64,000 bases of DNA from Oscillospiraceae bacterium (lineage in GTDB: Bacteria > Bacillota > Clostridia > Oscillospirales > Oscillospiraceae), in assembly GCA_902774015.1 (NCBI GenBank), contig CACYHB010000014.1, forward strand, positions 1-64,000, given 5' to 3'. Position numbers and translations under genes: made by a program. Numbering within the stretch: position 1 is the stretch's first letter; every line of letters begins with the position of its first letter. A model generated the notes under the pieces. It ran no database searches, was not told the origin of the DNA, and was given only the letters and a program-made list of their open reading frames with translations. Shown here one piece after another: positions 1 to 64,000 of the stretch.

Positions 1-100
1 GAACCCTTCTCTGGTGCTTATTTAGCATAAGCTTTTTTCTTGCATTGTTCAATTTTCAAGGTACACGCTCCGCTGTTTCCTTCTCGGTCGCAGCTTATTT

Positions 101-234
101 AGATTAGCACATCTGATCCTCATTGTCAAGAACTTTTTTCGTTTTTCCCAAAACTTTTTTCCTGAGCTTTCGGATCTCCGCGGCGCCTCTCTTGAGCGCT
201 CGGCTAATATACCACCTATAATGCGGAAAGTCAA
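101..234 (-). promoter_or_regulatory. Tandem sigma-A promoters pointing left, probable rRNA operon P1/P2
   Basis: On the minus strand P1 is TTGACT (229-234), a 17-base spacer and TATATT (206-211). P2 is TTGACA (124-129), a 17-base spacer and TAATCT (101-106). Downstream towards position 1 the transcript would carry a CTTGAAAATTGAACA-type stretch, a motif typical of rRNA leaders and spacers in Bacillota. The two strong promoters, the motif and the absence of an ORF suggest the leader of an rRNA operon beyond the left edge. The rRNA itself is not in the window. No other gene is seen in 1-310. Confidence 0.6.
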
Positions 235-310
235 CAACTTTTTTTCGAAAAATCAAACTTTTTTTGCAGACACTAAATATTGTGCATTCATTTCGGGCAT
301 AATACACCAC

Positions 311-1822
311 ATGTATACCGAACCGATTTCTTACCCCAAACCGAGGCAGAAAAAAGCGCCCGAATACCGGGGCCCGATCTCTCTCTTTGCGCTGCAGAGC
401 ATCTTCTCCTCCTGCGGGGATTTTGAAACCCGCCGCCTGGACTTCGGGCTGGAGGGGCGGCTCTCCGTGTCGGCCTGCTGGCTGGACGGACTCGTCTCGA
501 GCCGGGAAGCCGCCGAGGAGATCCTCCGCCCCGTGACGGACCGGCTTCGTGCGGCGGGCACGGCGGAGGAGGCCGACGCCGTCGCCCGCATCCTCTCCGG
601 TGGCGTCTATCGGGGCAGCGTTCACCGCCGCTCGGATATGGATCTGCTGGTGGCGGACCTCTGCCACGGTCATCTGGCACTCGTCTTCGACGGCAGCGCC
701 GTGGCGCTGAGCTTCGAGGTGCGCGCCTCCGAGGTGCGCCCCGTGGGAGAACCAACGCTGGAAAAATCCCTCAAGGGCGGCAAGGACGCTTTCACCGAGA
801 CCCTGCGGGTCAACACGGCCCTTGTGCGGCGCCGCATCGCCTCGCCCCGGCTGAAGCTTGTCGAGAGCCGCGTGGGCCGCCGCAGCAACACCGGAGTCTC
901 CGTTTTGTTCATGGAGGGCCTTGTGTCGCCCGATACGCTGCGAACGCTTGCTGCGCGGCTGGACCGGCTGGACGTGGACGCGCTGCTCTCTCTGGGAACG
1001 CTGGAGGAGTACGTCGTGGACGCGCCGCTCTCGCCGCTGCCTCAGCTCCTCCACACCGAGCGGCCGGACCGCTTTGCCATGTATCTGATGGAGGGGCGCG
1101 TGGGTCTGCTGGTGGACGGATTGCCGGTGGGCCTCGTGCTGCCGGTGACGCTGGCGGCGTTCATGCGCGTCACCGACGACGCGGGCAGCCACTTTCTGGT
1201 CGGGACCGCGCTGCGGCTGATGCGTTATCTGGCGCTGGGTCTTGCGCTGCTGCTGCCCGCCTTCTATGTGGCCGTGGCCACGTACCATCAGGAAATGATC
1301 CCCACGCGGCTGCTGCTGTCCATCATCCAGGCCGAGCAGGACCTGCCCTTTTCCACGGCGCTGGAGGTACTGGGGATGCTGGGCGCCTTCTGCCTCGTGC
1401 AGGAGGCGGGCCTGCGCCTGCCGAACCCGGTGGGTGACACCGTTTCCATCATCGGGGCCCTGATCGTGGGGCAGGCGGCCGTGGAGGCGAAGATCGTCTC
1501 TCCCATTGCCATCATCGTGGTGGCCTTCTCCGCGATCGCCTGCTACGCGCTGCCGAGCCAGGATCTGGCTGCGGCGCTGCGCCTGGCGCGGCTTCTCCTG
1601 CTGCTGGGCGCGATCTTCGCGGGGCTGTACGGCCTTGCGCTGGTGCTCGCGCTCCTGCTGCTGCATCTGGCCAGTCTGGACAGCTTCGGCGTCAACTACA
1701 GCGCCCCCATGAGCGATGGGCTAAAGGGGAATCTGCGCCGTCTGCTGCTGATGCCGCCCAAACCCGCCGACAAGTTCCGCGATCCCCATCTGGATACTCC
1801 CGACCGGAGAAGGCAGGGATAG
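311..1822 (+). CDS. Spore germination protein, GerA/SpoVAF family (A subunit)
   Basis: 503 residues from ATG 311; an upstream in-frame extension is possible, but 311 gives the usual N-terminus. GerA-type A subunits sit in the spore inner membrane with B and C subunits and form the germinant receptor. The first ~300 residues are soluble. The C-terminal ~200 residues hold several hydrophobic segments with the family block around FYVAVATYHQEMIPT and the later NPVGDTVSIIGALIVGQAAV. It is followed by a GerC lipoprotein and a GerB permease, so the order is A-C-B rather than the common A-B-C. Such operons are normally forespore (sigma-G) expressed; no clear sigma-G site was identified here. Confidence 0.93.
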   Translation: MYTEPISYPKPRQKKAPEYRGPISLFALQSIFSSCGDFETRRLDFGLEGRLSVSACWLDGLVSSREAAEEILRPVTDRLRAAGTAEEADAVARILSGGVYRGSVHRRSDMDLLVADLCHGHLALVFDGSAVALSFEVRASEVRPVGEPTLEKSLKGGKDAFTETLRVNTALVRRRIASPRLKLVESRVGRRSNTGVSVLFMEGLVSPDTLRTLAARLDRLDVDALLSLGTLEEYVVDAPLSPLPQLLHTERPDRFAMYLMEGRVGLLVDGLPVGLVLPVTLAAFMRVTDDAGSHFLVGTALRLMRYLALGLALLLPAFYVAVATYHQEMIPTRLLLSIIQAEQDLPFSTALEVLGMLGAFCLVQEAGLRLPNPVGDTVSIIGALIVGQAAVEAKIVSPIAIIVVAFSAIACYALPSQDLAAALRLARLLLLLGAIFAGLYGLALVLALLLLHLASLDSFGVNYSAPMSDGLKGNLRRLLLMPPKPADKFRDPHLDTPDRRRQG

Positions 1823-1857
1823 CGGTCAGTAGCCAGTGATCAGTGGTTGGAATGATT

Positions 1858-2988
1858 ATGAAAAAACCGCTTCTGTTCTTATTTATCTTTTATACTTCCC
1901 TTCTCTGCGGCTGCGGGCTTCTGCCCCATCGCCGGGAGGTGGAGACCCTTCGCATTATCCAGACCGTGGGGCTGGACTACGTTCCCGGCGGCGTCCGCCT
2001 GACCCTGGCCTCCGCCGCCGAAGCCGACGGGGATGGCGCGCAGCCGGGGCTCAGCGGAACGGGCCGCACGCTATCGGCGGCCCTGCAGCAGATCCGCGAG
2101 GCTTCTCCCGAGCAGGAGCTCTTCACCGGCCACGTGCGCAGCCTCCTGGTGGGACAGGAGGCCGCCGAGCACGGGCTGGACGATCTGCTGGCTCTGGTCT
2201 GCCGCTCCAGCGACCTGCGCCTGGACACGCCTCTGTACGTCGTGCGCGGCGGCAGCGCGGAGGAGCTTATCAAGGGCGCGTCGGAGGGCGATCGCGGCAT
2301 CACGGAGATCCTGCTGGCCCTCCGGGCACGGGAGGAGCGGCAGCAGAGCGTCCGCAGCAGCACCGCCGGCGAGATCCAGCTTGCTCTGCTGCGCAGCGAC
2401 AGCGCCCTCGTCACCGCCCTTTCCCTGGGCGAGGCGGCGGAGAGCGGCGGCAAAACGGCCCTGCCGGCGGGGCTTGCGGTCCTGGAGCAAGGGAAGCTCG
2501 AAGCCTGGATCGAGCCGGCGGACGCCCTGGGGGCGGAGCTTCTCTGCGGCGAGACCGGCAGGCGGGAGCTGACTGTGCTGGATCTGGGCGGGCTTCCGGT
2601 AAGCCTGGAGCTGCAGCGGGGTGAGAGCAGCGTGAGGCCCGTCTGGAACGGGGACGGCAGCCTGCGCGGGCTGGACGTCACGGCGCGGGTGCGGGCCGCC
2701 GTGCTGGAGACCGCCGCAAACAGCGCTGCCGGCCTGGCCCGCTATGACGACCATCTGACGGGACAGCTGGAGGCCGCCGTCTCCGAGCGGATCGGCCGCA
2801 TTCTGCAGCTGGCCCGTCAGGAAAAGCTGGACCTGGCGGGTCTGGGCCGCCGGGTAGAGCAGGCCGATCCGCTGCGCTGGGAGGCCCAGGGGCAGGACAT
2901 GGCGGCGCTTCTGCCCGGGCTGGAGATCAGCATCGCTGTGCGCGGGGAGCTGATGCACACCTACGACGCAAAGGAGTCGGAGACATGA
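1858..2988 (+). CDS. Germination protein, Ger(x)C family lipoprotein (C subunit)
   Basis: 376 residues. The N-terminus (MKKPLLFLFIFYTSLLCGC) is a lipoprotein signal with a lipobox-like LCGC, so the mature protein should be anchored by a lipidated Cys. The following segment REVETLRIIQTVGLDYVPGG is typical of Ger(x)C proteins. ATG 1858 gives the best signal peptide; ATG 1852 and GTG 1843 are alternatives, all with a weak ribosome-binding site. The stop overlaps the start of the next gene (ATGA), which indicates translational coupling. The protein is the C subunit of the receptor encoded by this operon. Confidence 0.9.
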   Translation: MKKPLLFLFIFYTSLLCGCGLLPHRREVETLRIIQTVGLDYVPGGVRLTLASAAEADGDGAQPGLSGTGRTLSAALQQIREASPEQELFTGHVRSLLVGQEAAEHGLDDLLALVCRSSDLRLDTPLYVVRGGSAEELIKGASEGDRGITEILLALRAREERQQSVRSSTAGEIQLALLRSDSALVTALSLGEAAESGGKTALPAGLAVLEQGKLEAWIEPADALGAELLCGETGRRELTVLDLGGLPVSLELQRGESSVRPVWNGDGSLRGLDVTARVRAAVLETAANSAAGLARYDDHLTGQLEAAVSERIGRILQLARQEKLDLAGLGRRVEQADPLRWEAQGQDMAALLPGLEISIAVRGELMHTYDAKESET

Positions 2989-4109
2989 ACGGAAAAGACC
3001 GCTTCTCCCGTCGCCAGCTCCTGTCCCTCGGAGCGGCGGCGGTGCTTTCGCCCGCGCTTCGTCTGTACCCGGCCGCCTCCGCGCGGCTGGCCGGGCGCGG
3101 CGCATGGCTCTCGGCCCTGTGCTGCCTGCCGCCGCTGCTTTTGTACGTTTGGAGCTTCAGCCTTTTCACGGCGCGGCGGCGGGAAGGGGAGGGCATCGCG
3201 GAGCTGACGCTGCGCTGCCTGGGCGACAAGCCCGGGCGTGCCGTCCTCCTGCTCTACGGCCTGTGGTTCGTGCTGTACGCCGGCTTCGTGCTGCGCGCCT
3301 CGGCGGAGCGCTTCATGGTGGCTCTGTTCCCCGAAAGCGCGCCGGCCTTTTTTGTGCTGTCGCTGGGTCTTGCGGTGCTTCTCTGTTCTCTCGGGCGGCC
3401 GCGCTCCCTGCTGCGCCTTGCGCGGATGCTGCTGCCGGTGCTGCTGGGGGTGCTCGGGCTGCTGCTTCTGGTGTCCCTGCAGCAGGTAAAAGCGGAAAAC
3501 CTGCTGCCCTTGACCGAGCGCGACACGCTGCCGGTGCTGCTGGGCGCGCTGCCGGTGGCAGAGGTCCTGCTGCTTGGGATCTACGCCCCCGGCTTCCTGC
3601 TGGGCGGCGTATCCGGAGAGGAGGACTCCTTTCGCGCCGCGGCGGGCTGGCTCTCCGGCCTTTGCCTGCTGCTGACGGCTCTCTGCGCCGCCGTGCTTGG
3701 CTGCTTCGGCGCGGAGCTCACGGCCCGGCTCTCCCTGCCCTTCTTCACGCTGGTGCGCAACCTGGTCTTCTTCCGCACCGTGGAGCGGATCGAAGCGCTG
3801 GTGGCGGCGCTCTGGCTGTTTCCGGACTTTCTGCTTGCCTCGCTCTCGCTCTTCTGCGCCGGGATATGCCTGCGTCTTGCGCTGAAAAAGCCGTCCGGCA
3901 GGGGAGAGGAGCGCCTGCTCTCCGTGGAAAACGGGCGTTGGCTGCTGTGGCTGAGCGGCGCCGCCGCCATTGCGGCAGGGCTGTTGCTTGCGCCAAACGG
4001 CGACGCGCTCACGCTCTGGTCGGAGCGCATCGTCCCCATCGGGCAGGCTGCGGCAGCGCTGCTGTTTCCCCTTATATATATGGTGGGAACTGCAAGAAAA
4101 CGGCTATGA
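2985..4109 (+). CDS. Germinant receptor permease, GerB family (B subunit)
   Basis: 374 residues with about ten hydrophobic segments across the whole length, as expected for the APC-superfamily spore germination permease that binds germinant. The N-terminus contains the family-like FSRRQLLSLGAAAVLSP, and the loop EGIAELTLRCLGDKPGRAVLLLYGLWF is typical of GerB. The start codon overlaps the upstream gerC stop by four bases. It is the last gene of the operon. A strong bidirectional hairpin lies about 160 bases downstream. Confidence 0.9.
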   Translation: MNGKDRFSRRQLLSLGAAAVLSPALRLYPAASARLAGRGAWLSALCCLPPLLLYVWSFSLFTARRREGEGIAELTLRCLGDKPGRAVLLLYGLWFVLYAGFVLRASAERFMVALFPESAPAFFVLSLGLAVLLCSLGRPRSLLRLARMLLPVLLGVLGLLLLVSLQQVKAENLLPLTERDTLPVLLGALPVAEVLLLGIYAPGFLLGGVSGEEDSFRAAAGWLSGLCLLLTALCAAVLGCFGAELTARLSLPFFTLVRNLVFFRTVERIEALVAALWLFPDFLLASLSLFCAGICLRLALKKPSGRGEERLLSVENGRWLLWLSGAAAIAAGLLLAPNGDALTLWSERIVPIGQAAAALLFPLIYMVGTARKRL

Positions 4110-4268
4110 CCGACGTCAGACGAAGCTCGCTGCGCTTCGTTTCCCCGTTTTGCATAAGCGCCGGGAAAACTGCGCGTCCTCTCCCTCCGCCTTCCTTTTC
4201 CACGTCAAAGCCTTCGCTTTGATGTGGAGGGAGCGAGCCGCGCGGCGGTACGTTTTGCCAAGGGTATA

Positions 4269-4302
4269 ACAAGCGGCTGTGACCGAGGTCACAGCCGCTT
4301 GT
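4269..4302. terminator. Bidirectional terminator between germination operon and foldase gene
   Basis: A perfect 16-bp inverted repeat (4269-4284 with 4287-4302) starts ACAAGCGGCTGTGACC and has a two-base centre. It lies between convergent genes. A T-rich run follows on the plus side (GTCTGTTTGCTGTTTTG). The rest of 4110-4268 contains no convincing ORF. Confidence 0.75.
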
Positions 4303-4320
4303 CTGTTTGCTGTTTTGCGC

Positions 4321-5589
4321 TTACTGCAGATAATCCGCCAGCTTCGGCGCTTCGAAGCCCTCGGCGTATTCCACCTTCAGGCTGTCAAAGTAGTCCTGCA
4401 GGGCCTTGCCGTAAGCCTCGTTCGCCGCCTTGCTGCGGGCGGTCAGGGCGACGCCGTCATTGGAGTACTCGATGACGCCGTCCGGGTCCAGGGGAAGGCG
4501 CATGATTACGTGCCAGCCGTAGTCGGACTGCACGGGGTCGGAGACCTGGAACTCGTCCAGGCTCAGCACGGTGTTTTCAAACTCCGCCACCATGGTGCCG
4601 GGCAGGAATACGTAGCCGTCGGGGTAGACCGCCTTGCCGGTATCCTCGCAGAATTCCTCCTTGAGTTCGGCAAAGCGCCGCAGGCGCTCCGCGTCGTCCT
4701 CGATGGCCTGCAGCTCGGCTGCGATCTCGTCGGCCTGCGCCTTCTTGGCTGCGGCCGCTTCCTCGTCCAGCGCCTCGAAATTGCTCGGGTCGATGGTCAT
4801 GAGCAGGATATGGGTGGCCGCCATATACTCGTTGTCGGCCAGGTACTGCAGGGCGGTCCCGTCCTCCACCAGCTCGCCGTTTTCACCGTAGGCCTGCACG
4901 AAGCCCTGGCGGTAGAGGAAATTGACCCGGTTCATGCGGTCGTAGAGGGCGCGGGGGAGATAAATGGTCTCAATATAAGCGTTGAAGTCCTCCGCGGTCT
5001 TGCCCTCGCCCACGGCGCCGAGGATGTCCTGCTCCTCCTGCTCGCGGATGGCGGCAAGCTGCTCGTCGGTCAGCTCCACGCCGGCTTTCTCGCTCATGCT
5101 CTCAATGGAGCGGATCTGGCGCAGCGTGCTCTCCACGCCTTGCGCGGGCAGATCGGCGAAGGTATCGCTGCTGTCCTCCTCCACCTGGTCCGTCCAGTCG
5201 GGCGCGGCGCCGTAGTAGTTGGCCATCATGCCGAAGTGGTTCTCGATCTGCTTGGCCTGGGAGAAGAAGAGATAAAAATACTCGCCCCAGGTCACGTCCT
5301 GCCCGTCCACCGTGGCCACGATCTCCTCCGGCTCGTGCAGCGCGTACATGGCCGCGTAATCGGGCACGCGGAGCGTGTAGCTTTCGCTCTCCGCGGCTTC
5401 TGCTGCTTCAGGCGCAGATTCGGCCTGAGCGGTCTCGGCCTGGGAGGTCTGATGATCCGTGACCAGGATCTCGGTCGGGCCATCCGCGTCGCCGATCACA
5501 CCGGGCCTCTGCCCGCGATAGCTGAGGAAACCGATCACGCCGCCGATCAGCAGACACACGACCAGCAGAGCAATTATCATCTTTTTCAT
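4321..5589 (-). CDS. Membrane-anchored foldase, SurA/PrsA-like peptidylprolyl isomerase
   Basis: 422 residues. One N-terminal membrane segment (about residues 3-23, MIIALLVVCLLIGGVIGFLS) is followed by an acidic Ala/Glu linker. Next comes a SurA_N-like helical part (IVATVDGQDVTWGEYFYLF) and a parvulin-type region near residues 250-390, with ATHILLMTID, a FLPGTMVAEFENTVLSL block and DYGWHVIMRL, the usual end of a rotamase domain. Proteins of this type assist folding of exported proteins outside the membrane. The rotamase part carries an Ala/Glu-rich insertion after ATHILL, so activity could be reduced. No lipobox Cys is present, unlike classical PrsA. Confidence 0.85.
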   Translation of the reverse strand: MKKMIIALLVVCLLIGGVIGFLSYRGQRPGVIGDADGPTEILVTDHQTSQAETAQAESAPEAAEAAESESYTLRVPDYAAMYALHEPEEIVATVDGQDVTWGEYFYLFFSQAKQIENHFGMMANYYGAAPDWTDQVEEDSSDTFADLPAQGVESTLRQIRSIESMSEKAGVELTDEQLAAIREQEEQDILGAVGEGKTAEDFNAYIETIYLPRALYDRMNRVNFLYRQGFVQAYGENGELVEDGTALQYLADNEYMAATHILLMTIDPSNFEALDEEAAAAKKAQADEIAAELQAIEDDAERLRRFAELKEEFCEDTGKAVYPDGYVFLPGTMVAEFENTVLSLDEFQVSDPVQSDYGWHVIMRLPLDPDGVIEYSNDGVALTARSKAANEAYGKALQDYFDSLKVEYAEGFEAPKLADYLQ

Positions 5590-5699
5590 ATCCGTTCGAT
5601 CCTTTCTTTCGGTCTGACTGTGATGATACCACGCGCCGCTCTCTCCTACAAGAGGCCGCGGAGTTTTTTACGCTTTGTTCACGCATCCGGAGGAACACG

Positions 5700-6000
5700 A
5701 TGCGCCCCCATTCTTTCTTTTCGTCTTGCCGAAAAGAAAGAACGCGCCGCGCCCGGTGTAAGAAAGAAAAGGGCGCTTGCTGGAAAGGGCAACACAAGGT
5801 CTGAGCGTGGGTCGCCGCTATAGCAGGTACCCGTGGCTGCTGACCTCGCATATCGCTGCCGCCCTCCGGTCCTTCTGACTCAGATTCCCGCACGCTCCGA
5901 GCCGCGGCTCGCCGGGTGGTGATCCGGGAGAGGCGCCGGGACGTGCTTTTGAGTGCTCCGATATGCACAACATAGCGGCAGTGAACACCGGGGCGCATTT
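5700..6000. repeat. Interspersed repeat family 1, copy A
   Basis: The copy fills most of the gap between the foldase gene and mfd. It starts ATGCGCCCCC and has a hairpin TTCTTTCTTTTCG / CGAAAAGAAAGAA (5711-5723 with 5730-5742), then CGCCGCGCCCGGTGTAAG, and an inner module GGGTCGCCGCTATAGCAGG. The same modules occur at 10301, 20295, 39372 and 45272. Codon-like openings in it are not genes. Confidence 0.85.
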
Positions 6001-6029
6001 CTCAGCGTTCCATCTGCAAACACGTCGGC

Positions 6030-9000
6030 TCACGCCGATGGACCTCCCCAGTCGCTCACAAACTTCCGCGCCTCGTCGATGACGCGGCCCTTGGCCTTGA
6101 TCTTCAGGCTCAGGCAGGGTCTGGAGCCCGCCTCCACCCGCAGCCGGCCCTTGTATTCCGGCCTTGCATACAGGGCGGAGACCTTCCCCATGTCGAAGTC
6201 CTTGACCGTAAAACGGAGATAGCCCTGCTTCTGGGCGATGTCCGTGACGCCGGCCTTTCCCGCCTCGCCGCGCAGCAGCGCCACGTGGATCAGGGCGTTG
6301 ACGCCCGGCGGAGGATCGCCGAAGCGGTCGATCAGCTCGTCGGTCAGGTCGTCGGCCTCCGCCTCGGTGCGGATGGCGGCGATGCGGCGATAGATGTCCA
6401 TGCGCTGCTCGGAGGAGGAGATATAGCGGTCGGGGATGTTGGCGGCCACGGCCAGATCGGCCGAGCACTCGGCGGGCTTCGGCACCTCGATGCCCCGCGC
6501 CTCCAGCACCGCCTCGTTGAGGAGCTTCATATACATATCGTAGCCCACGTCGATCATGTGCCCCGACTGCTCGGCTCCCAGCAGATTGCCCGCGCCGCGG
6601 ATCTCCAGATCGCGCATGGCGATCTTGAAGCCGGAGCCGAAGGCGGCAAAGTCCCGGATAGCGGTCAGGCGCTTTTCCGCGATCTCGGTGAGCACCTTGT
6701 CCCGCCGGAAGGTCAGATAGGCCGAGGCCCTGCGGGTCGAGCGGCCCACGCGCCCGCGGATCTGGTGAAGCTGGGCAAGGCCCAGCTTGTCGGCGTCCTC
6801 GATGATGAGGGTGTTGACGTTGGGGATGTCGATGCCGGTCTCGATGATGGTGGTGCAGACCAGCACCTGGGTCTCGCCGGAGACCACGCTGTCCATTACG
6901 GAGGAGAGCATGTTTTTATCCATCTGCCCGTGGGCCACCGCCACGGTCACGTCGTCCAGAAGCTCCATGAGCTTCATGGCCGTACGCTCGATGTCCTCCA
7001 CCCGGTTGTGCAGATAATAGACCTGCCCGCCCCGCTGGATCTCGCGCCGGATCGCGTCGGCCAGGACGCCCCAGTCGTGCTCCATGACGAAGGTCTGCAC
7101 CGGCAGGCGGTCCTCCGGCGGCTCCTCGATGGAGGACATGTCCCGGATACCGGACATGGCCATGTTCAGCGTGCGGGGGATGGGCGTGGCCGAGAGCGTC
7201 AGCACGTCGACGCCGCGGCTGAGTTCCTTGATATGTTCCTTGTGCGTGACGCCGAAGCGCTGCTCCTCATCCACCACCAGCAGCCCCAGGTCTTTGAAGC
7301 GCACGTCCTTCGACAGCAGCCGGTGGGTGCCGATGACCAGGTCCACCTTGCCGTTAGCGATCTCCGACAGGGTCTTGCTCATCTGGCCGCCGGTGCGAAA
7401 GCGCGAGAGCACCGCGATCTCCACCGGGAAGCCGAAGAAGCGCTGCAGCGCCGTCTGATAATGCTGCTGGGCCAGCACCGTGGTGGGCACCAGGATGGCG
7501 GCCTGCTTGCCGTCCAGCACACACTTCATCACCGCGCGGAAGGCCACCTCGGTCTTCCCGAAGCCCACGTCGCCGCAGAGAAGCCGGTCCATCGGCACGC
7601 CGGACTCCATGTCCGCCTTGATCTCCGCCACGCAGCGGAGCTGGTCGTCGGTCTCCGTGTAGCCGAAGTTTTCCTCAAACTCCCGCTGCCACTCGGAATC
7701 CGGCGAGAAGGCGTAGCCCGGCAGGCGCTGGCGCTCGGCGTAGAGGGCGATGAGCTTCTTTGCCATGTCCTTGGCGGCGCTCTTGGCGCGGGAGCGGGTC
7801 CTGGCCCACTCCGCCCCACCCATCTTCGAGAGCTTCACGGGCTTTTCCTCGCCGCCGCCGGTGTATTTGGTCACAAGATCGAGCTGCGTCGCGGGAACGT
7901 ACAGGCTGTCCGTCCCGGCGTAGGCGATCTTCACATAGTCTTTTTCAAAGCCGTCCACCTGCATCTTGACGATGCCGGCGAAGCGGCCGATGCCGTGGTT
8001 TTCGTGCACCACGTAGTCGCCCACCGACAGGTCGCCGTAGGATTCGATGCGCTGGCGGTTGGCCGGGAGCTTCTTTGCGCTCTTTTTCTTTTTGCTTCCC
8101 CGGCGCAGGAGCTGGCTGTCGGTGAGGACGGCCAGCCGGATCCCCGGATACTCCATGCCCGCGGAGATGGCGCCCACGCCGATCACACATTGGCCCGGGC
8201 CGGGCAGCTTCTCGAGCTTTTCCCGGATCAGGGCCGGGAGCTCATGCTCCTTGAAGAACTCCTGCAGCACCTTGGCCCTGCGCTCGTCGCCTGCCAGCAC
8301 CACCACGCGGTAGTCCTGCCTGAGATAGAGCTTTACGTCCTCGGCGGCGGTCTGGGCGCTGCCGGCGTAGGAGGGGAGCTGCTTGGCCGGGATGCTGGTG
8401 AGCGTCCGGGGCGGCAGGGGAGGTCTGCCCGCGGTGAAGGCGTCGGCCATATAGAGGGGGAAGTCCTCCAGGCGTTTTGTGAGCGCCTCCCAGCTTGCGT
8501 AAAAGCCGTCGGGGGACATGGCGATCTGGCCCCGCTTCTGCAGCTCGCGGATATCCTCGGTGAGCTGTTTGGCGTAGTCCCGCGCCCGCTCGGCGCAGCG
8601 CAGAGGCTGATCCAGCAGCACGATCGCGTCGGCCGGGATGTAGTCCAGGGCCGTGGCGGGATCGTAGACGACCGGCAGATAGCGGTCCGCGTCGGACATG
8701 GAGATACCGGTGCGCAGGCGCTCGGCGTCGGCGCGCATGACGGCGGCCAAGGCCGCGGCATTCTCGCTGCTGCGGCGTCTGGCGTAGCGCTCGGCAAAGC
8801 TCTCGATCTGGCGGGCCAGCATCTCCGCTCCGCCGACGCTCAGGGAGGGCAGGGTCTCGGCCGCGGGCAGGATGGTACAGCTTTGTATGGCCTCGGTGCG
8901 CCGCTGGGTCGATACGTCAAAGCGGCCCATGGAGTCCACGTCGTCTCCCCAGAACTCGATGCGCACCGGCTCCGTCTCCCCGGGGGAGAAGAAATCCAGG

Positions 9001-9536
9001 ATGCCGCCGCGGCGGGCAAACTGTCCCGGCCCTTCCACCTGGGTGCAGCGGGCATAGCCGCAGCGCAGCAGCGCGTCCTCCACGTCCTCAATGGCGCAGC
9101 TGCCGCCGTCCGCGATGGTGAAGGCGGCCCTCCGCAGGGTCGCGGCCGGGATGGTGCGCTGCAGCAGACCGGAGACGGAGACCGCCGTCACGGGGCTTTT
9201 GCCCTCGGCCAGGGCGTAGAGCGTGTCGATGCGTTTCTGCTCCGCCTGGCGGGAGACGGCCTCGGTGGCGTAAAAGGTATAGTCGCGCATGCCCAGCACC
9301 CGGCATTCCTCCGAGAGCATGGCGCGCAGATCAGCGGCCATGTTCTCCGCCGCCGTGTCGTCCGGGCAGATCACGAAGAGGGGAGCGCCCGTCCGGTCCC
9401 GCAGCGCGGCGGCCAGATTGGCCCGGTGCACCGCCGATAACCCGGAAACGAGCGCAGGAAGCCCTCCGCTCTCCAGCAGCGAGGGGAGGGCGGCAGCTTC
9501 CTTGTTTTCAAATATTTGGTTCAAAAGCAAGTTCAT
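6030..9536 (-). CDS. mfd: Transcription-repair coupling factor Mfd
   Basis: 1168 residues, the normal length. Mfd removes RNA polymerase stalled at DNA lesions and recruits UvrA. The order is a UvrB-like N-terminal part, an RNA-polymerase interacting region (SVGDYVVHENHGIGRFAGI near residue 505), then a RecG-like translocase with Walker A GDVGFGKTEVAFRA near 655, the DEEQ box (LLVVDEEQRFG) and helicase motif VI-type HQIRGRVGRS near 925. A C-terminal TRCF domain follows. The ATG at 9536 is followed by the expected start of the protein. It lies 30 bases downstream of the HAD gene on the same strand, so the two may be co-transcribed. Confidence 0.97.
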   Translation of the reverse strand: MNLLLNQIFENKEAAALPSLLESGGLPALVSGLSAVHRANLAAALRDRTGAPLFVICPDDTAAENMAADLRAMLSEECRVLGMRDYTFYATEAVSRQAEQKRIDTLYALAEGKSPVTAVSVSGLLQRTIPAATLRRAAFTIADGGSCAIEDVEDALLRCGYARCTQVEGPGQFARRGGILDFFSPGETEPVRIEFWGDDVDSMGRFDVSTQRRTEAIQSCTILPAAETLPSLSVGGAEMLARQIESFAERYARRRSSENAAALAAVMRADAERLRTGISMSDADRYLPVVYDPATALDYIPADAIVLLDQPLRCAERARDYAKQLTEDIRELQKRGQIAMSPDGFYASWEALTKRLEDFPLYMADAFTAGRPPLPPRTLTSIPAKQLPSYAGSAQTAAEDVKLYLRQDYRVVVLAGDERRAKVLQEFFKEHELPALIREKLEKLPGPGQCVIGVGAISAGMEYPGIRLAVLTDSQLLRRGSKKKKSAKKLPANRQRIESYGDLSVGDYVVHENHGIGRFAGIVKMQVDGFEKDYVKIAYAGTDSLYVPATQLDLVTKYTGGGEEKPVKLSKMGGAEWARTRSRAKSAAKDMAKKLIALYAERQRLPGYAFSPDSEWQREFEENFGYTETDDQLRCVAEIKADMESGVPMDRLLCGDVGFGKTEVAFRAVMKCVLDGKQAAILVPTTVLAQQHYQTALQRFFGFPVEIAVLSRFRTGGQMSKTLSEIANGKVDLVIGTHRLLSKDVRFKDLGLLVVDEEQRFGVTHKEHIKELSRGVDVLTLSATPIPRTLNMAMSGIRDMSSIEEPPEDRLPVQTFVMEHDWGVLADAIRREIQRGGQVYYLHNRVEDIERTAMKLMELLDDVTVAVAHGQMDKNMLSSVMDSVVSGETQVLVCTTIIETGIDIPNVNTLIIEDADKLGLAQLHQIRGRVGRSTRRASAYLTFRRDKVLTEIAEKRLTAIRDFAAFGSGFKIAMRDLEIRGAGNLLGAEQSGHMIDVGYDMYMKLLNEAVLEARGIEVPKPAECSADLAVAANIPDRYISSSEQRMDIYRRIAAIRTEAEADDLTDELIDRFGDPPPGVNALIHVALLRGEAGKAGVTDIAQKQGYLRFTVKDFDMGKVSALYARPEYKGRLRVEAGSRPCLSLKIKAKGRVIDEARKFVSDWGGPSA

Positions 9537-9566
9537 AGCAGGGGTATTATAGCAGCTCGGGCCGCT

Positions 9567-10235
9567 TTATTCAATCGAAAAAACGCTTTCCAGGTACTCC
9601 CCCGCCTCCCGGAGGCCGGGGAAGATCCGCTCCGCCTTCTCGTGCATTTCCGCATCCGGCGGCAGCAGATCCGGCACCATCAGGGCGTGCATCCCGCCCG
9701 CAGAGGCAGCGCGGACGCCGTTGTAGGAGTCCTCGATCACCCAGGCGTCCCCGGGCTGTACGCCCAGCGCCGCGCAGGCAATGAGAAAGATCTCCGGGTC
9801 TGGCTTGCTCCTTGTCACCATATCGCCGGTGATGACCGCGTCAAAGCAGTCCGTAAGCCCCGCGCCCTCCAGCCAGAGGCGAACCAGTGCCCCGTCCGTG
9901 GAGGAGGCCAGCGCCAGCGGCACGCCCCGTTCGCGCAGCGAAACCAGCAGCTCCCGCGCGCCGGGCTTGAGGGGGAGTTTTCCCCCCGCATAGCGGCTGC
10001 GGTAGCCCTCCGCGGTGCGCCGCCGGAAGTCCCGCCAGGGGAAGTCCGCCCCGTAGGCCTCTTTGAGGATGCCGCCGGTGACCTCCACGGTCACGCCGAT
10101 GCAGCGTGCGTAGACCGCCTCCATGTCCGGCAGGCCTTCTTTTTCCGCAATCTCCAGCCAGATGGCCCGCTGGGCCCGCTCGGAGTCAAAAATCACGCCG
10201 TCCATGTCAAACAGGACGGCTGCTTTGTTGTTCAT
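9567..10235 (-). CDS. HAD-superfamily hydrolase, beta-phosphoglucomutase-like
   Basis: 222 residues starting MNNKAAVLFDMDGVIFDSE. The DxDG motif near residue 10 supplies the catalytic Asp pair. Motif II is ALASSTDGAL, the motif III lysine is in TRSKPDPEIFL, and motif IV is WVIEDSYNGVRAA. The cap insertion after motif I matches subfamily IA phosphatases and phosphomutases acting on sugar phosphates or similar small substrates. The actual substrate cannot be read from sequence. ATG 10235 was chosen over an upstream in-frame ATG because motif I lies 8-9 residues in, as is normal. Confidence 0.88.
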   Translation of the reverse strand: MNNKAAVLFDMDGVIFDSERAQRAIWLEIAEKEGLPDMEAVYARCIGVTVEVTGGILKEAYGADFPWRDFRRRTAEGYRSRYAGGKLPLKPGARELLVSLRERGVPLALASSTDGALVRLWLEGAGLTDCFDAVITGDMVTRSKPDPEIFLIACAALGVQPGDAWVIEDSYNGVRAASAGGMHALMVPDLLPPDAEMHEKAERIFPGLREAGEYLESVFSIE

Positions 10236-10300
10236 AATAATCTCCCATAATCCGAAGTGAGGCTTCTTTTCTCTTCGCGGATTTACGCCATACCTGCGCA

Positions 10301-10500
10301 ATGCGCCCCCCTATCTTTCTTTTCGATCTTGCACGAAAAGAAAGATAGCGCCGCGCCCGGTGTAAGAAAGAAAAGGGCGCCGGCATGACCGCGTGAGGCG
10401 GCCTGCGGTCAAAACCACCGTCGCCGCCATCCTAATGTTGGCGTGCCTTGGGTGTTTCAGTGTTCGCTGCCGCTATGGTTTGCGAATCCCGGACTGCACT
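10301..10500. repeat. Interspersed repeat family 1, copy B
   Basis: The copy starts ATGCGCCCCC, with the hairpin ATCTTTCTTTTCG ... CGAAAAGAAAGAT, CGCCGCGCCCGGTGTAAG, then GTCGCCGCCATCCTAATGTTGG and CGCTGCCGCTATGG. The second half matches the inner module of copies D and E in inverted orientation, so modules of this family shuffle. Confidence 0.8.
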
Positions 10501-10538
10501 TCTCCCGTACAGGCGGCTCGAAAAACCTATCTATTATC

Positions 10539-10611
10539 GTAGGGGCGGCTATCAGCCGCCCGCCAGTCAGACATTATACCTCATCTGCGGGCGGCTGATA
10601 GCCGCCCCTAC
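10539..10611. repeat. Perfect 25-bp inverted repeat element
   Basis: GTAGGGGCGGCTATCAGCCG and five more bases (10539-10563) are perfectly complementary to 10587-10611, with a 23-base loop. Each arm also contains its own small dyad (CGGCTATCAGCCG). It lies just past the end of the DUF3784 gene and may also terminate transcription. It has no coding content. Confidence 0.85.
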
Positions 10612-10625
10612 TTGTAAAACAGAGC

Positions 10626-10925
10626 TTATTTTTTCCCCGCTGTATTCACACGCACAACGAAGAAGATCACGCAGGGGATCAGCAGCGCACCGGCCCAGCT
10701 CAGAGCTTCCACTTTCAGGGCTTCTCCCAGCAGCAGGAGAACCGTACAGCCGGCACAGAAAAACATCAGCGCGCTCATATTGCGGAAAACCGCTTTCTTA
10801 TCATAGCGCGCCCGCTCCTCCGGGCTCATGATGTTCCAGCCGGCGATCAGAAAGCCGCCTTTCCCCATTGAAAACAGAATGCCAAAGATAAAGAACAAAA
10901 GTGTGGTGACACACAGTCCGATCAT
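10626..10925 (-). CDS. DUF3784 family small membrane protein
   Basis: 99 residues with three hydrophobic stretches (near residues 3-20, 50-66 and 75-92). Between the first two is the DUF3784 signature GWNIMSPEERARYDKKAVFRN. Proteins of this family are common in Clostridia and their function is not known. It lies 15 bases after the acetyltransferase-like gene and ends the ABC-transporter operon. Confidence 0.82.
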   Translation of the reverse strand: MIGLCVTTLLFFIFGILFSMGKGGFLIAGWNIMSPEERARYDKKAVFRNMSALMFFCAGCTVLLLLGEALKVEALSWAGALLIPCVIFFVVRVNTAGKK

Positions 10926-10940
10926 AGCGTTCCTCTCCCT

Positions 10941-11513
10941 TTACTCCACCGCTCTCATGTCGATCATCTTCTCGAAGGCGGCGGGGCGCAGACAACGGGA
11001 GTAAAAGTCCCGGATCATGCGGCGGGCGATGGGGGCGATATCGGCCGTGCCTTTGATAGGCTTTACCATCAGATCCACCTTCGCGCCGCCCAGGCGGTAG
11101 TCGCTCTTCACGTCCTGATAGCCGAAGCGGGCGAAGAATTTCCGCAGCTTGCGCAGATAGTCCCCCTCCGCGTCGTCAAAAACCGTGATCTCCGCGAGGA
11201 TGCCCTGCCGGTCGGCGTAGCGCTTGTTGAGAAGCCGCATGCACTGCACGCCGAGGCCCTGCTCCCGGAACCACTGGAGCACGCCGAAGTACTTGAGCAG
11301 CACGTAGCCGTACACGCCGCGCACCATCACCAGCGCGTAGCCCACGGTGATATTGCTCTGGTCGTCGTAGAAGACCAGCAGCTCCTGGTCACCGGTGGTC
11401 ATGGCTCTGTGGATCGCCAGCTTCGGCAGCAGCTCGCGCCGGTCAAAATCCAGTTCGACGGCGGAGTAGAGATGCTCCAGATCCCGGTGTCCGCCCTTTC
11501 TCATTGCCAGCAT
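10941..11513 (-). CDS. GNAT-like N-acetyltransferase
   Basis: 190 residues. The middle section has the GNAT pattern: a VGYALVMVRGVYGYVLLKYFGVLQWFREQGLG stretch resembling beta4 and the acetyl-CoA loop, then RLLNKRYADRQGILAEITVFDDAEG and RKFFARFGYQDV. Substrate unknown. ATG 11513 has a GGGAGAG ribosome-binding site 7 bases upstream and lies 4 bases from the ABC transporter stop, so the genes are very likely coupled. Confidence 0.7.
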   Translation of the reverse strand: MLAMRKGGHRDLEHLYSAVELDFDRRELLPKLAIHRAMTTGDQELLVFYDDQSNITVGYALVMVRGVYGYVLLKYFGVLQWFREQGLGVQCMRLLNKRYADRQGILAEITVFDDAEGDYLRKLRKFFARFGYQDVKSDYRLGGAKVDLMVKPIKGTADIAPIARRMIRDFYSRCLRPAAFEKMIDMRAVE

Positions 11514-11517
11514 GGTA

Positions 11518-13254
11518 TCACTCTCCCAAATTCTGCGCCCGGCAGAGCGAAGCGTAGATCCCGTTTTGTTTCATCAGTTCCGCGTGGCTGCCCAGCTCCA
11601 CGATATGTTCGTTCTCCACCACGGCGATGCAGTCGGCATGGCGCACGGTGGAGAGGCGGTGGGCAATGACGATGCTGGTGCGGCCCTCACTCAGCGCGTC
11701 CATCGACTTCTGGATGCGCTGCTCGGTGACCGTGTCCAGGGCTGAGGTGGCCTCGTCCAGGATCAGCACCTTGGGGTTTTTCAGAAAGACCCGCGCGATG
11801 GAGATGCGCTGCTTCTGTCCGCCGGAGAGCATCACGCCCCGCTCGCCGATATAGCTGTCGTAGCCGTCGGGCATGGCCATGATCTCCTCGTGGATCTCGG
11901 CCCGCTTCGCGGCTTCCACGATCTCCTCGTCGGTGGCGTCCAGCCTGCCGTAGCGGATGTTCTCCCGGATGGTCCCGGCGAACATGAACACGTCCTGCTG
12001 CAGGATGCCGATGTTGCGCCGCAGGGAGCGCTGGGTGACGCTGCGCACGTCGTGCCCGTCCACGCAGACGCTGCCGCCGGTCACGTCGTAAAAACGGGGG
12101 ATAAGCTGGCACATGGTGGTTTTGCCGCCGCCGGAGGAGCCCACCACCGCCAGCGTATGTCCCGGCTCGACGTGCAGGTCGATATGGCTCAGCACCGGCA
12201 CGCCGTTGTCGTAGTGAAAGCTCACGTCGTTCAGGTCGATGCGGCCCTCGATATTCTCCAGCTCCACCGCATCCGGGTCGTCCCGGATCGCGGGCTCGGT
12301 GCGCATGATCTCCAGAAAGCGCTCAAAGCCGGCGGTGCCCTGCATGTACTGCTCGGCGAACATGACGAGACGGCGCAGGGGTGAGATGAAGGTGGAGACG
12401 TAGAGCGTGAAGGTAATGAGGTCCACGTAGTCCATCTTGCCTCTCATGATGAGCAGGCCGCCCACGGCGATGACCAGCACCTGCATGACGCCGGTGGTGA
12501 ACTCCATCCCGCTCATATACAGGCCCATGCTGCGGTAATACTCCACCTTGGCGCCCTTGAAGAGTGCGTTGGCGCTGTCAAACTTCTCCAGCTCCTGATG
12601 CTCGTTGGCAAAGGCCTTGGCCGTGCGCACGCCGGAGATGCTGCTTTCGATGGCGGCGGTGATCTCGGCGGTCTTGCGCTTGACCTCGACGTTCGTGCGG
12701 CGCATGCGGATGCGCTGGGACAGTGTGAACCACACGCAGAGGGGGAGCGCCACCGTCAGCACCAGGGCCAGCTGCCAGCGGATGAGAAACATCATCGTCA
12801 GCGCGCCCACGATGCTCAGCCCGCAGATCAGCACGTTCTCCGGCCCGTGGTGGGCAAGCTCGGTCACCTCAAACAGATCGCTGACCACGCGGCTTAAAAG
12901 CACGCCCGTCCGGTTGTGGTCGTAGAAGCTGAAGGACAGCTCCTGCATATGGGCAAAGAGGTCCCGGCGCATGTCCGCCTCGGTGAGGACGCCCATCTTA
13001 TGTCCCAGGACCGTGATGACATAGTAAAACAGCCCCTTACCCACGTAGGCGGCAAACAGCACGCCCATCACCGCGAAGAAAGCGGCGTAGAGCTTCTGCG
13101 GCAGCAGCGCGTTCATGGCCCGGCGGGAGACGTAGGGAAAGACCAGGTCGATCCCCGCCACCAGCAGCGCGCAGACCATGTCGATGGCAAAGAGCTTTTT
13201 ATGCCTTGCGATATAGCGCAGGAAAATTTTGAGATTGGCTTCGTTGTAGTTCAT
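11518..13254 (-). CDS. ABC exporter, fused permease and ATPase
   Basis: 578 residues. An N-terminal six-helix type I exporter domain (about 1-320) precedes a nucleotide-binding domain with Walker A GSSGGGKTT, the Q-loop region, signature LSGGQKQRISIARVF, Walker B VLILDEATSALD and H-loop VIAHRLSTV. This is a half-transporter that must dimerise. The substrate could be lipid, peptide or drug and cannot be inferred. ATG 13254 is preferred to an in-frame TTG at 13272 that would overlap rnhA. Downstream are the GNAT and DUF3784 genes. Confidence 0.9.
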   Translation of the reverse strand: MNYNEANLKIFLRYIARHKKLFAIDMVCALLVAGIDLVFPYVSRRAMNALLPQKLYAAFFAVMGVLFAAYVGKGLFYYVITVLGHKMGVLTEADMRRDLFAHMQELSFSFYDHNRTGVLLSRVVSDLFEVTELAHHGPENVLICGLSIVGALTMMFLIRWQLALVLTVALPLCVWFTLSQRIRMRRTNVEVKRKTAEITAAIESSISGVRTAKAFANEHQELEKFDSANALFKGAKVEYYRSMGLYMSGMEFTTGVMQVLVIAVGGLLIMRGKMDYVDLITFTLYVSTFISPLRRLVMFAEQYMQGTAGFERFLEIMRTEPAIRDDPDAVELENIEGRIDLNDVSFHYDNGVPVLSHIDLHVEPGHTLAVVGSSGGGKTTMCQLIPRFYDVTGGSVCVDGHDVRSVTQRSLRRNIGILQQDVFMFAGTIRENIRYGRLDATDEEIVEAAKRAEIHEEIMAMPDGYDSYIGERGVMLSGGQKQRISIARVFLKNPKVLILDEATSALDTVTEQRIQKSMDALSEGRTSIVIAHRLSTVRHADCIAVVENEHIVELGSHAELMKQNGIYASLCRAQNLGE

Positions 13255-13264
13255 GCTCTGTCTT

Positions 13265-13702
13265 TTACGCAAGCTTTTCCCGCTCCGCGACGGCCATGGC
13301 GTCGCAGCGGTTGTTGTATTCGTTCTCGGCGTGGCCCTTGACCCAGTGGTAGTGCATCTCGTGCTGCCGTGTCAGGTCCAGGAGCTTCTCCCAGAGGTCC
13401 GGGTTCAGCGCGGGCTTTTTATCCGATTTGATCCAGCCCTTCTTCCGCCAGCCCCAGGCCCAGCCCTTCTCCAGCGCGTCGATGACGTATTTGGAGTCGG
13501 AATAGAGCTCCACGCGGCAGCTCTCCCGCAGGGCCAGCAGCGCCATGATGACGGCGGTCAGCTCCATGCGGTTGTTGGTGGTCTGCGCTTCTCCGCCGGA
13601 GAGCGCTTTTTCCGCGCCGTTGTAGACGAGGATCGCACCCCAGCCGCCCGGACCGGGATTCCCGCTGCAGGCCCCGTCGGTGTATACGTGTACGGTTTTC
13701 AT
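13265..13702 (-). CDS. rnhA: Ribonuclease HI (internal start within the fusion frame)
   Basis: 145 residues from ATG 13702, preceded by AAGGA with an 8-base gap, which makes it a normal translation start. It degrades the RNA strand of RNA-DNA hybrids. The motifs are [16 protein letters not shown] (first catalytic Asp), MELTAV (Glu), [11 protein letters not shown] (Asp) and the late [14 protein letters not shown] (His and Asp). Length and motifs match stand-alone bacterial RNase HI. The upstream DUF559 frame reads into it without a stop. This start is considered the functional one for RNase HI. Confidence 0.88.
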
Positions 13703-14344
13703 ATCCATTTTCCTTATTGGCTCCTCTGTGCAAGGGGAGCTGTCGCCGCAGGCGACTGAGGGGTTGTTGCCGCTTTTCTGCCTCTCCGTTGGCTCCCCTG
13801 TGCAAGGGGAGCTGTCGCCGCAGGCGACTGAGGGGTTGTCGTCGCTTTTCTGCCTCTCCGTTGGCTCCCCTGTGCAAGAGGAGCTGTCGCCGCAGGCGAC
13901 GGAAGGGTTGTCGTCGCTTTTCTGCCTCTCCGTTGGCTCCCTTGTGCTAGGGGAGCTGTCGCCGCAGGCGACTGAGGGGTTGTTGCCGCTCAGGTGACAC
14001 TTTACGGTTTCATCAATATATGTACAGACGCCGACAAAATTACGGATCACTTCGTTGTTCGGAATACGAAGGACTGTTAAGTCATAGCCCTTGAGGTATT
14101 CCGTCCGTTTTTCATCCTGTTCCATCTTTTTGTCTTCGAAATGCTGAGAACCGTCAAGTTCGACCACGAGCCCGGCCTGAGCGCAATAGAAGTCCGCGAT
14201 ATATTTCCCAAGTACCTTTTGACGATAAAAGCGAATGGGATAGTCCCGCAGGAAGTCGTACCACAGGTGTCTTTCTTCCTTTGTCATGTTTTTTCGGAGC
14301 TGCCGTGCCAGGGGGACAAGCTGGCCGTTTTTCTTTCGATCCAT
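13265..14344 (-). CDS. DUF559 domain fused to RNase HI through four translated repeats
   Basis: A continuous 359-codon frame. Residues 1-115 form a DUF559 domain (Vsr/PD-(D/E)XK-like: [55 protein letters not shown]). About 95 residues of four 24-residue repeats (consensus [20 protein letters not shown]) follow. The rest is a complete RNase HI. The repeats are DNA repeats of the short GC-rich family; because the unit is 72 bp the frame stays open. ATG 14344 follows an AGGGGTTGT stretch that itself derives from a neighbouring repeat. A second start with its own ribosome-binding site exists for rnhA, so two products are possible. Confidence 0.7.
13719..14000. repeat. Four tandem 72-bp copies of short GC-rich repeat family 2
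   Basis: Units begin at 13719, 13791, 13863 and 13935, each GGCTCCCCTGTGCAAGGGG, then AGCTGTCGCCGCAGGCGACT, then GAGGGGTTGT and a 20-base spacer coding for PTERQKS on the minus strand. Each unit holds two hairpins (CTCCCCT/AGGGGAG and TCGCC/GGCGA). The units are nearly identical, pointing to recent duplication, and are translated inside the DUF559-RNase HI frame. Confidence 0.92.
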
Positions 14345-14354
14345 TGAAAATACA

Positions 14355-14512
14355 ACCCCTCAGTCAGCTTCGCTGACAGCTCCCCTTGCACAGGGGAGCC
14401 TTGCTCAACCCTCCCTGTTGCTTTCTCAAAAGCCTCCCCTGTGCAAGGGGAGGTGGCCCCGCAGGGGCCGGAGGGGTTGTCTCCAGTCTCTTCGCGCACG
14501 GGGGAGCCTTGC
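14355..14512. repeat. Repeat family 2, two full copies and a partial copy
   Basis: 14355-14400 is an inverted copy (CAACCCCTCAGTCAGC ... CTCCCCTTGCACAGGGG). 14432-14480 is a direct variant copy (CCTCCCCTGTGCAAGGGG ... GGAGGGGTTGT). 14498-14512 keeps only GGGGGAGCCTTGCTC. They separate the DUF559 gene from the upstream membrane-protein gene. No coding potential. Confidence 0.8.
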
Positions 14513-15019
14513 TCACAGATCCCGCTCGTAGCGGTCCTTGAGCACGCGGTACTCCTCCCTGTCCACCAGGCCGTTTTTCAGCCACTCGTCCAGCTGGGCG
14601 ATGCGCTGGGCCCGGTCGTGGGCAAAGTGATCCTCCCCCGTGTGGTCGCAGACGATGCAGCTGGGCTCGGGCGGGGTGAAGCTGCGGCTGCGGGGGTCGG
14701 GCCGCTGTTTGGCGGCGGTGGTGCGTCCGGCGCTCGAATTGGCGGTGGGACGCCGGGTCTCCGTCTCCGCCCTCGCTTTCTTCCGCACGGCCTTGAGCCG
14801 CCCGATCAGCAGGGCGATCAGCAGCAGCGCGCCGACGATCAGCAGCGGAAGCAGATCGGGGTCGATGCCGTTTCGCTGCAGCCAGCGCTTGATGATCCAC
14901 GTTCCTCTGCGAAAGCCCTCGCTCTCCATCGCCGCCATCAGCTGCGGGATCACAAAGACCAGCAGGAACACGATCACCGCACCCAGACCTTTTGATTTTT
15001 TCTTTTCCTTGTTGTTCAT
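14513..15019 (-). CDS. Membrane protein with C-terminal SHOCT-like helix pair
   Basis: 168 residues. Hydrophobic segments lie near residues 11-28 and 57-73, followed by a basic Ser/Thr/Arg linker. A CIVCDHTG motif, possibly half a metal site, comes next. The C-terminus RIAQLDEWLKNGLVDREEYRVLKDRYERDL looks like the short C-terminal oligomerisation domain (SHOCT). No specific function is known. Start ATG 15019 (MNNKEKKKSKGLG). It lies 42 bases downstream of gyrA on the same strand. Confidence 0.65.
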   Translation of the reverse strand: MNNKEKKKSKGLGAVIVFLLVFVIPQLMAAMESEGFRRGTWIIKRWLQRNGIDPDLLPLLIVGALLLIALLIGRLKAVRKKARAETETRRPTANSSAGRTTAAKQRPDPRSRSFTPPEPSCIVCDHTGEDHFAHDRAQRIAQLDEWLKNGLVDREEYRVLKDRYERDL

Positions 15020-15061
15020 AAGGCGCCCCTTTCCGCCCTTTTCGGGCTCGTCAGCGACGTT

Positions 15062-17560
15062 TTACAGCGTCTCTTCCGTGTTCTCCTCTTCGGTTCCTTC
15101 TTCGCTTTCGGGCATGGTTTTCTCAATGCAGATGACCCGGCTGCCGGGCAGCAGACGCATCACGCGCACACCCTGGGTGGCGCGGCTGAGCCTGGAGATG
15201 CCGTCGGCTGCCATGCGGATGATCGTGCCGTCGTTGGAGATGACCAGTATATCGTCCCCGGGGGAGACCATCTTCACGTCGGCCACAGGCCCGGTCTTCT
15301 CGGTGACGTTGTAGTTTTTCATGCCGAGGCCGCCGCGGCCGTGGACGCTGTATTCCGAAACCTCGGTGCGCTTGCCGTAGCCCTTCTCGGTAATGGACAG
15401 CAGGGTCTCTCCTGCGCTGGTGCTGCCCGCGCCGACGACGTAGTCGCCCTCGCGCAGGCGGATGCCCCGCACGCCGACGGCGCTGCGGCCCATGGGACGC
15501 ACGTCGTTTTCGTCAAAGCAGACGGCTAGGCCGTTGCGGGTGGCGATAAGGATGTTCTCGCTGCCGTCGGTGGGGATGACGGCCATCAGATGGTCGTCCC
15601 CCTCCAGGGTCAGGGCGCGGATGCCGTTGGCGCGGATATTGCGCAGGGCGGACTGGGCCATGCGCTTGACGGTGCCGCCGCGGGTGACGAAGAAGAGGAA
15701 CTTGTCTTCCTCCAGGCCCCGGGCGCGGATCATGGCCGTTACCTTCTCGCCGCTCTCGGTCTGGATGATGTTGATGATGTTGCTGCCCTTGGCGTTTCGG
15801 CCCGCCTCGGGGATGTTGTAGCCCTTCTTGATGAAGACCCGGCCCAGATCGGTGAAGAAGAGGATGTTGTCGTGGGTGGAGGCGGTGAATACGGTCTCCA
15901 CGTAGTCCTCCTCCTTGGTGGCCATGGCGCGAACGCCCTTGCCGCCGCGGCCCTGGGCGCGGTACTCCTTCACGGGGAGCCTCTTGATGTAGCCGCCGTG
16001 GGTCAGGGTAAAGACGCAGTTCTGCTCCTCGATGAGATCCTCAATATCGATCTCGTCGGCCACGTCCTGGATCTCGGTCAGGCGTTTGTCACCGTATCTG
16101 TCGCGCAGGGCGATCAGCTCGTCCTTCAGCACGCCCTTGATCTTCTCGGGGTCTGCCAGCAGCTCCTTGAAGTAGGCGATGCGTTCCTCCAGTTCCTTGT
16201 ACTCGATTTCGAGCTTCTCCCGGTTCAGGCCCTGCAGGGCGATCAGGCGCATGTCGCAGATGGCCTGGGCCTGCACGTCGTCCAGCCCGAAGCGCTCCAT
16301 CAGGTTCTGCTTGGCGTTGTCGTAGCTGGAGCGGATGATGCGGATCACTTCGTCGATATTGTCCTGGGCGATGAGCAGGCCCTCCAGCAGATGGGCGCGC
16401 TCCTCTGCCTTGCGCAGGTCGTAGCGGGTCCGGCGGACGATCACGTCCTCCTGGAAGGACAGATACTCATCGAGGATGTGGCGCAGGGAGAGGATCTTCG
16501 GCTGGGTCTGGTTGTTGACCAGGGCCAGCATATTGATGGAAAAGCTGGACTGCAGCGCGGTCTGGGCAAAGAGGCGGTTGAGCACCACCTGGGGGTTGGC
16601 GTCGCGCTTGAGTTCGATGACGATGCGCATGCCGTTGCGGTCGGTCTCGTCCCGCAGGTCGGAGATGCCCTCCAGGCGCTTCTCGTGTACCTGATCGGCG
16701 ATGTTGCGGATAAGCTGGCGCTTGTTGACCTGGTAGGGCAGCTCCGTCACGATGATGCGGGTGCGGCCCTGGGCGTGCTCCTCAAACTCGGTGCGCGCGC
16801 GGATGACGACCTTGCCGCGGCCCGTGGCGTAGGCCTGCCGGATGCCGGCCCTGCCCATGATGATGCCCCTGGTCGGGAAATCCGGCCCGGTGATATGCTG
16901 CATCAGGTCGGCAAGCGTGGCCTCGGGATTGTCCAGCACGCAGACGCAGGCGTTGATGACCTCGGTCAGGTTGTGGGGCGGGATGTTGGTGGCCATGCCG
17001 ACGGCGATGCCGCTGGAGCCGTTGACCAGCAGGTTCGGGAAGCGGGAGGGGAGCACGCGGGGCTCCTTCCGGCTCTCGTCGAAGTTGGGGTCCCAGTCCA
17101 CGGTCTCCTTGTCGATGTCGCGCAGCATCTCGTTGGAGATCTTTGAAAGTCTGGCCTCGGTATAGCGATAGGCGGCCGGAGGGTCGCCGTCCACGGAGCC
17201 GAAGTTGCCGTGGCCGTCCACCAGCATGTAGCGCATGGAGAAGTCCTGCGCCAGACGCACCATCGCGTCATAGACGGAGGCGTCGCCGTGGGGATGGTAG
17301 TGACCCAGCACGTCGCCCACGCAGGTGGCGGACTTCTTGAAGGGCTTGTCGGAGGTGAGGCCGCCTTCATACATGGTATAGAGGATACGGCGGTGCACCG
17401 GCTTGAGACCGTCGCGCACGTCGGGCAGGGCGCGGCCCACGATGACCGACATGGCGTAGTCGATATAGCTGGTCTGCATTTCGCCCACCAGCTCCGACTC
17501 GGTGATCACCTGATTGGGAAACGCGATATCCTCGGGTTTGTAATCTCTTTTATGTGCCAT
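15062..17560 (-). CDS. gyrA: DNA gyrase subunit A
   Basis: 832 residues, a full-length GyrA. It cuts and rejoins DNA through the active Tyr in [10 protein letters not shown] (about Y133). The winged-helix breakage domain is followed by a long coiled coil and a six-bladed C-terminal pinwheel; the GyrA box equivalent [11 protein letters not shown] is near residue 535. The quinolone-determining stretch reads [10 protein letters not shown], with Ala (A94) where E. coli has Ser83. The protein partners GyrB encoded upstream. An Asp/Glu-rich tail ([15 protein letters not shown]) ends the protein. Confidence 0.97.
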
Positions 17561-17582
17561 ATTCCAATAATTCCTTCCTTAT

Positions 17583-17635
17583 AGGCTCCCCTGCCAAGGG
17601 GAGCTGTCCGGCCACGGCCGGACTGAGGGGTTGCG
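17583..17635. repeat. Repeat family 2 copy in the gyrB-gyrA gap
   Basis: GGCTCCCCTGCCAAGGGGAG, then CTGTCCGGCCACGGCCGGACTGAGGGGTTG, in which the second hairpin has been replaced by compensating bases (GTCCGGCC/GGCCGGAC). The remainder of 17561-17866 (306 bases between gyrA start and gyrB stop) contains no gene that can be supported. Confidence 0.85.
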
Positions 17636-17866
17636 GTCGTCCCTATGCGCCGTTGTTTCGGGGCGCTGTTTGAGGGAGTTCAGAGAGCTTGCCCTCTGCT
17701 TTCGTCATCCGCAGAGGATGAAAGAAATCAAGTTGTTTTTTCCGGCGGCGTGTACGTCGGAAAACCTCTTCTCAGACTGCACGCGTGCGAGCGTCTCACG
17801 GAAGCGAGTGCGCGCAGCAGACTGCTGTTTCTTTTGGTTTTTAAGGGCTATGTCCTTTATTTCCAG

Positions 17867-19798
17867 TTAAATATCCAGATTCACCACGTATTTGGCGTTC
17901 TGCTCGATCCACTCGCGGCGCGGCTCGACCTCTTCGCCCATCAGCACCGTGAAGACCTGGTCTGCCATGATGGCGTCGCCCAGCGTGATGCGGCGCAGAG
18001 AGCGCTTCTCCGGGTCCATCGTGGTCTCCCACAGCTCGTGGGGGTCCATCTCGCCGAGGCCCTTGAAGCGGTTGATGTCCACCTTGGCGTTGGGATTGTC
18101 GGCGCGCAGCTCCGCGCTGATCTTATCCCGCTGCTCGTCGGAGTAGGCCACCCGCTGGGTCTTGCCGCGGCTGAGCTTATAGAGCGGCGGCACCGCGGAG
18201 TAGACGTAGCCGCGCTCGATGAGCGGGCGCATATAGCGGAAAAAGAAGGTCAGCAGCAGGGTGCGGATATGGCTGCCGTCCACGTCGGCATCGGCCATGA
18301 TGATGATTTTGTGGTAACGGAGCTTGTCGATATTGAACTCGTCCCCGATGCCGGCGCCCAGCGCCACGATGAGGGGGTAGAGCTTGTCGTTGCCGTAGAT
18401 CTTGTCCGCCCGGGCCTTCTCCACGTTCAGCATCTTGCCCCACATGGCGAGGATGGCCTGGAAGCGGCTGTCCCGGCCCTGGATGGCGGAGCCTGCGGCG
18501 GAATCGCCCTCGACGATGTAGATCTCGCACAGGGAGGGGTCGCGCTCGTTGCAGTCCTGCAGCTTGTCCGGCATCTGACCGCTCTCCAGCCCGGTCTTGC
18601 GGCGGACGGATTCGCGTGCCTTCCGCGCGGCCTCGCGGGCGCGGTTTGCCATCATCGCCTTTTCAAGGATGGCCTTGGCCGCCGCCGGATGCTCTTCAAA
18701 GTACTCGGCGAGCTGATCGTTCACAATGCTGTCCACCAGGGTGCGGATATAGGCGTTGCCCAGCTTCTGCTTGGTCTGGCCCTCGAACTGGGCCTCGGGA
18801 AGCTTCACGGAGATGACGGCGGAGATGCCCTCGCGCACGTCGTCGCCGGATACCTTGTCGTCGCCCTTGATGATGTTGTTTTTCTGCCCGTAGGCGTTGA
18901 TGACACGGGTCAAGGCCGTCTTGAAGCCCGTCTCGTGCATGCCGCCCTCGGGCGTGTGGATGTCGTTGGCAAAAGAGACCAGGATCTCGTTGAAGCCGTC
19001 GTTATACTGCAGGGCGACCTCGGCAATCGCATCCCCCTTGGCGCCGGAGAGATAGATGACGTCGCTGTGGATGGGGGTCTTGTTCTTGTTGAGGAAGCGC
19101 ACGTATTCGCGGATGCCGCCCTGGTAGCACATCTGCTCGCGGCGTTCCTTCCCCTCGCGCCGGTCCTCGATGGAGATGGTGAGGCCGCCGTTCAGGAAGG
19201 CCTGCTCGCGCATGCGGGTGTGAAGGATCTCATAATCGTAAACCGTGTCGTCGAACATCTCGGGGTCGGGCTTGAAGCGCACAGTGGTGCCGGTCCGATC
19301 CGTCTCTCCCACCACGTGGATATGCTCCAGGATATCGCCCCGGCTGAAGCGCATCTGGTAGATTTTTCCGTCTTTGTGGACCTGGACCTCCAGCCATTCG
19401 GAGAGGGCGTTTACCACGGAGGCGCCCACGCCGTGCAGGCCGCCGGAGACCTTGTAGCCTCCGCCGCCGAACTTGCCGCCGGCGTGCAGCACGGTGAAGA
19501 CGACCTCCAGCGCGCTCTTGCCGGTCTGCTCCTGAATATCCACGGGGATGCCGCGGCCGTTGTCGGACACGCGGATGACGTCCCCCTCCTCGATGACGAC
19601 TTCGATATGGCTGCAGTAGCCCGCCAGCGCCTCGTCGATGGAGTTGTCCACGATCTCATACACCAGATGGTGCAGGCCGGAGGACGAGGTGGAGCCGATG
19701 TACATGCCCGGCCGCTTGCGGACCGCTTCCAGTCCCTCCAGGACCTGGATCTGTGAAGCGTCGTATTCCTGTGTGACTTTTTCCGTGAGTTCTGCCAT
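17867..19798 (-). CDS. gyrB: DNA gyrase subunit B
   Basis: 643 residues from ATG 19798, which has an excellent GGAGGA ribosome-binding site; the open frame upstream is not coding. It provides the ATPase of DNA gyrase. The GHKL ATP-binding motifs are [25 protein letters not shown], and [15 protein letters not shown]. The TOPRIM domain has [29 protein letters not shown] (split here as EGDSA, and DADVDGSHI later). The C-terminus [20 protein letters not shown] ... [12 protein letters not shown] is standard. It lies in the conserved recF-remB-gyrB-gyrA order. Confidence 0.97.
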
Positions 19799-19964
19799 AG
19801 TTTCCTCCAATAATTCGGTTGCAAAACGCGGTTTCGCAACCGAGAAACACACGTCGACCGCTCGCGTTCCGAAGCACGCGCCCGGTCTGCGTGAGAGTTT
19901 GCATTGTTTGCCTCCGTTCGTTTCTGCCGCGTCAAAGCTGCAGCAAAAAAACAATGGAGAATTT

Positions 19965-20222
19965 TTACAATATGCCGCTCTCTGCGCGGCGCAGCAGCGT
20001 TGCGGCGGCCATCTGGCTCAGATACACGCTGCTTTTCTCCCCGTCCCGGCATACGACGAAGGACTTGGGAATGTCCTCGGACGCGTTGATCACCTGTCCG
20101 GCTTTTTCCGCCGCGGACAGATATTTACGCGTCAGATGGGACTGAGAGGTGATATCCAGGTCGAAGATACCGACAATGCTGTCGGTCCTCACGACCGTTC
20201 CTTTTCCTAAATGCAGATACAT
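19965..20222 (-). CDS. remB: Extracellular matrix regulator RemB (DUF370)
   Basis: 85 residues: [22 protein letters not shown] at the start, then [20 protein letters not shown] and KSFVVCRD. This matches the YaaB/RemB group, whose B. subtilis member contributes to biofilm matrix gene activation. Its place between recF and gyrB is the same as in B. subtilis, which supports the name. DNA binding is known for its RemA relative; for RemB the mechanism is less clear. Confidence 0.88.
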
Positions 20223-20294
20223 ATGCTTTTGCCCTTTGTACTTAGTTGCTCAAGATTATCTTTTTTCACGTGAGTTCAATTCTTTCTCTGCTTC

Positions 20295-20655
20295 ATGCGC
20301 CCCCCTGTCTTTCTTTTCGGTACTTGCCCGAAAAGAAAGACAGCGCCGCGCCCGGTGTAAGAAAGAAAAGGGCGCTCACAAGGACGCCGTGCTTTCTGCG
20401 CCACGCCGTTCGCGGAATGGCTTCGCTTCGCTCGCACCGCTCCCTGGGTTGTGAACCTGGCGAGCCAGCGATCGAACGTGCGGGAAAAAATGCAGGATTT
20501 GTACAAGGATAACCGGGGTAATGACCAGACAAACTCTTAGGGCGACGGTAGAGGACAGCGACTTATCCATTTTACCCGAGGGGTCAAGGGGATTCCTCCC
20601 CTTGTGTCTTTCTTTGGAATCAAAAACCGTTTCTTTCCACACGGAAAGAAATGGG
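20295..20655. repeat. Interspersed repeat family 1, copy C
   Basis: Occupies most of the 473-base gap between remB and recF. Left end ATGCGCCCCC with hairpin GTCTTTCTTTTCGG ... CCGAAAAGAAAGAC. Right end (20578-20655) has GAGGGGTCAAGGGGA, CCCCTTGTGTCTTTCTTTGG and TTTCTTTCC/GGAAAGAAA, the inverted form of the left ends of copies D and E. The middle differs from D and E. Confidence 0.82.
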
Positions 20656-20695
20656 TTTTGCCATGAGCAACTAACCTATTTCAAACAGTTGATCA

Positions 20696-21799
20696 CTAAG
20701 CCCGTATTTTTCCCTTCTCGACGAAAATCACCTTTCCGCCGGTGCGGCTGGAAATTTCGTCGTCCTCACAGCAGGTGATGAGCGTCTGCCCGCCGCCGAT
20801 GCGGTTGAGGACAAACTCCTGCCGCCGGGTATCCAGCTCCGAGAGCACGTCGTCCAGCAGCAGGATCGGGTATTCCCCGGTCTCCGCGAGAAAAATCTCC
20901 CGCTCCGCCAGCTTCAGGCTCAGCGCCGCCGTGCGGGTCTGCCCCTGAGAGGCAAAGGAACGGGCCGGACGGCCGTTGATGTGGATGTCCAGATCGTCCT
21001 TGTGGGCGCCGGTGAGACACTGGCCGCTCTCCAGCTCGGCCTGCCGGTGCTTTTCCTGATGCTCGCAGATGTCGTAATAGATCTCGCGCACCGGGGCAAA
21101 GGGATCCCTCACCGTGCTCACCGTGCTGTAACGGATCGCCAGCTCCTCCCCATCTCCGGAAAACTCCCGGTGGATGGGGGGCGCGGCCTCGTTGAGACGC
21201 GCGGAAAAGGCCGCCCGGTAACGGATCAGATGGGCGGAGGCCCGGGCCATTCCGTCGGAAAACTCGTCCATCGTATCCAACAGCGAGGGCTTCTCCCGCC
21301 AGTCCTTCAAAATCCTTGTCTTGTGCTCGTAGAGCCTGTTGAACTCCGCCAGCATTTCCGCATAGCGGGGCCGAATCTGGCAGATGGCGTTGTCCAGAAG
21401 GCGGCGGCGCACCGCGGCGCCATCCTTGATCAGGTTCAGATCGTCCGGACAGAAGAGCACGGCGTTCACCTGGGCAGAGAGCTCCGAAGCGGTCTTTTTC
21501 ACGCCGTTGACCAGGATCTTCTTGGTCTGGCCCGGCTTGAGGCGGATCGACACCGTCTGGTCCCGCTCGTGGCTGTGCACGTCCGCCAGGATCTCGGCCT
21601 CGGAGAAGTCAAAGCCCACCAGCTCCCGGTCAAAGCGCGTGCGGAAACTGCGCCCGCAGGAGAGCATATACACGGCTTCCAGCAGGTTGGTCTTTCCTTG
21701 GGCGTTCTGCCCGGAGATCACGTTGGTGCCCGGGTCGAACGTGACCGTTTCCCACTCATAGTTGCGAAAGCCGTTGAGGGCGATCCTGTCGATCCTCAT
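20696..21799 (-). CDS. recF: DNA replication and repair protein RecF
   Basis: 367 residues, normal length. RecF loads RecA at gaps with RecOR. An SMC-like ATPase fold is visible: [21 protein letters not shown] start, Walker [19 protein letters not shown] near residue 35, signature-type [16 protein letters not shown] near 285, and Walker [13 protein letters not shown] near 310. The start overlaps the S4 gene stop by four bases (ATGA), so the two are coupled. Confidence 0.96.
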
Positions 21800-22008
21800 G
21801 CCTGCGTGACTTCCAGTGTGAAGCGATCAAAGCTCACCGTGTCGCCGGGGCGTATCTTCTTCCCGCGCATGGTGCATACTTCGCCGTTTACCTTCACCAT
21901 TCTCTCGGCAATGACCAGCTTGGCCTCGCCGCCGGTACCCACCAGCGCCGCGTATTTCAGCAGGGCATCCAGCTTGATAAATTCGGTTGAAATCGCAATC
22001 TTTTCCAT
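21796..22008 (-). CDS. yaaA: S4-domain RNA-binding protein, YaaA/RlbA type
   Basis: 70 residues: an S4 fold ([47 protein letters not shown]). It sits between dnaN and recF, exactly where the B. subtilis yaaA (rlbA) gene is found, and overlaps recF. Proteins of this group are implicated in ribosome assembly; direct evidence is limited. Confidence 0.9.
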
Positions 22009-22060
22009 TTTTTTCAGATCAAAAGTCTTTCCTGAACGGGCTTTTTCTCGGACGCGGCGA

Positions 22061-23173
22061 TCATTCGCCCGCCCGCAGACGCACCGGCAGGATCATATAG
22101 GTGAAGTTCTCGCTGCCGTCGGCAGCCTTGATCACGCAGGGAGAGGAGGCCGTATTCAGGCAGACGTGCAGCGTTTCGCTGCCGGCGGCCTTGAGCGCGT
22201 CCATCAGATAGCGGTCGTTGAAGCCGATCTCCAGGCCTTCGCCGCTGCCCTCGCAGGAGCAGACGTCCTCGGCCTTGCCGATGGGCGTGGTGCAGGCGCA
22301 GTCGATATTGCCGTCGTTGAAGAACATGTGGACGGGGCTGGTGTTTCTCTCGCTGATGATAAGGGCCACGCGGTCGATGACGGACATGAACTCGCTCCGT
22401 TCCACCGAGATCACGTAGCGGAAATTCTCCGGGATGGACTTGCGGTAGTTGAGAAAATCACCCTCCAGGCGGCGGGAGATGACCACCGTGTCCCCGATGG
22501 TGAAGGAGATATGCTTGGCGCCCACGGAGACGGTCACGGGATCGTCCTTATCCTCGCAGATTCGCTCAATATCCGAGAGAGCGGAACCCGGCACCACAAA
22601 GCTGCAGTCCTTGCCCTCGCTGTCCTCCAGCGTCTCGCTGCGTTTTGCCAGACGGTAGCCGTCCACGGACACCAGCGTCAGCTCCTCGCCGCTCTTTTCA
22701 AAGAGCGTGCCGGTATAAATGGGACGCACGTCGCTGTCGGAGACGGCAAAAATGGTCTGGTTGATCATGCTGCGCAGGGTTTTCTGCGGCAGACGCAGGG
22801 AGTTGAGACCGTCCACACCCGGCATTTCCGGGTAATCCTCGGCATTCATGCCCATGAAATTGAACTCGCTGCGGCCGCATTTGACCTTCACGCCGGTGTT
22901 TCCGTCCGTGCTGAGGGTCACGATCCCGTCGGGCATTTTACGGATCATCTCACCCAGAAAGCGGGCGCCGATCACGATGGAGCCGGTCTCTTCCACGTCG
23001 GCCGCTACGTAGGTGTAGATGCCCTCTTTCAGATCGTAGCCGGTGATCTTCAGATCGCTCTCCGCCTGCAGCAGCAGTCCCTCCAGCGCCTGGATCGGGC
23101 TTTTGGAGGCCGCGGCACGGGAAGCAACGGCGATGGCGGACTGGAGAACGTACTTTTCACAAGAGAACTTCAT
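22061..23173 (-). CDS. dnaN: DNA polymerase III subunit beta (sliding clamp)
   Basis: 370 residues with three clamp repeats. Family markers include [20 protein letters not shown] at the start, [11 protein letters not shown] near 190 and the C-terminal [10 protein letters not shown]. It encircles DNA as a homodimer and holds replication enzymes on the template. The start has GGAGG upstream (TTTCCTCC on the plus strand). dnaA lies 237 bases upstream, separated by the DnaA-box cluster. Confidence 0.96.
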
Positions 23174-23240
23174 TTCATTTCCTCCGTCTCTTTCAAAAAA
23201 CTTTTCTGTCTGTCAATCAAGCTAATTTTTTTAGTAGCAA

Positions 23241-23410
23241 TCGTAGTAGGAAAAAAAGATGTGGAAAAGTCACGCAAAGCCGCAGAGAGCGGGATTTTTT
23301 TCTGTGGAGGATTTTGTGGAGAAATCGAACGCTTTCCACAGAAGACTTTGATAATATTTTATCATCATCCTCTTTTTCACTTTCCACAGAAAAATGTGGA
23401 AGAAATAAAC
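23241..23410. promoter_or_regulatory. Candidate oriC: DnaA-box cluster with AT-rich segment between dnaA and dnaN
   Basis: Near-consensus DnaA boxes (TTTTCCACA type) on both strands: TGTGGAAAA 23260-23268, TGTGGAGGA 23303-23311, TGTGGAGAA 23315-23323, CTTTCCACA 23332-23340, CTTTCCACA 23380-23388 and TGTGGAAGA 23395-23403. An AT-rich run (ATAATATTTTATCATCATCC, 23351-23370) lies among them and could unwind. In many Bacillota such clusters flank dnaA. Which flank is the unwinding site cannot be decided by sight. Confidence 0.75.
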
Positions 23411-24730
23411 TCAGAGATTGCTGTTTTTGCTCGTAATATTGGAGGTGATGTCGCGGATCACGCCGGACATTTCGGAATTTTTCTGCATCAGGTCCTCCAC
23501 CTTTCGGATGGAACTGAGGACCGTGGCATGGTTTCTGCCCTCGTACTGCTCGCCGATGTCCTTCAGCGACAGGTTTGTCAGATGCCGCATCAGGTACATG
23601 GATACCTGCCTGGCCATGGCGGTGTTCTTGGAACGACTCTGGCCGCGCAGATCCTCGGGTTTCAGCGAGTAATATTTTGCGGTCTCCTGAATGATCAGCT
23701 CCGGCTTGGGGATCTCGGGGCCGGTGCGGGCAATGTCGTCTATGATCTTTCGGATCATATCGATGGTGATCACGTCGTTCAGGATTTCCTTATAGGCAGT
23801 CAGACGTTTGATGACGCCTTCCAGCTGGCGGATGTTGGAGGTGATGTTGGAGGCGATGAATACCACGGCCTCATCGGAGAGGATCAGTCCCAGATGAGCC
23901 GCCTTGTTGCGGATGATGGCCATGCGCGTCTCCAGATCGGGCGGCTGAATGCTCGCCATCAGGCCGCCCTCAAAGCGGGTGCGCAGGCGGTCGTCCAGCG
24001 TGGACATCTCAATGGGCGGACGATCGGAGGTGATGACGATCTGGTGTCCTGCCTCGTAGATGTTGTTGAAGGTGTGGAAGAATTCCTCCTGGGTGCTCTG
24101 CTTTCCGGCGATGAACTGGATGTCGTCCACCAGAAACAGATCCACGTTGCGGTATTTGGTGCGGAATTCCTCCGCAGTGCCCTCCCGGATGGCTTTGACC
24201 ATCTGGTTTGTGAATTCGTCTCCCTTGATGTAGGCGATGCGCTGCTTGGGGTCTCTCGCGTGGATGGCCTGTCCGATAGCCAGCAGCAGATGGGTCTTTC
24301 CCAGGCCGGAGTTTCCGTAGATGAAGAGGGGATTATAGGCTTTGCCCGGCTTGTCGGCCACGGCCACGGCGGCGGCGTGGGCAAATTTATTGGAATTGCC
24401 CACGATAAAGTGATCGAAGGTATAACCCTCCATTTCCGGCAGGGAATTTTCCTCCCGGACGCCGGCCTCAAAATCATTGATCTCATCCCCGGCCAGGACC
24501 AGAAGCTCAAAATCCGACGAAAAGAGGTCGTATAGAGCCGCTCGTATGGTCTCTCCGTAGCGCTGGGTGATAATGTCGCGTTTGAAGTTGGTGCTGGTGT
24601 GCAGGATCAGTCTGCAGTCCTCCAGCGCCACGACCTTGCAGTCGGAGAACCAGGCGTTGATGGCGGTGGGCGTCAGCTGGCGGGAGAGGACTTTCAGGAT
24701 TTCTTCCCACAATTCCTGGAGAGAATTCAT
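23411..24730 (-). CDS. dnaA: Chromosomal replication initiator DnaA
   Basis: 439 residues from ATG 24730 with a GAGGTG ribosome-binding site; an upstream in-frame extension is rejected. Domain I starts MNSLQELWEEILKVLSRQLT. The AAA+ domain has Walker A YGNSGLGKTHLLLAI near residue 145, Walker B DLFLVDDIQFIAGK and sensor II RTRFEGGLMASIQPPD. Domain IV contains the helix-turn-helix signature YEGRNHATVLSSIRKVEDL. It binds DnaA boxes and opens oriC. A DnaA box lies within its own promoter. Confidence 0.97.
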   Translation of the reverse strand: MNSLQELWEEILKVLSRQLTPTAINAWFSDCKVVALEDCRLILHTSTNFKRDIITQRYGETIRAALYDLFSSDFELLVLAGDEINDFEAGVREENSLPEMEGYTFDHFIVGNSNKFAHAAAVAVADKPGKAYNPLFIYGNSGLGKTHLLLAIGQAIHARDPKQRIAYIKGDEFTNQMVKAIREGTAEEFRTKYRNVDLFLVDDIQFIAGKQSTQEEFFHTFNNIYEAGHQIVITSDRPPIEMSTLDDRLRTRFEGGLMASIQPPDLETRMAIIRNKAAHLGLILSDEAVVFIASNITSNIRQLEGVIKRLTAYKEILNDVITIDMIRKIIDDIARTGPEIPKPELIIQETAKYYSLKPEDLRGQSRSKNTAMARQVSMYLMRHLTNLSLKDIGEQYEGRNHATVLSSIRKVEDLMQKNSEMSGVIRDITSNITSKNSNL

Positions 24731-24779
24731 GTCGTACACCTCGGTTGTTCTTTGTGCGCGCAGTATTCTTAACTGTATC

Positions 24780-24808
24780 ATTATAGCATAGCTGTGGAAA
24801 ATAATCAA
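24780..24808 (-). promoter_or_regulatory. dnaA promoter with an embedded DnaA box
   Basis: On the minus strand: TTGATT (24803-24808), a 17-base spacer and TATAAT (24780-24785). The box TTTTCCACA (24793-24801) lies wholly within the spacer, which suggests autorepression by DnaA. The rest of 24731-24946 is AT-rich and without a gene; it could be part of a bipartite origin. Confidence 0.75.
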
Positions 24809-24892
24809 TAGAAGAACTAAATATAATATAGTAGGAAAACAGGAGAAATCTTGTTGATTTGTTCAGAGCGCAGCGGCTGTCATCCTGCGTGA

Positions 24893-24928
24893 AGAAAAAA
24901 ACCAGGCCCGGATCGCTTCCGGACCTGG
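24893..24928 (-). terminator. Rho-independent terminator of mscL
   Basis: CCAGG-t-CCGGA with complementary TCCGG-g-CCTGG (24902-24928) is followed on the minus strand by a run of seven T (TTTTTTTC). It ends mscL before the dnaA promoter region. Confidence 0.88.
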
Positions 24929-24946
24929 ATCGCTTTTGTGCCTGAT

Positions 24947-25378
24947 TTACTGCTTTTTGATCTCCTCGAGGATGGCGGTCAGCAGATCCTCGGCGGTGGG
25001 CTTGGGCTCTGCGGGAGCGGCCTCTTCCTCTTCCTTCTTCTTGGCGGCTTCGGCGAGCTCGTGGGCCTTGTTCATGGCCTTGATCACGGAGAAGAGCACC
25101 AGAGCGATGACCAGGAAGTTGATGATGGCGCCGACAAAAGTGCCCAGACCGAGAACGATCGCCTCAGTGCCGGCAGCCTCATCGGCCGCGCGCAGGGTGA
25201 TGTTCAGCGCGTCGGTGTTGGGGGTGCCGAAGATCCAGGCCAGCAGCGGGGTAATGACGTTGGCTACCAGGGAGCTGGTGATCGCGCCGAAAGCGCCGCC
25301 GATGATCACGCCGATCGCCATATCCATCACGTTGCCGCGAGCGATGAAGGCTTTGAACTCATCAAAGAACTTTTTCAT
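24947..25378 (-). CDS. mscL: Large-conductance mechanosensitive channel MscL
   Basis: 143 residues. It starts MKKFFDEFKAFIARGNVMDMAIGVIIGGAFGAITSSLV, the family-defining first helix, and has a second membrane helix (GTFVGAIINFLVIALVLFSVIKAMNK) near 75-105. The Glu/Lys-rich C-terminal bundle includes AKKKEEEEAAPAEPKPTAEDLLTAILEEIKKQ. It opens under hypo-osmotic tension to release solutes. It forms its own unit with a terminator, between serS and dnaA. Confidence 0.95.
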   Translation of the reverse strand: MKKFFDEFKAFIARGNVMDMAIGVIIGGAFGAITSSLVANVITPLLAWIFGTPNTDALNITLRAADEAAGTEAIVLGLGTFVGAIINFLVIALVLFSVIKAMNKAHELAEAAKKKEEEEAAPAEPKPTAEDLLTAILEEIKKQ

Positions 25379-25434
25379 TGTTTTTTCCTCCCATATGTTA
25401 AAATTTTAGGGTTGACTGAAAAAATAGTGTGGTT

Positions 25435-26754
25435 TTACTTGCCGGGTACGAGCAGCTTTTTGCCGCCCATGTAGGGCCAGAGAACCTCGGGGATCGTCAC
25501 GCTGCCGTCGGCCTGCAGGTGGTTTTCCAAAAAGGCGATCAGCATTCTCGGCGGCGCGACGACGGTATTGTTCAGCGTATGCGGCAGGTAGGTCTTTCCG
25601 TCGGCGCCCTTGACGCGCATCTTCAGGCGGCGCGCCTGGGCGTCGCCCAGGTTGGAGCAGGAGCAGACCTCAAAGTACTTCTGCTGCCGGGGGCTCCAGG
25701 CCTCAATATCGCAGGACTTTACCTTCAGATCGGCCAGGTCGCCGGAGCAGCACTCCAACTGGCGGACCGGGATCTCCATGCTGCGGAAGAGCTCCACGGA
25801 GTAGCGCCACATCTTCTCGTACCAGGCCATGGAATCCTCGGGTTTGCAGACCACGATCATCTCCTGCTTCTCAAACTGGTGGATGCGGTATACGCCGCGC
25901 TCCTCAATGCCGTGGGCACCCTTTTCCTTGCGGAAGCAGGGGCTGTAGCTGGTGAGGGTCTGGGGCAGGGTCTCCTCGGGGATGATCTGGTCGATGAATT
26001 TGCCGATCATGGAGTGCTCGGAGGTACCGATCAGATACAGATCCTCCCCTTCGATTTTGTACATCATGGCGTCCATATCGGTCTGGCTCATGACGCCCTC
26101 CACCACGTTGCCGTGGATCATGAAGGGAGGGATGCAGTAGATAAATCCCTTGTCGATCATGAAGTCTCTGGCGTAGGCCAATACTGCGGAGTGCAGGCGC
26201 GCAATGTCGCCCATCAGATAATAGAAGCCGTTTCCGGAGACACGGCCGGCGGCGTCCATATCCACGCCGTTGAAACGGTCCATGATCTCCGTATGGTAGG
26301 GGATCGGAAAATCGGGGACAACGGGCTCGCCGAAGCGCTCCACCTCCACGTTGGCGCTGTCGTCCGGTCCGATGGGGACGGAGGGGTCGATGATGTTGGG
26401 GATGTTGAGCATGATGCGGCGGATGCGCTCGGCGTATTCCCCTTCCAGCTTCTCCAGCTCTGCCAGCCGCTCGTCGTTGGCCTTGACGGCGGCCATGTTG
26501 GCGTCGATCTGAGCCTGGATCGCGGCCTTTTCTTCCTCCGCAGCCTTTTTCAGGCGGCCGAAGAGGGGTCCGTTTGCCTTGCTGAGCGTATTCTTTTTGG
26601 CGCGCAGCTCGCTTGCCTCGGTGATCGCGGCGCGGTTTTTCGAATCCAGCTCCAGTACCTCGTCCACCAGCGGGAGTCTGGCGTCCTGGAACTTTTTACG
26701 GATGTTTTCCCGGACGATTTCCGGATTTTCTCTGATAAATCTAATATCCAGCAT
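25435..26754 (-). CDS. serS: Serine--tRNA ligase
   Basis: 439 residues. It charges tRNA-Ser (and tRNA-Sec). The N-terminal coiled-coil arm (residues ~25-110, rich in Ala/Glu/Lys) reaches the tRNA. Class II motif 2 is SPCFRKEKGAHGIEERGVYRIHQFEKQEM and motif 3 is the C-terminal NNTVVAPPRMLIAFLENHLQADGSV. The residues around TSEHSM and the motif-2 Arg are present. It lies immediately downstream of parB (16-base gap), an unusual partner for it, and may share its promoter. Confidence 0.96.
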   Translation of the reverse strand: MLDIRFIRENPEIVRENIRKKFQDARLPLVDEVLELDSKNRAAITEASELRAKKNTLSKANGPLFGRLKKAAEEEKAAIQAQIDANMAAVKANDERLAELEKLEGEYAERIRRIMLNIPNIIDPSVPIGPDDSANVEVERFGEPVVPDFPIPYHTEIMDRFNGVDMDAAGRVSGNGFYYLMGDIARLHSAVLAYARDFMIDKGFIYCIPPFMIHGNVVEGVMSQTDMDAMMYKIEGEDLYLIGTSEHSMIGKFIDQIIPEETLPQTLTSYSPCFRKEKGAHGIEERGVYRIHQFEKQEMIVVCKPEDSMAWYEKMWRYSVELFRSMEIPVRQLECCSGDLADLKVKSCDIEAWSPRQQKYFEVCSCSNLGDAQARRLKMRVKGADGKTYLPHTLNNTVVAPPRMLIAFLENHLQADGSVTIPEVLWPYMGGKKLLVPGK

Positions 26755-26770
26755 GGTTTTTCTCCTGTTC

Positions 26771-27631
26771 TTATTTTAGATGGCGCAGCGCGTTGATCAG
26801 GTTTTCCCTGTCGTCTGCGTCGTAGTATTCCAGTTCGATGCGGCCGCCTCTGCGTCCGTCGCTGAGCTTGACCTTGCGGCCCAGCAGGCGGCTCAGTTCG
26901 TCTGCGACCTCCTGCGCGTAATCCACGGAGAGGGCGTTTTTCTCTTTCCTCTGCGGCGTCTCCCGGAGCAGGCGGTTTGCCAGCTGCTCGGTACGGCGCA
27001 CGGAGAGGGATTTTGCGATCACTTCTCTTGCCGCGGAAAGCTGCTTTGCGTCGTCGGTCAGGGGGATCAGCGCTCTCGCATGTCCGGCGGAGAGCTCTTT
27101 TTTCTCCACCAGCTCCATCACGGCCGGCGACAGGCTCAACAGCCGCAGTGAGTTTGTGATCGCGGGCCTTGAGCGACCCACGCTCCTTGCCGTCTCCTCC
27201 TGCGTCAGTCCGTAGTCCCGGATCAGGCTCTGATAGCCCTTTGCCTCCTCGATAGGATTCAGGTCCTCGCGCAGCAGGTTCTCCACCAGTGCCAGCTCCG
27301 CCGTGCGGCGGTCGTCTGCCTCCAGTACGCGGACGGGCACTTCCTCCAGCCCCGCCATTCTTGCGGCGCGCCAGCGGCGCTCTCCGGCGATGATCTGATA
27401 ATAGCCCGTGTCCAGCTTTCTCGCTACGATGGGCTGGATCACGCCGTACTGGGCGATCGAGTCGGCCAGCTCCTGCAGCGCCTTTTCATCGAAGGTCTCC
27501 CGCGGCTGCTCTATGCGCGGCTCCACCTTGCTGACGGGAAGACTCAGCAGCTCGCTGACCTCTTCCTCCGCTGCATCCGCGGCAAAGAGCGCGTCCAGAC
27601 CCATGCCCAGGCCCTTTTTTTCTTTTGCCAT
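26771..27631 (-). CDS. parB: Chromosome partitioning protein ParB (Spo0J)
   Basis: 286 residues. It binds parS, spreads as a CTP-dependent clamp and loads SMC. The N-terminal ParB/Srx box has PREYFDEKALQELADSI-like sequence (PRETFDEKALQELADSIAQYG), followed by the CTP-site motifs IIAGERRWRAARMAGL and ENLLREDLNPIEEAKGYQ. The helix-turn-helix region is LTQEETARSVGRSRPAITNSLRLL. A C-terminal dimer domain follows. The gene starts 3 bases after parA; the parS sites are upstream of the operon. Confidence 0.95.
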   Translation of the reverse strand: MAKEKKGLGMGLDALFAADAAEEEVSELLSLPVSKVEPRIEQPRETFDEKALQELADSIAQYGVIQPIVARKLDTGYYQIIAGERRWRAARMAGLEEVPVRVLEADDRRTAELALVENLLREDLNPIEEAKGYQSLIRDYGLTQEETARSVGRSRPAITNSLRLLSLSPAVMELVEKKELSAGHARALIPLTDDAKQLSAAREVIAKSLSVRRTEQLANRLLRETPQRKEKNALSVDYAQEVADELSRLLGRKVKLSDGRRGGRIELEYYDADDRENLINALRHLK

Positions 27632-27634
27632 GCC

Positions 27635-28393
27635 TTACTCCTTCTGCTGTGCCAAAAATTCTTCCGCCAGTGCCATGTAGGCCTTGCTGCCCTTGTTGCT
27701 GCGGTCGTAGAACACGCCGGGAATGCCGTGACTCGGCGCTTCGGACAGGCGTATCGTGCGGGGGATGACCGTTTTGTACACTTTGTCTCCCAGATGGCGG
27801 CGCAGCTCGTTTGCCACCTGACTGGTGAGGTTGGCGCGGGCGTCAAACATCGTCAGGATGATGCCTTCGATCTGCAGTCGGCGGTTGAGCTTTTTCGAGC
27901 AGAGGCGGATGCTGGTCATCAGATCCACGATGCCCTCCAGGGCGTAATATTCACACTGCATGGGGATGAGCACAGAGTCCGCCGCCACCAGGGCGTTCAC
28001 CGTCAGCAGCTCCAGAGAGGGCGGACAGTCGATAAAGATGTAGTCGTAGTCGCTGTAGAGCTTCTGCAGCGCGTTTTTCAGGATGTATTCCCGCTTCTCC
28101 GCCCGGATCAGCTCCACGGAGGCGGCGGCCAGCTCTTTTCCCGTGGGGATGACGTCGCCGTAGGCGGTACGTACGATACAGTCCTCCGGCGGCACGCCGT
28201 TGATAAGCATGTCGTAGGTGTTCGGACGGGTGGTTTTTGCCACGCCCATGCCGGAACTGGCGTTGCCCTGAGGGTCGCAGTCCACCAGCAGCACCTTTTT
28301 TTCCAGATCGCTCAGCGCCGCCGAAAGGTTGACGGCGCTGGTGGTCTTGCCTACGCCGCCTTTCTGGTTTGCGAATGCAATTATCTTTGCCAT
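27635..28393 (-). CDS. parA: Chromosome partitioning ATPase ParA (Soj)
   Basis: 252 residues. MAKIIAFANQKGGVGKTTSAVNLSAAL at the start holds the deviant Walker A (KGGVGKTT). The A' motif is VLLVDCDPQGNAS and Walker B is YIFIDCPPSLELLTVNAL. It is a P-loop dimeric ATPase acting with ParB on origin segregation; in B. subtilis Soj also regulates DnaA, and sporulation requires Spo0J to counter Soj. Promoter TTGAAT-17-TATAAT at 28420-28448. Confidence 0.96.
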   Translation of the reverse strand: MAKIIAFANQKGGVGKTTSAVNLSAALSDLEKKVLLVDCDPQGNASSGMGVAKTTRPNTYDMLINGVPPEDCIVRTAYGDVIPTGKELAAASVELIRAEKREYILKNALQKLYSDYDYIFIDCPPSLELLTVNALVAADSVLIPMQCEYYALEGIVDLMTSIRLCSKKLNRRLQIEGIILTMFDARANLTSQVANELRRHLGDKVYKTVIPRTIRLSEAPSHGIPGVFYDRSNKGSKAYMALAEEFLAQQKE

Positions 28394-28419
28394 ATGCTTT
28401 CTCCTGTTTCGGTGAGAGC

Positions 28420-28448
28420 ATTATAGCAGGATTGGCCCGTGAATTCAA
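28420..28448 (-). promoter_or_regulatory. parAB promoter abutting parS
   Basis: Minus strand TTGAAT (28443-28448), 17-base spacer, TATAAT (28420-28425). The -35 box ends exactly where the first parS (28449-28464) begins, so ParB bound there should influence transcription of its own operon. Confidence 0.75.
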
Positions 28449-28464
28449 TGTTTCACGTGAAACT
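28449..28464. promoter_or_regulatory. parS site 1
   Basis: TGTTTCACGTGAAACT, 15 of 16 positions identical to the bacterial parS consensus TGTTTCACGTGAAACA. It is located directly upstream of the parAB promoter. Confidence 0.93.
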
Positions 28465-28480
28465 TTATGCGATTTCTTTT

Positions 28481-28510
28481 GCGGGGATGTTTCACGTGAA
28501 ACATCCCCGC
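28481..28510. promoter_or_regulatory. parS site 2 in a perfect 30-bp palindrome
   Basis: A perfect parS (TGTTTCACGTGAAACA, 28488-28503) is flanked by GCGGGGA and TCCCCGC, making the whole 28481-28510 a perfect palindrome. It could also fold as an RNA hairpin. The two sites are 39 bases apart. Confidence 0.93.
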
Positions 28511-28556
28511 AAAACGATGTGCTGCGCGACGAAGGAAACGGGAAAAGATAAAAGCA

Positions 28557-29417
28557 TCATCCTACCAATAAATCTATATCCTCCACGCTGATGCCGGGAT
28601 GCAGCGCCAGATTGATCCCGTAGGCCAGCAGTCTGGCCACCGAGCGCACGGCGCTGTCGATAAAGCGGGGTGTGACAAAGAGATCGCTCAGCTCCTCCCG
28701 CTTCGAGAGGGCGGAAGCGTCCATCACGGTGGGGACGCCGACGGCGATCACCGGAACGCCGAGGGAGCTTTCATTCAGCGCCTCCCGGTCGTTGCCAACG
28801 CCGGAGCCGGGAGCGATGCCGCTGCTGCAGACCTGCACCGAGCGGCAAAGTCCGCTGAGTTCCGAACCCGCCAGCGCGTCGATGGCGAGGACGCAGCGGG
28901 GGCGGACCGCGGCGCAGAGCGCCCGGATCTGCACCGCGCTCTCCACGCCTGTGGTGCCGAGGACGCCGGTCCGGCAGAGCAGTGTGGAGGAGAAGGCCTC
29001 GAAGCCGGGGGTCCCGCGCTCTTTCAGATGCCGTGTGACCAGCAGGCTCCCGGCGGTGAGGGAACCCAGCGCGTCCGGCGTCACGTCCGGATTTCCCAGC
29101 GCGGCGATCAGCACCGGCGCCTCGGAGCGCGCCGGCAGGCAGCGCCCCAGCAGCTCCGCCAGCGCCGCCGCAGCGTCGGAAAAGCGTGCGTCCGAGCGGG
29201 AGAGGGGCGAGGGGAGTGCCAGCGTGTAGTAGCGCCCGGGCGCTTTCCCCAGCGCCTCGGCTCCTTCGCCGTTCAGGATCTCCACGGCGCAGAGCGGCAG
29301 CCCGCGAAGCCGGGTATTCTCCGCCCGGACCCCACGCAGCGGCGAACCCCTCTCCGCATCTCGCAGCCAGAGGTTCCGCGCTTCGCTGGCCAGGTCAGTT
29401 CTTCCAGTAATTCCCAT
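28557..29417 (-). CDS. gpr: Germination protease GPR
   Basis: 286 residues from ATG 29417 (MGITGRTDLASEARNLW), which has a GGAAGGAG ribosome-binding site; ATG 29444 is an alternative. GPR degrades small acid-soluble spore proteins on germination. Family markers are the TDLA propeptide-site region, LIAALGNPDVTPDALG, FSSTLLCRTGVLGTTGVESAVQI, VLAIDALAG and GIAPGSGVGNDREALNESSLGVPVIAVGVPTVMDA. A DUF-type C-terminal extension is lacking, so it is a little shorter than Bacillus GPR. It indicates a spore former. Confidence 0.94.
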   Translation of the reverse strand: MGITGRTDLASEARNLWLRDAERGSPLRGVRAENTRLRGLPLCAVEILNGEGAEALGKAPGRYYTLALPSPLSRSDARFSDAAAALAELLGRCLPARSEAPVLIAALGNPDVTPDALGSLTAGSLLVTRHLKERGTPGFEAFSSTLLCRTGVLGTTGVESAVQIRALCAAVRPRCVLAIDALAGSELSGLCRSVQVCSSGIAPGSGVGNDREALNESSLGVPVIAVGVPTVMDASALSKREELSDLFVTPRFIDSAVRSVARLLAYGINLALHPGISVEDIDLLVG

Positions 29418-29526
29418 TTTATTGCTCGGCTCCTTCCTTATCATCTCTATATATTGTGGTGTTTTTTCCTTTGAAACATACCGGACTACAAGGGGGAAAA
29501 AGATGAAAACTTTTTTGAAAAAATGC

Positions 29527-29555
29527 TTGCTTTTCAAGGCTTTCTTTGCTATAAT
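29527..29555 (+). promoter_or_regulatory. rpsT promoter
   Basis: TTGCTT (29527-29532), 17-base spacer, TATAAT (29550-29555), about 70 bases before the rpsT start. It lies in the divergent gap between gpr and rpsT. Confidence 0.7.
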
Positions 29556-29623
29556 CTCTAAACGCGAATGTTATCTATTACATTTTGCAGGCAATTTTTG
29601 TAGGAGGAGGTGGCGATTGAAAC

Positions 29624-29887
29624 ATGGCCAACATTAAGTCTTCCGCCAAGAGAGACGAAAAGTCCAAGCAGCTCAGAGCGAAGAACCGCGCCGACAAGAC
29701 CGAGCTCAAGACCATGATGAAAAAGTTTGACGCAGCTGTTGCCGAAGGCAACCGCGAGACAGCCGTCAGTGCCTATAAAGTTGCTGTTAAGACTGTTGAC
29801 CGCGCGGCCGGTAAGGGTCTGCTGCACAAGAACAATGCAGCGCACAAGAAGTCCGCGATGGCAAGCAAGCTCAACGAGATGGCGTAA
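29624..29887 (+). CDS. rpsT: 30S ribosomal protein S20
   Basis: 87 residues, strongly basic: MANIKSSAKRDEKSKQLRAKNRADKTELKTMMKKF, and the C-terminal KGLLHKNNAAHKKSAMASKLNEMA typical of S20. It binds 16S rRNA early in 30S assembly. The ribosome-binding site AGGAGGAGG is strong. It is a single-gene unit with two terminator-like hairpins downstream. Confidence 0.97.
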   Translation: MANIKSSAKRDEKSKQLRAKNRADKTELKTMMKKFDAAVAEGNRETAVSAYKVAVKTVDRAAGKGLLHKNNAAHKKSAMASKLNEMA

Positions 29888-29905
29888 TTGCAGCATCTGC
29901 AACGT

Positions 29906-29930
29906 AAAAGGACGCGTAAGCGTCCTTTTT
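29906..29930 (+). terminator. rpsT terminator, duplicated at 30060-30085
   Basis: AAAAGGACGC gtaa GCGTCCTTTTT follows the rpsT stop by 18 bases. The sequence CGCGTAAGCGTCCTTTTTGC is repeated at 30065-30084. Between them lies another hairpin, GAAGAGGGGAT tgggt ATCCCCTCTTC (29991-30017). 29888-30233 holds no gene. Confidence 0.85.
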
Positions 29931-30164
29931 GCGTTCTATATGAAGGAACGACAAGCAGCGGCGCCTTTCGCTTTGCATGGGGAGATTGTGAAGAGGGGAT
30001 TGGGTATCCCCTCTTCACGTTCACTCGATTCGCGGCAAAGCCGCGGTTTTTGCCGCAGGCAAAAACGCGTAAGCGTCCTTTTTGCGTTATATTCCGGGAA
30101 CGCCGCTCCCGAATGAGACATTGTGAAGAATCCGTTAAGCTTTCGCCGTCATAGAGAGCATGAC

Positions 30165-30194
30165 TTGACGCGCCGGGCCGGCTGAGACTATACT
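30165..30194 (+). promoter_or_regulatory. Promoter of the lipid kinase gene
   Basis: TTGACG (30165-30170), 18-base spacer, TATACT (30189-30194), with AGGAGG-type site GCAGGAGG before the ATG at 30234. Confidence 0.7.
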
Positions 30195-30233
30195 TTAAGT
30201 GTCTGTAGTATTCCTGAGCAGGAGGTTTCTATT

Positions 30234-31124
30234 ATGAAACAAAAGCTCATGCTGATTATCAACCCCGCGGCGGGCCGCGGAGCCTACAAACAGAACATCG
30301 GCGATGCGCTGCAGGTTCTGGATGACGGCGGGTACAGAACCACGCTGTTCTATACTTCGGCCCGGGCGGAGGCCACGCGCTTTGCCGCAGAACAAGGCGG
30401 AGACTACGACGTCGTGGCCTGCATCGGCGGCGACGGCACGCTCAGCGAGGTGATCGCCGGTCTCATGCGGCATGAGCAGCGCCCCAGGCTCGCCTACATC
30501 CCCATGGGCACGGCCAACGACGTAGCGACTACGCTGAATCTGCCGAAAAACGACACGGTGGCCGCCGCGCGGCGCATCGTGGGGGGAAAACCCCATCCCT
30601 ACGACGTGGGCGGCTTCGGCGATCGGGAGTATTTCGCCTATATCGCGGGCTTCGGCGCTTTTACGGACGTGAGCTATGCCACGCCCCAGGATCAGAAAAA
30701 GGCTCTGGGCCATCTGGCCTACGTGCTGCAGGGCATGGCCTCCCTGGGGAAGATCGAGCCGGTTCACACCATCGTCGAGCACGACGAGGGCATGATCGAG
30801 GCGGACCTCCTGTACGGCAGCCTGAACAACTCCACCTCCGTGGGCGGCGTGGTGCGCTTCTCGGACGAGATGGTGAGCCTGGGCGACGGCATGAGCGAGC
30901 TGGTGCTTGTCAAAGACCCGAAGACCGTGGAGGGCTTCGGTGATCTGGCGGCCAGCGTCCTTAGCCAGAGCTATGACAGCGAAAACCTCATCATCCTGCA
31001 CACGAAGAAGGCCCGCTTCACCTTCGACCACCCGGTCGCCTGGACGCGGGACGGCGAGGCCGGCGGCGAGCACCGGGTGGTGGAGCTCTGCAACTACCAC
31101 GCGCCCATCGAGTTTATTTTCTGA
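30234..31124 (+). CDS. Diacylglycerol kinase family lipid kinase (YegS/DgkB type)
   Basis: 296 residues. The N-terminal DAGK catalytic domain has LMLIINPAAGRGAYKQNI, the GGDGTLSEVIAGL nucleotide motif near residue 68 and PMGTANDVATTLNL. The C-terminal half is the beta-rich lid seen in DgkB/YegS (PYDVGGFGDREYFAYIAGFGAF). It phosphorylates diacylglycerol or a related lipid at the inner membrane face; in Gram-positives this recycles diacylglycerol released in lipoteichoic acid synthesis. Exact substrate is not determinable. Confidence 0.9.
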   Translation: MKQKLMLIINPAAGRGAYKQNIGDALQVLDDGGYRTTLFYTSARAEATRFAAEQGGDYDVVACIGGDGTLSEVIAGLMRHEQRPRLAYIPMGTANDVATTLNLPKNDTVAAARRIVGGKPHPYDVGGFGDREYFAYIAGFGAFTDVSYATPQDQKKALGHLAYVLQGMASLGKIEPVHTIVEHDEGMIEADLLYGSLNNSTSVGGVVRFSDEMVSLGDGMSELVLVKDPKTVEGFGDLAASVLSQSYDSENLIILHTKKARFTFDHPVAWTRDGEAGGEHRVVELCNYHAPIEFIF

Positions 31125-31135
31125 ACGCAAACAGC

Positions 31136-31171
31136 AAAGCGGGACGGGACGGAAGTTCCGTCCCGCTTTTT
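31136..31171 (+). terminator. Terminator after the lipid kinase gene
   Basis: AAAGCGGGACGG pairs with CCGTCCCGCTTT and is followed by TTTC. It is 12 bases after the stop codon. Confidence 0.88.
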
Positions 31172-31185
31172 CATGCAGTTTTCTA

Positions 31186-31214
31186 TTGAAATCCGGGGGC
31201 GGAATGGATATAAT
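31186..31214 (+). promoter_or_regulatory. asnS promoter
   Basis: TTGAAA (31186-31191), 17-base spacer, TATAAT (31209-31214). The leader to ATG 31280 is only about 60 bases, too short for a T-box riboswitch. Confidence 0.75.
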
Positions 31215-31279
31215 AAAAAAACCCTGTTTAGGATGGAACGTGCGCAGAGCGCGTTCGGACAGAGAAAGGATGGCGTCCC

Positions 31280-32674
<1,395 letters not shown>

Positions 32675-32684
32675 TCCGATATCG

Positions 32685-32728
32685 AAAATGTCATTCTGCG
32701 GCGCGAAACCCTGCGGAATGACATTTTT
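32685..32728 (+). terminator. asnS terminator
   Basis: AAAATGTCATTC and GAATGACATTTT flank a loop with a further TGCGG/CTGCGG partial match, followed by TTTGCCC. It separates asnS from the next gene. Confidence 0.85.
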
Positions 32729-32747
32729 GCCCTTTTGGAGTATCGAC

Positions 32748-34355
32748 ATGGCAAGACGGAAGAAAAAGAATAGCGGCCTTCTCACGGCGCTGCTTCTGGC
32801 GCTGCTGCTCTGTGCGGCGGCGGTTTTTGTGCTGCTTCGCCTGCGCACGCCGGAGGGAGCGGCGCCCGTTCCGGAGCTGCTGGAGGTTTTCACACCGGCC
32901 ACGCCGGAGCCCGCCGAGGCGCTTCGGGACTTTGCGCCGTCCCAGCCGGGAGCGGCGGAGACGGAGGTGGGCAAGGCCCTGCTCGCGGCCTGGGAAAAGA
33001 CCCGGGCCTGTATCAGCGCCGGGCCTCCGCAGGCCGCGGGCGACGCTGCCGCACAGCCGCTGACCCTCACGCTGCTGGACGTGGAGCGCCTGCGCGAAGA
33101 TTTGTGCGCCGCGCTGCTGCCGGAGCTGGAGCACCGGGTGGAGGAGGCCTCCGCGCCGGATCAGGTCTACGACGAAAACGGACGGGTACTCCCCGCGCTT
33201 CTGGCGCAGAGCATGGCGGAGAAGCTGCCGGAGCTGCTCTCCCGTGAGGACTACGGGATACGGCGCGACTTCACGTTGACACTCTCCTATGCGGACGGCG
33301 CCTGGAGCATAGACAACCGGGCGGCGCTGGACGCGTTCTGGCTGGGGGATCTTGCGGATCCGGACGCTGCGGCGGAGGCCATGGCCGCGGAGATCGCCGC
33401 GGCGCTCCCCTATATCCCGCTGCGCTATCGCATCGACGAAAACGCGACGGTCGCCCCGGCGCCGGATCCGGCGCGCTTTGGTGAGAGCGAGGACCCTGCG
33501 GAGCTTGCCGCGCTCCTGGAGACAGAGGAGGCCCGGCGGCTGATCGCGGGGCGCGAGCTGGTCTGGAACCCGGACATTGAGCGTTTCCCCGGCTCCACGA
33601 TCCGCTGGTATCTGGATGAGACCATCCTCTGTATCGTCTGGCAGGAGGTGGAGGCCCGGGAGGTGGGCACCTTCGCCGAGGTCATCGTGGCCGACGGCTC
33701 TCAGCTCCGCCGACGCATCGCCGGGGACGAGCCCTTCAGCCTCCAGTTTGCCACGACCACCGACTTTGCACAGGACTCCAACGCGGTCCTCTGCCTCGGC
33801 GGCGACTTCTATCATCACGGCCGCGCCTGCGGCGTGGTGGTGTACCGGCGGGAGATCCTGCGTTTTGAACCCAAAACCTGTGACTGCTGCTACATCACGC
33901 CGGACGGGGACATGCTCTTTTCCTACCGGGGCCAGTTCTCCACCCAGGAGGAGGCAGAGCAGTTCATCGCAGATAACGACGTGCTCTATTCCCTCTGCTT
34001 CGGCCCCGTTCTCATAGACGACGGGGTGGACGTGACGCCGGAGAACTATGCCTGGGGCGAGATCCACGATACCTATGCCCGCAGCGCCCTGGGCCTCATC
34101 GACCCGCTGCATTACCTGACCATGAACCTCAACTGCGGCCGTCCCGGCACAGAGTATTACTATCTGGCCACGCTCCGCCAGGAGACGGACGCGATGCTTG
34201 CGCGCGGCTGCGTCAAGGCTTACGCCCTGGACGGCGGCCAGACCGCCACCACCGTGTTTCACGGGGAGCGGGTGAATCCCGTGCAGTTCGGCTGGGAAAA
34301 GCCCATCAGCGACGTGATCTATTTTGCAAGCGCGCTGCCGGGGACGGAGGGATGA
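32748..34355 (+). CDS. Membrane-anchored phosphodiester glycosidase-like protein (NAGPA family)
   Basis: 535 residues from ATG 32748 (GGAG site). A basic start MARRKKKNSG is followed by one membrane helix (11-31), then a Pro/Glu/Ala-rich extracytoplasmic linker and a poorly recognised alpha-rich middle. The C-terminal ~180 residues match the NAGPA fold: AVLCLGGDFYHHGRACGVVVYR, LCFGPVLIDDG, RSALGLIDPLHYLTM, AYALDGGQTATTVFHGERVN and ISDVIYFAS. Members cleave sugar phosphodiesters or modify exopolysaccharide. A typical GGG in the last motif reads GGQ, so activity is uncertain. The gene lies 8 bases before the NUDIX gene. Confidence 0.78.
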   Translation: MARRKKKNSGLLTALLLALLLCAAAVFVLLRLRTPEGAAPVPELLEVFTPATPEPAEALRDFAPSQPGAAETEVGKALLAAWEKTRACISAGPPQAAGDAAAQPLTLTLLDVERLREDLCAALLPELEHRVEEASAPDQVYDENGRVLPALLAQSMAEKLPELLSREDYGIRRDFTLTLSYADGAWSIDNRAALDAFWLGDLADPDAAAEAMAAEIAAALPYIPLRYRIDENATVAPAPDPARFGESEDPAELAALLETEEARRLIAGRELVWNPDIERFPGSTIRWYLDETILCIVWQEVEAREVGTFAEVIVADGSQLRRRIAGDEPFSLQFATTTDFAQDSNAVLCLGGDFYHHGRACGVVVYRREILRFEPKTCDCCYITPDGDMLFSYRGQFSTQEEAEQFIADNDVLYSLCFGPVLIDDGVDVTPENYAWGEIHDTYARSALGLIDPLHYLTMNLNCGRPGTEYYYLATLRQETDAMLARGCVKAYALDGGQTATTVFHGERVNPVQFGWEKPISDVIYFASALPGTEG

Positions 34356-34362
34356 ACGGGAA

Positions 34363-34836
34363 ATGGATTACGTACACGATTTGCGAAGCGAGATCGGCAG
34401 CAGAAAGATCATTCTCAATGCCGCCGGTGCGGTCATTGCGCGGGACGGAAAGATCCTTCTGCAGAAGAGAGCGGACAACGAAAAATGGGGCCTGATCGGC
34501 GGCCTGCTGGAGCTGGGCGAGACCTATGAGGAGGCCGCGGTCCGGGAGATCCGGGAGGAGACCGGCCTGGAAGTGGAACTGGAAGCTTTTCTGGGGATCT
34601 ATCACAATTACGATATGGTGTGGGCCAACGGAGACCGTGCCCATACCGTCGGCGCGTATTACCTGGCGCGCATCGTAAAAGGGGAACCGCGCATCGACGA
34701 GGAATCCCTGGAGCTGTGCTTTTTTGCCCGGGAGGAGCTGCCGCCGCTCTTTGCCGAGGATCACCGCAAAGCGGTGGAGGCCTTCTTCGCAGGCGTCCGG
34801 TATCCGCTGCTGCGGGAAAACAAAAGAGAAAAATGA
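34363..34836 (+). CDS. NUDIX hydrolase
   Basis: 157 residues. A complete NUDIX box is present: GGLLELGETYEEAAVREIREETGLEVE (Gx5Ex7REUxEExGU) near residues 45-70, written here in two parts as GGLLELGETYEEAAV and REIREETGLEVE. It hydrolyses a nucleoside-diphosphate-linked substrate, identity unknown. ATG 34363 follows GGAGG. It is likely co-transcribed with the preceding glycosidase-like gene. A bidirectional terminator follows. Confidence 0.9.
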   Translation: MDYVHDLRSEIGSRKIILNAAGAVIARDGKILLQKRADNEKWGLIGGLLELGETYEEAAVREIREETGLEVELEAFLGIYHNYDMVWANGDRAHTVGAYYLARIVKGEPRIDEESLELCFFAREELPPLFAEDHRKAVEAFFAGVRYPLLRENKREK

Positions 34837-34875
34837 CAGGGGTCGTGAAACGCGGGTTTCCACGACCCCTGTCAT
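34833..34875. terminator. Bidirectional terminator between NUDIX gene and spoVT
   Basis: ATGACAGGGGTCGTG (34833-34847) pairs perfectly with CACGACCCCTGTCAT (34861-34875). It overlaps the stop of the NUDIX gene and abuts the stop of the convergent spoVT. Confidence 0.88.
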
Positions 34876-35417
34876 TATCCTTCCATCTGTCGGCCCAAAA
34901 ACAGCGCTGCCGCCTGGGCCAGCTTGCATTCCACCTCACCCGCCGGTGCGCTGCCCCGTGGCGTGACGAAGAACACGCAGCCCAGCACGTCGCCCTCGGC
35001 CAGGATGGGCGCCGCCACGGAGAGACAGTATCTCTCATCCGCGGCGGACACGGGCAGGGTGCTTCCGCCGGTCATCTGCCGGTAGACGCTGCGCCCGTCC
35101 ATGATCTCCGCCAGCTGCGGGCTCACCGCCTTTTCCAGCAGTTCTTTTCTTGCGCCGCCGGAGATGGCAATCACCGTGTCCCGGTCGCAGACGGCGGCGA
35201 TGCTGTCCGCGCTCCTGCGCAGGCTCTCGCAGATCTGCGCCGCAAAATCCGCCAGCTCCCCGATGGGAGAGTATTTCTTGAAAATCAGCTCGCCGTCCTT
35301 ATCGGTGAAAATCTCCAGCGGGTCACCCTCGCGGATGCGCATGGTGCGGCGGATCTCCTTGGGGATCACGACCCGGCCCAGGTCGTCGATTCGCCGCACG
35401 ATCCCTGTCGCTTTCAT
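34875..35417 (-). CDS. spoVT: Stage V sporulation protein T (SpoVT)
   Basis: 180 residues from ATG 35417 with an AGGAGGA site. The N-terminal AbrB swapped-hairpin DNA-binding domain is MKATGIVRRIDDLGRVVIPKEIRRTMRIREGDPLEI, near-identical in style to B. subtilis SpoVT. The C-terminal GAF-like domain spans 55-175. SpoVT tunes sigma-G genes in the forespore and, in clostridia, late sporulation in general. It is monocistronic. Confidence 0.95.
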   Translation of the reverse strand: MKATGIVRRIDDLGRVVIPKEIRRTMRIREGDPLEIFTDKDGELIFKKYSPIGELADFAAQICESLRRSADSIAAVCDRDTVIAISGGARKELLEKAVSPQLAEIMDGRSVYRQMTGGSTLPVSAADERYCLSVAAPILAEGDVLGCVFFVTPRGSAPAGEVECKLAQAAALFLGRQMEG

Positions 35418-35583
35418 AGGCAAAATCCTCCTGCGTTTCTATCTCGTTTCTCAGATAGTATTTGCAGGAGGACTGTTCTTATACAGAAAAGCCGTTGAGG
35501 CGTTACCAGCAGAGCGAGGCAAAATGCACAAAAACTTGGAAAACAATTTGTAGAAAAGGCACAATTTTTGGGCAGCTTTGGTC

Positions 35584-35612
35584 TTGCAATCCGAGGAGAA
35601 AGGGACTATAAT
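35584..35612 (+). promoter_or_regulatory. Promoter of the small peptide/RNA unit
   Basis: TTGCAA (35584-35589), 17-base spacer, TATAAT (35607-35612). Transcription would begin near 35619. Confidence 0.75.
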
Positions 35613-35643
35613 GCGCACGAACTTGAGAAAAGAGGCGGAAAAC

Positions 35644-35766
35644 ATGAGTGAAGATCGTCGGATCTCCCAGGTTTTCGAGCTCGAGAGTGCGTCCCGTTTT
35701 CCGAATCTGCTGAAGGATAAGGATTTCGTTTCTTACAGCTGGACGCTGCCCTTCTGCAGTCTGTGA
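35644..35766 (+). CDS. Small hypothetical peptide, 40 residues
   Basis: ATG 35644 lies 8 bases after GAGGCGG, within the transcript from the promoter at 35584. The peptide starts MSEDRRISQVFELESASRF and ends in an aromatic/Cys tail, SYSWTLPFCSL. There is no signal peptide. It matches no family I recognise. The C-terminal composition could suit a precursor or a leader peptide, but no processing enzyme is nearby. Confidence 0.4.
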   Translation: MSEDRRISQVFELESASRFPNLLKDKDFVSYSWTLPFCSL

Positions 35767-35868
35767 GAAAACGCAGACGATTCTGCGGTAAATACCGGCG
35801 GCCCGCAGGGCGCGGCCGTGAATATAGTTGACCCCCTGAGGGGCAGAAGCCCCACAGGCCGGAGACAT

Positions 35869-35907
35869 CCCGCCGGGATCCGCGAGCGCGGACCGGGCGG
35901 GTTTTTT
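35869..35907 (+). terminator. Terminator of the small peptide/RNA unit
   Basis: CCCGCC ... GGGCGGG with an inner TCCGCG/CGCGGA stem, followed by TTTTTT (35902-35907). Confidence 0.85.
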
Positions 35908-35911
35908 GCAT

Positions 35912-35949
35912 AAAACGGGCTGACACAAGATGCTGTGTCAGCCCGTTTT
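35912..35949. terminator. Bidirectional terminator, end of the acetyltransferase operon
   Basis: AAAACGGGCTGACACA (35912-35927) and TGTGTCAGCCCGTTTT (35934-35949), a perfect 16-bp stem with a six-base loop just past the acetyltransferase stop. Confidence 0.88.
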
Positions 35950-35954
35950 GCGTA

Positions 35955-36482
35955 TCACAGTGTGATCCAGTACCGCTCCAGCCATTCTCCATCGTCCGGC
36001 TCATAGACTGTATTCTCGTAGACCCCGCCGTTTGCGAGGATCGTGCGGCGGCTTCCCTCGTTGTCCTTAGAGCAGGAGATCATGACCTTTTTAAGACCAA
36101 GTGCCCGGCAGATCGGCAGAACTTCGTGCAGCATCCATTTGGCCACGCCTCTGCGCCGCGCGTCGGGTCGGACGGAGTAGCCGATGTGCCCGGCGTATTT
36201 TTCCAGGTACTCGTTCAGATAGTGCCGCAGCTGGAGCATGCCCAGCACGGCGCCGTCCTCCTCACGGACACAGAGATACTGCGTGGCTAAAACAAGCCCC
36301 TCCGGGACAGTGGCGGGATCTTCATAGCTGCGCACCCGCCGCAGCCATTCCGCGGGGTCCTCGCAGCGCCGGAGCGGCCCGGCGCCGTCCATGGAATCCC
36401 CGGCGTCCAGGAAAGCCTGCCGATAGGCGCGCACTTCCTCCAGGTGCTCCTCCGTGGGGCGCACCAGCTTCCAGCTCTCCAC
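35955..36482 (-). CDS. GNAT family N-acetyltransferase
   Basis: 175 residues. The acetyl-CoA loop is IGYSVRPDARRRGVAKWMLHEVLPICRALG near 100-130, followed by KVMISCSKDNEGSRRTILANGGVYEN, the classic motif B region. The last gene of a four-gene minus-strand operon; it starts 2 bases after the preceding stop. The substrate is unknown; the KDNEGSRRTI block is common in GNATs acting on small amines or antibiotics. Confidence 0.87.
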   Translation of the reverse strand: MESWKLVRPTEEHLEEVRAYRQAFLDAGDSMDGAGPLRRCEDPAEWLRRVRSYEDPATVPEGLVLATQYLCVREEDGAVLGMLQLRHYLNEYLEKYAGHIGYSVRPDARRRGVAKWMLHEVLPICRALGLKKVMISCSKDNEGSRRTILANGGVYENTVYEPDDGEWLERYWITL

Positions 36483-36484
36483 GC

Positions 36485-36688
36485 TTACTTTTTCCTCTTT
36501 TTGCTCGCGTACCAGAACATCCAGATCACGATGCAGATCAGGGCCACGGCCACCGCGATGCCGAGGATCACATTAAAGAGGCTGCCGACGATGCCGGCGG
36601 TACCCTGGATCAGCTTCACGATCAGCATAAAGCCGAACACCAGCACGGCGATCAGGACCACCAGACGGGAAATTTCCTTGGTGCTCAT
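36485..36688 (-). CDS. Small membrane protein, unknown function
   Basis: 67 residues with two hydrophobic helices (about 9-27 and 35-60) and a basic tail YASKKRKK, which predicts a cytoplasmic C-terminus. GGAAGGAG ribosome-binding site before ATG 36688. It is encoded between the AlkZ-related gene and the acetyltransferase gene. No recognised family. Confidence 0.65.
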   Translation of the reverse strand: MSTKEISRLVVLIAVLVFGFMLIVKLIQGTAGIVGSLFNVILGIAVAVALICIVIWMFWYASKKRKK

Positions 36689-36716
36689 AGTGTTCTCCTT
36701 CCGTTTCCACTGCTCC

Positions 36717-37400
36717 TCAGGGATCCCCCAGGAGCTTTTTTATCTGCTTCTCACTCGCCTCCGGGCAGAGCGCCCGGAGATGGTCACAGACCAGCTTTCC
36801 GGAGTCCGCCGGATCCGTCCGGTAGGCGTCTTCCATAAAGGCTTCGCCAAAGAGCATTTCAGGCGTCGCGTACTTCGCCACGCCCCATCCGTATTCTCTG
36901 CCCAGCTTGTCACGCATATATACGAAGTCCCCGATCACCACATAGCACTGCATCTGCAGGCGGGTGATGCGGGGATCAAAACCCTTCTCACCGCCGGGTC
37001 CGAAACCGGAGAGGGCCTTGAGCTCCCGGCTCAGAAGGCTGCCGCGCTGCTGCAGGGCGTCGAAGATGCGTTTGTCGGCGGCGGGGGCGAAGCCGTCGTC
37101 ATACAGAGCGTCGAAATCGTAACCGTTTCGGCGCCAGTTGGCAAAGACCGGGAAGAACTCCCGGCTGATAAAGCCCGCCCGACCGTGGAAAAACTTCCCG
37201 TACACACACGCGCCCGAACGGGCGACAGGACCTTTCCATTCCCAGGGGCCTTCCTCCGTGTCGGAGAACCAGAGCCGTGGCGGCGTGTGTTCCGCGATGG
37301 AGAAGCCGGGGATCTCGTTTTTGAAAAAAGGGAGAAAGCCCAGGCGCCGGACCGAGTCCAGGATCGCCTCGGGGCTGTCGATCACGGCGAGGCTTTTCAT
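36717..37400 (-). CDS. AlkZ-related protein
   Basis: 227 residues. Sequence blocks LWFSDTEEGPWEWKGPVAR, YGKFFHGRAGFISREFFPVFANWRR, DKRIFDALQQRGSLLSRELKALSG and RITRLQMQCYVVIGDFVY resemble the winged-helix proteins related to the DNA glycosylase AlkZ/YcaQ, based on general recollection rather than a search. The catalytic QxQ/QxD motif of true AlkZ was not found, so glycosylase activity should not be assumed. The gene starts 2 bases after the upstream membrane-protein gene. Confidence 0.55.
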   Translation of the reverse strand: MKSLAVIDSPEAILDSVRRLGFLPFFKNEIPGFSIAEHTPPRLWFSDTEEGPWEWKGPVARSGACVYGKFFHGRAGFISREFFPVFANWRRNGYDFDALYDDGFAPAADKRIFDALQQRGSLLSRELKALSGFGPGGEKGFDPRITRLQMQCYVVIGDFVYMRDKLGREYGWGVAKYATPEMLFGEAFMEDAYRTDPADSGKLVCDHLRALCPEASEKQIKKLLGDP

Positions 37401-37402
37401 GC

Positions 37403-38224
37403 TCAGCCGAGGCGCTCGAAGCCGTCGTTGGGCTGGACCCTGGGCTTGGGCGCGCCCTTGCGCAGGTTGCAGACCATGGCCCAGTTGTAGAGCATCAGCA
37501 GCATGGACGTGCCCAGCAGCATCAGCTGCATGCCCATGTAGCGGTCGTCCGCCAGGCTCATCAGGCAGAGCATGCCGCCCAACATGACGTCAAAGCGGGC
37601 GCGGCGGGGCTTGGCGGCGCCGAAGGCGAAGCCGGCGATCCGGGCAAAAGCGAACATCGCGACCGACACGGTGAGCATCTCGGGCACGTAGGACCACAAT
37701 ACGCTGTTGATGGAGTTGATGCGGTAGAGGTATACAAGCCAGGCGGCGAAAAAGATCACCGGCGGCAGGGACACAAGGCAGAGAAGGCCCGCGCGCTCCT
37801 CTTCCCGGTGGGCAAGCTCCAGCAGCAGCGGCGCGGTCACGCCGGAGACGGCGCCCAGGGCGGAGAGGATGCGCAGGAAACGGACGAATTTGTCCGTTTC
37901 CGATTTGGCGAGCAGCGCCAGCGCGCCGATCACTACAATGCCGCCAGCCAGCCAGCAAAGAATGCTGAAGAGCCGGTAATCGTTCTTCAGCGCGGAGACG
38001 AGAGAATCCGGGACATAGAGCTGTTTCTGGTCGTCCTGGTTCAGAAAGCGCAGGAACACCACCACGGCGGCGAGGATGAACGCGGGTACCATGAAATTGA
38101 AGGCGCTGGGGTCTACAAGGCCCTGTTCGTTAAAGGCGATCATGACCTGCAGCCAGCGCAGAAAGACGCCGAAAGCGCCGCCGCCGGCGATATAGCAGGT
38201 GATCTCCAGAGCTTTTTTTTGCAT
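37403..38224 (-). CDS. Polytopic membrane protein, unknown function
   Basis: 273 residues with about seven hydrophobic segments (e.g. ITCYIAGGGAFGVFLRWLQVM, FMVPAFILAAVVVFLRFL, LFSILCWLAGGIVVIGALALL). ATG 38224 has GGAAG 8 bases upstream; a start at 38260 is possible. First gene of the four-gene minus operon. Similar small hydrophobic proteins are frequent in Oscillospiraceae with no known role. Confidence 0.7.
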   Translation of the reverse strand: MQKKALEITCYIAGGGAFGVFLRWLQVMIAFNEQGLVDPSAFNFMVPAFILAAVVVFLRFLNQDDQKQLYVPDSLVSALKNDYRLFSILCWLAGGIVVIGALALLAKSETDKFVRFLRILSALGAVSGVTAPLLLELAHREEERAGLLCLVSLPPVIFFAAWLVYLYRINSINSVLWSYVPEMLTVSVAMFAFARIAGFAFGAAKPRRARFDVMLGGMLCLMSLADDRYMGMQLMLLGTSMLLMLYNWAMVCNLRKGAPKPRVQPNDGFERLG

Positions 38225-38359
38225 ATTGTTGCTTCCGTTTCCATAAGAATTGATAGACAAAGGACAGGCGTAAAGAGAAATTGCGTATCTTTAATATTAT
38301 ACTGAAAACGCCCCTGCGTCAAGCCTGCGGGCTCTATTTCGGGAGGCGGGGAGGAACAC

Positions 38360-39355
38360 ATGAAGAAAACGATCCTGTGCGCGTATCTGGGGCTGCTGCT
38401 GTGCTGGCTGTTGGCGCAGTTTCCCCCGCCCGAGAGGGCGGCGGAGACGGCGTCGGCCTTTCCGCCCGCCGCGGAAAGCGAAGCGCCTGCCGCCTTGCCG
38501 CCGACAGCCGTCCCGCAGAGGCGCACGCTGCGGCTGCTGCTGCCGGATGGGAGCGTCACGGAGCTGGACATGCAGGACTACCTCCCCGGAGTGCTGGCGG
38601 CGGAGATGCCGGCGGACTTCCCCGAGGAGGCGCTGAAGGCCCAGGCGGTGGCGGCCCGGACCTACGCCCTTTACTGTGCGGAGGGGCGCAAGCACGGAGA
38701 CGCGGACATCTGCGCCGACCCCGGCTGCTGCCAGGCCTGGCAGGACGGGCAGGCGCAGCGGGATAAGTGGGGCGGCGACTATGAACGCTGCGCCGCGCGC
38801 CTCGCCGCAGCTGTGAAAGATACGGCGGGACAGATCCTGCTCTACGAGGGCGCGCCGGTTTTTGCGGCGTTTCACGCCTCCTCCGCCGGGGCCACCGAGG
38901 ACTGCGGCCAGGTCTGGAATCCCCGGCCGTACCTGATCAGCGTCTCCAGTCCGGAGACGGCAGAGACGGTGCCAAACTTCATCAGCAGCCTGCGCTGTGC
39001 GCCGCTGGACTTCCGCGATACCGTCCTCTCCGCTTTCCCGGAGGCGGACTTCTCCGGACCGGAGGAGACGTGGCTCGGGGAACTCAGGCGGGACGAGAGC
39101 GGCCGTGTGGCCTCCCTTGTGATCGGCGGACAGGAGATCCGCGGCACCGTGCTGCGCAGTCTCTTTTCCCTGCGCTCCACGGCCTTTACGCTGGAGCATA
39201 CGGAGGAGGGCTTCGTGTTCACCGTGGCGGGCTACGGCCACGGCGTGGGCATGAGCCAGTACGGCGCCAAGCTCCTGGCCGAGGAAGGTATGGACTACCG
39301 GGAGATCCTGAACCACTATTATCCGGGCACCCAGCTGGCGGACAGCGGATCGTAA
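38360..39355 (+). CDS. spoIID: Stage II sporulation protein D (SpoIID/LytB domain)
   Basis: 331 residues. A single N-terminal membrane segment (MKKTILCAYLGLLLCWLLAQ) is followed by a Pro/Ala linker and the SpoIID domain: DMQDYLPGVLAAEMPADFPEEALKAQAVAARTYAL (catalytic Glu in AAEMP near residue 90), FHASSAGATEDCGQVW near 170 and GYGHGVGMSQYGAKLLAEEGMDYREILNHYYPGT at the end. It is a lytic transglycosylase acting on peptidoglycan during engulfment with SpoIIM and SpoIIP, which are not in this window. Confidence 0.94.
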   Translation: MKKTILCAYLGLLLCWLLAQFPPPERAAETASAFPPAAESEAPAALPPTAVPQRRTLRLLLPDGSVTELDMQDYLPGVLAAEMPADFPEEALKAQAVAARTYALYCAEGRKHGDADICADPGCCQAWQDGQAQRDKWGGDYERCAARLAAAVKDTAGQILLYEGAPVFAAFHASSAGATEDCGQVWNPRPYLISVSSPETAETVPNFISSLRCAPLDFRDTVLSAFPEADFSGPEETWLGELRRDESGRVASLVIGGQEIRGTVLRSLFSLRSTAFTLEHTEEGFVFTVAGYGHGVGMSQYGAKLLAEEGMDYREILNHYYPGTQLADSGS

Positions 39356-39371
39356 GGTATCGTTTTTCTCC

Positions 39372-39842
39372 GACCGCCCAGAGGCGGTAAGCTGCGAAAA
39401 TCAAGACCCATTTCTCTTTCCTCTTGCAGAAAGAGAAACGGTTCTTGTACTCCAAAGAGAAAGGCAACAAGGGGAAGTTTCCCCTTGACCCCTCACAGAA
39501 ATGGGGAGTCTAAGGGCAGAACCGGGGTCGCCGCTAAAGCAGGTTCGCGTGGCTTCTCCGCCGCACACCGCTGCCGCTCCCCGGTACTTCTGACGAAAGA
39601 AGCAGCCCGCTCCGAACCGCGGCTCGCCTGGCAGACAGTTCGGGCCGCCGAGCCGCCGGGACGTGCTTCTGAGTTCTGTGATTCACACGCCATAGCGGCA
39701 GCGGACACCCGGGCGCACAGGGCATGCCAACATTCGGACGGCGGCGACCCTCGTCCTCGCAAGCTCCGTATCGTCTCGCTTTCTCGCAGGCTCAAAAGCT
39801 CGCTCACTCCACTGCTCGTCAAAGAAAGAATGGGGGGCGCAT
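39372..39842. repeat. Interspersed repeat family 1, copy D
   Basis: Starts with CAGAGGCGGTAAGCTGCG and a hairpin TTTCTCTTTCCTC ... GAGAAA, then GGGGAAGTTTCCCC, the 230-base inner module (GGGTCGCCGCTAAAGCAGG to GGACGGCGGCGACCC, 39528-39748, with inverted ends) and the closing AAAGAAAGAATGGGGGGCGC. It agrees closely with copy E along its whole length. 39356-39950 has no gene. Confidence 0.88.
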
Positions 39843-39898
39843 CGGCGCAGCTTGCCGCCTCTGAACGTTCGGACAAAACGATGTATTTTGTTCCACGC

Positions 39899-39932
39899 AA
39901 AAAGCTCCCGTTCCGGAGAACGGGAGCTTTTT
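39899..39932 (-). terminator. Terminator of the rpmG-rplA operon
   Basis: AAAAAGCTCCCGTTC cgga GAACGGGAGCTTTTT, a perfect 15-bp stem 19 bases beyond the rplA stop. It ends transcription before any rplJ/rplL. Confidence 0.9.
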
Positions 39933-39950
39933 GCATCCGTATGGGGAAGA

Positions 39951-40643
39951 TTACAGTTGCTTCTGCGCGTTGATCTTCACGCCGGGGCCCATGGTGGAGG
40001 CGGTGACGCAGGAACGGATGTACTGGCCCTTCGCGGCGGCGGGCTTGGCCTTGATGATGGCGCCCAGCAGAGCTACGTAGTTCTCATACAGCTTCTCAGC
40101 GCCGAAGCTGACCTTGCCGATGGGGCAGTGGATGATGTTGGTCTTATCCAGACGGTACTCGACCTTACCGGCCTTGGCTTCCTTGACAGCCTGGCTGACG
40201 TTGGGGGTCACGGTGCCGGCCTTGGGGGAGGGCATCAGGCCCTTGGGTCCCAGGATCTTACCGAGACGGCCGACGGTGCCCATCATCTTGGGGTTGGCGA
40301 TGACGGTATCGAACTCGAACCAGTTCTCCTTCTGGATCTTCTCGACGTAATCCATGCCGCCGGCATAGTCGGCGCCTGCGGCGAGGGCTTCCTCAACCTG
40401 CTCGGGCGGGCAGAAGACGAGGACGCGGACGGTCTTGCCGGTGCCGTTGGGCAGCACGATGGCGCCGCGGACCTGCTGGTCGGCGTGACGGCCGTCGACA
40501 CCGAGCTTCACATGCAGCTCGACGGTCTCGTCGAACTTGGCCTTGCTGGCGTTGATGACCAGCTGCAGGGCTTCCTGGGGGTCGTACAGGGCCTGCTTAT
40601 CAATGAGCTTGGAGCTCTCTTTATAATTTTTACCTCTAAACAA
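39951..40643 (-). CDS. rplA: 50S ribosomal protein L1
   Basis: 230 residues: [32 protein letters not shown], the [37 protein letters not shown] signature block and the C-terminal [12 protein letters not shown]. It forms the L1 stalk and moves E-site tRNA. Last gene of the rpmG-secE-nusG-rplK-rplA operon. Confidence 0.96.
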
Positions 40644-40703
40644 TGTTGTTTCCTCCTAAAATGTGGTGTAATGGATTGTAAACGATCCTCCCACTGGGCT
40701 CCC

Positions 40704-41129
40704 TTAGTCGCCGACGACGACGCCCATGGAGCGGCAGGTGCCGGCGATCATGCTGATGGCGGACTCGATGTCGGTGCAGTTGAGGTCGGGCATCTTCTGC
40801 TCGGCGATCTTGCGGACATCTTCCTTGCTGATCGTGGCGACCTTGTCGCGCTGGGGAACACCGGAAGCGGTATCAATGCCGCAGGCCTTCTTGATCAGAA
40901 GGGCGGCAGGAGGAGTCTTGGTGATGAAGGTGAAGCTGCGGTCGGAGTACACGGTGATGACGACGGGGATCATAAGACCCATATCGCCCTTGGTGCGCTC
41001 GTTGAAGTCCTTGGTGAACTGACCGATATTCACGCCGTACTGGCCCAGAGCGGGACCGACGGGGGGAGCCGGCGTAGCCTTGCCGGCAGGAACCTGGAAT
41101 CTAACGTATCCAACTACTTTCTGTGCCAT
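40704..41129 (-). CDS. rplK: 50S ribosomal protein L11
   Basis: 141 residues: [42 protein letters not shown] and the C-terminal [18 protein letters not shown]. It binds 23S rRNA at the GTPase centre and mediates RelA-type stringent signalling and thiostrepton sensitivity. Confidence 0.96.
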
Positions 41130-41147
41130 AAGAGCACCTCTTTCTTA

Positions 41148-41675
41148 TTAATCTTTGATAACTTCGACCTGGTCGAGCTCCAGATCCACCGGAGTCTCTC
41201 TGCCGAACATGGAGACCACCACGCGGACCCGATCCTTCTCGGGCTCCAGCTCGTCCACCACGCCGATGAAGCCGGACAGCGGGCCGTCGTTGACCTTTAC
41301 GCTGTCGCCCACGGCATAGCCGACGACGATCTCCTTGCGTTCCACGCCCAGATCATAGATTTCCTGCTCCGTCAGGGGGACGGCCTTGCCGTCGGAGCCG
41401 ACGAAGCCTGTCGCGCCGCGCACGTTGTGGATCAGGTGCCAGCTGTCGTCGGTGAGGATCATCTTCACCAGAACGTAGCCGGGGAACACCTTGCGCTCCA
41501 CCGTCTTCTGCTCACCGGACTCGGTGATCTCGGTGACGGTCTCCATGGGGATGTTGACCTCACGGATCAGATCCGTCATGCGGCGGTTTTCCGCAGCCTT
41601 CATCACGGCTGCGGCGACTGCGTTTTCATAACCGGAGTACGTGTGAACCACGTACCATTTCGCCTCTTCCGCCAT
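41148..41675 (-). CDS. nusG: Transcription termination/antitermination factor NusG
   Basis: 175 residues from ATG 41675; an in-frame TTG at 41684 overlaps the secE stop. The NGN domain is AKWYVVHTYSGYENAVAAAVMKAAENRR, with VFPGYVLVKMILTDDSWHLIHNVRGATGFVGS. The C-terminal KOW domain is GDSVKVNDGPLSGFIGVVDELEPEKDRVRV. It binds RNA polymerase and couples it to ribosomes. Conserved position between secE and rplK. Confidence 0.95.
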   Translation of the reverse strand: MAEEAKWYVVHTYSGYENAVAAAVMKAAENRRMTDLIREVNIPMETVTEITESGEQKTVERKVFPGYVLVKMILTDDSWHLIHNVRGATGFVGSDGKAVPLTEQEIYDLGVERKEIVVGYAVGDSVKVNDGPLSGFIGVVDELEPEKDRVRVVVSMFGRETPVDLELDQVEVIKD

Positions 41676-41680
41676 CTCGA

Positions 41681-41953
41681 TCAACCAGCCAGCGTAAAGA
41701 GGACGCGAACCAGCATCTGCGCCAGCTCGTCAAAGCCCCAGAGTACCACAGCGGAGACCAGCATAACGCCGACGGAGATCAGAGAGTTCTGCACGAGAGC
41801 CTTGCGAGTGGGCCAGATGACCTTCTTCAGCTCGCTTCTCATCTCGCGGAACCACTTGCCCACTTTCTGGAAGAAATTGAGCTTTACGTCGTCCTTCTTC
41901 ACGGCGGTGACGGCCTTGGTCGGAGCAGCAGTGCTTTTCTTTTCTTCAGCCAT
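41681..41953 (-). CDS. secE: Preprotein translocase subunit SecE
   Basis: 90 residues from ATG 41953 (AAAGGA site; GTG 41959 alternative). The short cytoplasmic helix KVGKWFREMRSELKKVIWPTRK is the SecE signature, and one membrane helix (NSLISVGVMLVSAVVLWGFDELAQML) follows. It clamps SecY in the translocon. The N-terminal 35 residues are a Lys/Ala extension common in Clostridia. Confidence 0.93.
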   Translation of the reverse strand: MAEEKKSTAAPTKAVTAVKKDDVKLNFFQKVGKWFREMRSELKKVIWPTRKALVQNSLISVGVMLVSAVVLWGFDELAQMLVRVLFTLAG

Positions 41954-41974
41954 TTTCACGCATCCTTTCCGAAC

Positions 41975-42136
41975 TTACTTGGTCTCAACATGCTTGGTGT
42001 GCTTTCTGCAGAAGGGGCAGTATTTGCTCCGCTCCAAACGGTCTGAGGTATTCTTCTTGTTCTTGACCGTGTTGTAGTTTCTCTGCTTGCATTCATCGCA
42101 TCTGAGAGTAATCTTTACTCTTGCGCCTGCAGCCAT
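41975..42136 (-). CDS. rpmG: 50S ribosomal protein L33
   Basis: 53 residues starting [20 protein letters not shown] and ending HTKHVETK. Two Cys pairs (CDEC and CPFC) make this the zinc-binding C+ form. The ribosome-binding site AGGAGG lies 9 bases before ATG 42136. It is first in the rpmG-secE-nusG cluster, the standard order. Confidence 0.93.
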
Positions 42137-42421
42137 ATTTCGGCACCTCCTATTTTATTTACCCGCAGAAGGCGGGCATTGCCTCCCTGTATGGAACGAA
42201 AGCCGTGATTCCGGCAAAAAAGCGCACGAAAAAAACACCTCTCGTCCGACAGGTAATGCATACTATAACATAAGCAAAGCGGCAGGTCAACAGTTTTTTG
42301 CGGTTTTTCCGGGCTTTTTTTGCACTTTTCCGGGACCTCTCTTGCAGCGGAGACAAAAGAATGGTATAAATAAACAGACTCTCCCCATATCTTGTTTTCA
42401 GAAAGGCAGAAGACACATTTT

Positions 42422-43687
42422 ATGGATTATCGGCAGGCCTTGGAATATATCGACGGCGTCAGCTGGCTCGGGTCCCGCCCGGGGCTGGAGCGGGTGACGG
42501 CGCTGCTGGAAAAGCTGGGAAATCCCCAGAACAAGCTGAAATTCGTCCACATCGCGGGCACCAACGGCAAGGGAAGCTGCGCGGCGATGACCGCCTCGGT
42601 GCTCAGGGCCGCGGGCTACCGCACGGGGCTTTTCACCTCGCCCTATCTCTTCCGCTTCAACGAGCGCATGCAGATAAACGGCGAACCCATCGGAGACGAG
42701 GCGCTGGCCGCCCTGGTGACGGAGATCCGCCCCCTGGCCGACGCCATGGAGGACCACCCCACGGAGTTTGAGCTGATGACCGCCGCGGCGCTCCTGTGGT
42801 ATCAGCGGGAGAAGTGCGACGTCGTGGTGCTGGAGGTGGGCCTGGGCGGCCGCCTGGACGCCACGAACGTGATCGGCGCGCCGGAAGCCGCGGTCATCAT
42901 GAACATCGGTCTGGACCATACCGCCATCCTGGGCGATACCGTGGAAAAGATCGCCGCCGAGAAGGCCGGGATCATCAAGCCCGGCTGCGACGCGGTGCTG
43001 TATCAGCAGGCGGCGGGCGTGGAGGCCGTGGTGCGCGAAAAATGCGAGGCCGTGGGCGCGCGGCTCCGCGTGGCCGACTTCGCGCAAATCGTTCCGGAGT
43101 TTGACAGCCTGGAGGGCCAGGTCTTCACCTATCGGGGCGAGCCCTGCGCCATCCCCCTGCTGGGGGCGCATCAGCTGAAAAACGCGGCGGTGGTGCTGGA
43201 ACTCGTGGAGATCCTGCGCCGGAAGGGCTGGGATCTGCCCCGGGACGCGGTGGAACACGGACTCTATGCGGTCTCCTGGCCCGCCCGCTTCGAACTGGTG
43301 CGCGAGGAGCCGCCCTTCGTGGTGGACGGGGGGCACAATCCCCAGTGCGCCGAGACCGTGGCGGAGAGCCTGAAGCGCTATTTCCCGACGCAGAAGCGCG
43401 TGCTGCTCTGCGGCGTGCTGGCGGACAAGGACTATCCGGCGCTCTTTGACGTCCTGGACACGGCCGCGGACGCGTACGTCTGCGTGACGCCCGCAAGCGA
43501 ACGGGCGCTGCCGGCGGAAAAGCTGGCAGAATATCTGCGCCGCTACGGCAAACCCGTCTCCGTCTGCGAGGACGTCCCCGCGGGTGTGGAGGCGGCCTCC
43601 GCCGCGGCAGGCGAAGAAGGCGTTGCCTGCGCGGTGGGCTCGCTGTACATGGCGGGCGCGGTGCGGGCCTGCTTCGGCTTATATTGA
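42422..43687 (+). CDS. folC: Bifunctional folylpolyglutamate/dihydrofolate synthase
   Basis: 421 residues (MDYRQALEYIDGVSWLGSRPGLERV start). It adds glutamates to folates, and possibly to dihydropteroate. The Mur-ligase fold is visible: P-loop HIAGTNGKGSCAAM near residue 45, FTSPYLFRFNERM, VVLEVGLGGRLDATNVI near 140, MNIGLDHTAILGDTVEKIAAEKAGIIK and the C-terminal VDGGHNPQCAETV. The ribosome-binding site is weak. It lies divergently from rpmG. Confidence 0.94.
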   Translation: MDYRQALEYIDGVSWLGSRPGLERVTALLEKLGNPQNKLKFVHIAGTNGKGSCAAMTASVLRAAGYRTGLFTSPYLFRFNERMQINGEPIGDEALAALVTEIRPLADAMEDHPTEFELMTAAALLWYQREKCDVVVLEVGLGGRLDATNVIGAPEAAVIMNIGLDHTAILGDTVEKIAAEKAGIIKPGCDAVLYQQAAGVEAVVREKCEAVGARLRVADFAQIVPEFDSLEGQVFTYRGEPCAIPLLGAHQLKNAAVVLELVEILRRKGWDLPRDAVEHGLYAVSWPARFELVREEPPFVVDGGHNPQCAETVAESLKRYFPTQKRVLLCGVLADKDYPALFDVLDTAADAYVCVTPASERALPAEKLAEYLRRYGKPVSVCEDVPAGVEAASAAAGEEGVACAVGSLYMAGAVRACFGLY

Positions 43688-43701
43688 AGGAGCCTCCCCG
43701 A

Positions 43702-43797
43702 CCTGTCATCCTGAGGGAGCCGCAAGGTGACGAAGGATCTCAAAACCTACGACCTTGCGCCGGTGGCGAGATTCTTTGCTGCGCTCAGGATGACAGG
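43702..43797. repeat. Inverted-repeat element (CCTGTCATCCTGAG ends)
   Basis: CCTGTCATCCTGAG at 43702 and CTCAGGATGACAGG ending at 43797 are perfect inverted ends of a 96-bp element with a further internal dyad (GCGCCGGTGGCG). It lies between folC and ruvX. No coding content. Confidence 0.85.
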
Positions 43798-43828
43798 CCG
43801 AGTGGCCATATCTCAGAAGGACGAACAG

Positions 43829-43875
43829 ACCCCTCAGTCAGCTTTGCTGACAGCTCCCCTTGGCAGGAGAGCCTA
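43829..43875. repeat. Repeat family 2 copy between folC and ruvX
   Basis: ACCCCTCAGTCAGCTTTGCT, then GACAGCTCCCCTTGGCAGGAGAGCC. This is the inverted form of the short repeats seen near rnhA and gyrB, abutting the inverted-repeat element at 43702. Confidence 0.85.
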
Positions 43876-43893
43876 TAAGGAAAGGAGTATCGT

Positions 43894-44304
43894 ATGCGGA
43901 TCATGGCAATTGATTACGGCGACCAGCGCATCGGCCTTGCGGTCTCGGACCTGCTGGGGATGATCGCCGGCGAGGCCTGGACCATGCAGGAGTGGAACCG
44001 GGAGCGGGCGGTCACGCGCATCGCCGAGGAGGCGAAAAAGCGGGACGTGGGCACCCTGGTGCTGGGCCTGCCGAAAAACATGGACGGGACGGAGGGCCCC
44101 CGGGCCGCGCTGAGCCGGGAGTTCAAGGCGCTTCTGGAGGCGGAGACCGGCCTGCCCGTGGTGCTCTGGGACGAGCGCCGCAGCAGCATAGAGGCCCACG
44201 CCATCCTGCACGCGGCCGGAAAACGGGAGCGCCTGCACCGCAAGAGCGTGGACGCCGTGGCCGCGAGTCTCATCCTGGAGGGCTATCTGGGGAGCCTGCG
44301 ATAA
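43894..44304 (+). CDS. ruvX: Putative Holliday junction resolvase RuvX/YqgF
   Basis: 136 residues. RNase-H-like fold: MRIMAIDYGDQRIGLAVSDLLG (first Asp), VLGLPKNMDGTEGPRA, VLWDERRSSIEAHAIL and SVDAVAASLILEGYL (last Asp). YqgF proteins process the 5' end of pre-16S rRNA and may resolve Holliday junctions. AAGGAAAGGAG ribosome-binding site before ATG 43894. Confidence 0.93.
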   Translation: MRIMAIDYGDQRIGLAVSDLLGMIAGEAWTMQEWNRERAVTRIAEEAKKRDVGTLVLGLPKNMDGTEGPRAALSREFKALLEAETGLPVVLWDERRSSIEAHAILHAAGKRERLHRKSVDAVAASLILEGYLGSLR

Positions 44305-44393
44305 ACCGACAAGAAATTACAAGAAAAAGTCGTTTACTTCTTAACAAAACTTTTGTATGATAACAGTATCAACTGAAAGGAGATGCTCCTGCT

Positions 44394-45194
44394 ATGAATG
44401 CTGTTCTTCAATCCATGGGCATCAGCTCGGCCAGCGCCCTGGTTTCCGCGCTGCTGACCCTGCTGGTCTGCATCATCGCCATCAAGGTCGTCACCAATAT
44501 TGTGGACAAGCTCCTCAAAAAGAACGCCAAGATGGACAATACCCTGCGCCACTACATCAGCTCCGCCGTCCGGACCCTGCTCTGGGTGGTGACGGTCATC
44601 ATCGTGGCCAACGCCCTCGGCATCAACACCACGTCCCTGGTGGCCCTTGTCAGCGTCGCAGGCGTCGCGCTGTCCCTGTCCGTGCAGAACGTGATGTCGA
44701 ACCTCTTCTCCGGCATCACCCTGCTGATCACCAAGCCCTTCGTCACCGGCGACGTCGTGGAAGTAGCCGGCAAGACCGGCATCGTCAAGGCCGTCGGCCT
44801 GTTCTACACCCAGCTGGACACGCTGGACAACGTGGCCGTCTCCATCCCCAACAGTGATGTGACCGGCTCCTCCGTCAACAACTTCAGCCACGAGCCGCTG
44901 CGCCGTGTTGACCGGACCTTTACCGCCTCCTATGAGTGCCCCACCGAGGACGTGAAGGCCGCCATCTTCGACGCCATCGCCAAGGATGAGCGCATTCTCG
45001 CCGATCCCGCGCCCTTTGTCCGCCTGCTGGAGTACAAGGGCAGCACGGTGGAATACGTGGTGCGCGTCTGGTGCAAGAGCGCCGACTACTGGGACGTGTA
45101 CTTCAACCTCAACGAGAACGTGCGCGAGAGCTTTGCCGCCAAGGGCGTCAAGTTCAGCTACGAGCACGTCAACGTCCACATTGTGGAAAAGTAA
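44394..45194 (+). CDS. Small-conductance mechanosensitive channel, MscS family
   Basis: 266 residues. Three membrane helices lie near 15-38, 60-80 and 85-105, the third being the pore helix VALVSVAGVALSLSVQNVMSNLFSGITLLITKPF with the family Gly/Ala pattern. The beta domain follows: FVTGDVVEVAGKTGIVKAVGLFYTQLDTLDNVAVSIPNSDV, then an alpha/beta C-terminus. It releases solutes under membrane tension. It is monocistronic with a strong terminator. Confidence 0.93.
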   Translation: MNAVLQSMGISSASALVSALLTLLVCIIAIKVVTNIVDKLLKKNAKMDNTLRHYISSAVRTLLWVVTVIIVANALGINTTSLVALVSVAGVALSLSVQNVMSNLFSGITLLITKPFVTGDVVEVAGKTGIVKAVGLFYTQLDTLDNVAVSIPNSDVTGSSVNNFSHEPLRRVDRTFTASYECPTEDVKAAIFDAIAKDERILADPAPFVRLLEYKGSTVEYVVRVWCKSADYWDVYFNLNENVRESFAAKGVKFSYEHVNVHIVEK

Positions 45195-45214
45195 GCGAAA
45201 AAATATTCAGATCA

Positions 45215-45244
45215 AAAAGCCGGGAGCATCTGCTCCCGGCTTTT
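45215..45244 (+). terminator. mscS terminator
   Basis: AAAAGCCGGGAGCA tc TGCTCCCGGCTTTT, a perfect 14-bp stem beginning 20 bases after the stop. Confidence 0.9.
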
Positions 45245-45271
45245 AAGTTGTCGACAAAGTATAGGTTTTGT

Positions 45272-45796
45272 TTCGGCTGTCCAGAGGCGGCAAGCTGCGC
45301 ATTTCAGGAAACTTTTCTTTCCTCTCGCGGAAAGAAAGGTTTCCTGCCCTTCAAAGAAAGGCGACAAGGGGAAGTGTCCCCTTGACCCCTCACAGGATTG
45401 GGGAGCCCAAGGGCAGATCTGGGGTCGCCGCTATAGCAGGTTCGCGTGAGTGCTTACTCCGCATACCGCTGCCGCTCCCCGGTACTCCTGACGCAAGAAG
45501 CAGCCCGCTCCGAACCCGCGGCTCGCCGGGCAGGCGGTTCGGGGCGTCAGGAATGCCCCTGCAAGCATGACTGCCGAACGACGAGCCGCCGGAACGTGCT
45601 TTTGAGCGCTGTGATCTGTACGCCATAGCGGCAGCGAACACCCGGGCGCACCGGGCATACCAACATTCGGACGGCGGCGACCCACGCTCAGACCTTGTGA
45701 TCCCCTCTCTGACAAGCGCCTTTTTCTTTCTTCCACCGGGCGCGGCGCGTTCTTTCTTTTTGGGCAAGCTCCAAAAAGAAAGAATGGGGGGCGCAT
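45272..45796. repeat. Interspersed repeat family 1, copy E (longest)
   Basis: Starts at CCAGAGGCGGCAAGCTGCG, hairpin CTTTCTTTCC/GGAAAGAAAG, GACAAGGGGAAGTGTCCCC, the inner module GGGTCGCCGCTATAGCAGG ... GGACGGCGGCGACCC (45421-45684), and the closing CGCGCCCGG-type hairpin TTCTTTCTTTTTG ... CAAAAAGAAAGAA (45751-45784). A 50-base block absent from copy D (GGCGTCAGGAATGCCCC region) shows internal variation. Confidence 0.88.
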
Positions 45797-45909
45797 TGCT
45801 CAGGTAAATGCTTGCGAACACGCCGGAGAATAATGTATACTTCTTCTGCCATTGTCTGCACATTGAAAACCGAGCGCATCCGCTCCCGGTTTTTTTTGCG
45901 CCTCTTTTC

Positions 45910-45938
45910 TTGACACGATGGCCGACGGCGCATAAAAT
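45910..45938 (+). promoter_or_regulatory. Promoter of the M16 peptidase gene
   Basis: TTGACA (45910-45915), 17-base spacer, TAAAAT (45933-45938). Upstream, AAAACCGAGCG ... CGCTCCCGGTTTT with a T run (45866-45897) is a terminator-like hairpin that isolates it from repeat E. Confidence 0.78.
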
Positions 45939-45981
45939 AAAGCATCATCAGCAAACTAACGCAGTAAAGGAAGCGAAAAAG

Positions 45982-48900
45982 ATGAAGAAATTCTTATCCG
46001 TTCTTCTGGCCGCGGCCATGCTGCTCTCGGCGGCCGCCTTCTCCGGACAGGGAAGGGCTTACGCCGAGGACGCCGCCGCGCTGCCCGCCGTGGGCGACAC
46101 GGTGGAGGGCTTCACCGTGCGTGAGACGCGGGATTTCCCCCTGGTCGGCGCCACGGCCGTCCTCTTTGAGCATGAGCGCACCGGCGCCCAGCTCATGTAC
46201 ATCGCCAACAACGACACGAACCGGGTTTTTGACCTGAGCTTCTTCACCCGCGCGGTGGACAACACGGGGCTTCCCCATGTGTTCGAGCACTCCACGCTGG
46301 ACGGCTCGGAGAAATATCCCTCCAAGGCGCTGTTTTTCAATCTGATCTATCAGACCTACAACAGCTATATGAACGCGTTCACCTACCCGCTCTTCACCTC
46401 CTATCCGGTAGGGAGCCTGTCGGAGGAGCAGCTTCTGAAGTATGCCGATTACTACACCGACAGCTGCCTGCATCCGAGCATCATGACGGACGAGAGCATC
46501 TTCCGCGAGGAGGCCTGGCGCTACCGCCTGGCGTCTGCGGAGGACGAACTGAGCATCGAAGGCACCGTCTACTCCGAGATGCTGGGCGCCATGGATCTGG
46601 AGAGCAGCGCGAGAAACTACATGATGCGCACCGCCTTCCCCGGCTCCCAGATCGGCAACGAGTCCGGCGGCGAACCGGAGTTTATCCCCGACATGACCTG
46701 GGAGGCCCTGCAGGACTTCCACAACACCTACTATCACCCCTCCAACTGCATCGCCTATCTCTACGGTCAGTTCGAGGACTACGCCGCCTTCCTCAAGCTG
46801 CTGGACGAGGCCTTTGCCCCTTACGAAAAACGGGAGTTCCGTTTTGAGGATCCGGACTATACGCCGCTTGCGGACGATGCGGAGGAGAGCTTTGCCTTCC
46901 CGGTGGAGGCCGGCGCCAACACCGAAAACCGTTCCGCCGTCTATTATGCATTCGTCTGCCCCGGCGTGAAGGCAGATCCCCAGGCGGAGATGATCCTCAA
47001 CACGCTGACGGATCTGCTGGCGGATGACGCTTCCCCGCTGATGCAGGGTTTGAAGAAAGCCCTGCCCGCGGGCAGCTTTGCCACCTATATCGAGACCGAG
47101 GGACCCGAGGACGCCGTGATCTTCTACGCCAGCAACGTGAACGCCGAGGACGCGCCGGTCTTCCGCGATACCGTGGACGCGGCCCTGGCGGAGGTCGCCG
47201 AAAAGGGCTTCAGCCAGGAGCTGGTGGACAGCGTCATGTCCTCCCTGAGCCTGAGCATGAAGCTCACCGGAGAAGGACAGGACGTGGGCGTGGATCTGAT
47301 CTCTCAGATCGCCTATTCCCACGCGGCCTCCGGCAATCCCTTTGATTACATGGACTACGTGGACGCGCTGGAGCTGCTGGATGACTGGAATCAGCAGGGT
47401 CTGTACCGGGACGCCGTCAGCGGGCGTCTGCTGGACAGCGCGGTCACCGTCCTGGTCAGCACCTATCCCCAGCCCGGCCTGCGCGAAGAGCTGGACGCCG
47501 CCCTGGCCGAAAAGCTCGCCGAAGTGAAGGCCGCCATGAGCGAAGAGGAGCTGCAGGCCCTTGTGGAGGCCTCCAACGCCGAGGAGGAAGAGGACGACGC
47601 CTCCGAATACGTCTCCGCGCTGCAGGTGGTGACCGCCGCTTCCCTGCCTGAGGAGATGCGGGAATACACGATCCGGGACGAGACCGGAGAAGACGGCGTA
47701 CGCCGCATCAGCGCGGAAGCCGGCGTGGACGGCGTAAGCCAGGTCGTCCTGCTGCTGGACGCCTCCGGCCTGCCCCAGGATGACATCCACTGGTTCGCCC
47801 TCTATACCGCCCTGCTTGGCGAGATGGACACCGCCCGCCACAGTCGGGAGGAGCTGGCAGCCCTCACCGGCCGCTACTTCTACAACGGAGAGATCCGCCT
47901 GTCCCTGCTCAACCGTTACGGCACGGACGAATACCGCCCCAATCTGCGCGCCGGCTGGATCGCCGGGGACGAGGATCTGGAGGAGGGCTACGAGCTGCTG
48001 TATGAGCTTCTTTATGAGACCTCCTTTGACGACAGCGAGACCCTGCTGGGCCTGATCCGACAGAACAAGGCGGCCCTGAAGAGCAACATCAACAGCGCCC
48101 CCTACAATCCCATGCTCTACCGCGCTTTCGCGGCCAGCTCCCCCCTGTACGCCTACTATTACTATTTCAACTTCCTGGATTACTACGCCTTCCTCGAAAA
48201 AACGGAGCAGGAGATGGAGGAGGCCCCCGAGGCGGTGGCCGAAAAGCTGGAGGAGATCCGGAACTACTTCCACAACCGCACGAACGCGGTGGCGGCCTGC
48301 GCCGGCAGCGAGGAGAGCATCGCCGTGAACGCGCCGCTGGCCGACGCCTTCCTGGAGAAGCTGGACGCCGACCCCATCGAGACGCAGGAATACAGCTTTG
48401 AGCCCTGTGCCGAAAGCGAAGCCCTGGTGGTGGACAGCTCCGTGCAGTTCAACGGTGTCGTCTCCAGCTTTGAGCAGGCGGGTCTTGCGGACTATTCCGC
48501 CGATCAGGACGCGGTGGCCGCGCTGATCACCGACGACTACCTGTACCCCATGCTGCGCGACCAGTACGGCGTCTACAGCGTGTTCCACGGCTTCGTGGAA
48601 GACGGCGGCCCCTACATCATCACCTACCGCGACCCCAACGTGGCCGAGAGCTTCGCGGTGATGGACGGTCTGGCCGACTACGTGCAGGAGCTGGAGATGG
48701 ACCAGGAGACCCTGGACGGCTATATCCTCTCCGCCTATAACGCCTATGCCAAGCCCGAAGGCGAGCTGAGCGGCGCTGTGAGCGCGATCCTCTCCCGCCT
48801 GACCGGGGAGCCCGCGGATCTGAAGCTGCAGCATATGCGCGAGCTGAAGGCCCTCACCCCCGAGGCGCTGCAGGACTATGCCTCGGCCTATGCCGCGCTG

Positions 48901-49398
48901 CTTCAAAACGGCATTCGCTTCACGGCGGGCGGCGCGGGCGCCGTCGCGGCCAACGCGGAGCTGTACGAAGCGACGCTCAATCCCTTCGGCTCGGTGGACA
49001 GCAGCCAGGTGGGCTTCTCCGATCTGCCCGAGGACCATGAGCACTACGAGGCGGTGCGCTTCGTGTTTGAAAAAATGCTTATGACCCCGAAGGCGGAGGA
49101 CGCCTTCGGCGTGGACGACGAGGCCCGGGTCGGCGATCTGGCCGGCGCGCTCTACGCGCTCATCGAAGGAGACGCTGCGGATCAGGAGGGCGCGGTGAAG
49201 ACCCTGGCCGCCTACAGGATCCTTCCCGGCGACGTGGGCGTGGATACGCCGCTGACCGGCGCCTCGGCCGAGGAGATCCTCTCCGCCTTCAGCAAAGCGG
49301 CGGAGGTGCCATATGAGGCTTCCGGGGCGGAGGACGCGCCGCTCAACCGCGGGGAGCTGGCCGAGATCGTCATGGCCTACGTCAGCGCGCTGACGTAA
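45982..49398 (+). CDS. Secreted M16 family metallopeptidase (PreP-like) with SLH-like tail
   Basis: 1138 residues. A signal peptide (MKKFLSVLLAAAMLLSAAAFSGQGRAYA) is followed by an M16C peptidase. The inverted zinc site is HVFEH in NTGLPHVFEHSTLDGSEKY near residue 95, with the distal Glu in EGTVYSEMLGAMDLES near 195; SYMNAFTYPLFTSYPVGS is the PreP/Cym1 pattern. Four M16 modules fill about 35-1010. The last ~120 residues look like degenerate S-layer homology repeats (AVRFVFEKMLMT, ARVGDLAGALYALIEG, LNRGELAEIVMAYVSAL), suggesting cell-wall attachment. It probably degrades peptides outside the cell. Confidence 0.88.
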   Translation: MKKFLSVLLAAAMLLSAAAFSGQGRAYAEDAAALPAVGDTVEGFTVRETRDFPLVGATAVLFEHERTGAQLMYIANNDTNRVFDLSFFTRAVDNTGLPHVFEHSTLDGSEKYPSKALFFNLIYQTYNSYMNAFTYPLFTSYPVGSLSEEQLLKYADYYTDSCLHPSIMTDESIFREEAWRYRLASAEDELSIEGTVYSEMLGAMDLESSARNYMMRTAFPGSQIGNESGGEPEFIPDMTWEALQDFHNTYYHPSNCIAYLYGQFEDYAAFLKLLDEAFAPYEKREFRFEDPDYTPLADDAEESFAFPVEAGANTENRSAVYYAFVCPGVKADPQAEMILNTLTDLLADDASPLMQGLKKALPAGSFATYIETEGPEDAVIFYASNVNAEDAPVFRDTVDAALAEVAEKGFSQELVDSVMSSLSLSMKLTGEGQDVGVDLISQIAYSHAASGNPFDYMDYVDALELLDDWNQQGLYRDAVSGRLLDSAVTVLVSTYPQPGLREELDAALAEKLAEVKAAMSEEELQALVEASNAEEEEDDASEYVSALQVVTAASLPEEMREYTIRDETGEDGVRRISAEAGVDGVSQVVLLLDASGLPQDDIHWFALYTALLGEMDTARHSREELAALTGRYFYNGEIRLSLLNRYGTDEYRPNLRAGWIAGDEDLEEGYELLYELLYETSFDDSETLLGLIRQNKAALKSNINSAPYNPMLYRAFAASSPLYAYYYYFNFLDYYAFLEKTEQEMEEAPEAVAEKLEEIRNYFHNRTNAVAACAGSEESIAVNAPLADAFLEKLDADPIETQEYSFEPCAESEALVVDSSVQFNGVVSSFEQAGLADYSADQDAVAALITDDYLYPMLRDQYGVYSVFHGFVEDGGPYIITYRDPNVAESFAVMDGLADYVQELEMDQETLDGYILSAYNAYAKPEGELSGAVSAILSRLTGEPADLKLQHMRELKALTPEALQDYASAYAALLQNGIRFTAGGAGAVAANAELYEATLNPFGSVDSSQVGFSDLPEDHEHYEAVRFVFEKMLMTPKAEDAFGVDDEARVGDLAGALYALIEGDAADQEGAVKTLAAYRILPGDVGVDTPLTGASAEEILSAFSKAAEVPYEASGAEDAPLNRGELAEIVMAYVSALT

Positions 49399-49420
49399 AA
49401 AACGCTTCTTCAAACAGTGC

Positions 49421-49614
49421 AGCCGGGAGGCGTACGCCTCCCGGCTGTGAGACTGTCAAAGAACTACGCTGAAAGCACAACAAACAGAGCAGCGGGGGAG
49501 CTCGAGGGGGCAAGGCCCGCCTCGAGTACAATAACCCGCCGTCCGAAGCGCAGTCAAAAAAGTCTGTCAGACTTTTTTGACAAGCTGGCAGCCGGGAGGC
49601 GTACGCCTCCCGGC
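49421..49614. repeat. Element bounded by two matching palindromes
   Basis: A perfect 26-bp palindrome (49421-49446, half AGCCGGGAGGCGT) and a 24-bp version of the same palindrome (49591-49614) flank 144 bases. These include a CTCGAGG ... CCTCGAG pair and AAAAAAGTCTG t CAGACTTTTTT. The right palindrome followed by CGTTTTT can terminate the M16 gene. No ORF is supported in 49399-49749. Confidence 0.8.
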
Positions 49615-49749
49615 CGTTTTTCAGCAATTTTTGAAAAACGCGGCGTTTTCTGGCAACTAAAAAGTGCCGCGTGTTCTTTTTTCCCCGCCGCATATACTGT
49701 TTGTTGCGGGAATGCATTTGAAAACAGGTTCTGCGGAGGGGAGTTTCTG

Positions 49750-50673
49750 ATGAAAAAAGTGATAGCGACGGCGCTTGCCGTCTGTGCGCTGAGCGCCGCG
49801 GCGCCCTGTGCGGCCCATGCTCAGGGGCTGGAGCTGGGCGGGCAGATCGTAGGGATCCAGATCAGTACCGAGGGCGTGCTGGTGGCGGGCACCGGCGCGG
49901 TGGAGACCGCGGAGGGGAGCGCCTCTCCTGCGGAGGAGGCAGGTGTGCGCCGCGGGGACGTGATCGTGGAGCTGGACGGGAAAAAGGTCAGCAGCGCCGG
50001 AGAGCTGATCGGCGCGGTGGAGGCCCTGCAGGGCGAGAGCGCGGAACTCACGGTGCTGCGCGGCGGGCGTCCCCTGCTGCTCACGGTGAAGCCCGCCCGG
50101 TCGGACGAGGATCAGTGGATGCTGGGCATGTGGCTGCGCGACGGGATCTCCGGGATCGGCACGCTCACCTTCTATGATCCGGCCACCGGCCTCTACGGCG
50201 CCCTGGGCCACAGCATCAGCGACGCGGACAGCGGCGCTGTGCTGCCGATGGACGAGGGCAGCATCACCGAGGCGGAGATCGTCTCGGTCAAGCCGGGAGC
50301 TGCGGGCGTCCCCGGGGAGCTCAACGGCTGCGCCGATCTGGGCAGGGTCCTGGGCAGCATCGAACACAACACCGAGCACGGCATCTACGGGCACATGAAC
50401 CGCCCGGCCGGCGGCCGCCCGGTGGAGACCGGCGAGATCCGCACCGGCCCGGCCACCATCCTGGCTACGGTGGACGGGACAAACACGCGGGAGTTCTCGG
50501 TCCGTGTCAGCCGCATCTACCGGGACAGCGACGGGGAACACGTGATGCTCAGCGTGACCGATCCCGAGCTGTGCTCCCGCACCGGCGGCATCGTGCAGGG
50601 GATGAGCGGCAGCCCGATCCTGCAGGACGGAAAGCTGGTGGGCGCGGTGACGCATGTGTCAGTATCAACATGA
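49750..50673 (+). CDS. spoIVB: SpoIVB serine peptidase, 5' part, interrupted by a mobile element
   Basis: 307 residues as it stands. An N-terminal signal/anchor (1-25) precedes a PDZ domain (SPAEEAGVRRGDVIVELDGKKVSS, ~58-115) and the S55 peptidase. The catalytic His is in GALGHSISD (H154) and the Ser in GMSGSPI (S288). SpoIVB is secreted from the forespore and triggers sigma-K processing. The reading frame is normal to GAVTHV (50658), then switches into the element and ends after SVST. The usual C-terminus (FLSDPKRGYGISIRDMLDDA) lies at 59923-60006. Catalytic residues remain, so the truncated form might retain some activity. Confidence 0.93.
   Translation: MKKVIATALAVCALSAAAPCAAHAQGLELGGQIVGIQISTEGVLVAGTGAVETAEGSASPAEEAGVRRGDVIVELDGKKVSSAGELIGAVEALQGESAELTVLRGGRPLLLTVKPARSDEDQWMLGMWLRDGISGIGTLTFYDPATGLYGALGHSISDADSGAVLPMDEGSITEAEIVSVKPGAAGVPGELNGCADLGRVLGSIEHNTEHGIYGHMNRPAGGRPVETGEIRTGPATILATVDGTNTREFSVRVSRIYRDSDGEHVMLSVTDPELCSRTGGIVQGMSGSPILQDGKLVGAVTHVSVST
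50644..50659. mobile_element. attL of the spoIVB intervening element
   Basis: GCGGTGACGCATGTGT, identical to 59908-59923. The flanking bases differ (C and C here; T and T at the right), so the shared core is exactly 16 bp. The codons spanned (Ala-Val-Thr-His-Val) are the same in both copies. Confidence 0.92.
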
Positions 50674-50752
50674 TACCCACCGAAAAACCAGGCGTTTCCT
50701 CACACGAAATACATAGTCACGATCAAAATAGCGAGAATACGGAAAAAAGCAA

Positions 50753-50782
50753 CAAGAGCGCGGCGGTCAAGCTGCGCTCTTG
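50753..50782 (+). terminator. Hairpin ahead of the repA-like gene
   Basis: CAAGAGCGC-g-GC and GC-t-GCGCTCTTG, a stem with a six-base loop and no T run, 20 bases before the repA ATG. Such hairpins precede replication initiator genes in clostridial elements and may be attenuators. Confidence 0.55.
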
Positions 50783-50801
50783 CTGCGTCTAGGGAGGTTT
50801 T

Positions 50802-51152
50802 ATGACGGATTTGCGCCCTCAGAGCGAGGGCTTTTCTTATTACCGGGTTCCCCGGCAGCTTGTCAAAGGAACGGAGTACCGCCCGCTGTCGCCCGCTGGG
50901 AAGCTCCTGTTTGCCCTACTGCTTGACCGCGTGAGCCTGTCCGTCAAGAACGGCTGGCGGGACGGGGAGGGCCGGACGTATGTGTATTACGCGATTGCGG
51001 AGATTTGCGAAGACTTCGGCTGCAGCCGCGTCACAGCCGGGAAGCTGCTCTCGGAGCTGGAGTGGATCGGTCTGATCGAGCGCAAAAAGCAAGGCCAGGG
51101 CAAGCCGGATCGGATTTATGTCCTGCAATTTTGCGCCAAACCGGACTTCTAG
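50802..51152 (+). pseudogene. Replication initiator RepA-like, N-terminal domain only (probable nonsense truncation)
   Basis: 116 residues from ATG 50802 with GGGAGG site. The winged-helix DNA-binding domain typical of RepA_N initiators is complete: FSYYRVPRQLVKGTEYRPLS, AKLLFALLLDRVSLS-type (GKLLFALLLDRVSLS), TYVYYAIAEICEDFGCSRVTAGKLLSELEWIGLIERKKQGQGKPDRIYV. The frame stops at TAG 51150, but translation beyond it (TSQKETSRLPLSRSLEVK) still resembles the linker of full-length RepA, and a further stop follows. This points to a recent nonsense mutation. The truncated domain could still bind DNA. Confidence 0.6.
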
Positions 51153-51350
51153 ACTTCCCAAAAGGAAACTTCTAGACTTCCGCTTTCCCGAAGTCTGGAG
51201 GTTAAAATCTTTTACATCAAGAAGCCAAAAACTTATGCCCTAATAAGACTGATGGAAAGAAACTGATCAAATTATACTGAGGGATCTATCCATCTATCTA
51301 TCATTACTGCTAATCTCCGCGCCGAAAGCAGAAGTCTGAAACCTGAAATG

Positions 51351-51367
51351 TGTCTCACCGTGAGACA
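51351..51367. repeat. Element palindrome P1
   Basis: TGTCTCACCGTGAGACA: eight-base arms around a single C, followed by AGTTTTTC. Located after the repA remnant. First of seven related odd-length palindromes in the element; it can act as a terminator for the upstream gene. Confidence 0.85.
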
Positions 51368-51459
51368 AGTTTTTCTTTCGTGGGGATGCTTTATCCAATG
51401 TGCCACGGGTTCCGGCGGGTTCCGGCAAGTATAGCATTTGTTAAACACAAACGCCCTTG

Positions 51460-51478
51460 TTAGGGGGAAGCCCCCTAA
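51460..51478. repeat. oriT-like hairpin 1
   Basis: TTAGGGGG aag CCCCCTAA, preceded by ACGCCCTTG. A close relative lies at 57300-57316. G/C-rich hairpins of this form adjoin transfer origins of mobilisable elements in Clostridia; assignment as oriT is inference. The rest of 51153-51618 carries P1 and an AT-rich promoter region for the NACHT gene, without other genes. Confidence 0.5.
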
Positions 51479-51618
51479 GACCCAATCATTGTTCCTTTGC
51501 TTCTGGAATTACACATGCTAGGAATTGTAGAAAAACCTTTTCGCAATGACATTTTTATGGTATTATTTGTTTTAGAAACGCAAAGGAAAACCTTTTTTGC
51601 CGAGTGGAGGAAATACTA

Positions 51619-53460
51619 ATGGGTGAGATAAATACAATGTCTTTTGATGGTGAAAAAATCGCAGCCGATGTAGCGACAAGCATAATTAAAGATACTGTTT
51701 CCTCAGGATGGGAGAAAGTAAAAAAATACTTTCGAGATCTCGATGCAAAACAAGCTATAAAATACGGTGTCGCATACCATAAATATCTATCTAACACAGA
51801 GGATAAGTTTGGGAAGATTAAGACAATAATATATAGAAAGATTCCAAAAGAGTTATATTCTTTTTATGAATGTACTGATGTTGAACACGAAGGAAAACGA
51901 ATTAGTACAGCAAGTGTGGAAAACGTTTTGGCACTATCAAATAAAATAATAGTTAGCGGAACTGGTGGAATAGGAAAATCGATTCTTTTCAAGCACTTAT
52001 TTCTTAATACCATTGAAACAACGGAGTATATACCTATTCTAATTGAATTAAGGAAGTTTAATCCTGTTGATATCAAAGATATTTGTTTAGAGGATGCGAT
52101 ATTTCAAACCCTCTGTGAGAACGGATTTGACCTAGATCGAGAGTACTTTAGTTATAGCATGAAAGAAGGCGGATATATAATTCTGTTAGATGGATTTGAT
52201 GAGGTCAGCAGAGAAAAATCAGAAAAAGTTACATCTGAAATAAAGTCATTGTGCGATAAATACTCTGGGAACAAATATCTTCTGTCATCAAGGCCGACAG
52301 ATAGGTTTATTGGATGGAATGATTTTACTGAAGTATCAGCATGTAAGCTTACAAAGCAGCAAGCGTTAAGCCTTATCAAAAAAATAGACTTTGAAGAGCC
52401 TGTTAAAACAATTTTTTACAAAGCTCTTGACGAGTATTTGTTTGACAAATATGAATCTTTCGCCTCAAACCCGTTGCTTTTAACGATTATGCTCCTCACT
52501 TTCAGTAATCATGCTTCTATTCCAGATAAGCTAAATGATTTCTATGAAGCGGCTTTTTTAACGCTTTTCAACATGCATGATGCGACAAAGGATTGTTATA
52601 TAAGAGATATCCGATCTAAACTAGGGAGCGAAGACTTTAAATCGGTATTCGCGTATGTTTGTTTCAAGTCGTACTTTTCAAGTGAATATGAGTTTTCCGA
52701 AGCAGCATTGAGAAGCTATATTCAAAAGGCCAAAGACAAGTTCAATTATTTAGATTTTTCTGTGGACGATTTTCAGGAAGACCTAATCCTCTCTGTATGT
52801 ATGCTGGTGAAAGATGGAATTAATTACCGCTTTACACACAGGTCTTTTCAGGAATACTTTGCAGCTTGGCATACATGCAAGATCACAGACGAACAGCAAA
52901 GCAAATTGCTGACAGCGTGGATTTCGGAATCAAGTGCGTCGGTTCGAGATGGATATCTTGAAATGCTGTTTAACATGCAGGCAGAAAAAGTAAATAGAAT
53001 AATATTTGTCCCAGGAATACAAAAACTGAAAGAACTGCATGAGGCAAACGGTTATTCTCTCAAGTATTTATCAAAACTTTTTTCAGCAATCCATACAAGC
53101 AAGCACACTTTTAAAACTGGAGAGCAGAAGCTAGCATTATCATTAGCAGTAAAGGACAACTATCTTTGTAATATTGTTCGTTGTACTTGTAGATGTAATA
53201 ACTACAAATATGGCCAACAAGGCGCAGACGCTATCCAGTTTGAAAACGATATTGCGGAAAAGCTTATTAATTCAAAGAATGGATCCTTCACAGAACACTC
53301 GCTTGAAGACGCAGCAACATTGGTTGGCGAAGAGAATCTTCTCAAAGCAATAAGTTGGTTCGAGTTACAATATGAGTTCTGCATCATGATTCTCGATCAA
53401 AACAGCTCAAAAGACTATATTTACAAGAAAAAGGTGTCTTCAATTATCAACGAATTATAA
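51619..53460 (+). CDS. NACHT-domain NTPase, possible antiphage (NLR-like) protein
   Basis: 613 residues from ATG 51619 (GGAGGA site). A short N-terminal alpha region (1-100) precedes the NACHT/STAND ATPase: Walker A VSGTGGIGKSILFKHLF near 118, Walker B YIILLDGFDEVSRE near 192, then KYLLSSRP sensor and the winged-helix part ending RFTHRSFQEYFAAW near 415, a motif typical of NACHT proteins. The ~190-residue C-terminus has no recognisable repeats. Codon use is AT-rich, unlike the host and the other element genes, indicating separate acquisition. Bacterial NACHT proteins can be antiphage sensors; that role here is inference. Confidence 0.85.
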   Translation: MGEINTMSFDGEKIAADVATSIIKDTVSSGWEKVKKYFRDLDAKQAIKYGVAYHKYLSNTEDKFGKIKTIIYRKIPKELYSFYECTDVEHEGKRISTASVENVLALSNKIIVSGTGGIGKSILFKHLFLNTIETTEYIPILIELRKFNPVDIKDICLEDAIFQTLCENGFDLDREYFSYSMKEGGYIILLDGFDEVSREKSEKVTSEIKSLCDKYSGNKYLLSSRPTDRFIGWNDFTEVSACKLTKQQALSLIKKIDFEEPVKTIFYKALDEYLFDKYESFASNPLLLTIMLLTFSNHASIPDKLNDFYEAAFLTLFNMHDATKDCYIRDIRSKLGSEDFKSVFAYVCFKSYFSSEYEFSEAALRSYIQKAKDKFNYLDFSVDDFQEDLILSVCMLVKDGINYRFTHRSFQEYFAAWHTCKITDEQQSKLLTAWISESSASVRDGYLEMLFNMQAEKVNRIIFVPGIQKLKELHEANGYSLKYLSKLFSAIHTSKHTFKTGEQKLALSLAVKDNYLCNIVRCTCRCNNYKYGQQGADAIQFENDIAEKLINSKNGSFTEHSLEDAATLVGEENLLKAISWFELQYEFCIMILDQNSSKDYIYKKKVSSIINEL

Positions 53461-53482
53461 TAGTGCGCTGGCTTAACTTTTT

Positions 53483-53517
53483 ACAAAAATCCGTTTCATC
53501 ATGAAGCGGGTTTTTGT
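53483..53517. repeat. Element palindrome P2 (terminator-like)
   Basis: Core CGTTTCATCATGAAGCG (53492-53508) in a 35-base dyad with ACAAAAA at the left and TTTTTGT at the right, directly after the NACHT gene. Works as a bidirectional terminator by appearance. Confidence 0.85.
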
Positions 53518-53518
53518 A

Positions 53519-53547
53519 TTGCTATTGTGCGTACAAAAGAGTATAAT
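53519..53547 (+). promoter_or_regulatory. relBE promoter
   Basis: TTGCTA (53519-53524), 17-base spacer, TATAAT (53542-53547), about 40 bases before the antitoxin start. Type II antitoxins usually repress such promoters. Confidence 0.75.
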
Positions 53548-53587
53548 AGTCATGGAAGCAAAACTGCCATGAAAGGAGTGCTGCAAC

Positions 53588-53893
53588 ATGGCCAAGACTG
53601 CAAATCTGTATGCGCGCATCGAGCCGGAGGTCAAGGATCAGGCAGAAAGCATTTTGGAGGCACTGGGCATCCCCGTCTCCAACGCGATCAATATGTTCTA
53701 CAAGCAAATCATTCTCCAGCGCGGAATCCCCTTTGACGTGAAGCTGCCCGCCTTCCCCGTACCTGACATGAGCGAGCTCACGAAGGAACAGCTGAAAGCG
53801 GAAATCGAGAAGGGCTTTGCTGACGCTGCTGCCGGGCGCGTGACGCCGGTTGCTGACGTGTTTGCCGAGCTGCGGGAGGAATACCGCGTATGA
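53588..53893 (+). CDS. RelB/DinJ family antitoxin
   Basis: 101 residues: MAKTANLYARIEPEVKDQAESILEALGIPVSNAINMFYKQIIL, the RelB/DinJ ribbon-helix-helix (DNA-binding, dimer-forming). The C-terminal half, rich in Glu/Lys/Ala, should wrap the toxin. GAAAGGAG site upstream; the stop overlaps the toxin start (ATGA). Confidence 0.93.
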   Translation: MAKTANLYARIEPEVKDQAESILEALGIPVSNAINMFYKQIILQRGIPFDVKLPAFPVPDMSELTKEQLKAEIEKGFADAAAGRVTPVADVFAELREEYRV

Positions 53894-54219
53894 GCTATGT
53901 GGTCGAAATGACCGACCAGGCCAAGACGGATCTCCGCGGCATCTACGAGTATATCGCCTTTGCGCTGCAATCCAAAATCAACGCAGACCGCCAGTTGAAT
54001 CGCATTGAGCGGGAGATACTGTCCCTGTCTGAGCTTCCGGAGCGATACAAAGTCCTCGACCTGGGCTTTGAAGCGGCCAAGACGGTACGGATGGTAGCGG
54101 TTGACCGCTACTGCGTGATCTATCACGTTGCGAAAGAGCGCGGAGCGGTACAGATCCTCCGTATTCTTTATGGCGGGCGCGATATCCCGACAGAGCTGGA
54201 GAAAGACATGAACCCATAA
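53890..54219 (+). CDS. RelE/ParE family toxin
   Basis: 109 residues: MSYVVEMTDQAKTDLRGIYEYIAFALQ, LPERYKVLDLGFEAAKTVRMVAVDRYCVIYHVAKE and VQILRILYGGRDI, the RelE/ParE superfamily pattern. Whether it is an mRNA endonuclease or a gyrase poison is not decidable; the VRMVAVDRYCVIYHV form is common in both. Likely stabilises the element. Overlaps relB by four bases. Confidence 0.92.
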   Translation: MSYVVEMTDQAKTDLRGIYEYIAFALQSKINADRQLNRIEREILSLSELPERYKVLDLGFEAAKTVRMVAVDRYCVIYHVAKERGAVQILRILYGGRDIPTELEKDMNP

Positions 54220-54295
54220 TCCGTTTCATGGTGAAACGGATTAACAACCGAATAGCAACAAACCGGAAATGCGTTTCAGCGTGAAACGCATTTCC
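54217..54295. repeat. Element palindromes P3 and P4 (pair)
   Basis: P3 has core CGTTTCATGGTGAAACG (54222-54238) in a 27-base dyad with TAATC/GATTA ends, 8 bases past the toxin gene. P4 has core CGTTTCAGCGTGAAACG in a 31-base dyad (54265-54295) with GGAAATG/CATTTCC ends, followed by TTTTTTC ahead of mobC. The two are adjacent copies of the same design. Confidence 0.85.
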
Positions 54296-54313
54296 TTTTT
54301 TCATGGAGGGGTT

Positions 54314-54622
54314 ATGAGAGAACGCAATCATTTTATCGGCCTTTGGCTGAACGACGAGGAATACACCCATCTAAGGGAGCAATGCGAGATTACGGGCTTG
54401 CCGACTAGCGTGCTGATCCGTCATGCCATCGAAGGGGTACAGCTCACGCATCGGCCGCCTAATGAATACGCGGGCCTGCCGCGGGCGCTGTCGTCCATCG
54501 GCAACAACGTCAATCAGATCGCCCATTGGGCCAACGCCAAAAAGAGCATCCAGGAGGCAGAGATCCAGCAGACGGTTCTGCTGGCAAACAAGGCGTGGGA
54601 GTTGGTAAAGGAGACGTTGTAA
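54314..54622 (+). CDS. mobC: Plasmid mobilisation relaxosome protein MobC
   Basis: 102 residues from ATG 54314 (GGAGGGG site). MRERNHFIGLWLNDEEYTHLREQCEITGLPTSVLIRHAIEG forms a ribbon-helix-helix, and LSSIGNNVNQIAHWANAKKSIQ is the MobC signature (family NNlNQiArwAN). MobC helps melt oriT for a relaxase. No relaxase follows, in contrast to intact elements. Confidence 0.92.
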   Translation: MRERNHFIGLWLNDEEYTHLREQCEITGLPTSVLIRHAIEGVQLTHRPPNEYAGLPRALSSIGNNVNQIAHWANAKKSIQEAEIQQTVLLANKAWELVKETL

Positions 54623-54625
54623 ATG

Positions 54626-54642
54626 TGTCTTACCGTGAGACA
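54626..54642. repeat. Element palindrome P5
   Basis: TGTCTTACCGTGAGACA, directly behind the mobC stop, followed by GGTTTTGA. One mismatch in the arms. Confidence 0.82.
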
Positions 54643-54797
54643 GGTTTTGACCGAGCTTCTGATGTCACTCAAAGCTCAAGCTCTTCTTATTTGCGCTGTC
54701 GTGATACAATAAAGAAAAAACCTTTCCTGTTTTTGTGACACTTTGCTCAAAAAATGGATTTATATAAGTGAGGGCCCTTAAACAAAGGAGACGAGGT

Positions 54798-55370
54798 ATG
54801 AACGACAGAGATATAGTCAATTTATACTGGCAGCGTTCAGAGCAGGCCATAGCGGAAACCGAGCGGAAATACGGGAGTTACTGCCACATCATCGCATATA
54901 ACATCCTCGAAAACAGCGAAGATTCCGAGGAGTGCGTCAATGATACTTGGATGAGCGCATGGAACGCGATGCCGGACAAGCGCCCGGATCGGCTTAGCCC
55001 CTTTCTTGCCCGGATTACACGCAACTTTGCTCTGACAAAGATCGTCCGCCACACGGCAAAGAAACGGGGCGGCGGTGAAGCAGAGCTTGCGCTGGAGGAG
55101 CTGGACGAGTGCCTATCCTCCGGCTACGATCTGGAAAAGGAAATTGAAGATCGAGAACTGAGTCGCGCCATTGACGCATTTATCGGACAGCTCGGTGAAG
55201 AAGAACAGCTTGTGTTTGTCAGCCGGTATTGGTTCGTGGCGACCGAGCGGGAGATTGCGGAAAAGCTGGGCCTGAGCCGCAGCGGCGTCGCCGCCATGCT
55301 GAAACGGACAAGAGGCAAGTTGAAGACATACCTGTTGATGGAGGGTTTATGTACAATTCGGAACGAATGA
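54798..55370 (+). CDS. ECF-like sigma-70 family RNA polymerase sigma factor
   Basis: 190 residues from ATG 54798 (AGGAG site). Region 2 is DSEECVNDTWMSAWNAMPDKRPDRLSPFLARITRNFALTK near 45-85; region 4 is LGEEEQLVFVSRYWFVATEREIAEKLGLSRSGVAAMLKRTRGKLKTYL near 140-185. A DUF4179 gene overlaps its end and is the usual partner, probably its anti-sigma. Its targets are unknown; it might autoregulate this module. Confidence 0.9.
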   Translation: MNDRDIVNLYWQRSEQAIAETERKYGSYCHIIAYNILENSEDSEECVNDTWMSAWNAMPDKRPDRLSPFLARITRNFALTKIVRHTAKKRGGGEAELALEELDECLSSGYDLEKEIEDRELSRAIDAFIGQLGEEEQLVFVSRYWFVATEREIAEKLGLSRSGVAAMLKRTRGKLKTYLLMEGLCTIRNE

Positions 55371-56419
55371 TGAAAGCCATTGGAGACATTTCCGATGATA
55401 AGATCGAGAAAACCAGCCGCGCGCTGGGTTATCAAAAAGAGAGACACAGCATGTCTCACGCCCCCGTTCGGATGGGGAGATTGCTGTCCATTGCTGCGGT
55501 GGTTGCGCTGATCCTCGCTCTGGGTGTGACGGCCTACGCAATCTATACGCACTGGTCGCGAGGCATGGAGCAACGACTTCCCGCCACGGAGGAAGAAAAA
55601 GAACTGGCAGAGCAGAGCGGCCTGTCCGACACTTCCCAGACTGTCAGCGCAACAGCCAACGGCGTGACGATTTCAGTGGAGCAGACGATCATCGATGGAG
55701 ATTCCGCCGAGATTGCCCTGCGGATCGAGGGCTGGCAGCTTGACCGGGAACAGGAACTTGACGCCGCCGTTTGGGGCTGGATGCCTACCTTCAACGGAGA
55801 AGGCGCGCCTGCGATGGGCGGCAGTTTCGTGGAAGATCGCGACGCGAATGACCGTGTTTTCATTATTGCGGCTGACGGCTCGATGGAATTCGATATCTGG
55901 GCCAGAGCAGGAGACAAGCTAGGTACACTTTCCGGAAAAGAAATCCGTATTTGCATTGAAAGTTTAGGCGTTGGCGGTCTTAAAAGCGAGTATCAGCCGT
56001 TGGTGGAAGGCCCCTGGGAACTCGTATGGACACCCAGTAGCAACAGCGAACTGCTGACCGTACAGCCTGACGCAGACCTCGGTGATACCGGGATCAAGCT
56101 GATTTCCGCGGAGGTCGGCCCGATTTCTGCGAAGGTGGCGCTACAGCTTCCCGAACTCTGGGAGGGCTACGAAACCTTGGAGCACCACGACCTCCAACTC
56201 GTGGGCGTGCGGCTGACAGACGGGACGGTGCAGACCAACATCTTTGGGCCGCCCACGCAGGAGGGCTACGCGGATATTGACAATTTGATCCTTGAGCTGA
56301 ACTACTCTTCGCATCAGATCCTCCGGCCGGAGCAGGTGGAGGCACTGATCTTTGCCAGCAACTTCCCCTGGGCGAGAACATTGACAGACATCGATCTGAT
56401 CATTATTCCAATCAAATAG
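55349..56419 (+). CDS. DUF4179-type membrane protein, probable anti-sigma factor
   Basis: 356 residues from ATG 55349 (GGAGGG site), overlapping the sigma gene by 22 bases. A cytoplasmic N-terminus (1-45; MYNSERMMKAIGDISDDKIEK) precedes one membrane helix (LLSIAAVVALILALGVTAYAIYT) and a DUF4179-like extracytoplasmic region with TVSATANGVTISVEQTIIDGDSAEIALRIEG. Such pairs with ECF-like sigma factors occur in Clostridia; anti-sigma function is inferred from the arrangement. Confidence 0.82.
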   Translation: MYNSERMMKAIGDISDDKIEKTSRALGYQKERHSMSHAPVRMGRLLSIAAVVALILALGVTAYAIYTHWSRGMEQRLPATEEEKELAEQSGLSDTSQTVSATANGVTISVEQTIIDGDSAEIALRIEGWQLDREQELDAAVWGWMPTFNGEGAPAMGGSFVEDRDANDRVFIIAADGSMEFDIWARAGDKLGTLSGKEIRICIESLGVGGLKSEYQPLVEGPWELVWTPSSNSELLTVQPDADLGDTGIKLISAEVGPISAKVALQLPELWEGYETLEHHDLQLVGVRLTDGTVQTNIFGPPTQEGYADIDNLILELNYSSHQILRPEQVEALIFASNFPWARTLTDIDLIIIPIK

Positions 56420-56425
56420 TAAGTA

Positions 56426-56632
56426 GTGGAACACACAGAGATCATGATCATTGAACAAGAACGAAAGTCATTATGGCTCCCATGCCCAAAGTGCGGTGCC
56501 AGGACGAAGATCAAAATCTATGAGGACACTGTACTTCTGAATTTTCCTTTATACTGTACCAGATGCAAGGAAGAAACCAAACTCGGCGTGATAAAATTTA
56601 AGATCGTAGTTAGCGACGAGCCAGACGCTTAA
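56426..56632 (+). CDS. Cysteine-rich KTR domain protein
   Basis: 68 residues (GTG 56426; ATG 56444 alternative). The core WLPCPKCGARTKIKIYEDTVLLNFPLYCTRCKEETKLGVI contains two Cys pairs (CPKC and CTRC) of a small zinc ribbon. KTR-domain proteins are typical accessory genes of Tn916/Tn1549-like elements, of unknown role. A strong terminator follows. Confidence 0.85.
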   Translation: MEHTEIMIIEQERKSLWLPCPKCGARTKIKIYEDTVLLNFPLYCTRCKEETKLGVIKFKIVVSDEPDA

Positions 56633-56637
56633 AGCGC

Positions 56638-56677
56638 AGAGCCTGCTACTCCGTGAGTGGAGAAGCAGGCTCTTTTT
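56638..56677 (+). terminator. Terminator after the KTR gene
   Basis: AGAGCCTGCT ... AGCAGGCTCT followed by TTTTT, with an inner ACTCC/GGAG pairing. Confidence 0.85.
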
Positions 56678-56891
56678 ATCGTTATGGGCCATTCAGCACT
56701 GGCGTTTTCGCTTCCCACGCACGGGCTGTTGAAGAAAAGGGGTTGAAAAGCTGCTGGTTTGACCTAATCGGTGAGATTCAACACGGCTGCTATAGTTTCG
56801 GTTTCATGTTAAATCGGCTACTGCCTACATTCAAAAGCGAAAAGATAGTATTGCTTATTTGAGCTACACATTCAGAGAGCGGAGGACAGAT

Positions 56892-57263
56892 ATGTACAGC
56901 TTTCATTCTGAAAACAAAATATCCGGCGTTGCGCCGGAGGAGATCGGGAGGCTGCTCCGCAGCATCGGCGCTTCCGGGCGGCTGGTCGGGTTCCACTACA
57001 CCGTCTATATCGTGTATCACATTTTGCAAAAGCCGGACGAGTATTTCTGGATCACCAAATGCGCCTATCCGGAAACGGCCCGGTATTTCAAGGTCAGCAC
57101 GTCCTCCGTGGAGCACGCGATCCGCACGCTGATCGCTTCGACGTGGAATCGCCGCGATCATTCCGATCTCAACCGTGTGGCCGGGATCGAACTGGAGAAG
57201 CCGCCCACCAACAGCGAGTTTATCGATATACTGGTCGCCTATCTCCGCTACGGCTTGGATTAA
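56892..57263 (+). CDS. Spo0A C-terminal DNA-binding domain protein (no receiver domain)
   Basis: 123 residues from ATG 56892 (GGAGGA site). IGRLLRSIGASGRLVGFHYTVYIVYHIL, TKCAYPETARYFKVSTSSVEHAIRTLIASTWNR and PPTNSEFIDILVAYLR align with the Spo0A sigma-binding/helix-turn-helix domain (family YPeIAkkfnttps-VERAIRHAIE and kPTNSEFIA). The phosphorylatable receiver is absent, so binding would be phosphorylation-independent if dimerisation permits. Such genes are found on clostridial mobile elements. Here it sits in an element that splits a sporulation gene. It may bind 0A-box-like sites on element or host. Confidence 0.87.
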   Translation: MYSFHSENKISGVAPEEIGRLLRSIGASGRLVGFHYTVYIVYHILQKPDEYFWITKCAYPETARYFKVSTSSVEHAIRTLIASTWNRRDHSDLNRVAGIELEKPPTNSEFIDILVAYLRYGLD

Positions 57264-57316
57264 TCCGTTTCACCGTGAAACGGATTTTCGCGTCGGGTGT
57301 TAGGGGGCGCCCCTAA
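57262..57316. repeat. Element palindrome P6 and oriT-like hairpin 2
   Basis: P6: AATCCGTTTCAC c GTGAAACGGATT (57262-57286), a perfect 12-bp stem overlapping the stop of the Spo0A-domain gene, followed by TTCG. Then TTAGGGG gcg CCCCTAA (57300-57316), like the hairpin at 51460. Confidence 0.82.
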
Positions 57317-57996
57317 ATGCGGCGTTTGTACTATCAAATGCCATACTTGCTTATAACACGCGGCTTCTGTCGAGAAACGGATAAAAGAATCAGACAAGAT
57401 AGTATGCGTTCCGTACTTTCTCAAACGAAAAGAAGCCACTTTTCCCGATGCTTGCGGTAAAATGGTGTTAAACCAAATAGAGCTGGCAGATACAGTGACG
57501 CTGAACGGAATCAACTGTCCGGCTATAAGCGCGGGAAGAAATCTGCCGCAAACGATTTCTTTTTGTCGCGGCTTGACTTCTTTTGCGAATTTTCGTTTTT
57601 TCTGTGCCTGATTTTGTTTTAGTTCTATGAAGGGAAAAGGAATCCTTCCCAGAAAACCGAATAGGGCAGGCAGATACGTTCTGCTTGCGGGGAGCCGGAC
57701 AGCGGGTGCGCCAGGATGCCGATCAACCGGGAAGTGAACAGATCAGGGCTGAGCGAGCAACACCGCGCTGTTAGCAGTTTATGGGCTGACTGAGGGCCAC
57801 GATCCGCAAGCGGAGATAATGATACCTACGTTGATGGCACGTCACAGAGTCAAACGTCCCGCCATGAGCATGGAGGGAGGCACAAAACGATCCTACGGAG
57901 CGGCCCGCCCCGCCGCCGTCTGCCCCTCGCCTTTGAAAAACCGTGAACCTTACGATCCGCACTACACAAGAGTGCGGATTTTGTCTTTTATAGTCG
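57317..57996. other. Gene-poor segment between the Spo0A-domain gene and P7
   Basis: About 680 bases without a gene I can support. Contains an AT-rich block near 57550-57630 and a GC-rich tail. A relict frame near 57717 (MPINREVNRSGLSEQHRAV) and the block ending CCTTTGAAAAACCGTG resemble eroded coding or relaxase-upstream sequence of clostridial elements. ATCCGCAC ... GTGCGGAT (57953-57979) is a hairpin. This is where a relaxase or transfer gene may have been lost. Confidence 0.5.
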
Positions 57997-58023
57997 AAAT
58001 GTGTTTCACGGTGAGACACATTT
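57997..58023. repeat. Element palindrome P7
   Basis: AAATGTGTTTCAC g GTGAGACACATTT with one mismatch pair, followed by TTC. Last of the seven, just ahead of the short ORF and recombinase. Confidence 0.85.
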
Positions 58024-58080
58024 TTCATACCCATTTTTGCCATACTAAACCATATCGCCACACGAAAGGAGCGGGAGCCT

Positions 58081-58260
58081 ATTATCGTTTCCACGATCAA
58101 GAACGAAAACGCCGTGGTGCAGATCCACGACGATTATATTGAGGATATCGACGAAAACGCGGCGCGGGTGAAGGAGATCCTGACGAAAGCCCGGAAACGC
58201 CGCAAGGCGGCAGCCAAGCCCACAGCCGCACAACGAAATTCTTGCGCGCCGCAGCTATGA
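58081..58260 (+). CDS. Small acidic/basic protein with possible ATT start
   Basis: 59 residues (VSTIKNENAVVQIHDDYIEDIDENAARVKEILTKARKRRK core). The ribosome-binding site AAAGGAG lies 9 bases before ATT 58081, and no ATG or GTG follows until mid-gene. Either a non-standard ATT start is used or the original start codon was mutated. The acidic centre (DDYIEDIDENAARV) and basic helix (KARKRRKAAAKP) look like a real protein. Related small ORFs precede recombinase genes on clostridial elements, in my recollection. Confidence 0.45.
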   Translation: MIVSTIKNENAVVQIHDDYIEDIDENAARVKEILTKARKRRKAAAKPTAAQRNSCAPQL

Positions 58261-58297
58261 TCTGCGGCGCTTGCCATAAATTGCCACGTCCGAAAAT

Positions 58298-58326
58298 TTG
58301 ACAGGCTTTCCCCGATTTGAGATAAT
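58298..58326 (+). promoter_or_regulatory. Serine recombinase promoter
   Basis: TTGACA (58298-58303), 17-base spacer, GATAAT (58321-58326). A sigma-A-type promoter; no convincing sigma-E/K/G motif was found in front of the gene. A hairpin GCGCCGCAG ... CTGCGGCGC (58246-58270) precedes it. Confidence 0.75.
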
Positions 58327-58347
58327 ATCGACAGAAAGGAGGCCCCC

Positions 58348-59889
58348 ATGGAGCAATATATCGAATATCTCCGTAAATCTCGCTTTGACCGTGACTATCT
58401 GGATTTGAGTGTGGAGGAAACGCTGAAACGGCACCAGGAGATCCTGGACAGACTGGCGAGAGACAGAGGATTCTATATTGCGAAGGTGTATCGGGAGGTC
58501 GTGTCCGGCGAGTCTATCGCCGCCCGGCCCGAGGTACAGAAGATGCTGGAAGAGGTCTCTTCCGGGATCTATACCGGGGTGCTCGTTGTCGATGTGGAGC
58601 GTCTGGCCCGCGGCAACAGCGCGGATCAGGCATATATCAGCCAGATCTTTCAGTTTTCCGACACCAAGATCATCACCCCCGCCAAGACCTACGACCCGAC
58701 AGACGAATTCGACCAGGAGTATTTCGAGTTTGGCCTGTTCATGAGCCGGAGGGAATACAAGACGATCAACCGACGCCTTGTCAGAGGGCGTCAGAGCTCC
58801 GCCAGTGAGGGGAAATACGTCGGCAGCATCGCACCCTATGGCTACGACCGGGTGAAGCTGCAGGGCGAGAAGGGGTATACCCTTGAGCCCAACCCTGCGG
58901 AGGCGGAGGCTGTGCGGCGGATGTTCGAGCTGTACGTCCGGCGGCAGGGCACGAAGATGATCGCCAATGAGCTGAACGACCGCAAGATTCCCACGCGGCA
59001 CGGCGGGAAGTGGGACGCCTCGACGGTTGGCAACATCCTCATAAACCCCGTCTATCTGGGCAAGATCAAGCGCGGCTATGTCAAGGAGACCAAGCACCTG
59101 GACGAGAGGGGCAACGTGGTGTCCAGCTACAGGCACTGCAAGGACGTGGAGGACTACGATCTGTACGAGGGCCGCCACCCCGCGCTGATCGATGACGCGC
59201 TCTTTGAGAGGGCGCAGAAGATCCGCAAGGAAAACTACGTGGGGCCAAAGGTGAAAATGCAGTACGAGCTTGTCAACCCCTTCGCCGGGGTGATGGTCTG
59301 CGCCGAGTGCGGAAAGCCCATCGGCCGCAAGGTGTCCTCCAAGAACCACCCCAACCCGCCCCGCGTGGCCTGCACCAATCCGCATCACTGTCACAACCGC
59401 TCCGCGAGCTTTGCGCTGGTGGAAGCGGAGATACTGAACGCGCTGCGGAGCTGGCTGGACGGCTACAGGATCAAGCTGGACACCGTGGGCTTCGCGGAGG
59501 ACATTGTGGACTGTCGGCGGCAGCTGGAACGGATCGAAGCAGAGAGGGAGAAGCTGAAAGCGCAGCTTGACCGGGCCTACACGCTGGTGGAGCAGGGCGT
59601 CTACAGTCTGGAGGTCTTCGGGGAACGGCGCGACAAGCTGACGCGAGAACTAACAAAGCTGCAAGAGCAGCAGGACGCCGCCGAGCAGAGCCTGGCGCGG
59701 TTTGAGGCCGACGAGAGCAGCCAGCAGGAGATCATCCCCCAGACGGAGACGCTTCTGGCCAGCTACGACGACATGACCGTACAGGAGCGCAACGAGCTTT
59801 TGAAGACCATCCTTTACAAGATCGAATACTACCGGGGAGAGGACGGGATCGTGTCGATTGACCTGTATCCGAGACTTCCCAAGGTATAG
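58348..59889 (+). CDS. Large serine recombinase (SpoIVCA-like)
   Basis: 513 residues from ATG 58348 (AAGGAGG site). The resolvase domain has catalytic Ser in YLRKSRFD (S11), ARPEVQKMLEEV and VVDVERLARGN near 85. The recombinase domain is GSIAPYGYDRV ... AEAVRRMFELYVRR ... NDRKIPTRHGGKWDASTVGNILINPVYLGKI. A zinc ribbon (CAEC near 321 and CTNPHHC near 345) and a long coiled coil (400-460) complete it. It is the probable integrase/excisionase acting at attL and attR, 18 bases from attR. Confidence 0.94.
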   Translation: MEQYIEYLRKSRFDRDYLDLSVEETLKRHQEILDRLARDRGFYIAKVYREVVSGESIAARPEVQKMLEEVSSGIYTGVLVVDVERLARGNSADQAYISQIFQFSDTKIITPAKTYDPTDEFDQEYFEFGLFMSRREYKTINRRLVRGRQSSASEGKYVGSIAPYGYDRVKLQGEKGYTLEPNPAEAEAVRRMFELYVRRQGTKMIANELNDRKIPTRHGGKWDASTVGNILINPVYLGKIKRGYVKETKHLDERGNVVSSYRHCKDVEDYDLYEGRHPALIDDALFERAQKIRKENYVGPKVKMQYELVNPFAGVMVCAECGKPIGRKVSSKNHPNPPRVACTNPHHCHNRSASFALVEAEILNALRSWLDGYRIKLDTVGFAEDIVDCRRQLERIEAEREKLKAQLDRAYTLVEQGVYSLEVFGERRDKLTRELTKLQEQQDAAEQSLARFEADESSQQEIIPQTETLLASYDDMTVQERNELLKTILYKIEYYRGEDGIVSIDLYPRLPKV

Positions 59890-59907
59890 AACCGCTGTCG
59901 TCATCAT

Positions 59908-59923
59908 GCGGTGACGCATGTGT
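59908..59923. mobile_element. attR of the spoIVB intervening element
   Basis: GCGGTGACGCATGTGT, the second copy of the core. It lies within ATGCG gtga CGCAT, a small dyad created by the element side (TCATC to the left). Confidence 0.92.
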
Positions 59924-60006
59924 TTCTGTCCGATCCCAAGAGGGGCTACGGGATCAGCATCCGGGACATGCTGGACGACGCCGGCGTACTGGACGAAGCG
60001 GCATAA
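59923..60006 (+). pseudogene. spoIVB: spoIVB 3' end, separated by the mobile element
   Basis: 27 codons after the core: FLSDPKRGYGISIRDMLDDA, then GVLDEAA and TAA. Together with the 5' part they give ...GAVTHVFLSDPKRGYG..., the canonical SpoIVB C-terminus (B. subtilis has GAVTHVFVNDP). It has no start of its own, so it is only translated after excision. Confidence 0.93.
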
Positions 60007-60045
60007 CAAAACGGGGAAAACGCAAGGCGTTTTCCCCGTTTTGTT
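60005..60045. terminator. Bidirectional terminator after spoIVB
   Basis: AACAAAACGGGGAAAACGC (60005-60023) and its perfect complement at 60027-60045 with a three-base loop. Also serves the convergent LysR gene. Confidence 0.9.
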
Positions 60046-60070
60046 CTTGTTGTTCTGGTTATGCGTTTTT

Positions 60071-60898
60071 TCAGCACAGCTGCTGCAGGAGCGTGCGGTC
60101 ATTCTCCCTCGCGCAGAGATAAAAAGTGACGGAGGCGTCCTCGTCCAGCAGCGGCACGCTCACGCGGTTTACCGTGGCACGGAAGCGGAACACAGTCAGA
60201 TTGGAGGAAAAGCAGGGGAGGTTGGAGGCCCGCACCAGCTCCGCAAGCGTTGCCCGGTCGCTCTGTATCAGATAATGGAGTCGGGGGTTTTGCTCCAGGA
60301 GGCGCTGCCAGATGCCGAAATCCTTGTAGGTGAGGATGCTCTCCTCTCCCAGCTCGGCAAGACGGATCGCCTTGCGCCCGCTCAGCGGATGCTCCGGGGG
60401 AAGCGCGATACAGAGCTGCTCCTCCGTGTATTTCCGGCACAGAAGCCCCGGCAGATCCACCGGCCGTTCCGTCAAAATGAGCCGATAGCGTCCCTGGGCC
60501 AGCCCCTCGATCAGCGCGTCGGTTTCACCGAGTTCGGTGGAAAGCGTCTTTTCCGGAAAGCGGTCGGCCAGCTCCGCCGCCAGATCCCACATGGGCGCGG
60601 GGCCGCAGGAGCCGACGGCGATGGTGGACAGCCGCGCTTCGAAGAGCCGCAGCTCCCGCGCGAGCTCGTCCACGGAAGCGAGAATGCCCCCCGCCCGCGC
60701 CACGGCCATCTCACCCACGCGGTTGAGCACCGCGCGGTTGCGCTTGCGGTCGAAGAGCGAAACACCCAGTTCTGCCTCCAGGCGCTGCATGGAACGGGTC
60801 AGCGCGGGCTGGGAGATATGCAGGGCGTTTGCGGCGGCTGAGATCGTGCCTCGCTCCGAAACGGCGATGAGCTGCTGAAGCTGGGCAAGCTCGATCAT
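60071..60898 (-). CDS. LysR family transcriptional regulator
   Basis: 275 residues. N-terminal winged helix: LAQLQQLIAVSERGTISAAANALHISQPALTRSMQRLEAELGVSLFDRKRNRAVLN. The periplasmic-binding-like effector domain spans 85-270. Divergent from the GH3 gene across a 244-base gap, so it may control it, as LysR regulators often act on the divergent gene. Inducer unknown. Confidence 0.93.
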   Translation of the reverse strand: MIELAQLQQLIAVSERGTISAAANALHISQPALTRSMQRLEAELGVSLFDRKRNRAVLNRVGEMAVARAGGILASVDELARELRLFEARLSTIAVGSCGPAPMWDLAAELADRFPEKTLSTELGETDALIEGLAQGRYRLILTERPVDLPGLLCRKYTEEQLCIALPPEHPLSGRKAIRLAELGEESILTYKDFGIWQRLLEQNPRLHYLIQSDRATLAELVRASNLPCFSSNLTVFRFRATVNRVSVPLLDEDASVTFYLCARENDRTLLQQLC

Positions 60899-60931
60899 GC
60901 TTGTCTCCTCCCCATGTCAAAGTATGCGTTC

Positions 60932-60960
60932 AGTATAAAGCAAGATCGGGAGAATAACAA
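60932..60960 (-). promoter_or_regulatory. LysR gene promoter
   Basis: Minus strand TTGTTA (60955-60960), 17-base spacer, TATACT (60932-60937), 34 bases ahead of ATG 60898. Confidence 0.65.
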
Positions 60961-61067
60961 GATAATTTGTGCAAAAATCACGAGTTTCTATACCTGTATT
61001 CTTCTAAACTGCTGCAAAAAACCTTTCCACTATGCGTTCGGAGAATACTGGAATGCGCAAACAGCAT

Positions 61068-61096
61068 TTTACAATTTGTTAAGAACTTGGTAAAAT
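61068..61096 (+). promoter_or_regulatory. GH3 gene promoter
   Basis: TTTACA (61068-61073), 17-base spacer, TAAAAT (61091-61096), with TTAAGGAGGAG as ribosome-binding site before ATG 61143. Confidence 0.72.
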
Positions 61097-61142
61097 TAAA
61101 AATAAGTGTTATCCGAACACAATTATTTAAGGAGGAGAATAC

Positions 61143-64000
61143 ATGTTAGGAATCAACATGAACGACGTCTACACAACGATCGGCCTGCTGAAAAATTACC
61201 TTATCGGCATCGGCGTTGTGCTGGCGCTGGCAATCGTTCTGACGATCGTCGCAGTCAAATTCAAAAAGCCGCTCAAAAAGCTCGTGCGCAGCAGCGCGTG
61301 GATCGCCTGCCTGCTGATCGTTGCGCTGATCGTCAACGCGATCCTGATCGGCCCGATGTACAGCATGGTCAGCATGGTCTTCAGCAACGGCGGCGACATC
61401 TCCGAGCAGAGCATCACCAAAGCGCAGGATCTGTGCGAGCAGATCGCGGACGAGGGCTTCGTGCTGCTCAAGAACGACGGCCTGCTGCCGCTCTCGGGCG
61501 ATGTGAAGCTCAACACCTTCGGCTGGTCCGCCACCAACCCGGTCTACGGCGGCACCGGTTCCGGCTCCCTCTCCGGCCTGTATGAGACCGTCAGCCTGCT
61601 CAAGGGCCTGGAGAACGCAGGGATCTCGTACAACGAGGATCTTGTGCAGTTCTACACCGACTTCCGCAGCGCCCGTCCCGGCATCGGCATGATGGGTCAG
61701 GACTGGACGGTTCCCGAGTGCACCATCGCGGATTACGAGAGCGCCGGCATCTTTGACAACGCCAAGGCCTTCTCCGACACGGCGATGATCGTGCTCGCCC
61801 GTTCCGGCGGCGAAGGCGCCGACCTGCCGAAGAGCCTCGATCCCAACGTTCCGGATACTTTCAACGACGACGGCAACGGCACCATGTTCAGCCAGACCGG
61901 CCTTCGCTTCAGCGAGTATCCCGAGGATCTGGACGCCTCCAAGCACTACCTTGAGCCCACCACCCGTGAGCTTGCGATGATCGACCGCGTCACCAGCGAG
62001 TTTGACAAGGTCATCGTCGTCATCAACGCCTCCAACGCCATGGAGCTCGGCTGGGTCAACAGCTACCCGAGCATCAAGGCGGTCATCCTGGCCCCCGGTC
62101 CCGGCCAGACCGGCTTCAACGCCCTGGGCAATATCATCACCGGCAAGGTCAATCCCTCCGGCCGCACCATCGACACCTTCGTGGCGGACCTGACCGCGAC
62201 CCCCTGCTTCAACAACATCGGCGAGTTCCAGTACACGAATCTGGCGGACGTGTCCCCCATGAGCTACGGCTTCCCCGTAACGCCGAACTTCGTCAACTAC
62301 GTGGAGGGCATCTACGTCGGCTACCGCTGGTATGAGACCGCGGCGGCGGAAGGCGTGATCGACTACGACAAAGAAGTGGTCTATCCCTTCGGCTACGGCC
62401 TGAGCTACACCAGCTTTGAGCAGACGATGGGCGAGATCAGCGAAAAGGACGGCGTCCTCTCCTTTGACGTGACGGTGAAGAACACCGGTGACGTCGCCGG
62501 CAAGGACGTGGTCGAGGTTTACTACAATCCTCCCTACACCAACGGCGGCATTGAAAAGTCCGCCGCCAATCTCGTGGCCTTCGCCAAGACCTCCGAGCTC
62601 AAGCCCGGCGCAAGCGAGACCGTGAAGATCTCCTTCAGCGCGGAAGACATGGCCTCCTTCGATTACCGGGACGCCAAGGCCTACGTGCTCGATGCGGGCG
62701 ACTATGAGATCTCCATCAACAGCGATTCCCACAACAAGATCGACTTCAGGATCTACACCGTCGACTCCAAGGTGGTATTCGGGGAAGACAACAAGCGCGA
62801 GAGCGACCAGACCGCGGCCGTCGCCCTGTTCGACTACGCGGCGGGCGACCTGAATTACCTCTCCCGTGCCGACCGCTTTGCCAACTACGAGGAAGCCACC
62901 GCAGCGCCCACCGACTTCGAGATGAGCGATGAGGCGAAAGCGGGCTTCTATAACCACACCAATTACGATCCGACCCAGTTCAACAACCCGGACGACGTGA
63001 TGCCCGCGACGGGCGCGCAGAACGGCCTGAGCCTGACCGACCTGCGCGGTAAGGATTACGACGATCCCCAGTGGGACGCCCTCCTTGACCAGCTGACGGT
63101 TGACGACATGGTGAACCTGATCGGCGTCGGCGGCTACCAGAGCGTTGCCGTAGCTTCCGTCGGCAAGACCCAGCAGGTCGACTGCGACGGCCCCGCCTCC
63201 ATCAACAACAACTTCACCGGCAAGGCCTCCATCGGCTTCCCCGCCGGCGTTGTGATCGCGGCCACCTGGAACACCGATCTTGCCAAGGAATTCGGCCGCT
63301 CCATCGGCCAGATGGCCGACGAGATGGACGTCTCCGGCTGGTACGCGCCCGCCATGAACATCCACCGCTCCGCCTTTGCCGGACGTAACTTCGAGTACTA
63401 CTCCGAGGACGGCTTCATCTCCGGCAAGATGGCCGCCAACGCGATCCTCGGCGCAGCCGAGAGCGGCGTCTACGCGTTCATGAAGCACTTTGCCATGAAC
63501 GACCAGGAGACCCACCGCACCGATATGCTCTGCACCTGGTCCAACGAGCAGGCCATGCGCGAGATCTACTTCAAGCCCTTTGAGATCTCCGTCAAGGAAG
63601 GCCACTGCAGTGCCGTCATGTCCGCCTTCAACTACATCGGCAACAAGTACGCGGCTGCCACCACCGAGCTGCAGAACACCGTTCTGCGAGGCGAATGGGG
63701 CTTCCGCGGCATGGTCCTGACCGACTACTTCGGCGGCTACGGCTATCAGGATGCGGATATCCTGATCCGCAACGGCAACGACTTCTGCCTCACCCCGCAG
63801 GCGACCGACTTCTCCAAGGTCAGTGACACGACCAGCGCCACCTCCGTGCTCGCGATGCGCCAGGCCAGCAAGAACATCCTCTACACGACTGCCAACAGCC
63901 GCGCCTACGCCAGCGGTCTGAACGGCGGCGCCGCCAAGTGGGAGATCGTCAAGAACGTGATCCTCGGCGCGGTGATCCTGCTCTGCGCTCTGCTGGAGTT
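61143..64000 (+). CDS. Glycoside hydrolase family 3, domain-permuted and membrane-anchored (partial, runs off the right edge)
   Basis: At least 952 residues. Two membrane helices (LLKNYLIGIGVVLALAIVLTIVAV and SAWIACLLIVALIVNAILI) open the protein. The usual order is reversed: first the GH3 C-terminal sandwich (DEGFVLLKNDGLLPLSGDVKL near 100), then fibronectin-III-like (YPFGYGLSYTSFEQ, NTGDVAGKDVVEVYY), then the catalytic barrel (GKDYDDPQWDALLDQLTVDDM ... GFRGMVLTDYFGG, nucleophile D861). A third helix (WEIVKNVILGAVILLCALLE) is cut by the edge. It probably hydrolyses beta-glucosides or related sugars outside the cell. Confidence 0.92.
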   Translation, partial: MLGINMNDVYTTIGLLKNYLIGIGVVLALAIVLTIVAVKFKKPLKKLVRSSAWIACLLIVALIVNAILIGPMYSMVSMVFSNGGDISEQSITKAQDLCEQIADEGFVLLKNDGLLPLSGDVKLNTFGWSATNPVYGGTGSGSLSGLYETVSLLKGLENAGISYNEDLVQFYTDFRSARPGIGMMGQDWTVPECTIADYESAGIFDNAKAFSDTAMIVLARSGGEGADLPKSLDPNVPDTFNDDGNGTMFSQTGLRFSEYPEDLDASKHYLEPTTRELAMIDRVTSEFDKVIVVINASNAMELGWVNSYPSIKAVILAPGPGQTGFNALGNIITGKVNPSGRTIDTFVADLTATPCFNNIGEFQYTNLADVSPMSYGFPVTPNFVNYVEGIYVGYRWYETAAAEGVIDYDKEVVYPFGYGLSYTSFEQTMGEISEKDGVLSFDVTVKNTGDVAGKDVVEVYYNPPYTNGGIEKSAANLVAFAKTSELKPGASETVKISFSAEDMASFDYRDAKAYVLDAGDYEISINSDSHNKIDFRIYTVDSKVVFGEDNKRESDQTAAVALFDYAAGDLNYLSRADRFANYEEATAAPTDFEMSDEAKAGFYNHTNYDPTQFNNPDDVMPATGAQNGLSLTDLRGKDYDDPQWDALLDQLTVDDMVNLIGVGGYQSVAVASVGKTQQVDCDGPASINNNFTGKASIGFPAGVVIAATWNTDLAKEFGRSIGQMADEMDVSGWYAPAMNIHRSAFAGRNFEYYSEDGFISGKMAANAILGAAESGVYAFMKHFAMNDQETHRTDMLCTWSNEQAMREIYFKPFEISVKEGHCSAVMSAFNYIGNKYAAATTELQNTVLRGEWGFRGMVLTDYFGGYGYQDADILIRNGNDFCLTPQATDFSKVSDTTSATSVLAMRQASKNILYTTANSRAYASGLNGGAAKWEIVKNVILGAVILLCALLE

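Follow-up and report, generated by a model that had tools for sequence, protein, structure and literature searches.

A putative family of integrative elements, skin-like in anatomy, that splits the sporulation gene spoIVB in gut and rumen Clostridia

In the stretch of 64,000 nucleotides analysed here (the window), which comes from an Oscillospiraceae genome, the sporulation gene spoIVB is interrupted by a mobile element whose insertion would in principle be precisely reversible. Judged from the DNA, the element is one of a family of spoIVB-targeting integrative elements that resemble skin in anatomy. The two parts of the gene and the repeats at the ends of the element are as follows.

49750-50673, plus strand: 5' part (head) of spoIVB, with PDZ and S55 peptidase domains and a C-terminus reading AVTHV, then SVST and a stop
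50644-50659, plus strand: attL core, GCGGTGACGCATGTGT, coding for A-V-T-H-V
59908-59923, plus strand: attR core, the second copy of GCGGTGACGCATGTGT
59923-60006, plus strand: 3' part (tail) of spoIVB, FLSDPKRGYGISIRDMLDDAGVLDEAA, 27 codons (59923-60003) and a stop

The initial annotation of this DNA had described a SpoIVB reading frame with an abnormal end after the repeat codons, a 16-bp direct repeat at both ends of the insertion, a large serine recombinase (LSR) near the right end and a 27-codon fragment completing SpoIVB, and all four were borne out. The head matches Peptidase_S55 over profile positions 2-196 of 210 (Pfam, E=8.4e-62) and closes on four element-encoded residues (SVST) after AVTHV, with the stop at 50673. 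The 16-bp core has only two copies in the whole window, even when 2 mismatches are allowed (0 in 100 shuffles), and these are spaced 9,264 bp apart. The tail continues the reading frame of the head after the attR core, and precise excision would join the halves in frame. The source genome has one full-length spoIVB, the sole other match being to the PDZ part at 35% identity. The objection that insertion-free relatives might lack the FLSDPKRGYG tail falls away because uninterrupted relatives carry the same tail, for instance G087 (THVFLSDPKRGYGISIRDMLDDALILDEAA). In the sister genome G114 the intact spoIVB is followed, about 2 kb further on, by a stretch that matches window positions 62283-63503 (tblastx, 59% over 407 aa); it is the only such match near spoIVB among 66 loci, and none was present in the available DNA of G087, G102 and G103, the remaining close sisters with an intact gene.

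The right end of the element carries the recombinase and a small gene directly upstream of it.

58081-58260, plus strand: conserved protein of about 59 aa, candidate recombination directionality factor, aligned start codon ATT
58298-58326, plus strand: sigma-A-like promoter of the LSR, TTGACA-17-GATAAT, found by eye
58348-59889, plus strand: LSR of 513 aa with Resolvase and Recombinase domains

The LSR ends 18 bp from the attR core, so that the element has its own LSR at one end as skin-type elements do. It has the Resolvase, Recombinase, Zn-ribbon and catalytic regions of a large serine integrase, the Zn-ribbon match falling just under the Pfam cut-off, and its catalytic serine is presumably that of YLRKS. 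Two kinds of LSR orientation relative to spoIVB were seen, for which a palindromic core is one possible reason. The best 80 loci taken from a scan of 84,980 species comprise 30 LSRs of 56-97% identity, 30/30 at spoIVB and 28 of them directly adjoining it, and 50 LSRs of 44% identity or less, of which 0/50 adjoin it; less clear are L176, where the tail is 9 kb away, and L196, which has a head fragment with the intact gene 4.1 kb away. Within the same genus, 14/14 close LSRs are followed by the spoIVB tail. The LSR clade above this identity gap is specialised on spoIVB as its one dedicated attB.

The small protein, previously undescribed, is conserved and shows a coding signature. Of the loci whose upstream DNA is available, 29/29 have it directly 5' of the LSR, 14 of these having served to build the search profile. 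Its pN/pS is 0.08 in its own frame, against 1.09 and 4.15 in the two alternative frames (8 sequences compared in 28 pairs, not all independent). Pfam and NCBIfam gave no relative for it, so its role as a directionality factor is a guess from position. The aligned start codon across 30 loci is ATG in 23, ATT in 5, ATA in 1 and GTG in 1; the closest relatives of the window have ATT or ATC at this aligned position and the others mostly ATG, as does G016 (L194) of the same genus. In the window no in-frame ATG, GTG or TTG occurs within 30 codons upstream of the ATT.

Between the left core and this module the element encodes the following.

50802-51152, plus strand: RepA_N replication-initiator-like protein (Pfam E=1.2e-20)
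51619-53460, plus strand: NACHT and SNaCT7 protein, variable cargo (domain search)
53588-54219, plus strand: RelB/DinJ antitoxin and ParE/RelE-like toxin (domain search)
54314-54622, plus strand: MobC/NikA mobilisation accessory protein (domain search)
54801-55370, plus strand: ECF-type sigma factor (domain search)
55379-56419, plus strand: DUF4179-like protein, just under the Pfam cut-off
56426-56632, plus strand: Cys_rich_KTR protein (domain search)
56892-57263, plus strand: Spo0A C-terminal DNA-binding domain alone (domain search)

Integrative and mobilizable elements of Firmicutes are small and carry MobC/NikA, RepA_N, a toxin-antitoxin pair and a terminal recombinase, all of which the spoIVB element shares. 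It differs from them in its fixed target, a conserved sporulation gene, in the small protein 5' of the LSR that matches no Pfam or NCBIfam family, and in the relaxase, which was absent among the scanned element ORFs. Since MobC/NikA is the only mobilisation gene among these ORFs, mobility would require a helper or has been lost. The cargo varies across the family and is often defence-like; the NACHT and SNaCT7 protein gave a weak match, far under the cut-off, to the NACHT antiphage protein EruA (NCBIfam) and no match in PADLOC. The Spo0A-domain protein was dropped as a link to sporulation because such proteins also occur in G012 and G030, where no spoIVB element was found.

The insertion recurs widely. 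In the same genus 15/67 spoIVB heads are split at the codons for A-V-T-H-V, and similar elements, often with anti-virus-like genes, occupy exactly this site in many relatives from gut and rumen. On the spoIVB tree the fewest changes between split and intact states number 11, at least 8 of them forced by well-supported branches, and split and intact neighbours can be as close as 94% (G062/G109) and 97% (G016/G104) in nucleotide identity. The spoIVB genes of G042 and G093 are 98.4% identical, yet different elements are found inside. Besides, the 3' ends of 11 LSRs (G016, G003 and G019 left out) are 84-94% identical regardless of host kinship, with the exception of G073 and G076, which share one. 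An ancient vertical insertion was ruled out for the cases examined, because near-identical spoIVB genes contain different elements and the similarity among LSRs does not follow host kinship. The tree, the near-identical hosts and the LSR 3' ends show horizontal turnover of the elements, which look younger than the divergence of their hosts.

Insertions of this kind are known from other sporulation genes; no report of spoIVB as a target was found in the literature searched, in line with the initial annotation. In sigK of B. subtilis and C. difficile, skin is likewise an LSR element that splits a sporulation gene and restores it upon precise excision, as described in PMC5025042. However, sigK acts in the mother cell, whereas for B. 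subtilis and C. difficile spoIVB is reported as belonging to the forespore (PMC3789822), and, unlike skin, the varied cargo and dedicated LSR clade of the spoIVB elements suggest a circulating element. The gin element in gerE, described as not prophage-like (PMC5595907), and SPbeta in spsM (PMC4191935) also split sporulation genes and are precisely excised; their targets are different, and excision during sporulation is reported there from experiments, whereas the spoIVB elements are known from sequence. Around SigK fragments suspected of being skin copies, no LSR was seen by eye among the ORFs of the stretches examined.

We consider it probable that the element is a mobilizable-element-like integrative element dedicated to spoIVB, moved with help, whose excision is set mainly by the element itself. 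Its LSR would join the attP of the element to the A-V-T-H-V codons, splitting spoIVB and leaving a SpoIVB that lacks the 27 C-terminal residues, and the reverse reaction would restore the gene exactly. The small protein 5' of the recombinase may switch excision on and, in the closest relatives of the window, would be made at a low level from a non-AUG start; if so, excision would be governed mainly by the element, with spoIVB off in carrier cells, and spore making by the host may depend on self-excision of the element. An assembled attP junction was not found: a pattern allowing 3 mismatches, which distant elements would escape, matched 7/102 genomes, all at attR, and viral contigs gave 0 exact matches.

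A developmental element of the skin type is a doubtful but serious alternative, in which excision would take place during sporulation, in the forespore that needs spoIVB, so that every spore receives a repaired gene. The anatomy is precise and reversible enough for this, and that part of the skin-type reading in the initial annotation, a site-specific and in principle reversible LSR element, stands; sporulation control is possible, but the LSR promoter is sigma-A-like by eye and sporulation motifs lack clear enrichment. Sigma-A-type hexamers precede most LSRs of the clade (by eye), and the promoter looks housekeeping. A constitutive LSR would still be compatible with developmental control by analogy with C. 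difficile skin, where such an LSR is described as paired with a mother-cell-specific directionality factor (PMC5025042), and sporulation-timed excision is possible. Patterns for sigma-F, sigma-G and sigma-E were not enriched in 8 elements or element parts, a weak scan because the sigma-G/F patterns recover the host's own spoIVB promoter in only 0 to 1 of 67. The spoIVB-type upstream motif, with up to 1 mismatch, gave 16 hits in 10 elements or parts against 11.4 expected (5 shuffles each). Across these promoter scans, hits numbered 6 against 2.2 expected in G023 and 4 against 1.8 in G007. Upstream of spoIVB itself this motif (GCACATAMTG, chosen by eye and counted afterwards) is retained in 14/15 split and 43/52 intact heads at the same tolerance, and spoIVA was found in 10/15 split versus 40/49 intact genomes (p=0.29; G011, G070 and G083 left out). 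The constraint on the tail is also alike, with pN/pS of 0.17 in split genomes (6 pairs) and 0.20 in intact ones (7 pairs); the intact pairs were partly rechosen, and one split-intact pair was dropped and one partner changed, from an earlier set that gave 0.37 split-intact, with the G016 pair out of frame, and 0.17 intact-intact. However, this constraint may predate the insertion, because occupancy is patchy and the elements look young.

It is unlikely that the insertions are short-lived and kill sporulation, the split genomes being dead ends recreated by horizontal transfer. The apparent youth of the elements suits this view, as do the 9/15 split heads that neighbour intact ones in the tree and two LSRs that look broken on their MAG contigs (a deletion and frameshift in G073, an apparent chimera with a frame change in G076). 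However, four heads that form a well-supported clade are all split, no split head has an internal stop, and the frame is preserved in 14 tails, with a 3' extension in G084.

Rather unlikely, too, is a truncated SpoIVB that still functions, which would make the site simply harmless to the host. In the alignment to B. subtilis SpoIVB the cut falls at Thr393-His394-Val395, downstream of His236, Asp363 and Ser378, given as the catalytic residues in PMC12502668. Against this, the lost tail is conserved from the genus of the window to B. subtilis and is constrained among intact species (the 7 pairs above), and THV, reported in the same source as a PDZ-binding motif, would sit near the new C-terminus. 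The predicted structure of an intact SpoIVB (L196) had a mean pLDDT of 40 and was left unused.

We hold as quite improbable a germ-line rearrangement, in which excision in the forespore, whose genome is passed on, would yield cured spores with spoIVB repaired, and the element, often with its defence genes, would survive in growing cells and later re-enter or spread horizontally. In the closest relatives of the window a directionality factor started at AUU or AUC would throttle excision, and the host would be trading phage defence against spores at a single locus. An assembly or binning artefact is virtually excluded: the source MAG is 94% complete with 5.9% contamination and many element contigs break within the element, but both spoIVB halves lie on a single contig in the window and three further genomes, and the same junction type recurs in public assemblies beyond the genus set.

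If the dedicated integrative element is the right reading, spoIVB would join the sporulation genes that serve as landing sites, and many Clostridia of gut and rumen would harbour a recombinase clade devoted to this gene. The system would provide testable parts, namely the att sites, the recombinase and the candidate directionality factor, whose start codon is unusual, and it raises the question of how spore-formers retain a late sporulation gene that is repeatedly split by mobile DNA. The defence-like genes in many of the elements would tie phage defence to sporulation at one site.

The head of spoIVB, the part 5' of the element, ends abnormally in the window, as the initial annotation had stated, and the 16-bp direct repeat at the insertion ends, the large serine recombinase (LSR) near the right end and the 3' fragment completing SpoIVB (the tail) were likewise recovered. 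The features of the locus are as follows.

49750-50673: spoIVB head, terminating GAVTHV-SVST*
50644 and 59908 (starts): two copies of the 16-bp core GCGGTGACGCATGTGT
56892-57263: Spo0A DNA-binding domain alone
58081-58260: small reading frame without canonical start
Within the element: RepA_N protein
Within the element: NACHT protein
Within the element: RelB/ParE pair
Within the element: MobC/NikA
Within the element: sigma factor with DUF4179-like partner
Within the element: KTR protein
Ending 18 bp before the right core: LSR, 513 aa
9,264 bp beyond the head: spoIVB tail, 27 codons

Even when up to two mismatches were tolerated, the window yielded no further copy of the core. As the core codes for A-V-T-H-V, the frame would be rejoined by excision between the two copies; the full spoIVB count in this genome is one.

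SpoIVB was detected in 67 of 102 genomes of the genus (G handles; E ≤ 1e-30). For head classification, 68 loci minus the unparsable G011 (contig ends there) and G083, plus the window, gave 67 heads from 64 genomes. Fifteen were split, terminating SV[PST]T* or FVRL* at identical codons, G084 being scored so despite an N gap after the first element bases. The initial annotation had proposed comparing spoIVB in related genomes for an empty site, and the other 52 heads continue uninterrupted into the tail (G070 counted as far as its contig end); the gene of G012 is intact as well. In four cases head and tail share a contig, the element measuring about 9.3 kb in the window, 9.5 kb in G062, 10.6 kb in G042 and 12.1 kb in G066. 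Of the 102 genomes, 13 have a close LSR (E ≤ 1e-25) and G019 has an LSR fragment at a contig end; the tail follows all 14. G003 and G019 carry LSR and tail, and no head was found in either. G052 holds one split and one intact spoIVB, the two genes being 77% identical (contigs C76 and C92 of one MAG). G076 has an intact spoIVB in addition to LSR and tail; its LSR contig (C104) is similar to G073:C53 (the L160/L161 pair) and may be contamination. The flanks of these two contigs are near-identical, the G073 LSR has an internal deletion and a frameshift, and that of G076 is apparently chimeric with a frame change.

Beyond the genus, 84,980 species were scanned with six LSR queries, and among the best 80 loci (L handles) identity drops from 56% to 44%. 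By SpoIVB profile, all 30 loci above this gap are sited at spoIVB, and none of the 50 below it adjoins the gene (L239 has spoIVB 10 kb distant). Above the gap the LSR adjoins the tail in 21/30 and the head, in reverse orientation, in 7/30 (L185, L186, L193, L197-L199, L201), where, in the loci compared, the distance between conserved arm and core seems by eye about 4 nt greater. In L176 the tail lies 9 kb from the LSR, and in L196 the LSR stands beside a head fragment (by eye) with an intact spoIVB 4.1 kb distant. Five of the 30 seem to be contigs or elements of genus genomes counted before (L173 as G042, L194 as G016, and L172, L174 and L200, whose tails are shared with G112 and G073/G076), so about 25 other loci remain. 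One 42-kb contig of a viral collection has an LSR at 58%.

On the 67-head tree the split state cannot be explained by fewer than 11 changes (shuffled mean 13.7; 14/500 shuffles equally low), and branches with good support force 8; the clade of G066, G013, G084 and G007 is entirely split. Split G062 and intact G109 share 94% nucleotide identity, split G016 and intact G104 share 97%, and G042 and G093 carry different elements though 98.4% identical. The 3' ends of 11 LSRs are 84-94% identical regardless of host; G073 and G076, which share one, are the exception. Such differing neighbours and host-independent LSR similarity show that the elements move horizontally, and in the cases compared they appear to be younger than the divergence of their hosts.

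Much of the remaining element is common to others, with a variable stretch left of the toxin-antitoxin genes, in G112 right of them too. Ten cargo proteins from seven elements, an incomplete selection, were matched against PADLOC, which gave Schlafen/AlbA-like (G066), RmrA and RmrT (G062), Fic with M78 (G042), HTH-M78 (G007), a DEDDh exonuclease with a candidate-defence match (G023) and a weak TIR match (G112); three had no match (the window NACHT protein and one each in G042 and G112). The lone Spo0A C-terminal domain also occurs in several such elements, and in G012 and G030, where no spoIVB element was found. Short hairpins of TTTCACCGTGAAA type recur by eye between genes of the window element (51353, 53496, 54220, 54622, 57262, 57998).

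The frame at 58081-58260 is kept in the close elements compared, with pN/pS of 0.08, the two alternative frames giving 1.09 and 4.15 (28 partly non-independent pairs from 8 sequences). With a profile built from 14 loci and the window, the small protein was found in 29/29 above-gap loci having DNA upstream of the LSR (L201 has none), ending 20-364 bp from it; weaker matches, on the opposite strand, occur in 4/50 below the gap. This undescribed protein (window, L155, L157-L161, L172-L200) has no above-chance match in Pfam or NCBIfam. Judged from its location, its size and its basic C-terminus, it is a candidate directionality factor. The aligned first codon (n=30) is ATG in 23, ATT in 5, GTG in 1 and ATA in 1 (L197). 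The eight close sequences start with ATT, or ATC in G062, and G016 (L194), of the same genus with a more distant LSR, with ATG. Upstream in the same frame, L172 has a canonical start at 10 codons and L173 at 27; the window has none within 30 codons. A rare start codon would keep the protein scarce.

TTGACA-17-GATAAT precedes the window LSR, with comparable hexamers before most clade LSRs (by eye). Sigma-F/G/E patterns showed no enrichment across 8 complete or partial elements. In 10 complete or partial elements the spoIVB-type motif (≤1 mismatch) gave 16 hits where 11.4 were expected, the single exact hit being in G093. In the C. difficile skin element the LSR is constitutive and timing comes from a directionality factor (PMC5025042), so excision here may still be developmentally timed.

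The frame is kept in all 14 tails (G084 with a 3' extension), and tail pN/pS is 0.17 in 6 split-intact pairs against 0.20 in 7 intact pairs, a constraint that would appear in young insertions regardless of use. spoIVA was found in 10/15 split against 40/49 intact genomes (p=0.29). The motif GCACATAMTG (≤1 mismatch), chosen by eye before counting, lies within 300 bp upstream of spoIVB in 14/15 split and 43/52 intact heads (shuffles 1.3%); the strict sigma-factor patterns missed it. Since the catalytic residues precede the cut, truncated SpoIVB may keep partial function.

Additional copies of the spoIVB 3' end lie some kb from the gene in L038 (G039), where they flank metabolic-looking genes, L140 (G047) and L196, and on another contig in L036 (G012); by eye, no LSR was seen among the ORFs listed near those of L038, L140 and L036. 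N-terminal sigK fragments occur in a few species (G012:C2:51492-51845, L255-L261), several terminating near RLATYASRCIENAIL. That of G012 neighbours a spoIVB 3' fragment. Inspection by eye of the available DNA around the sigK fragments revealed no LSR.

The window element resembles skin, the LSR element interrupting sigK, in anatomy; by distribution the spoIVB elements form a circulating family with a fixed address. The initial annotation named no earlier case of spoIVB as such a target, and 5.39 million open papers, a set without most subscription journals, yielded no report linking spoIVB to an intervening element, a serine recombinase or an interrupting prophage or integrase. Judged from sequence, the spoIVB elements belong with the LSR elements that split sporulation genes, spoIVB being a new target in the literature searched.
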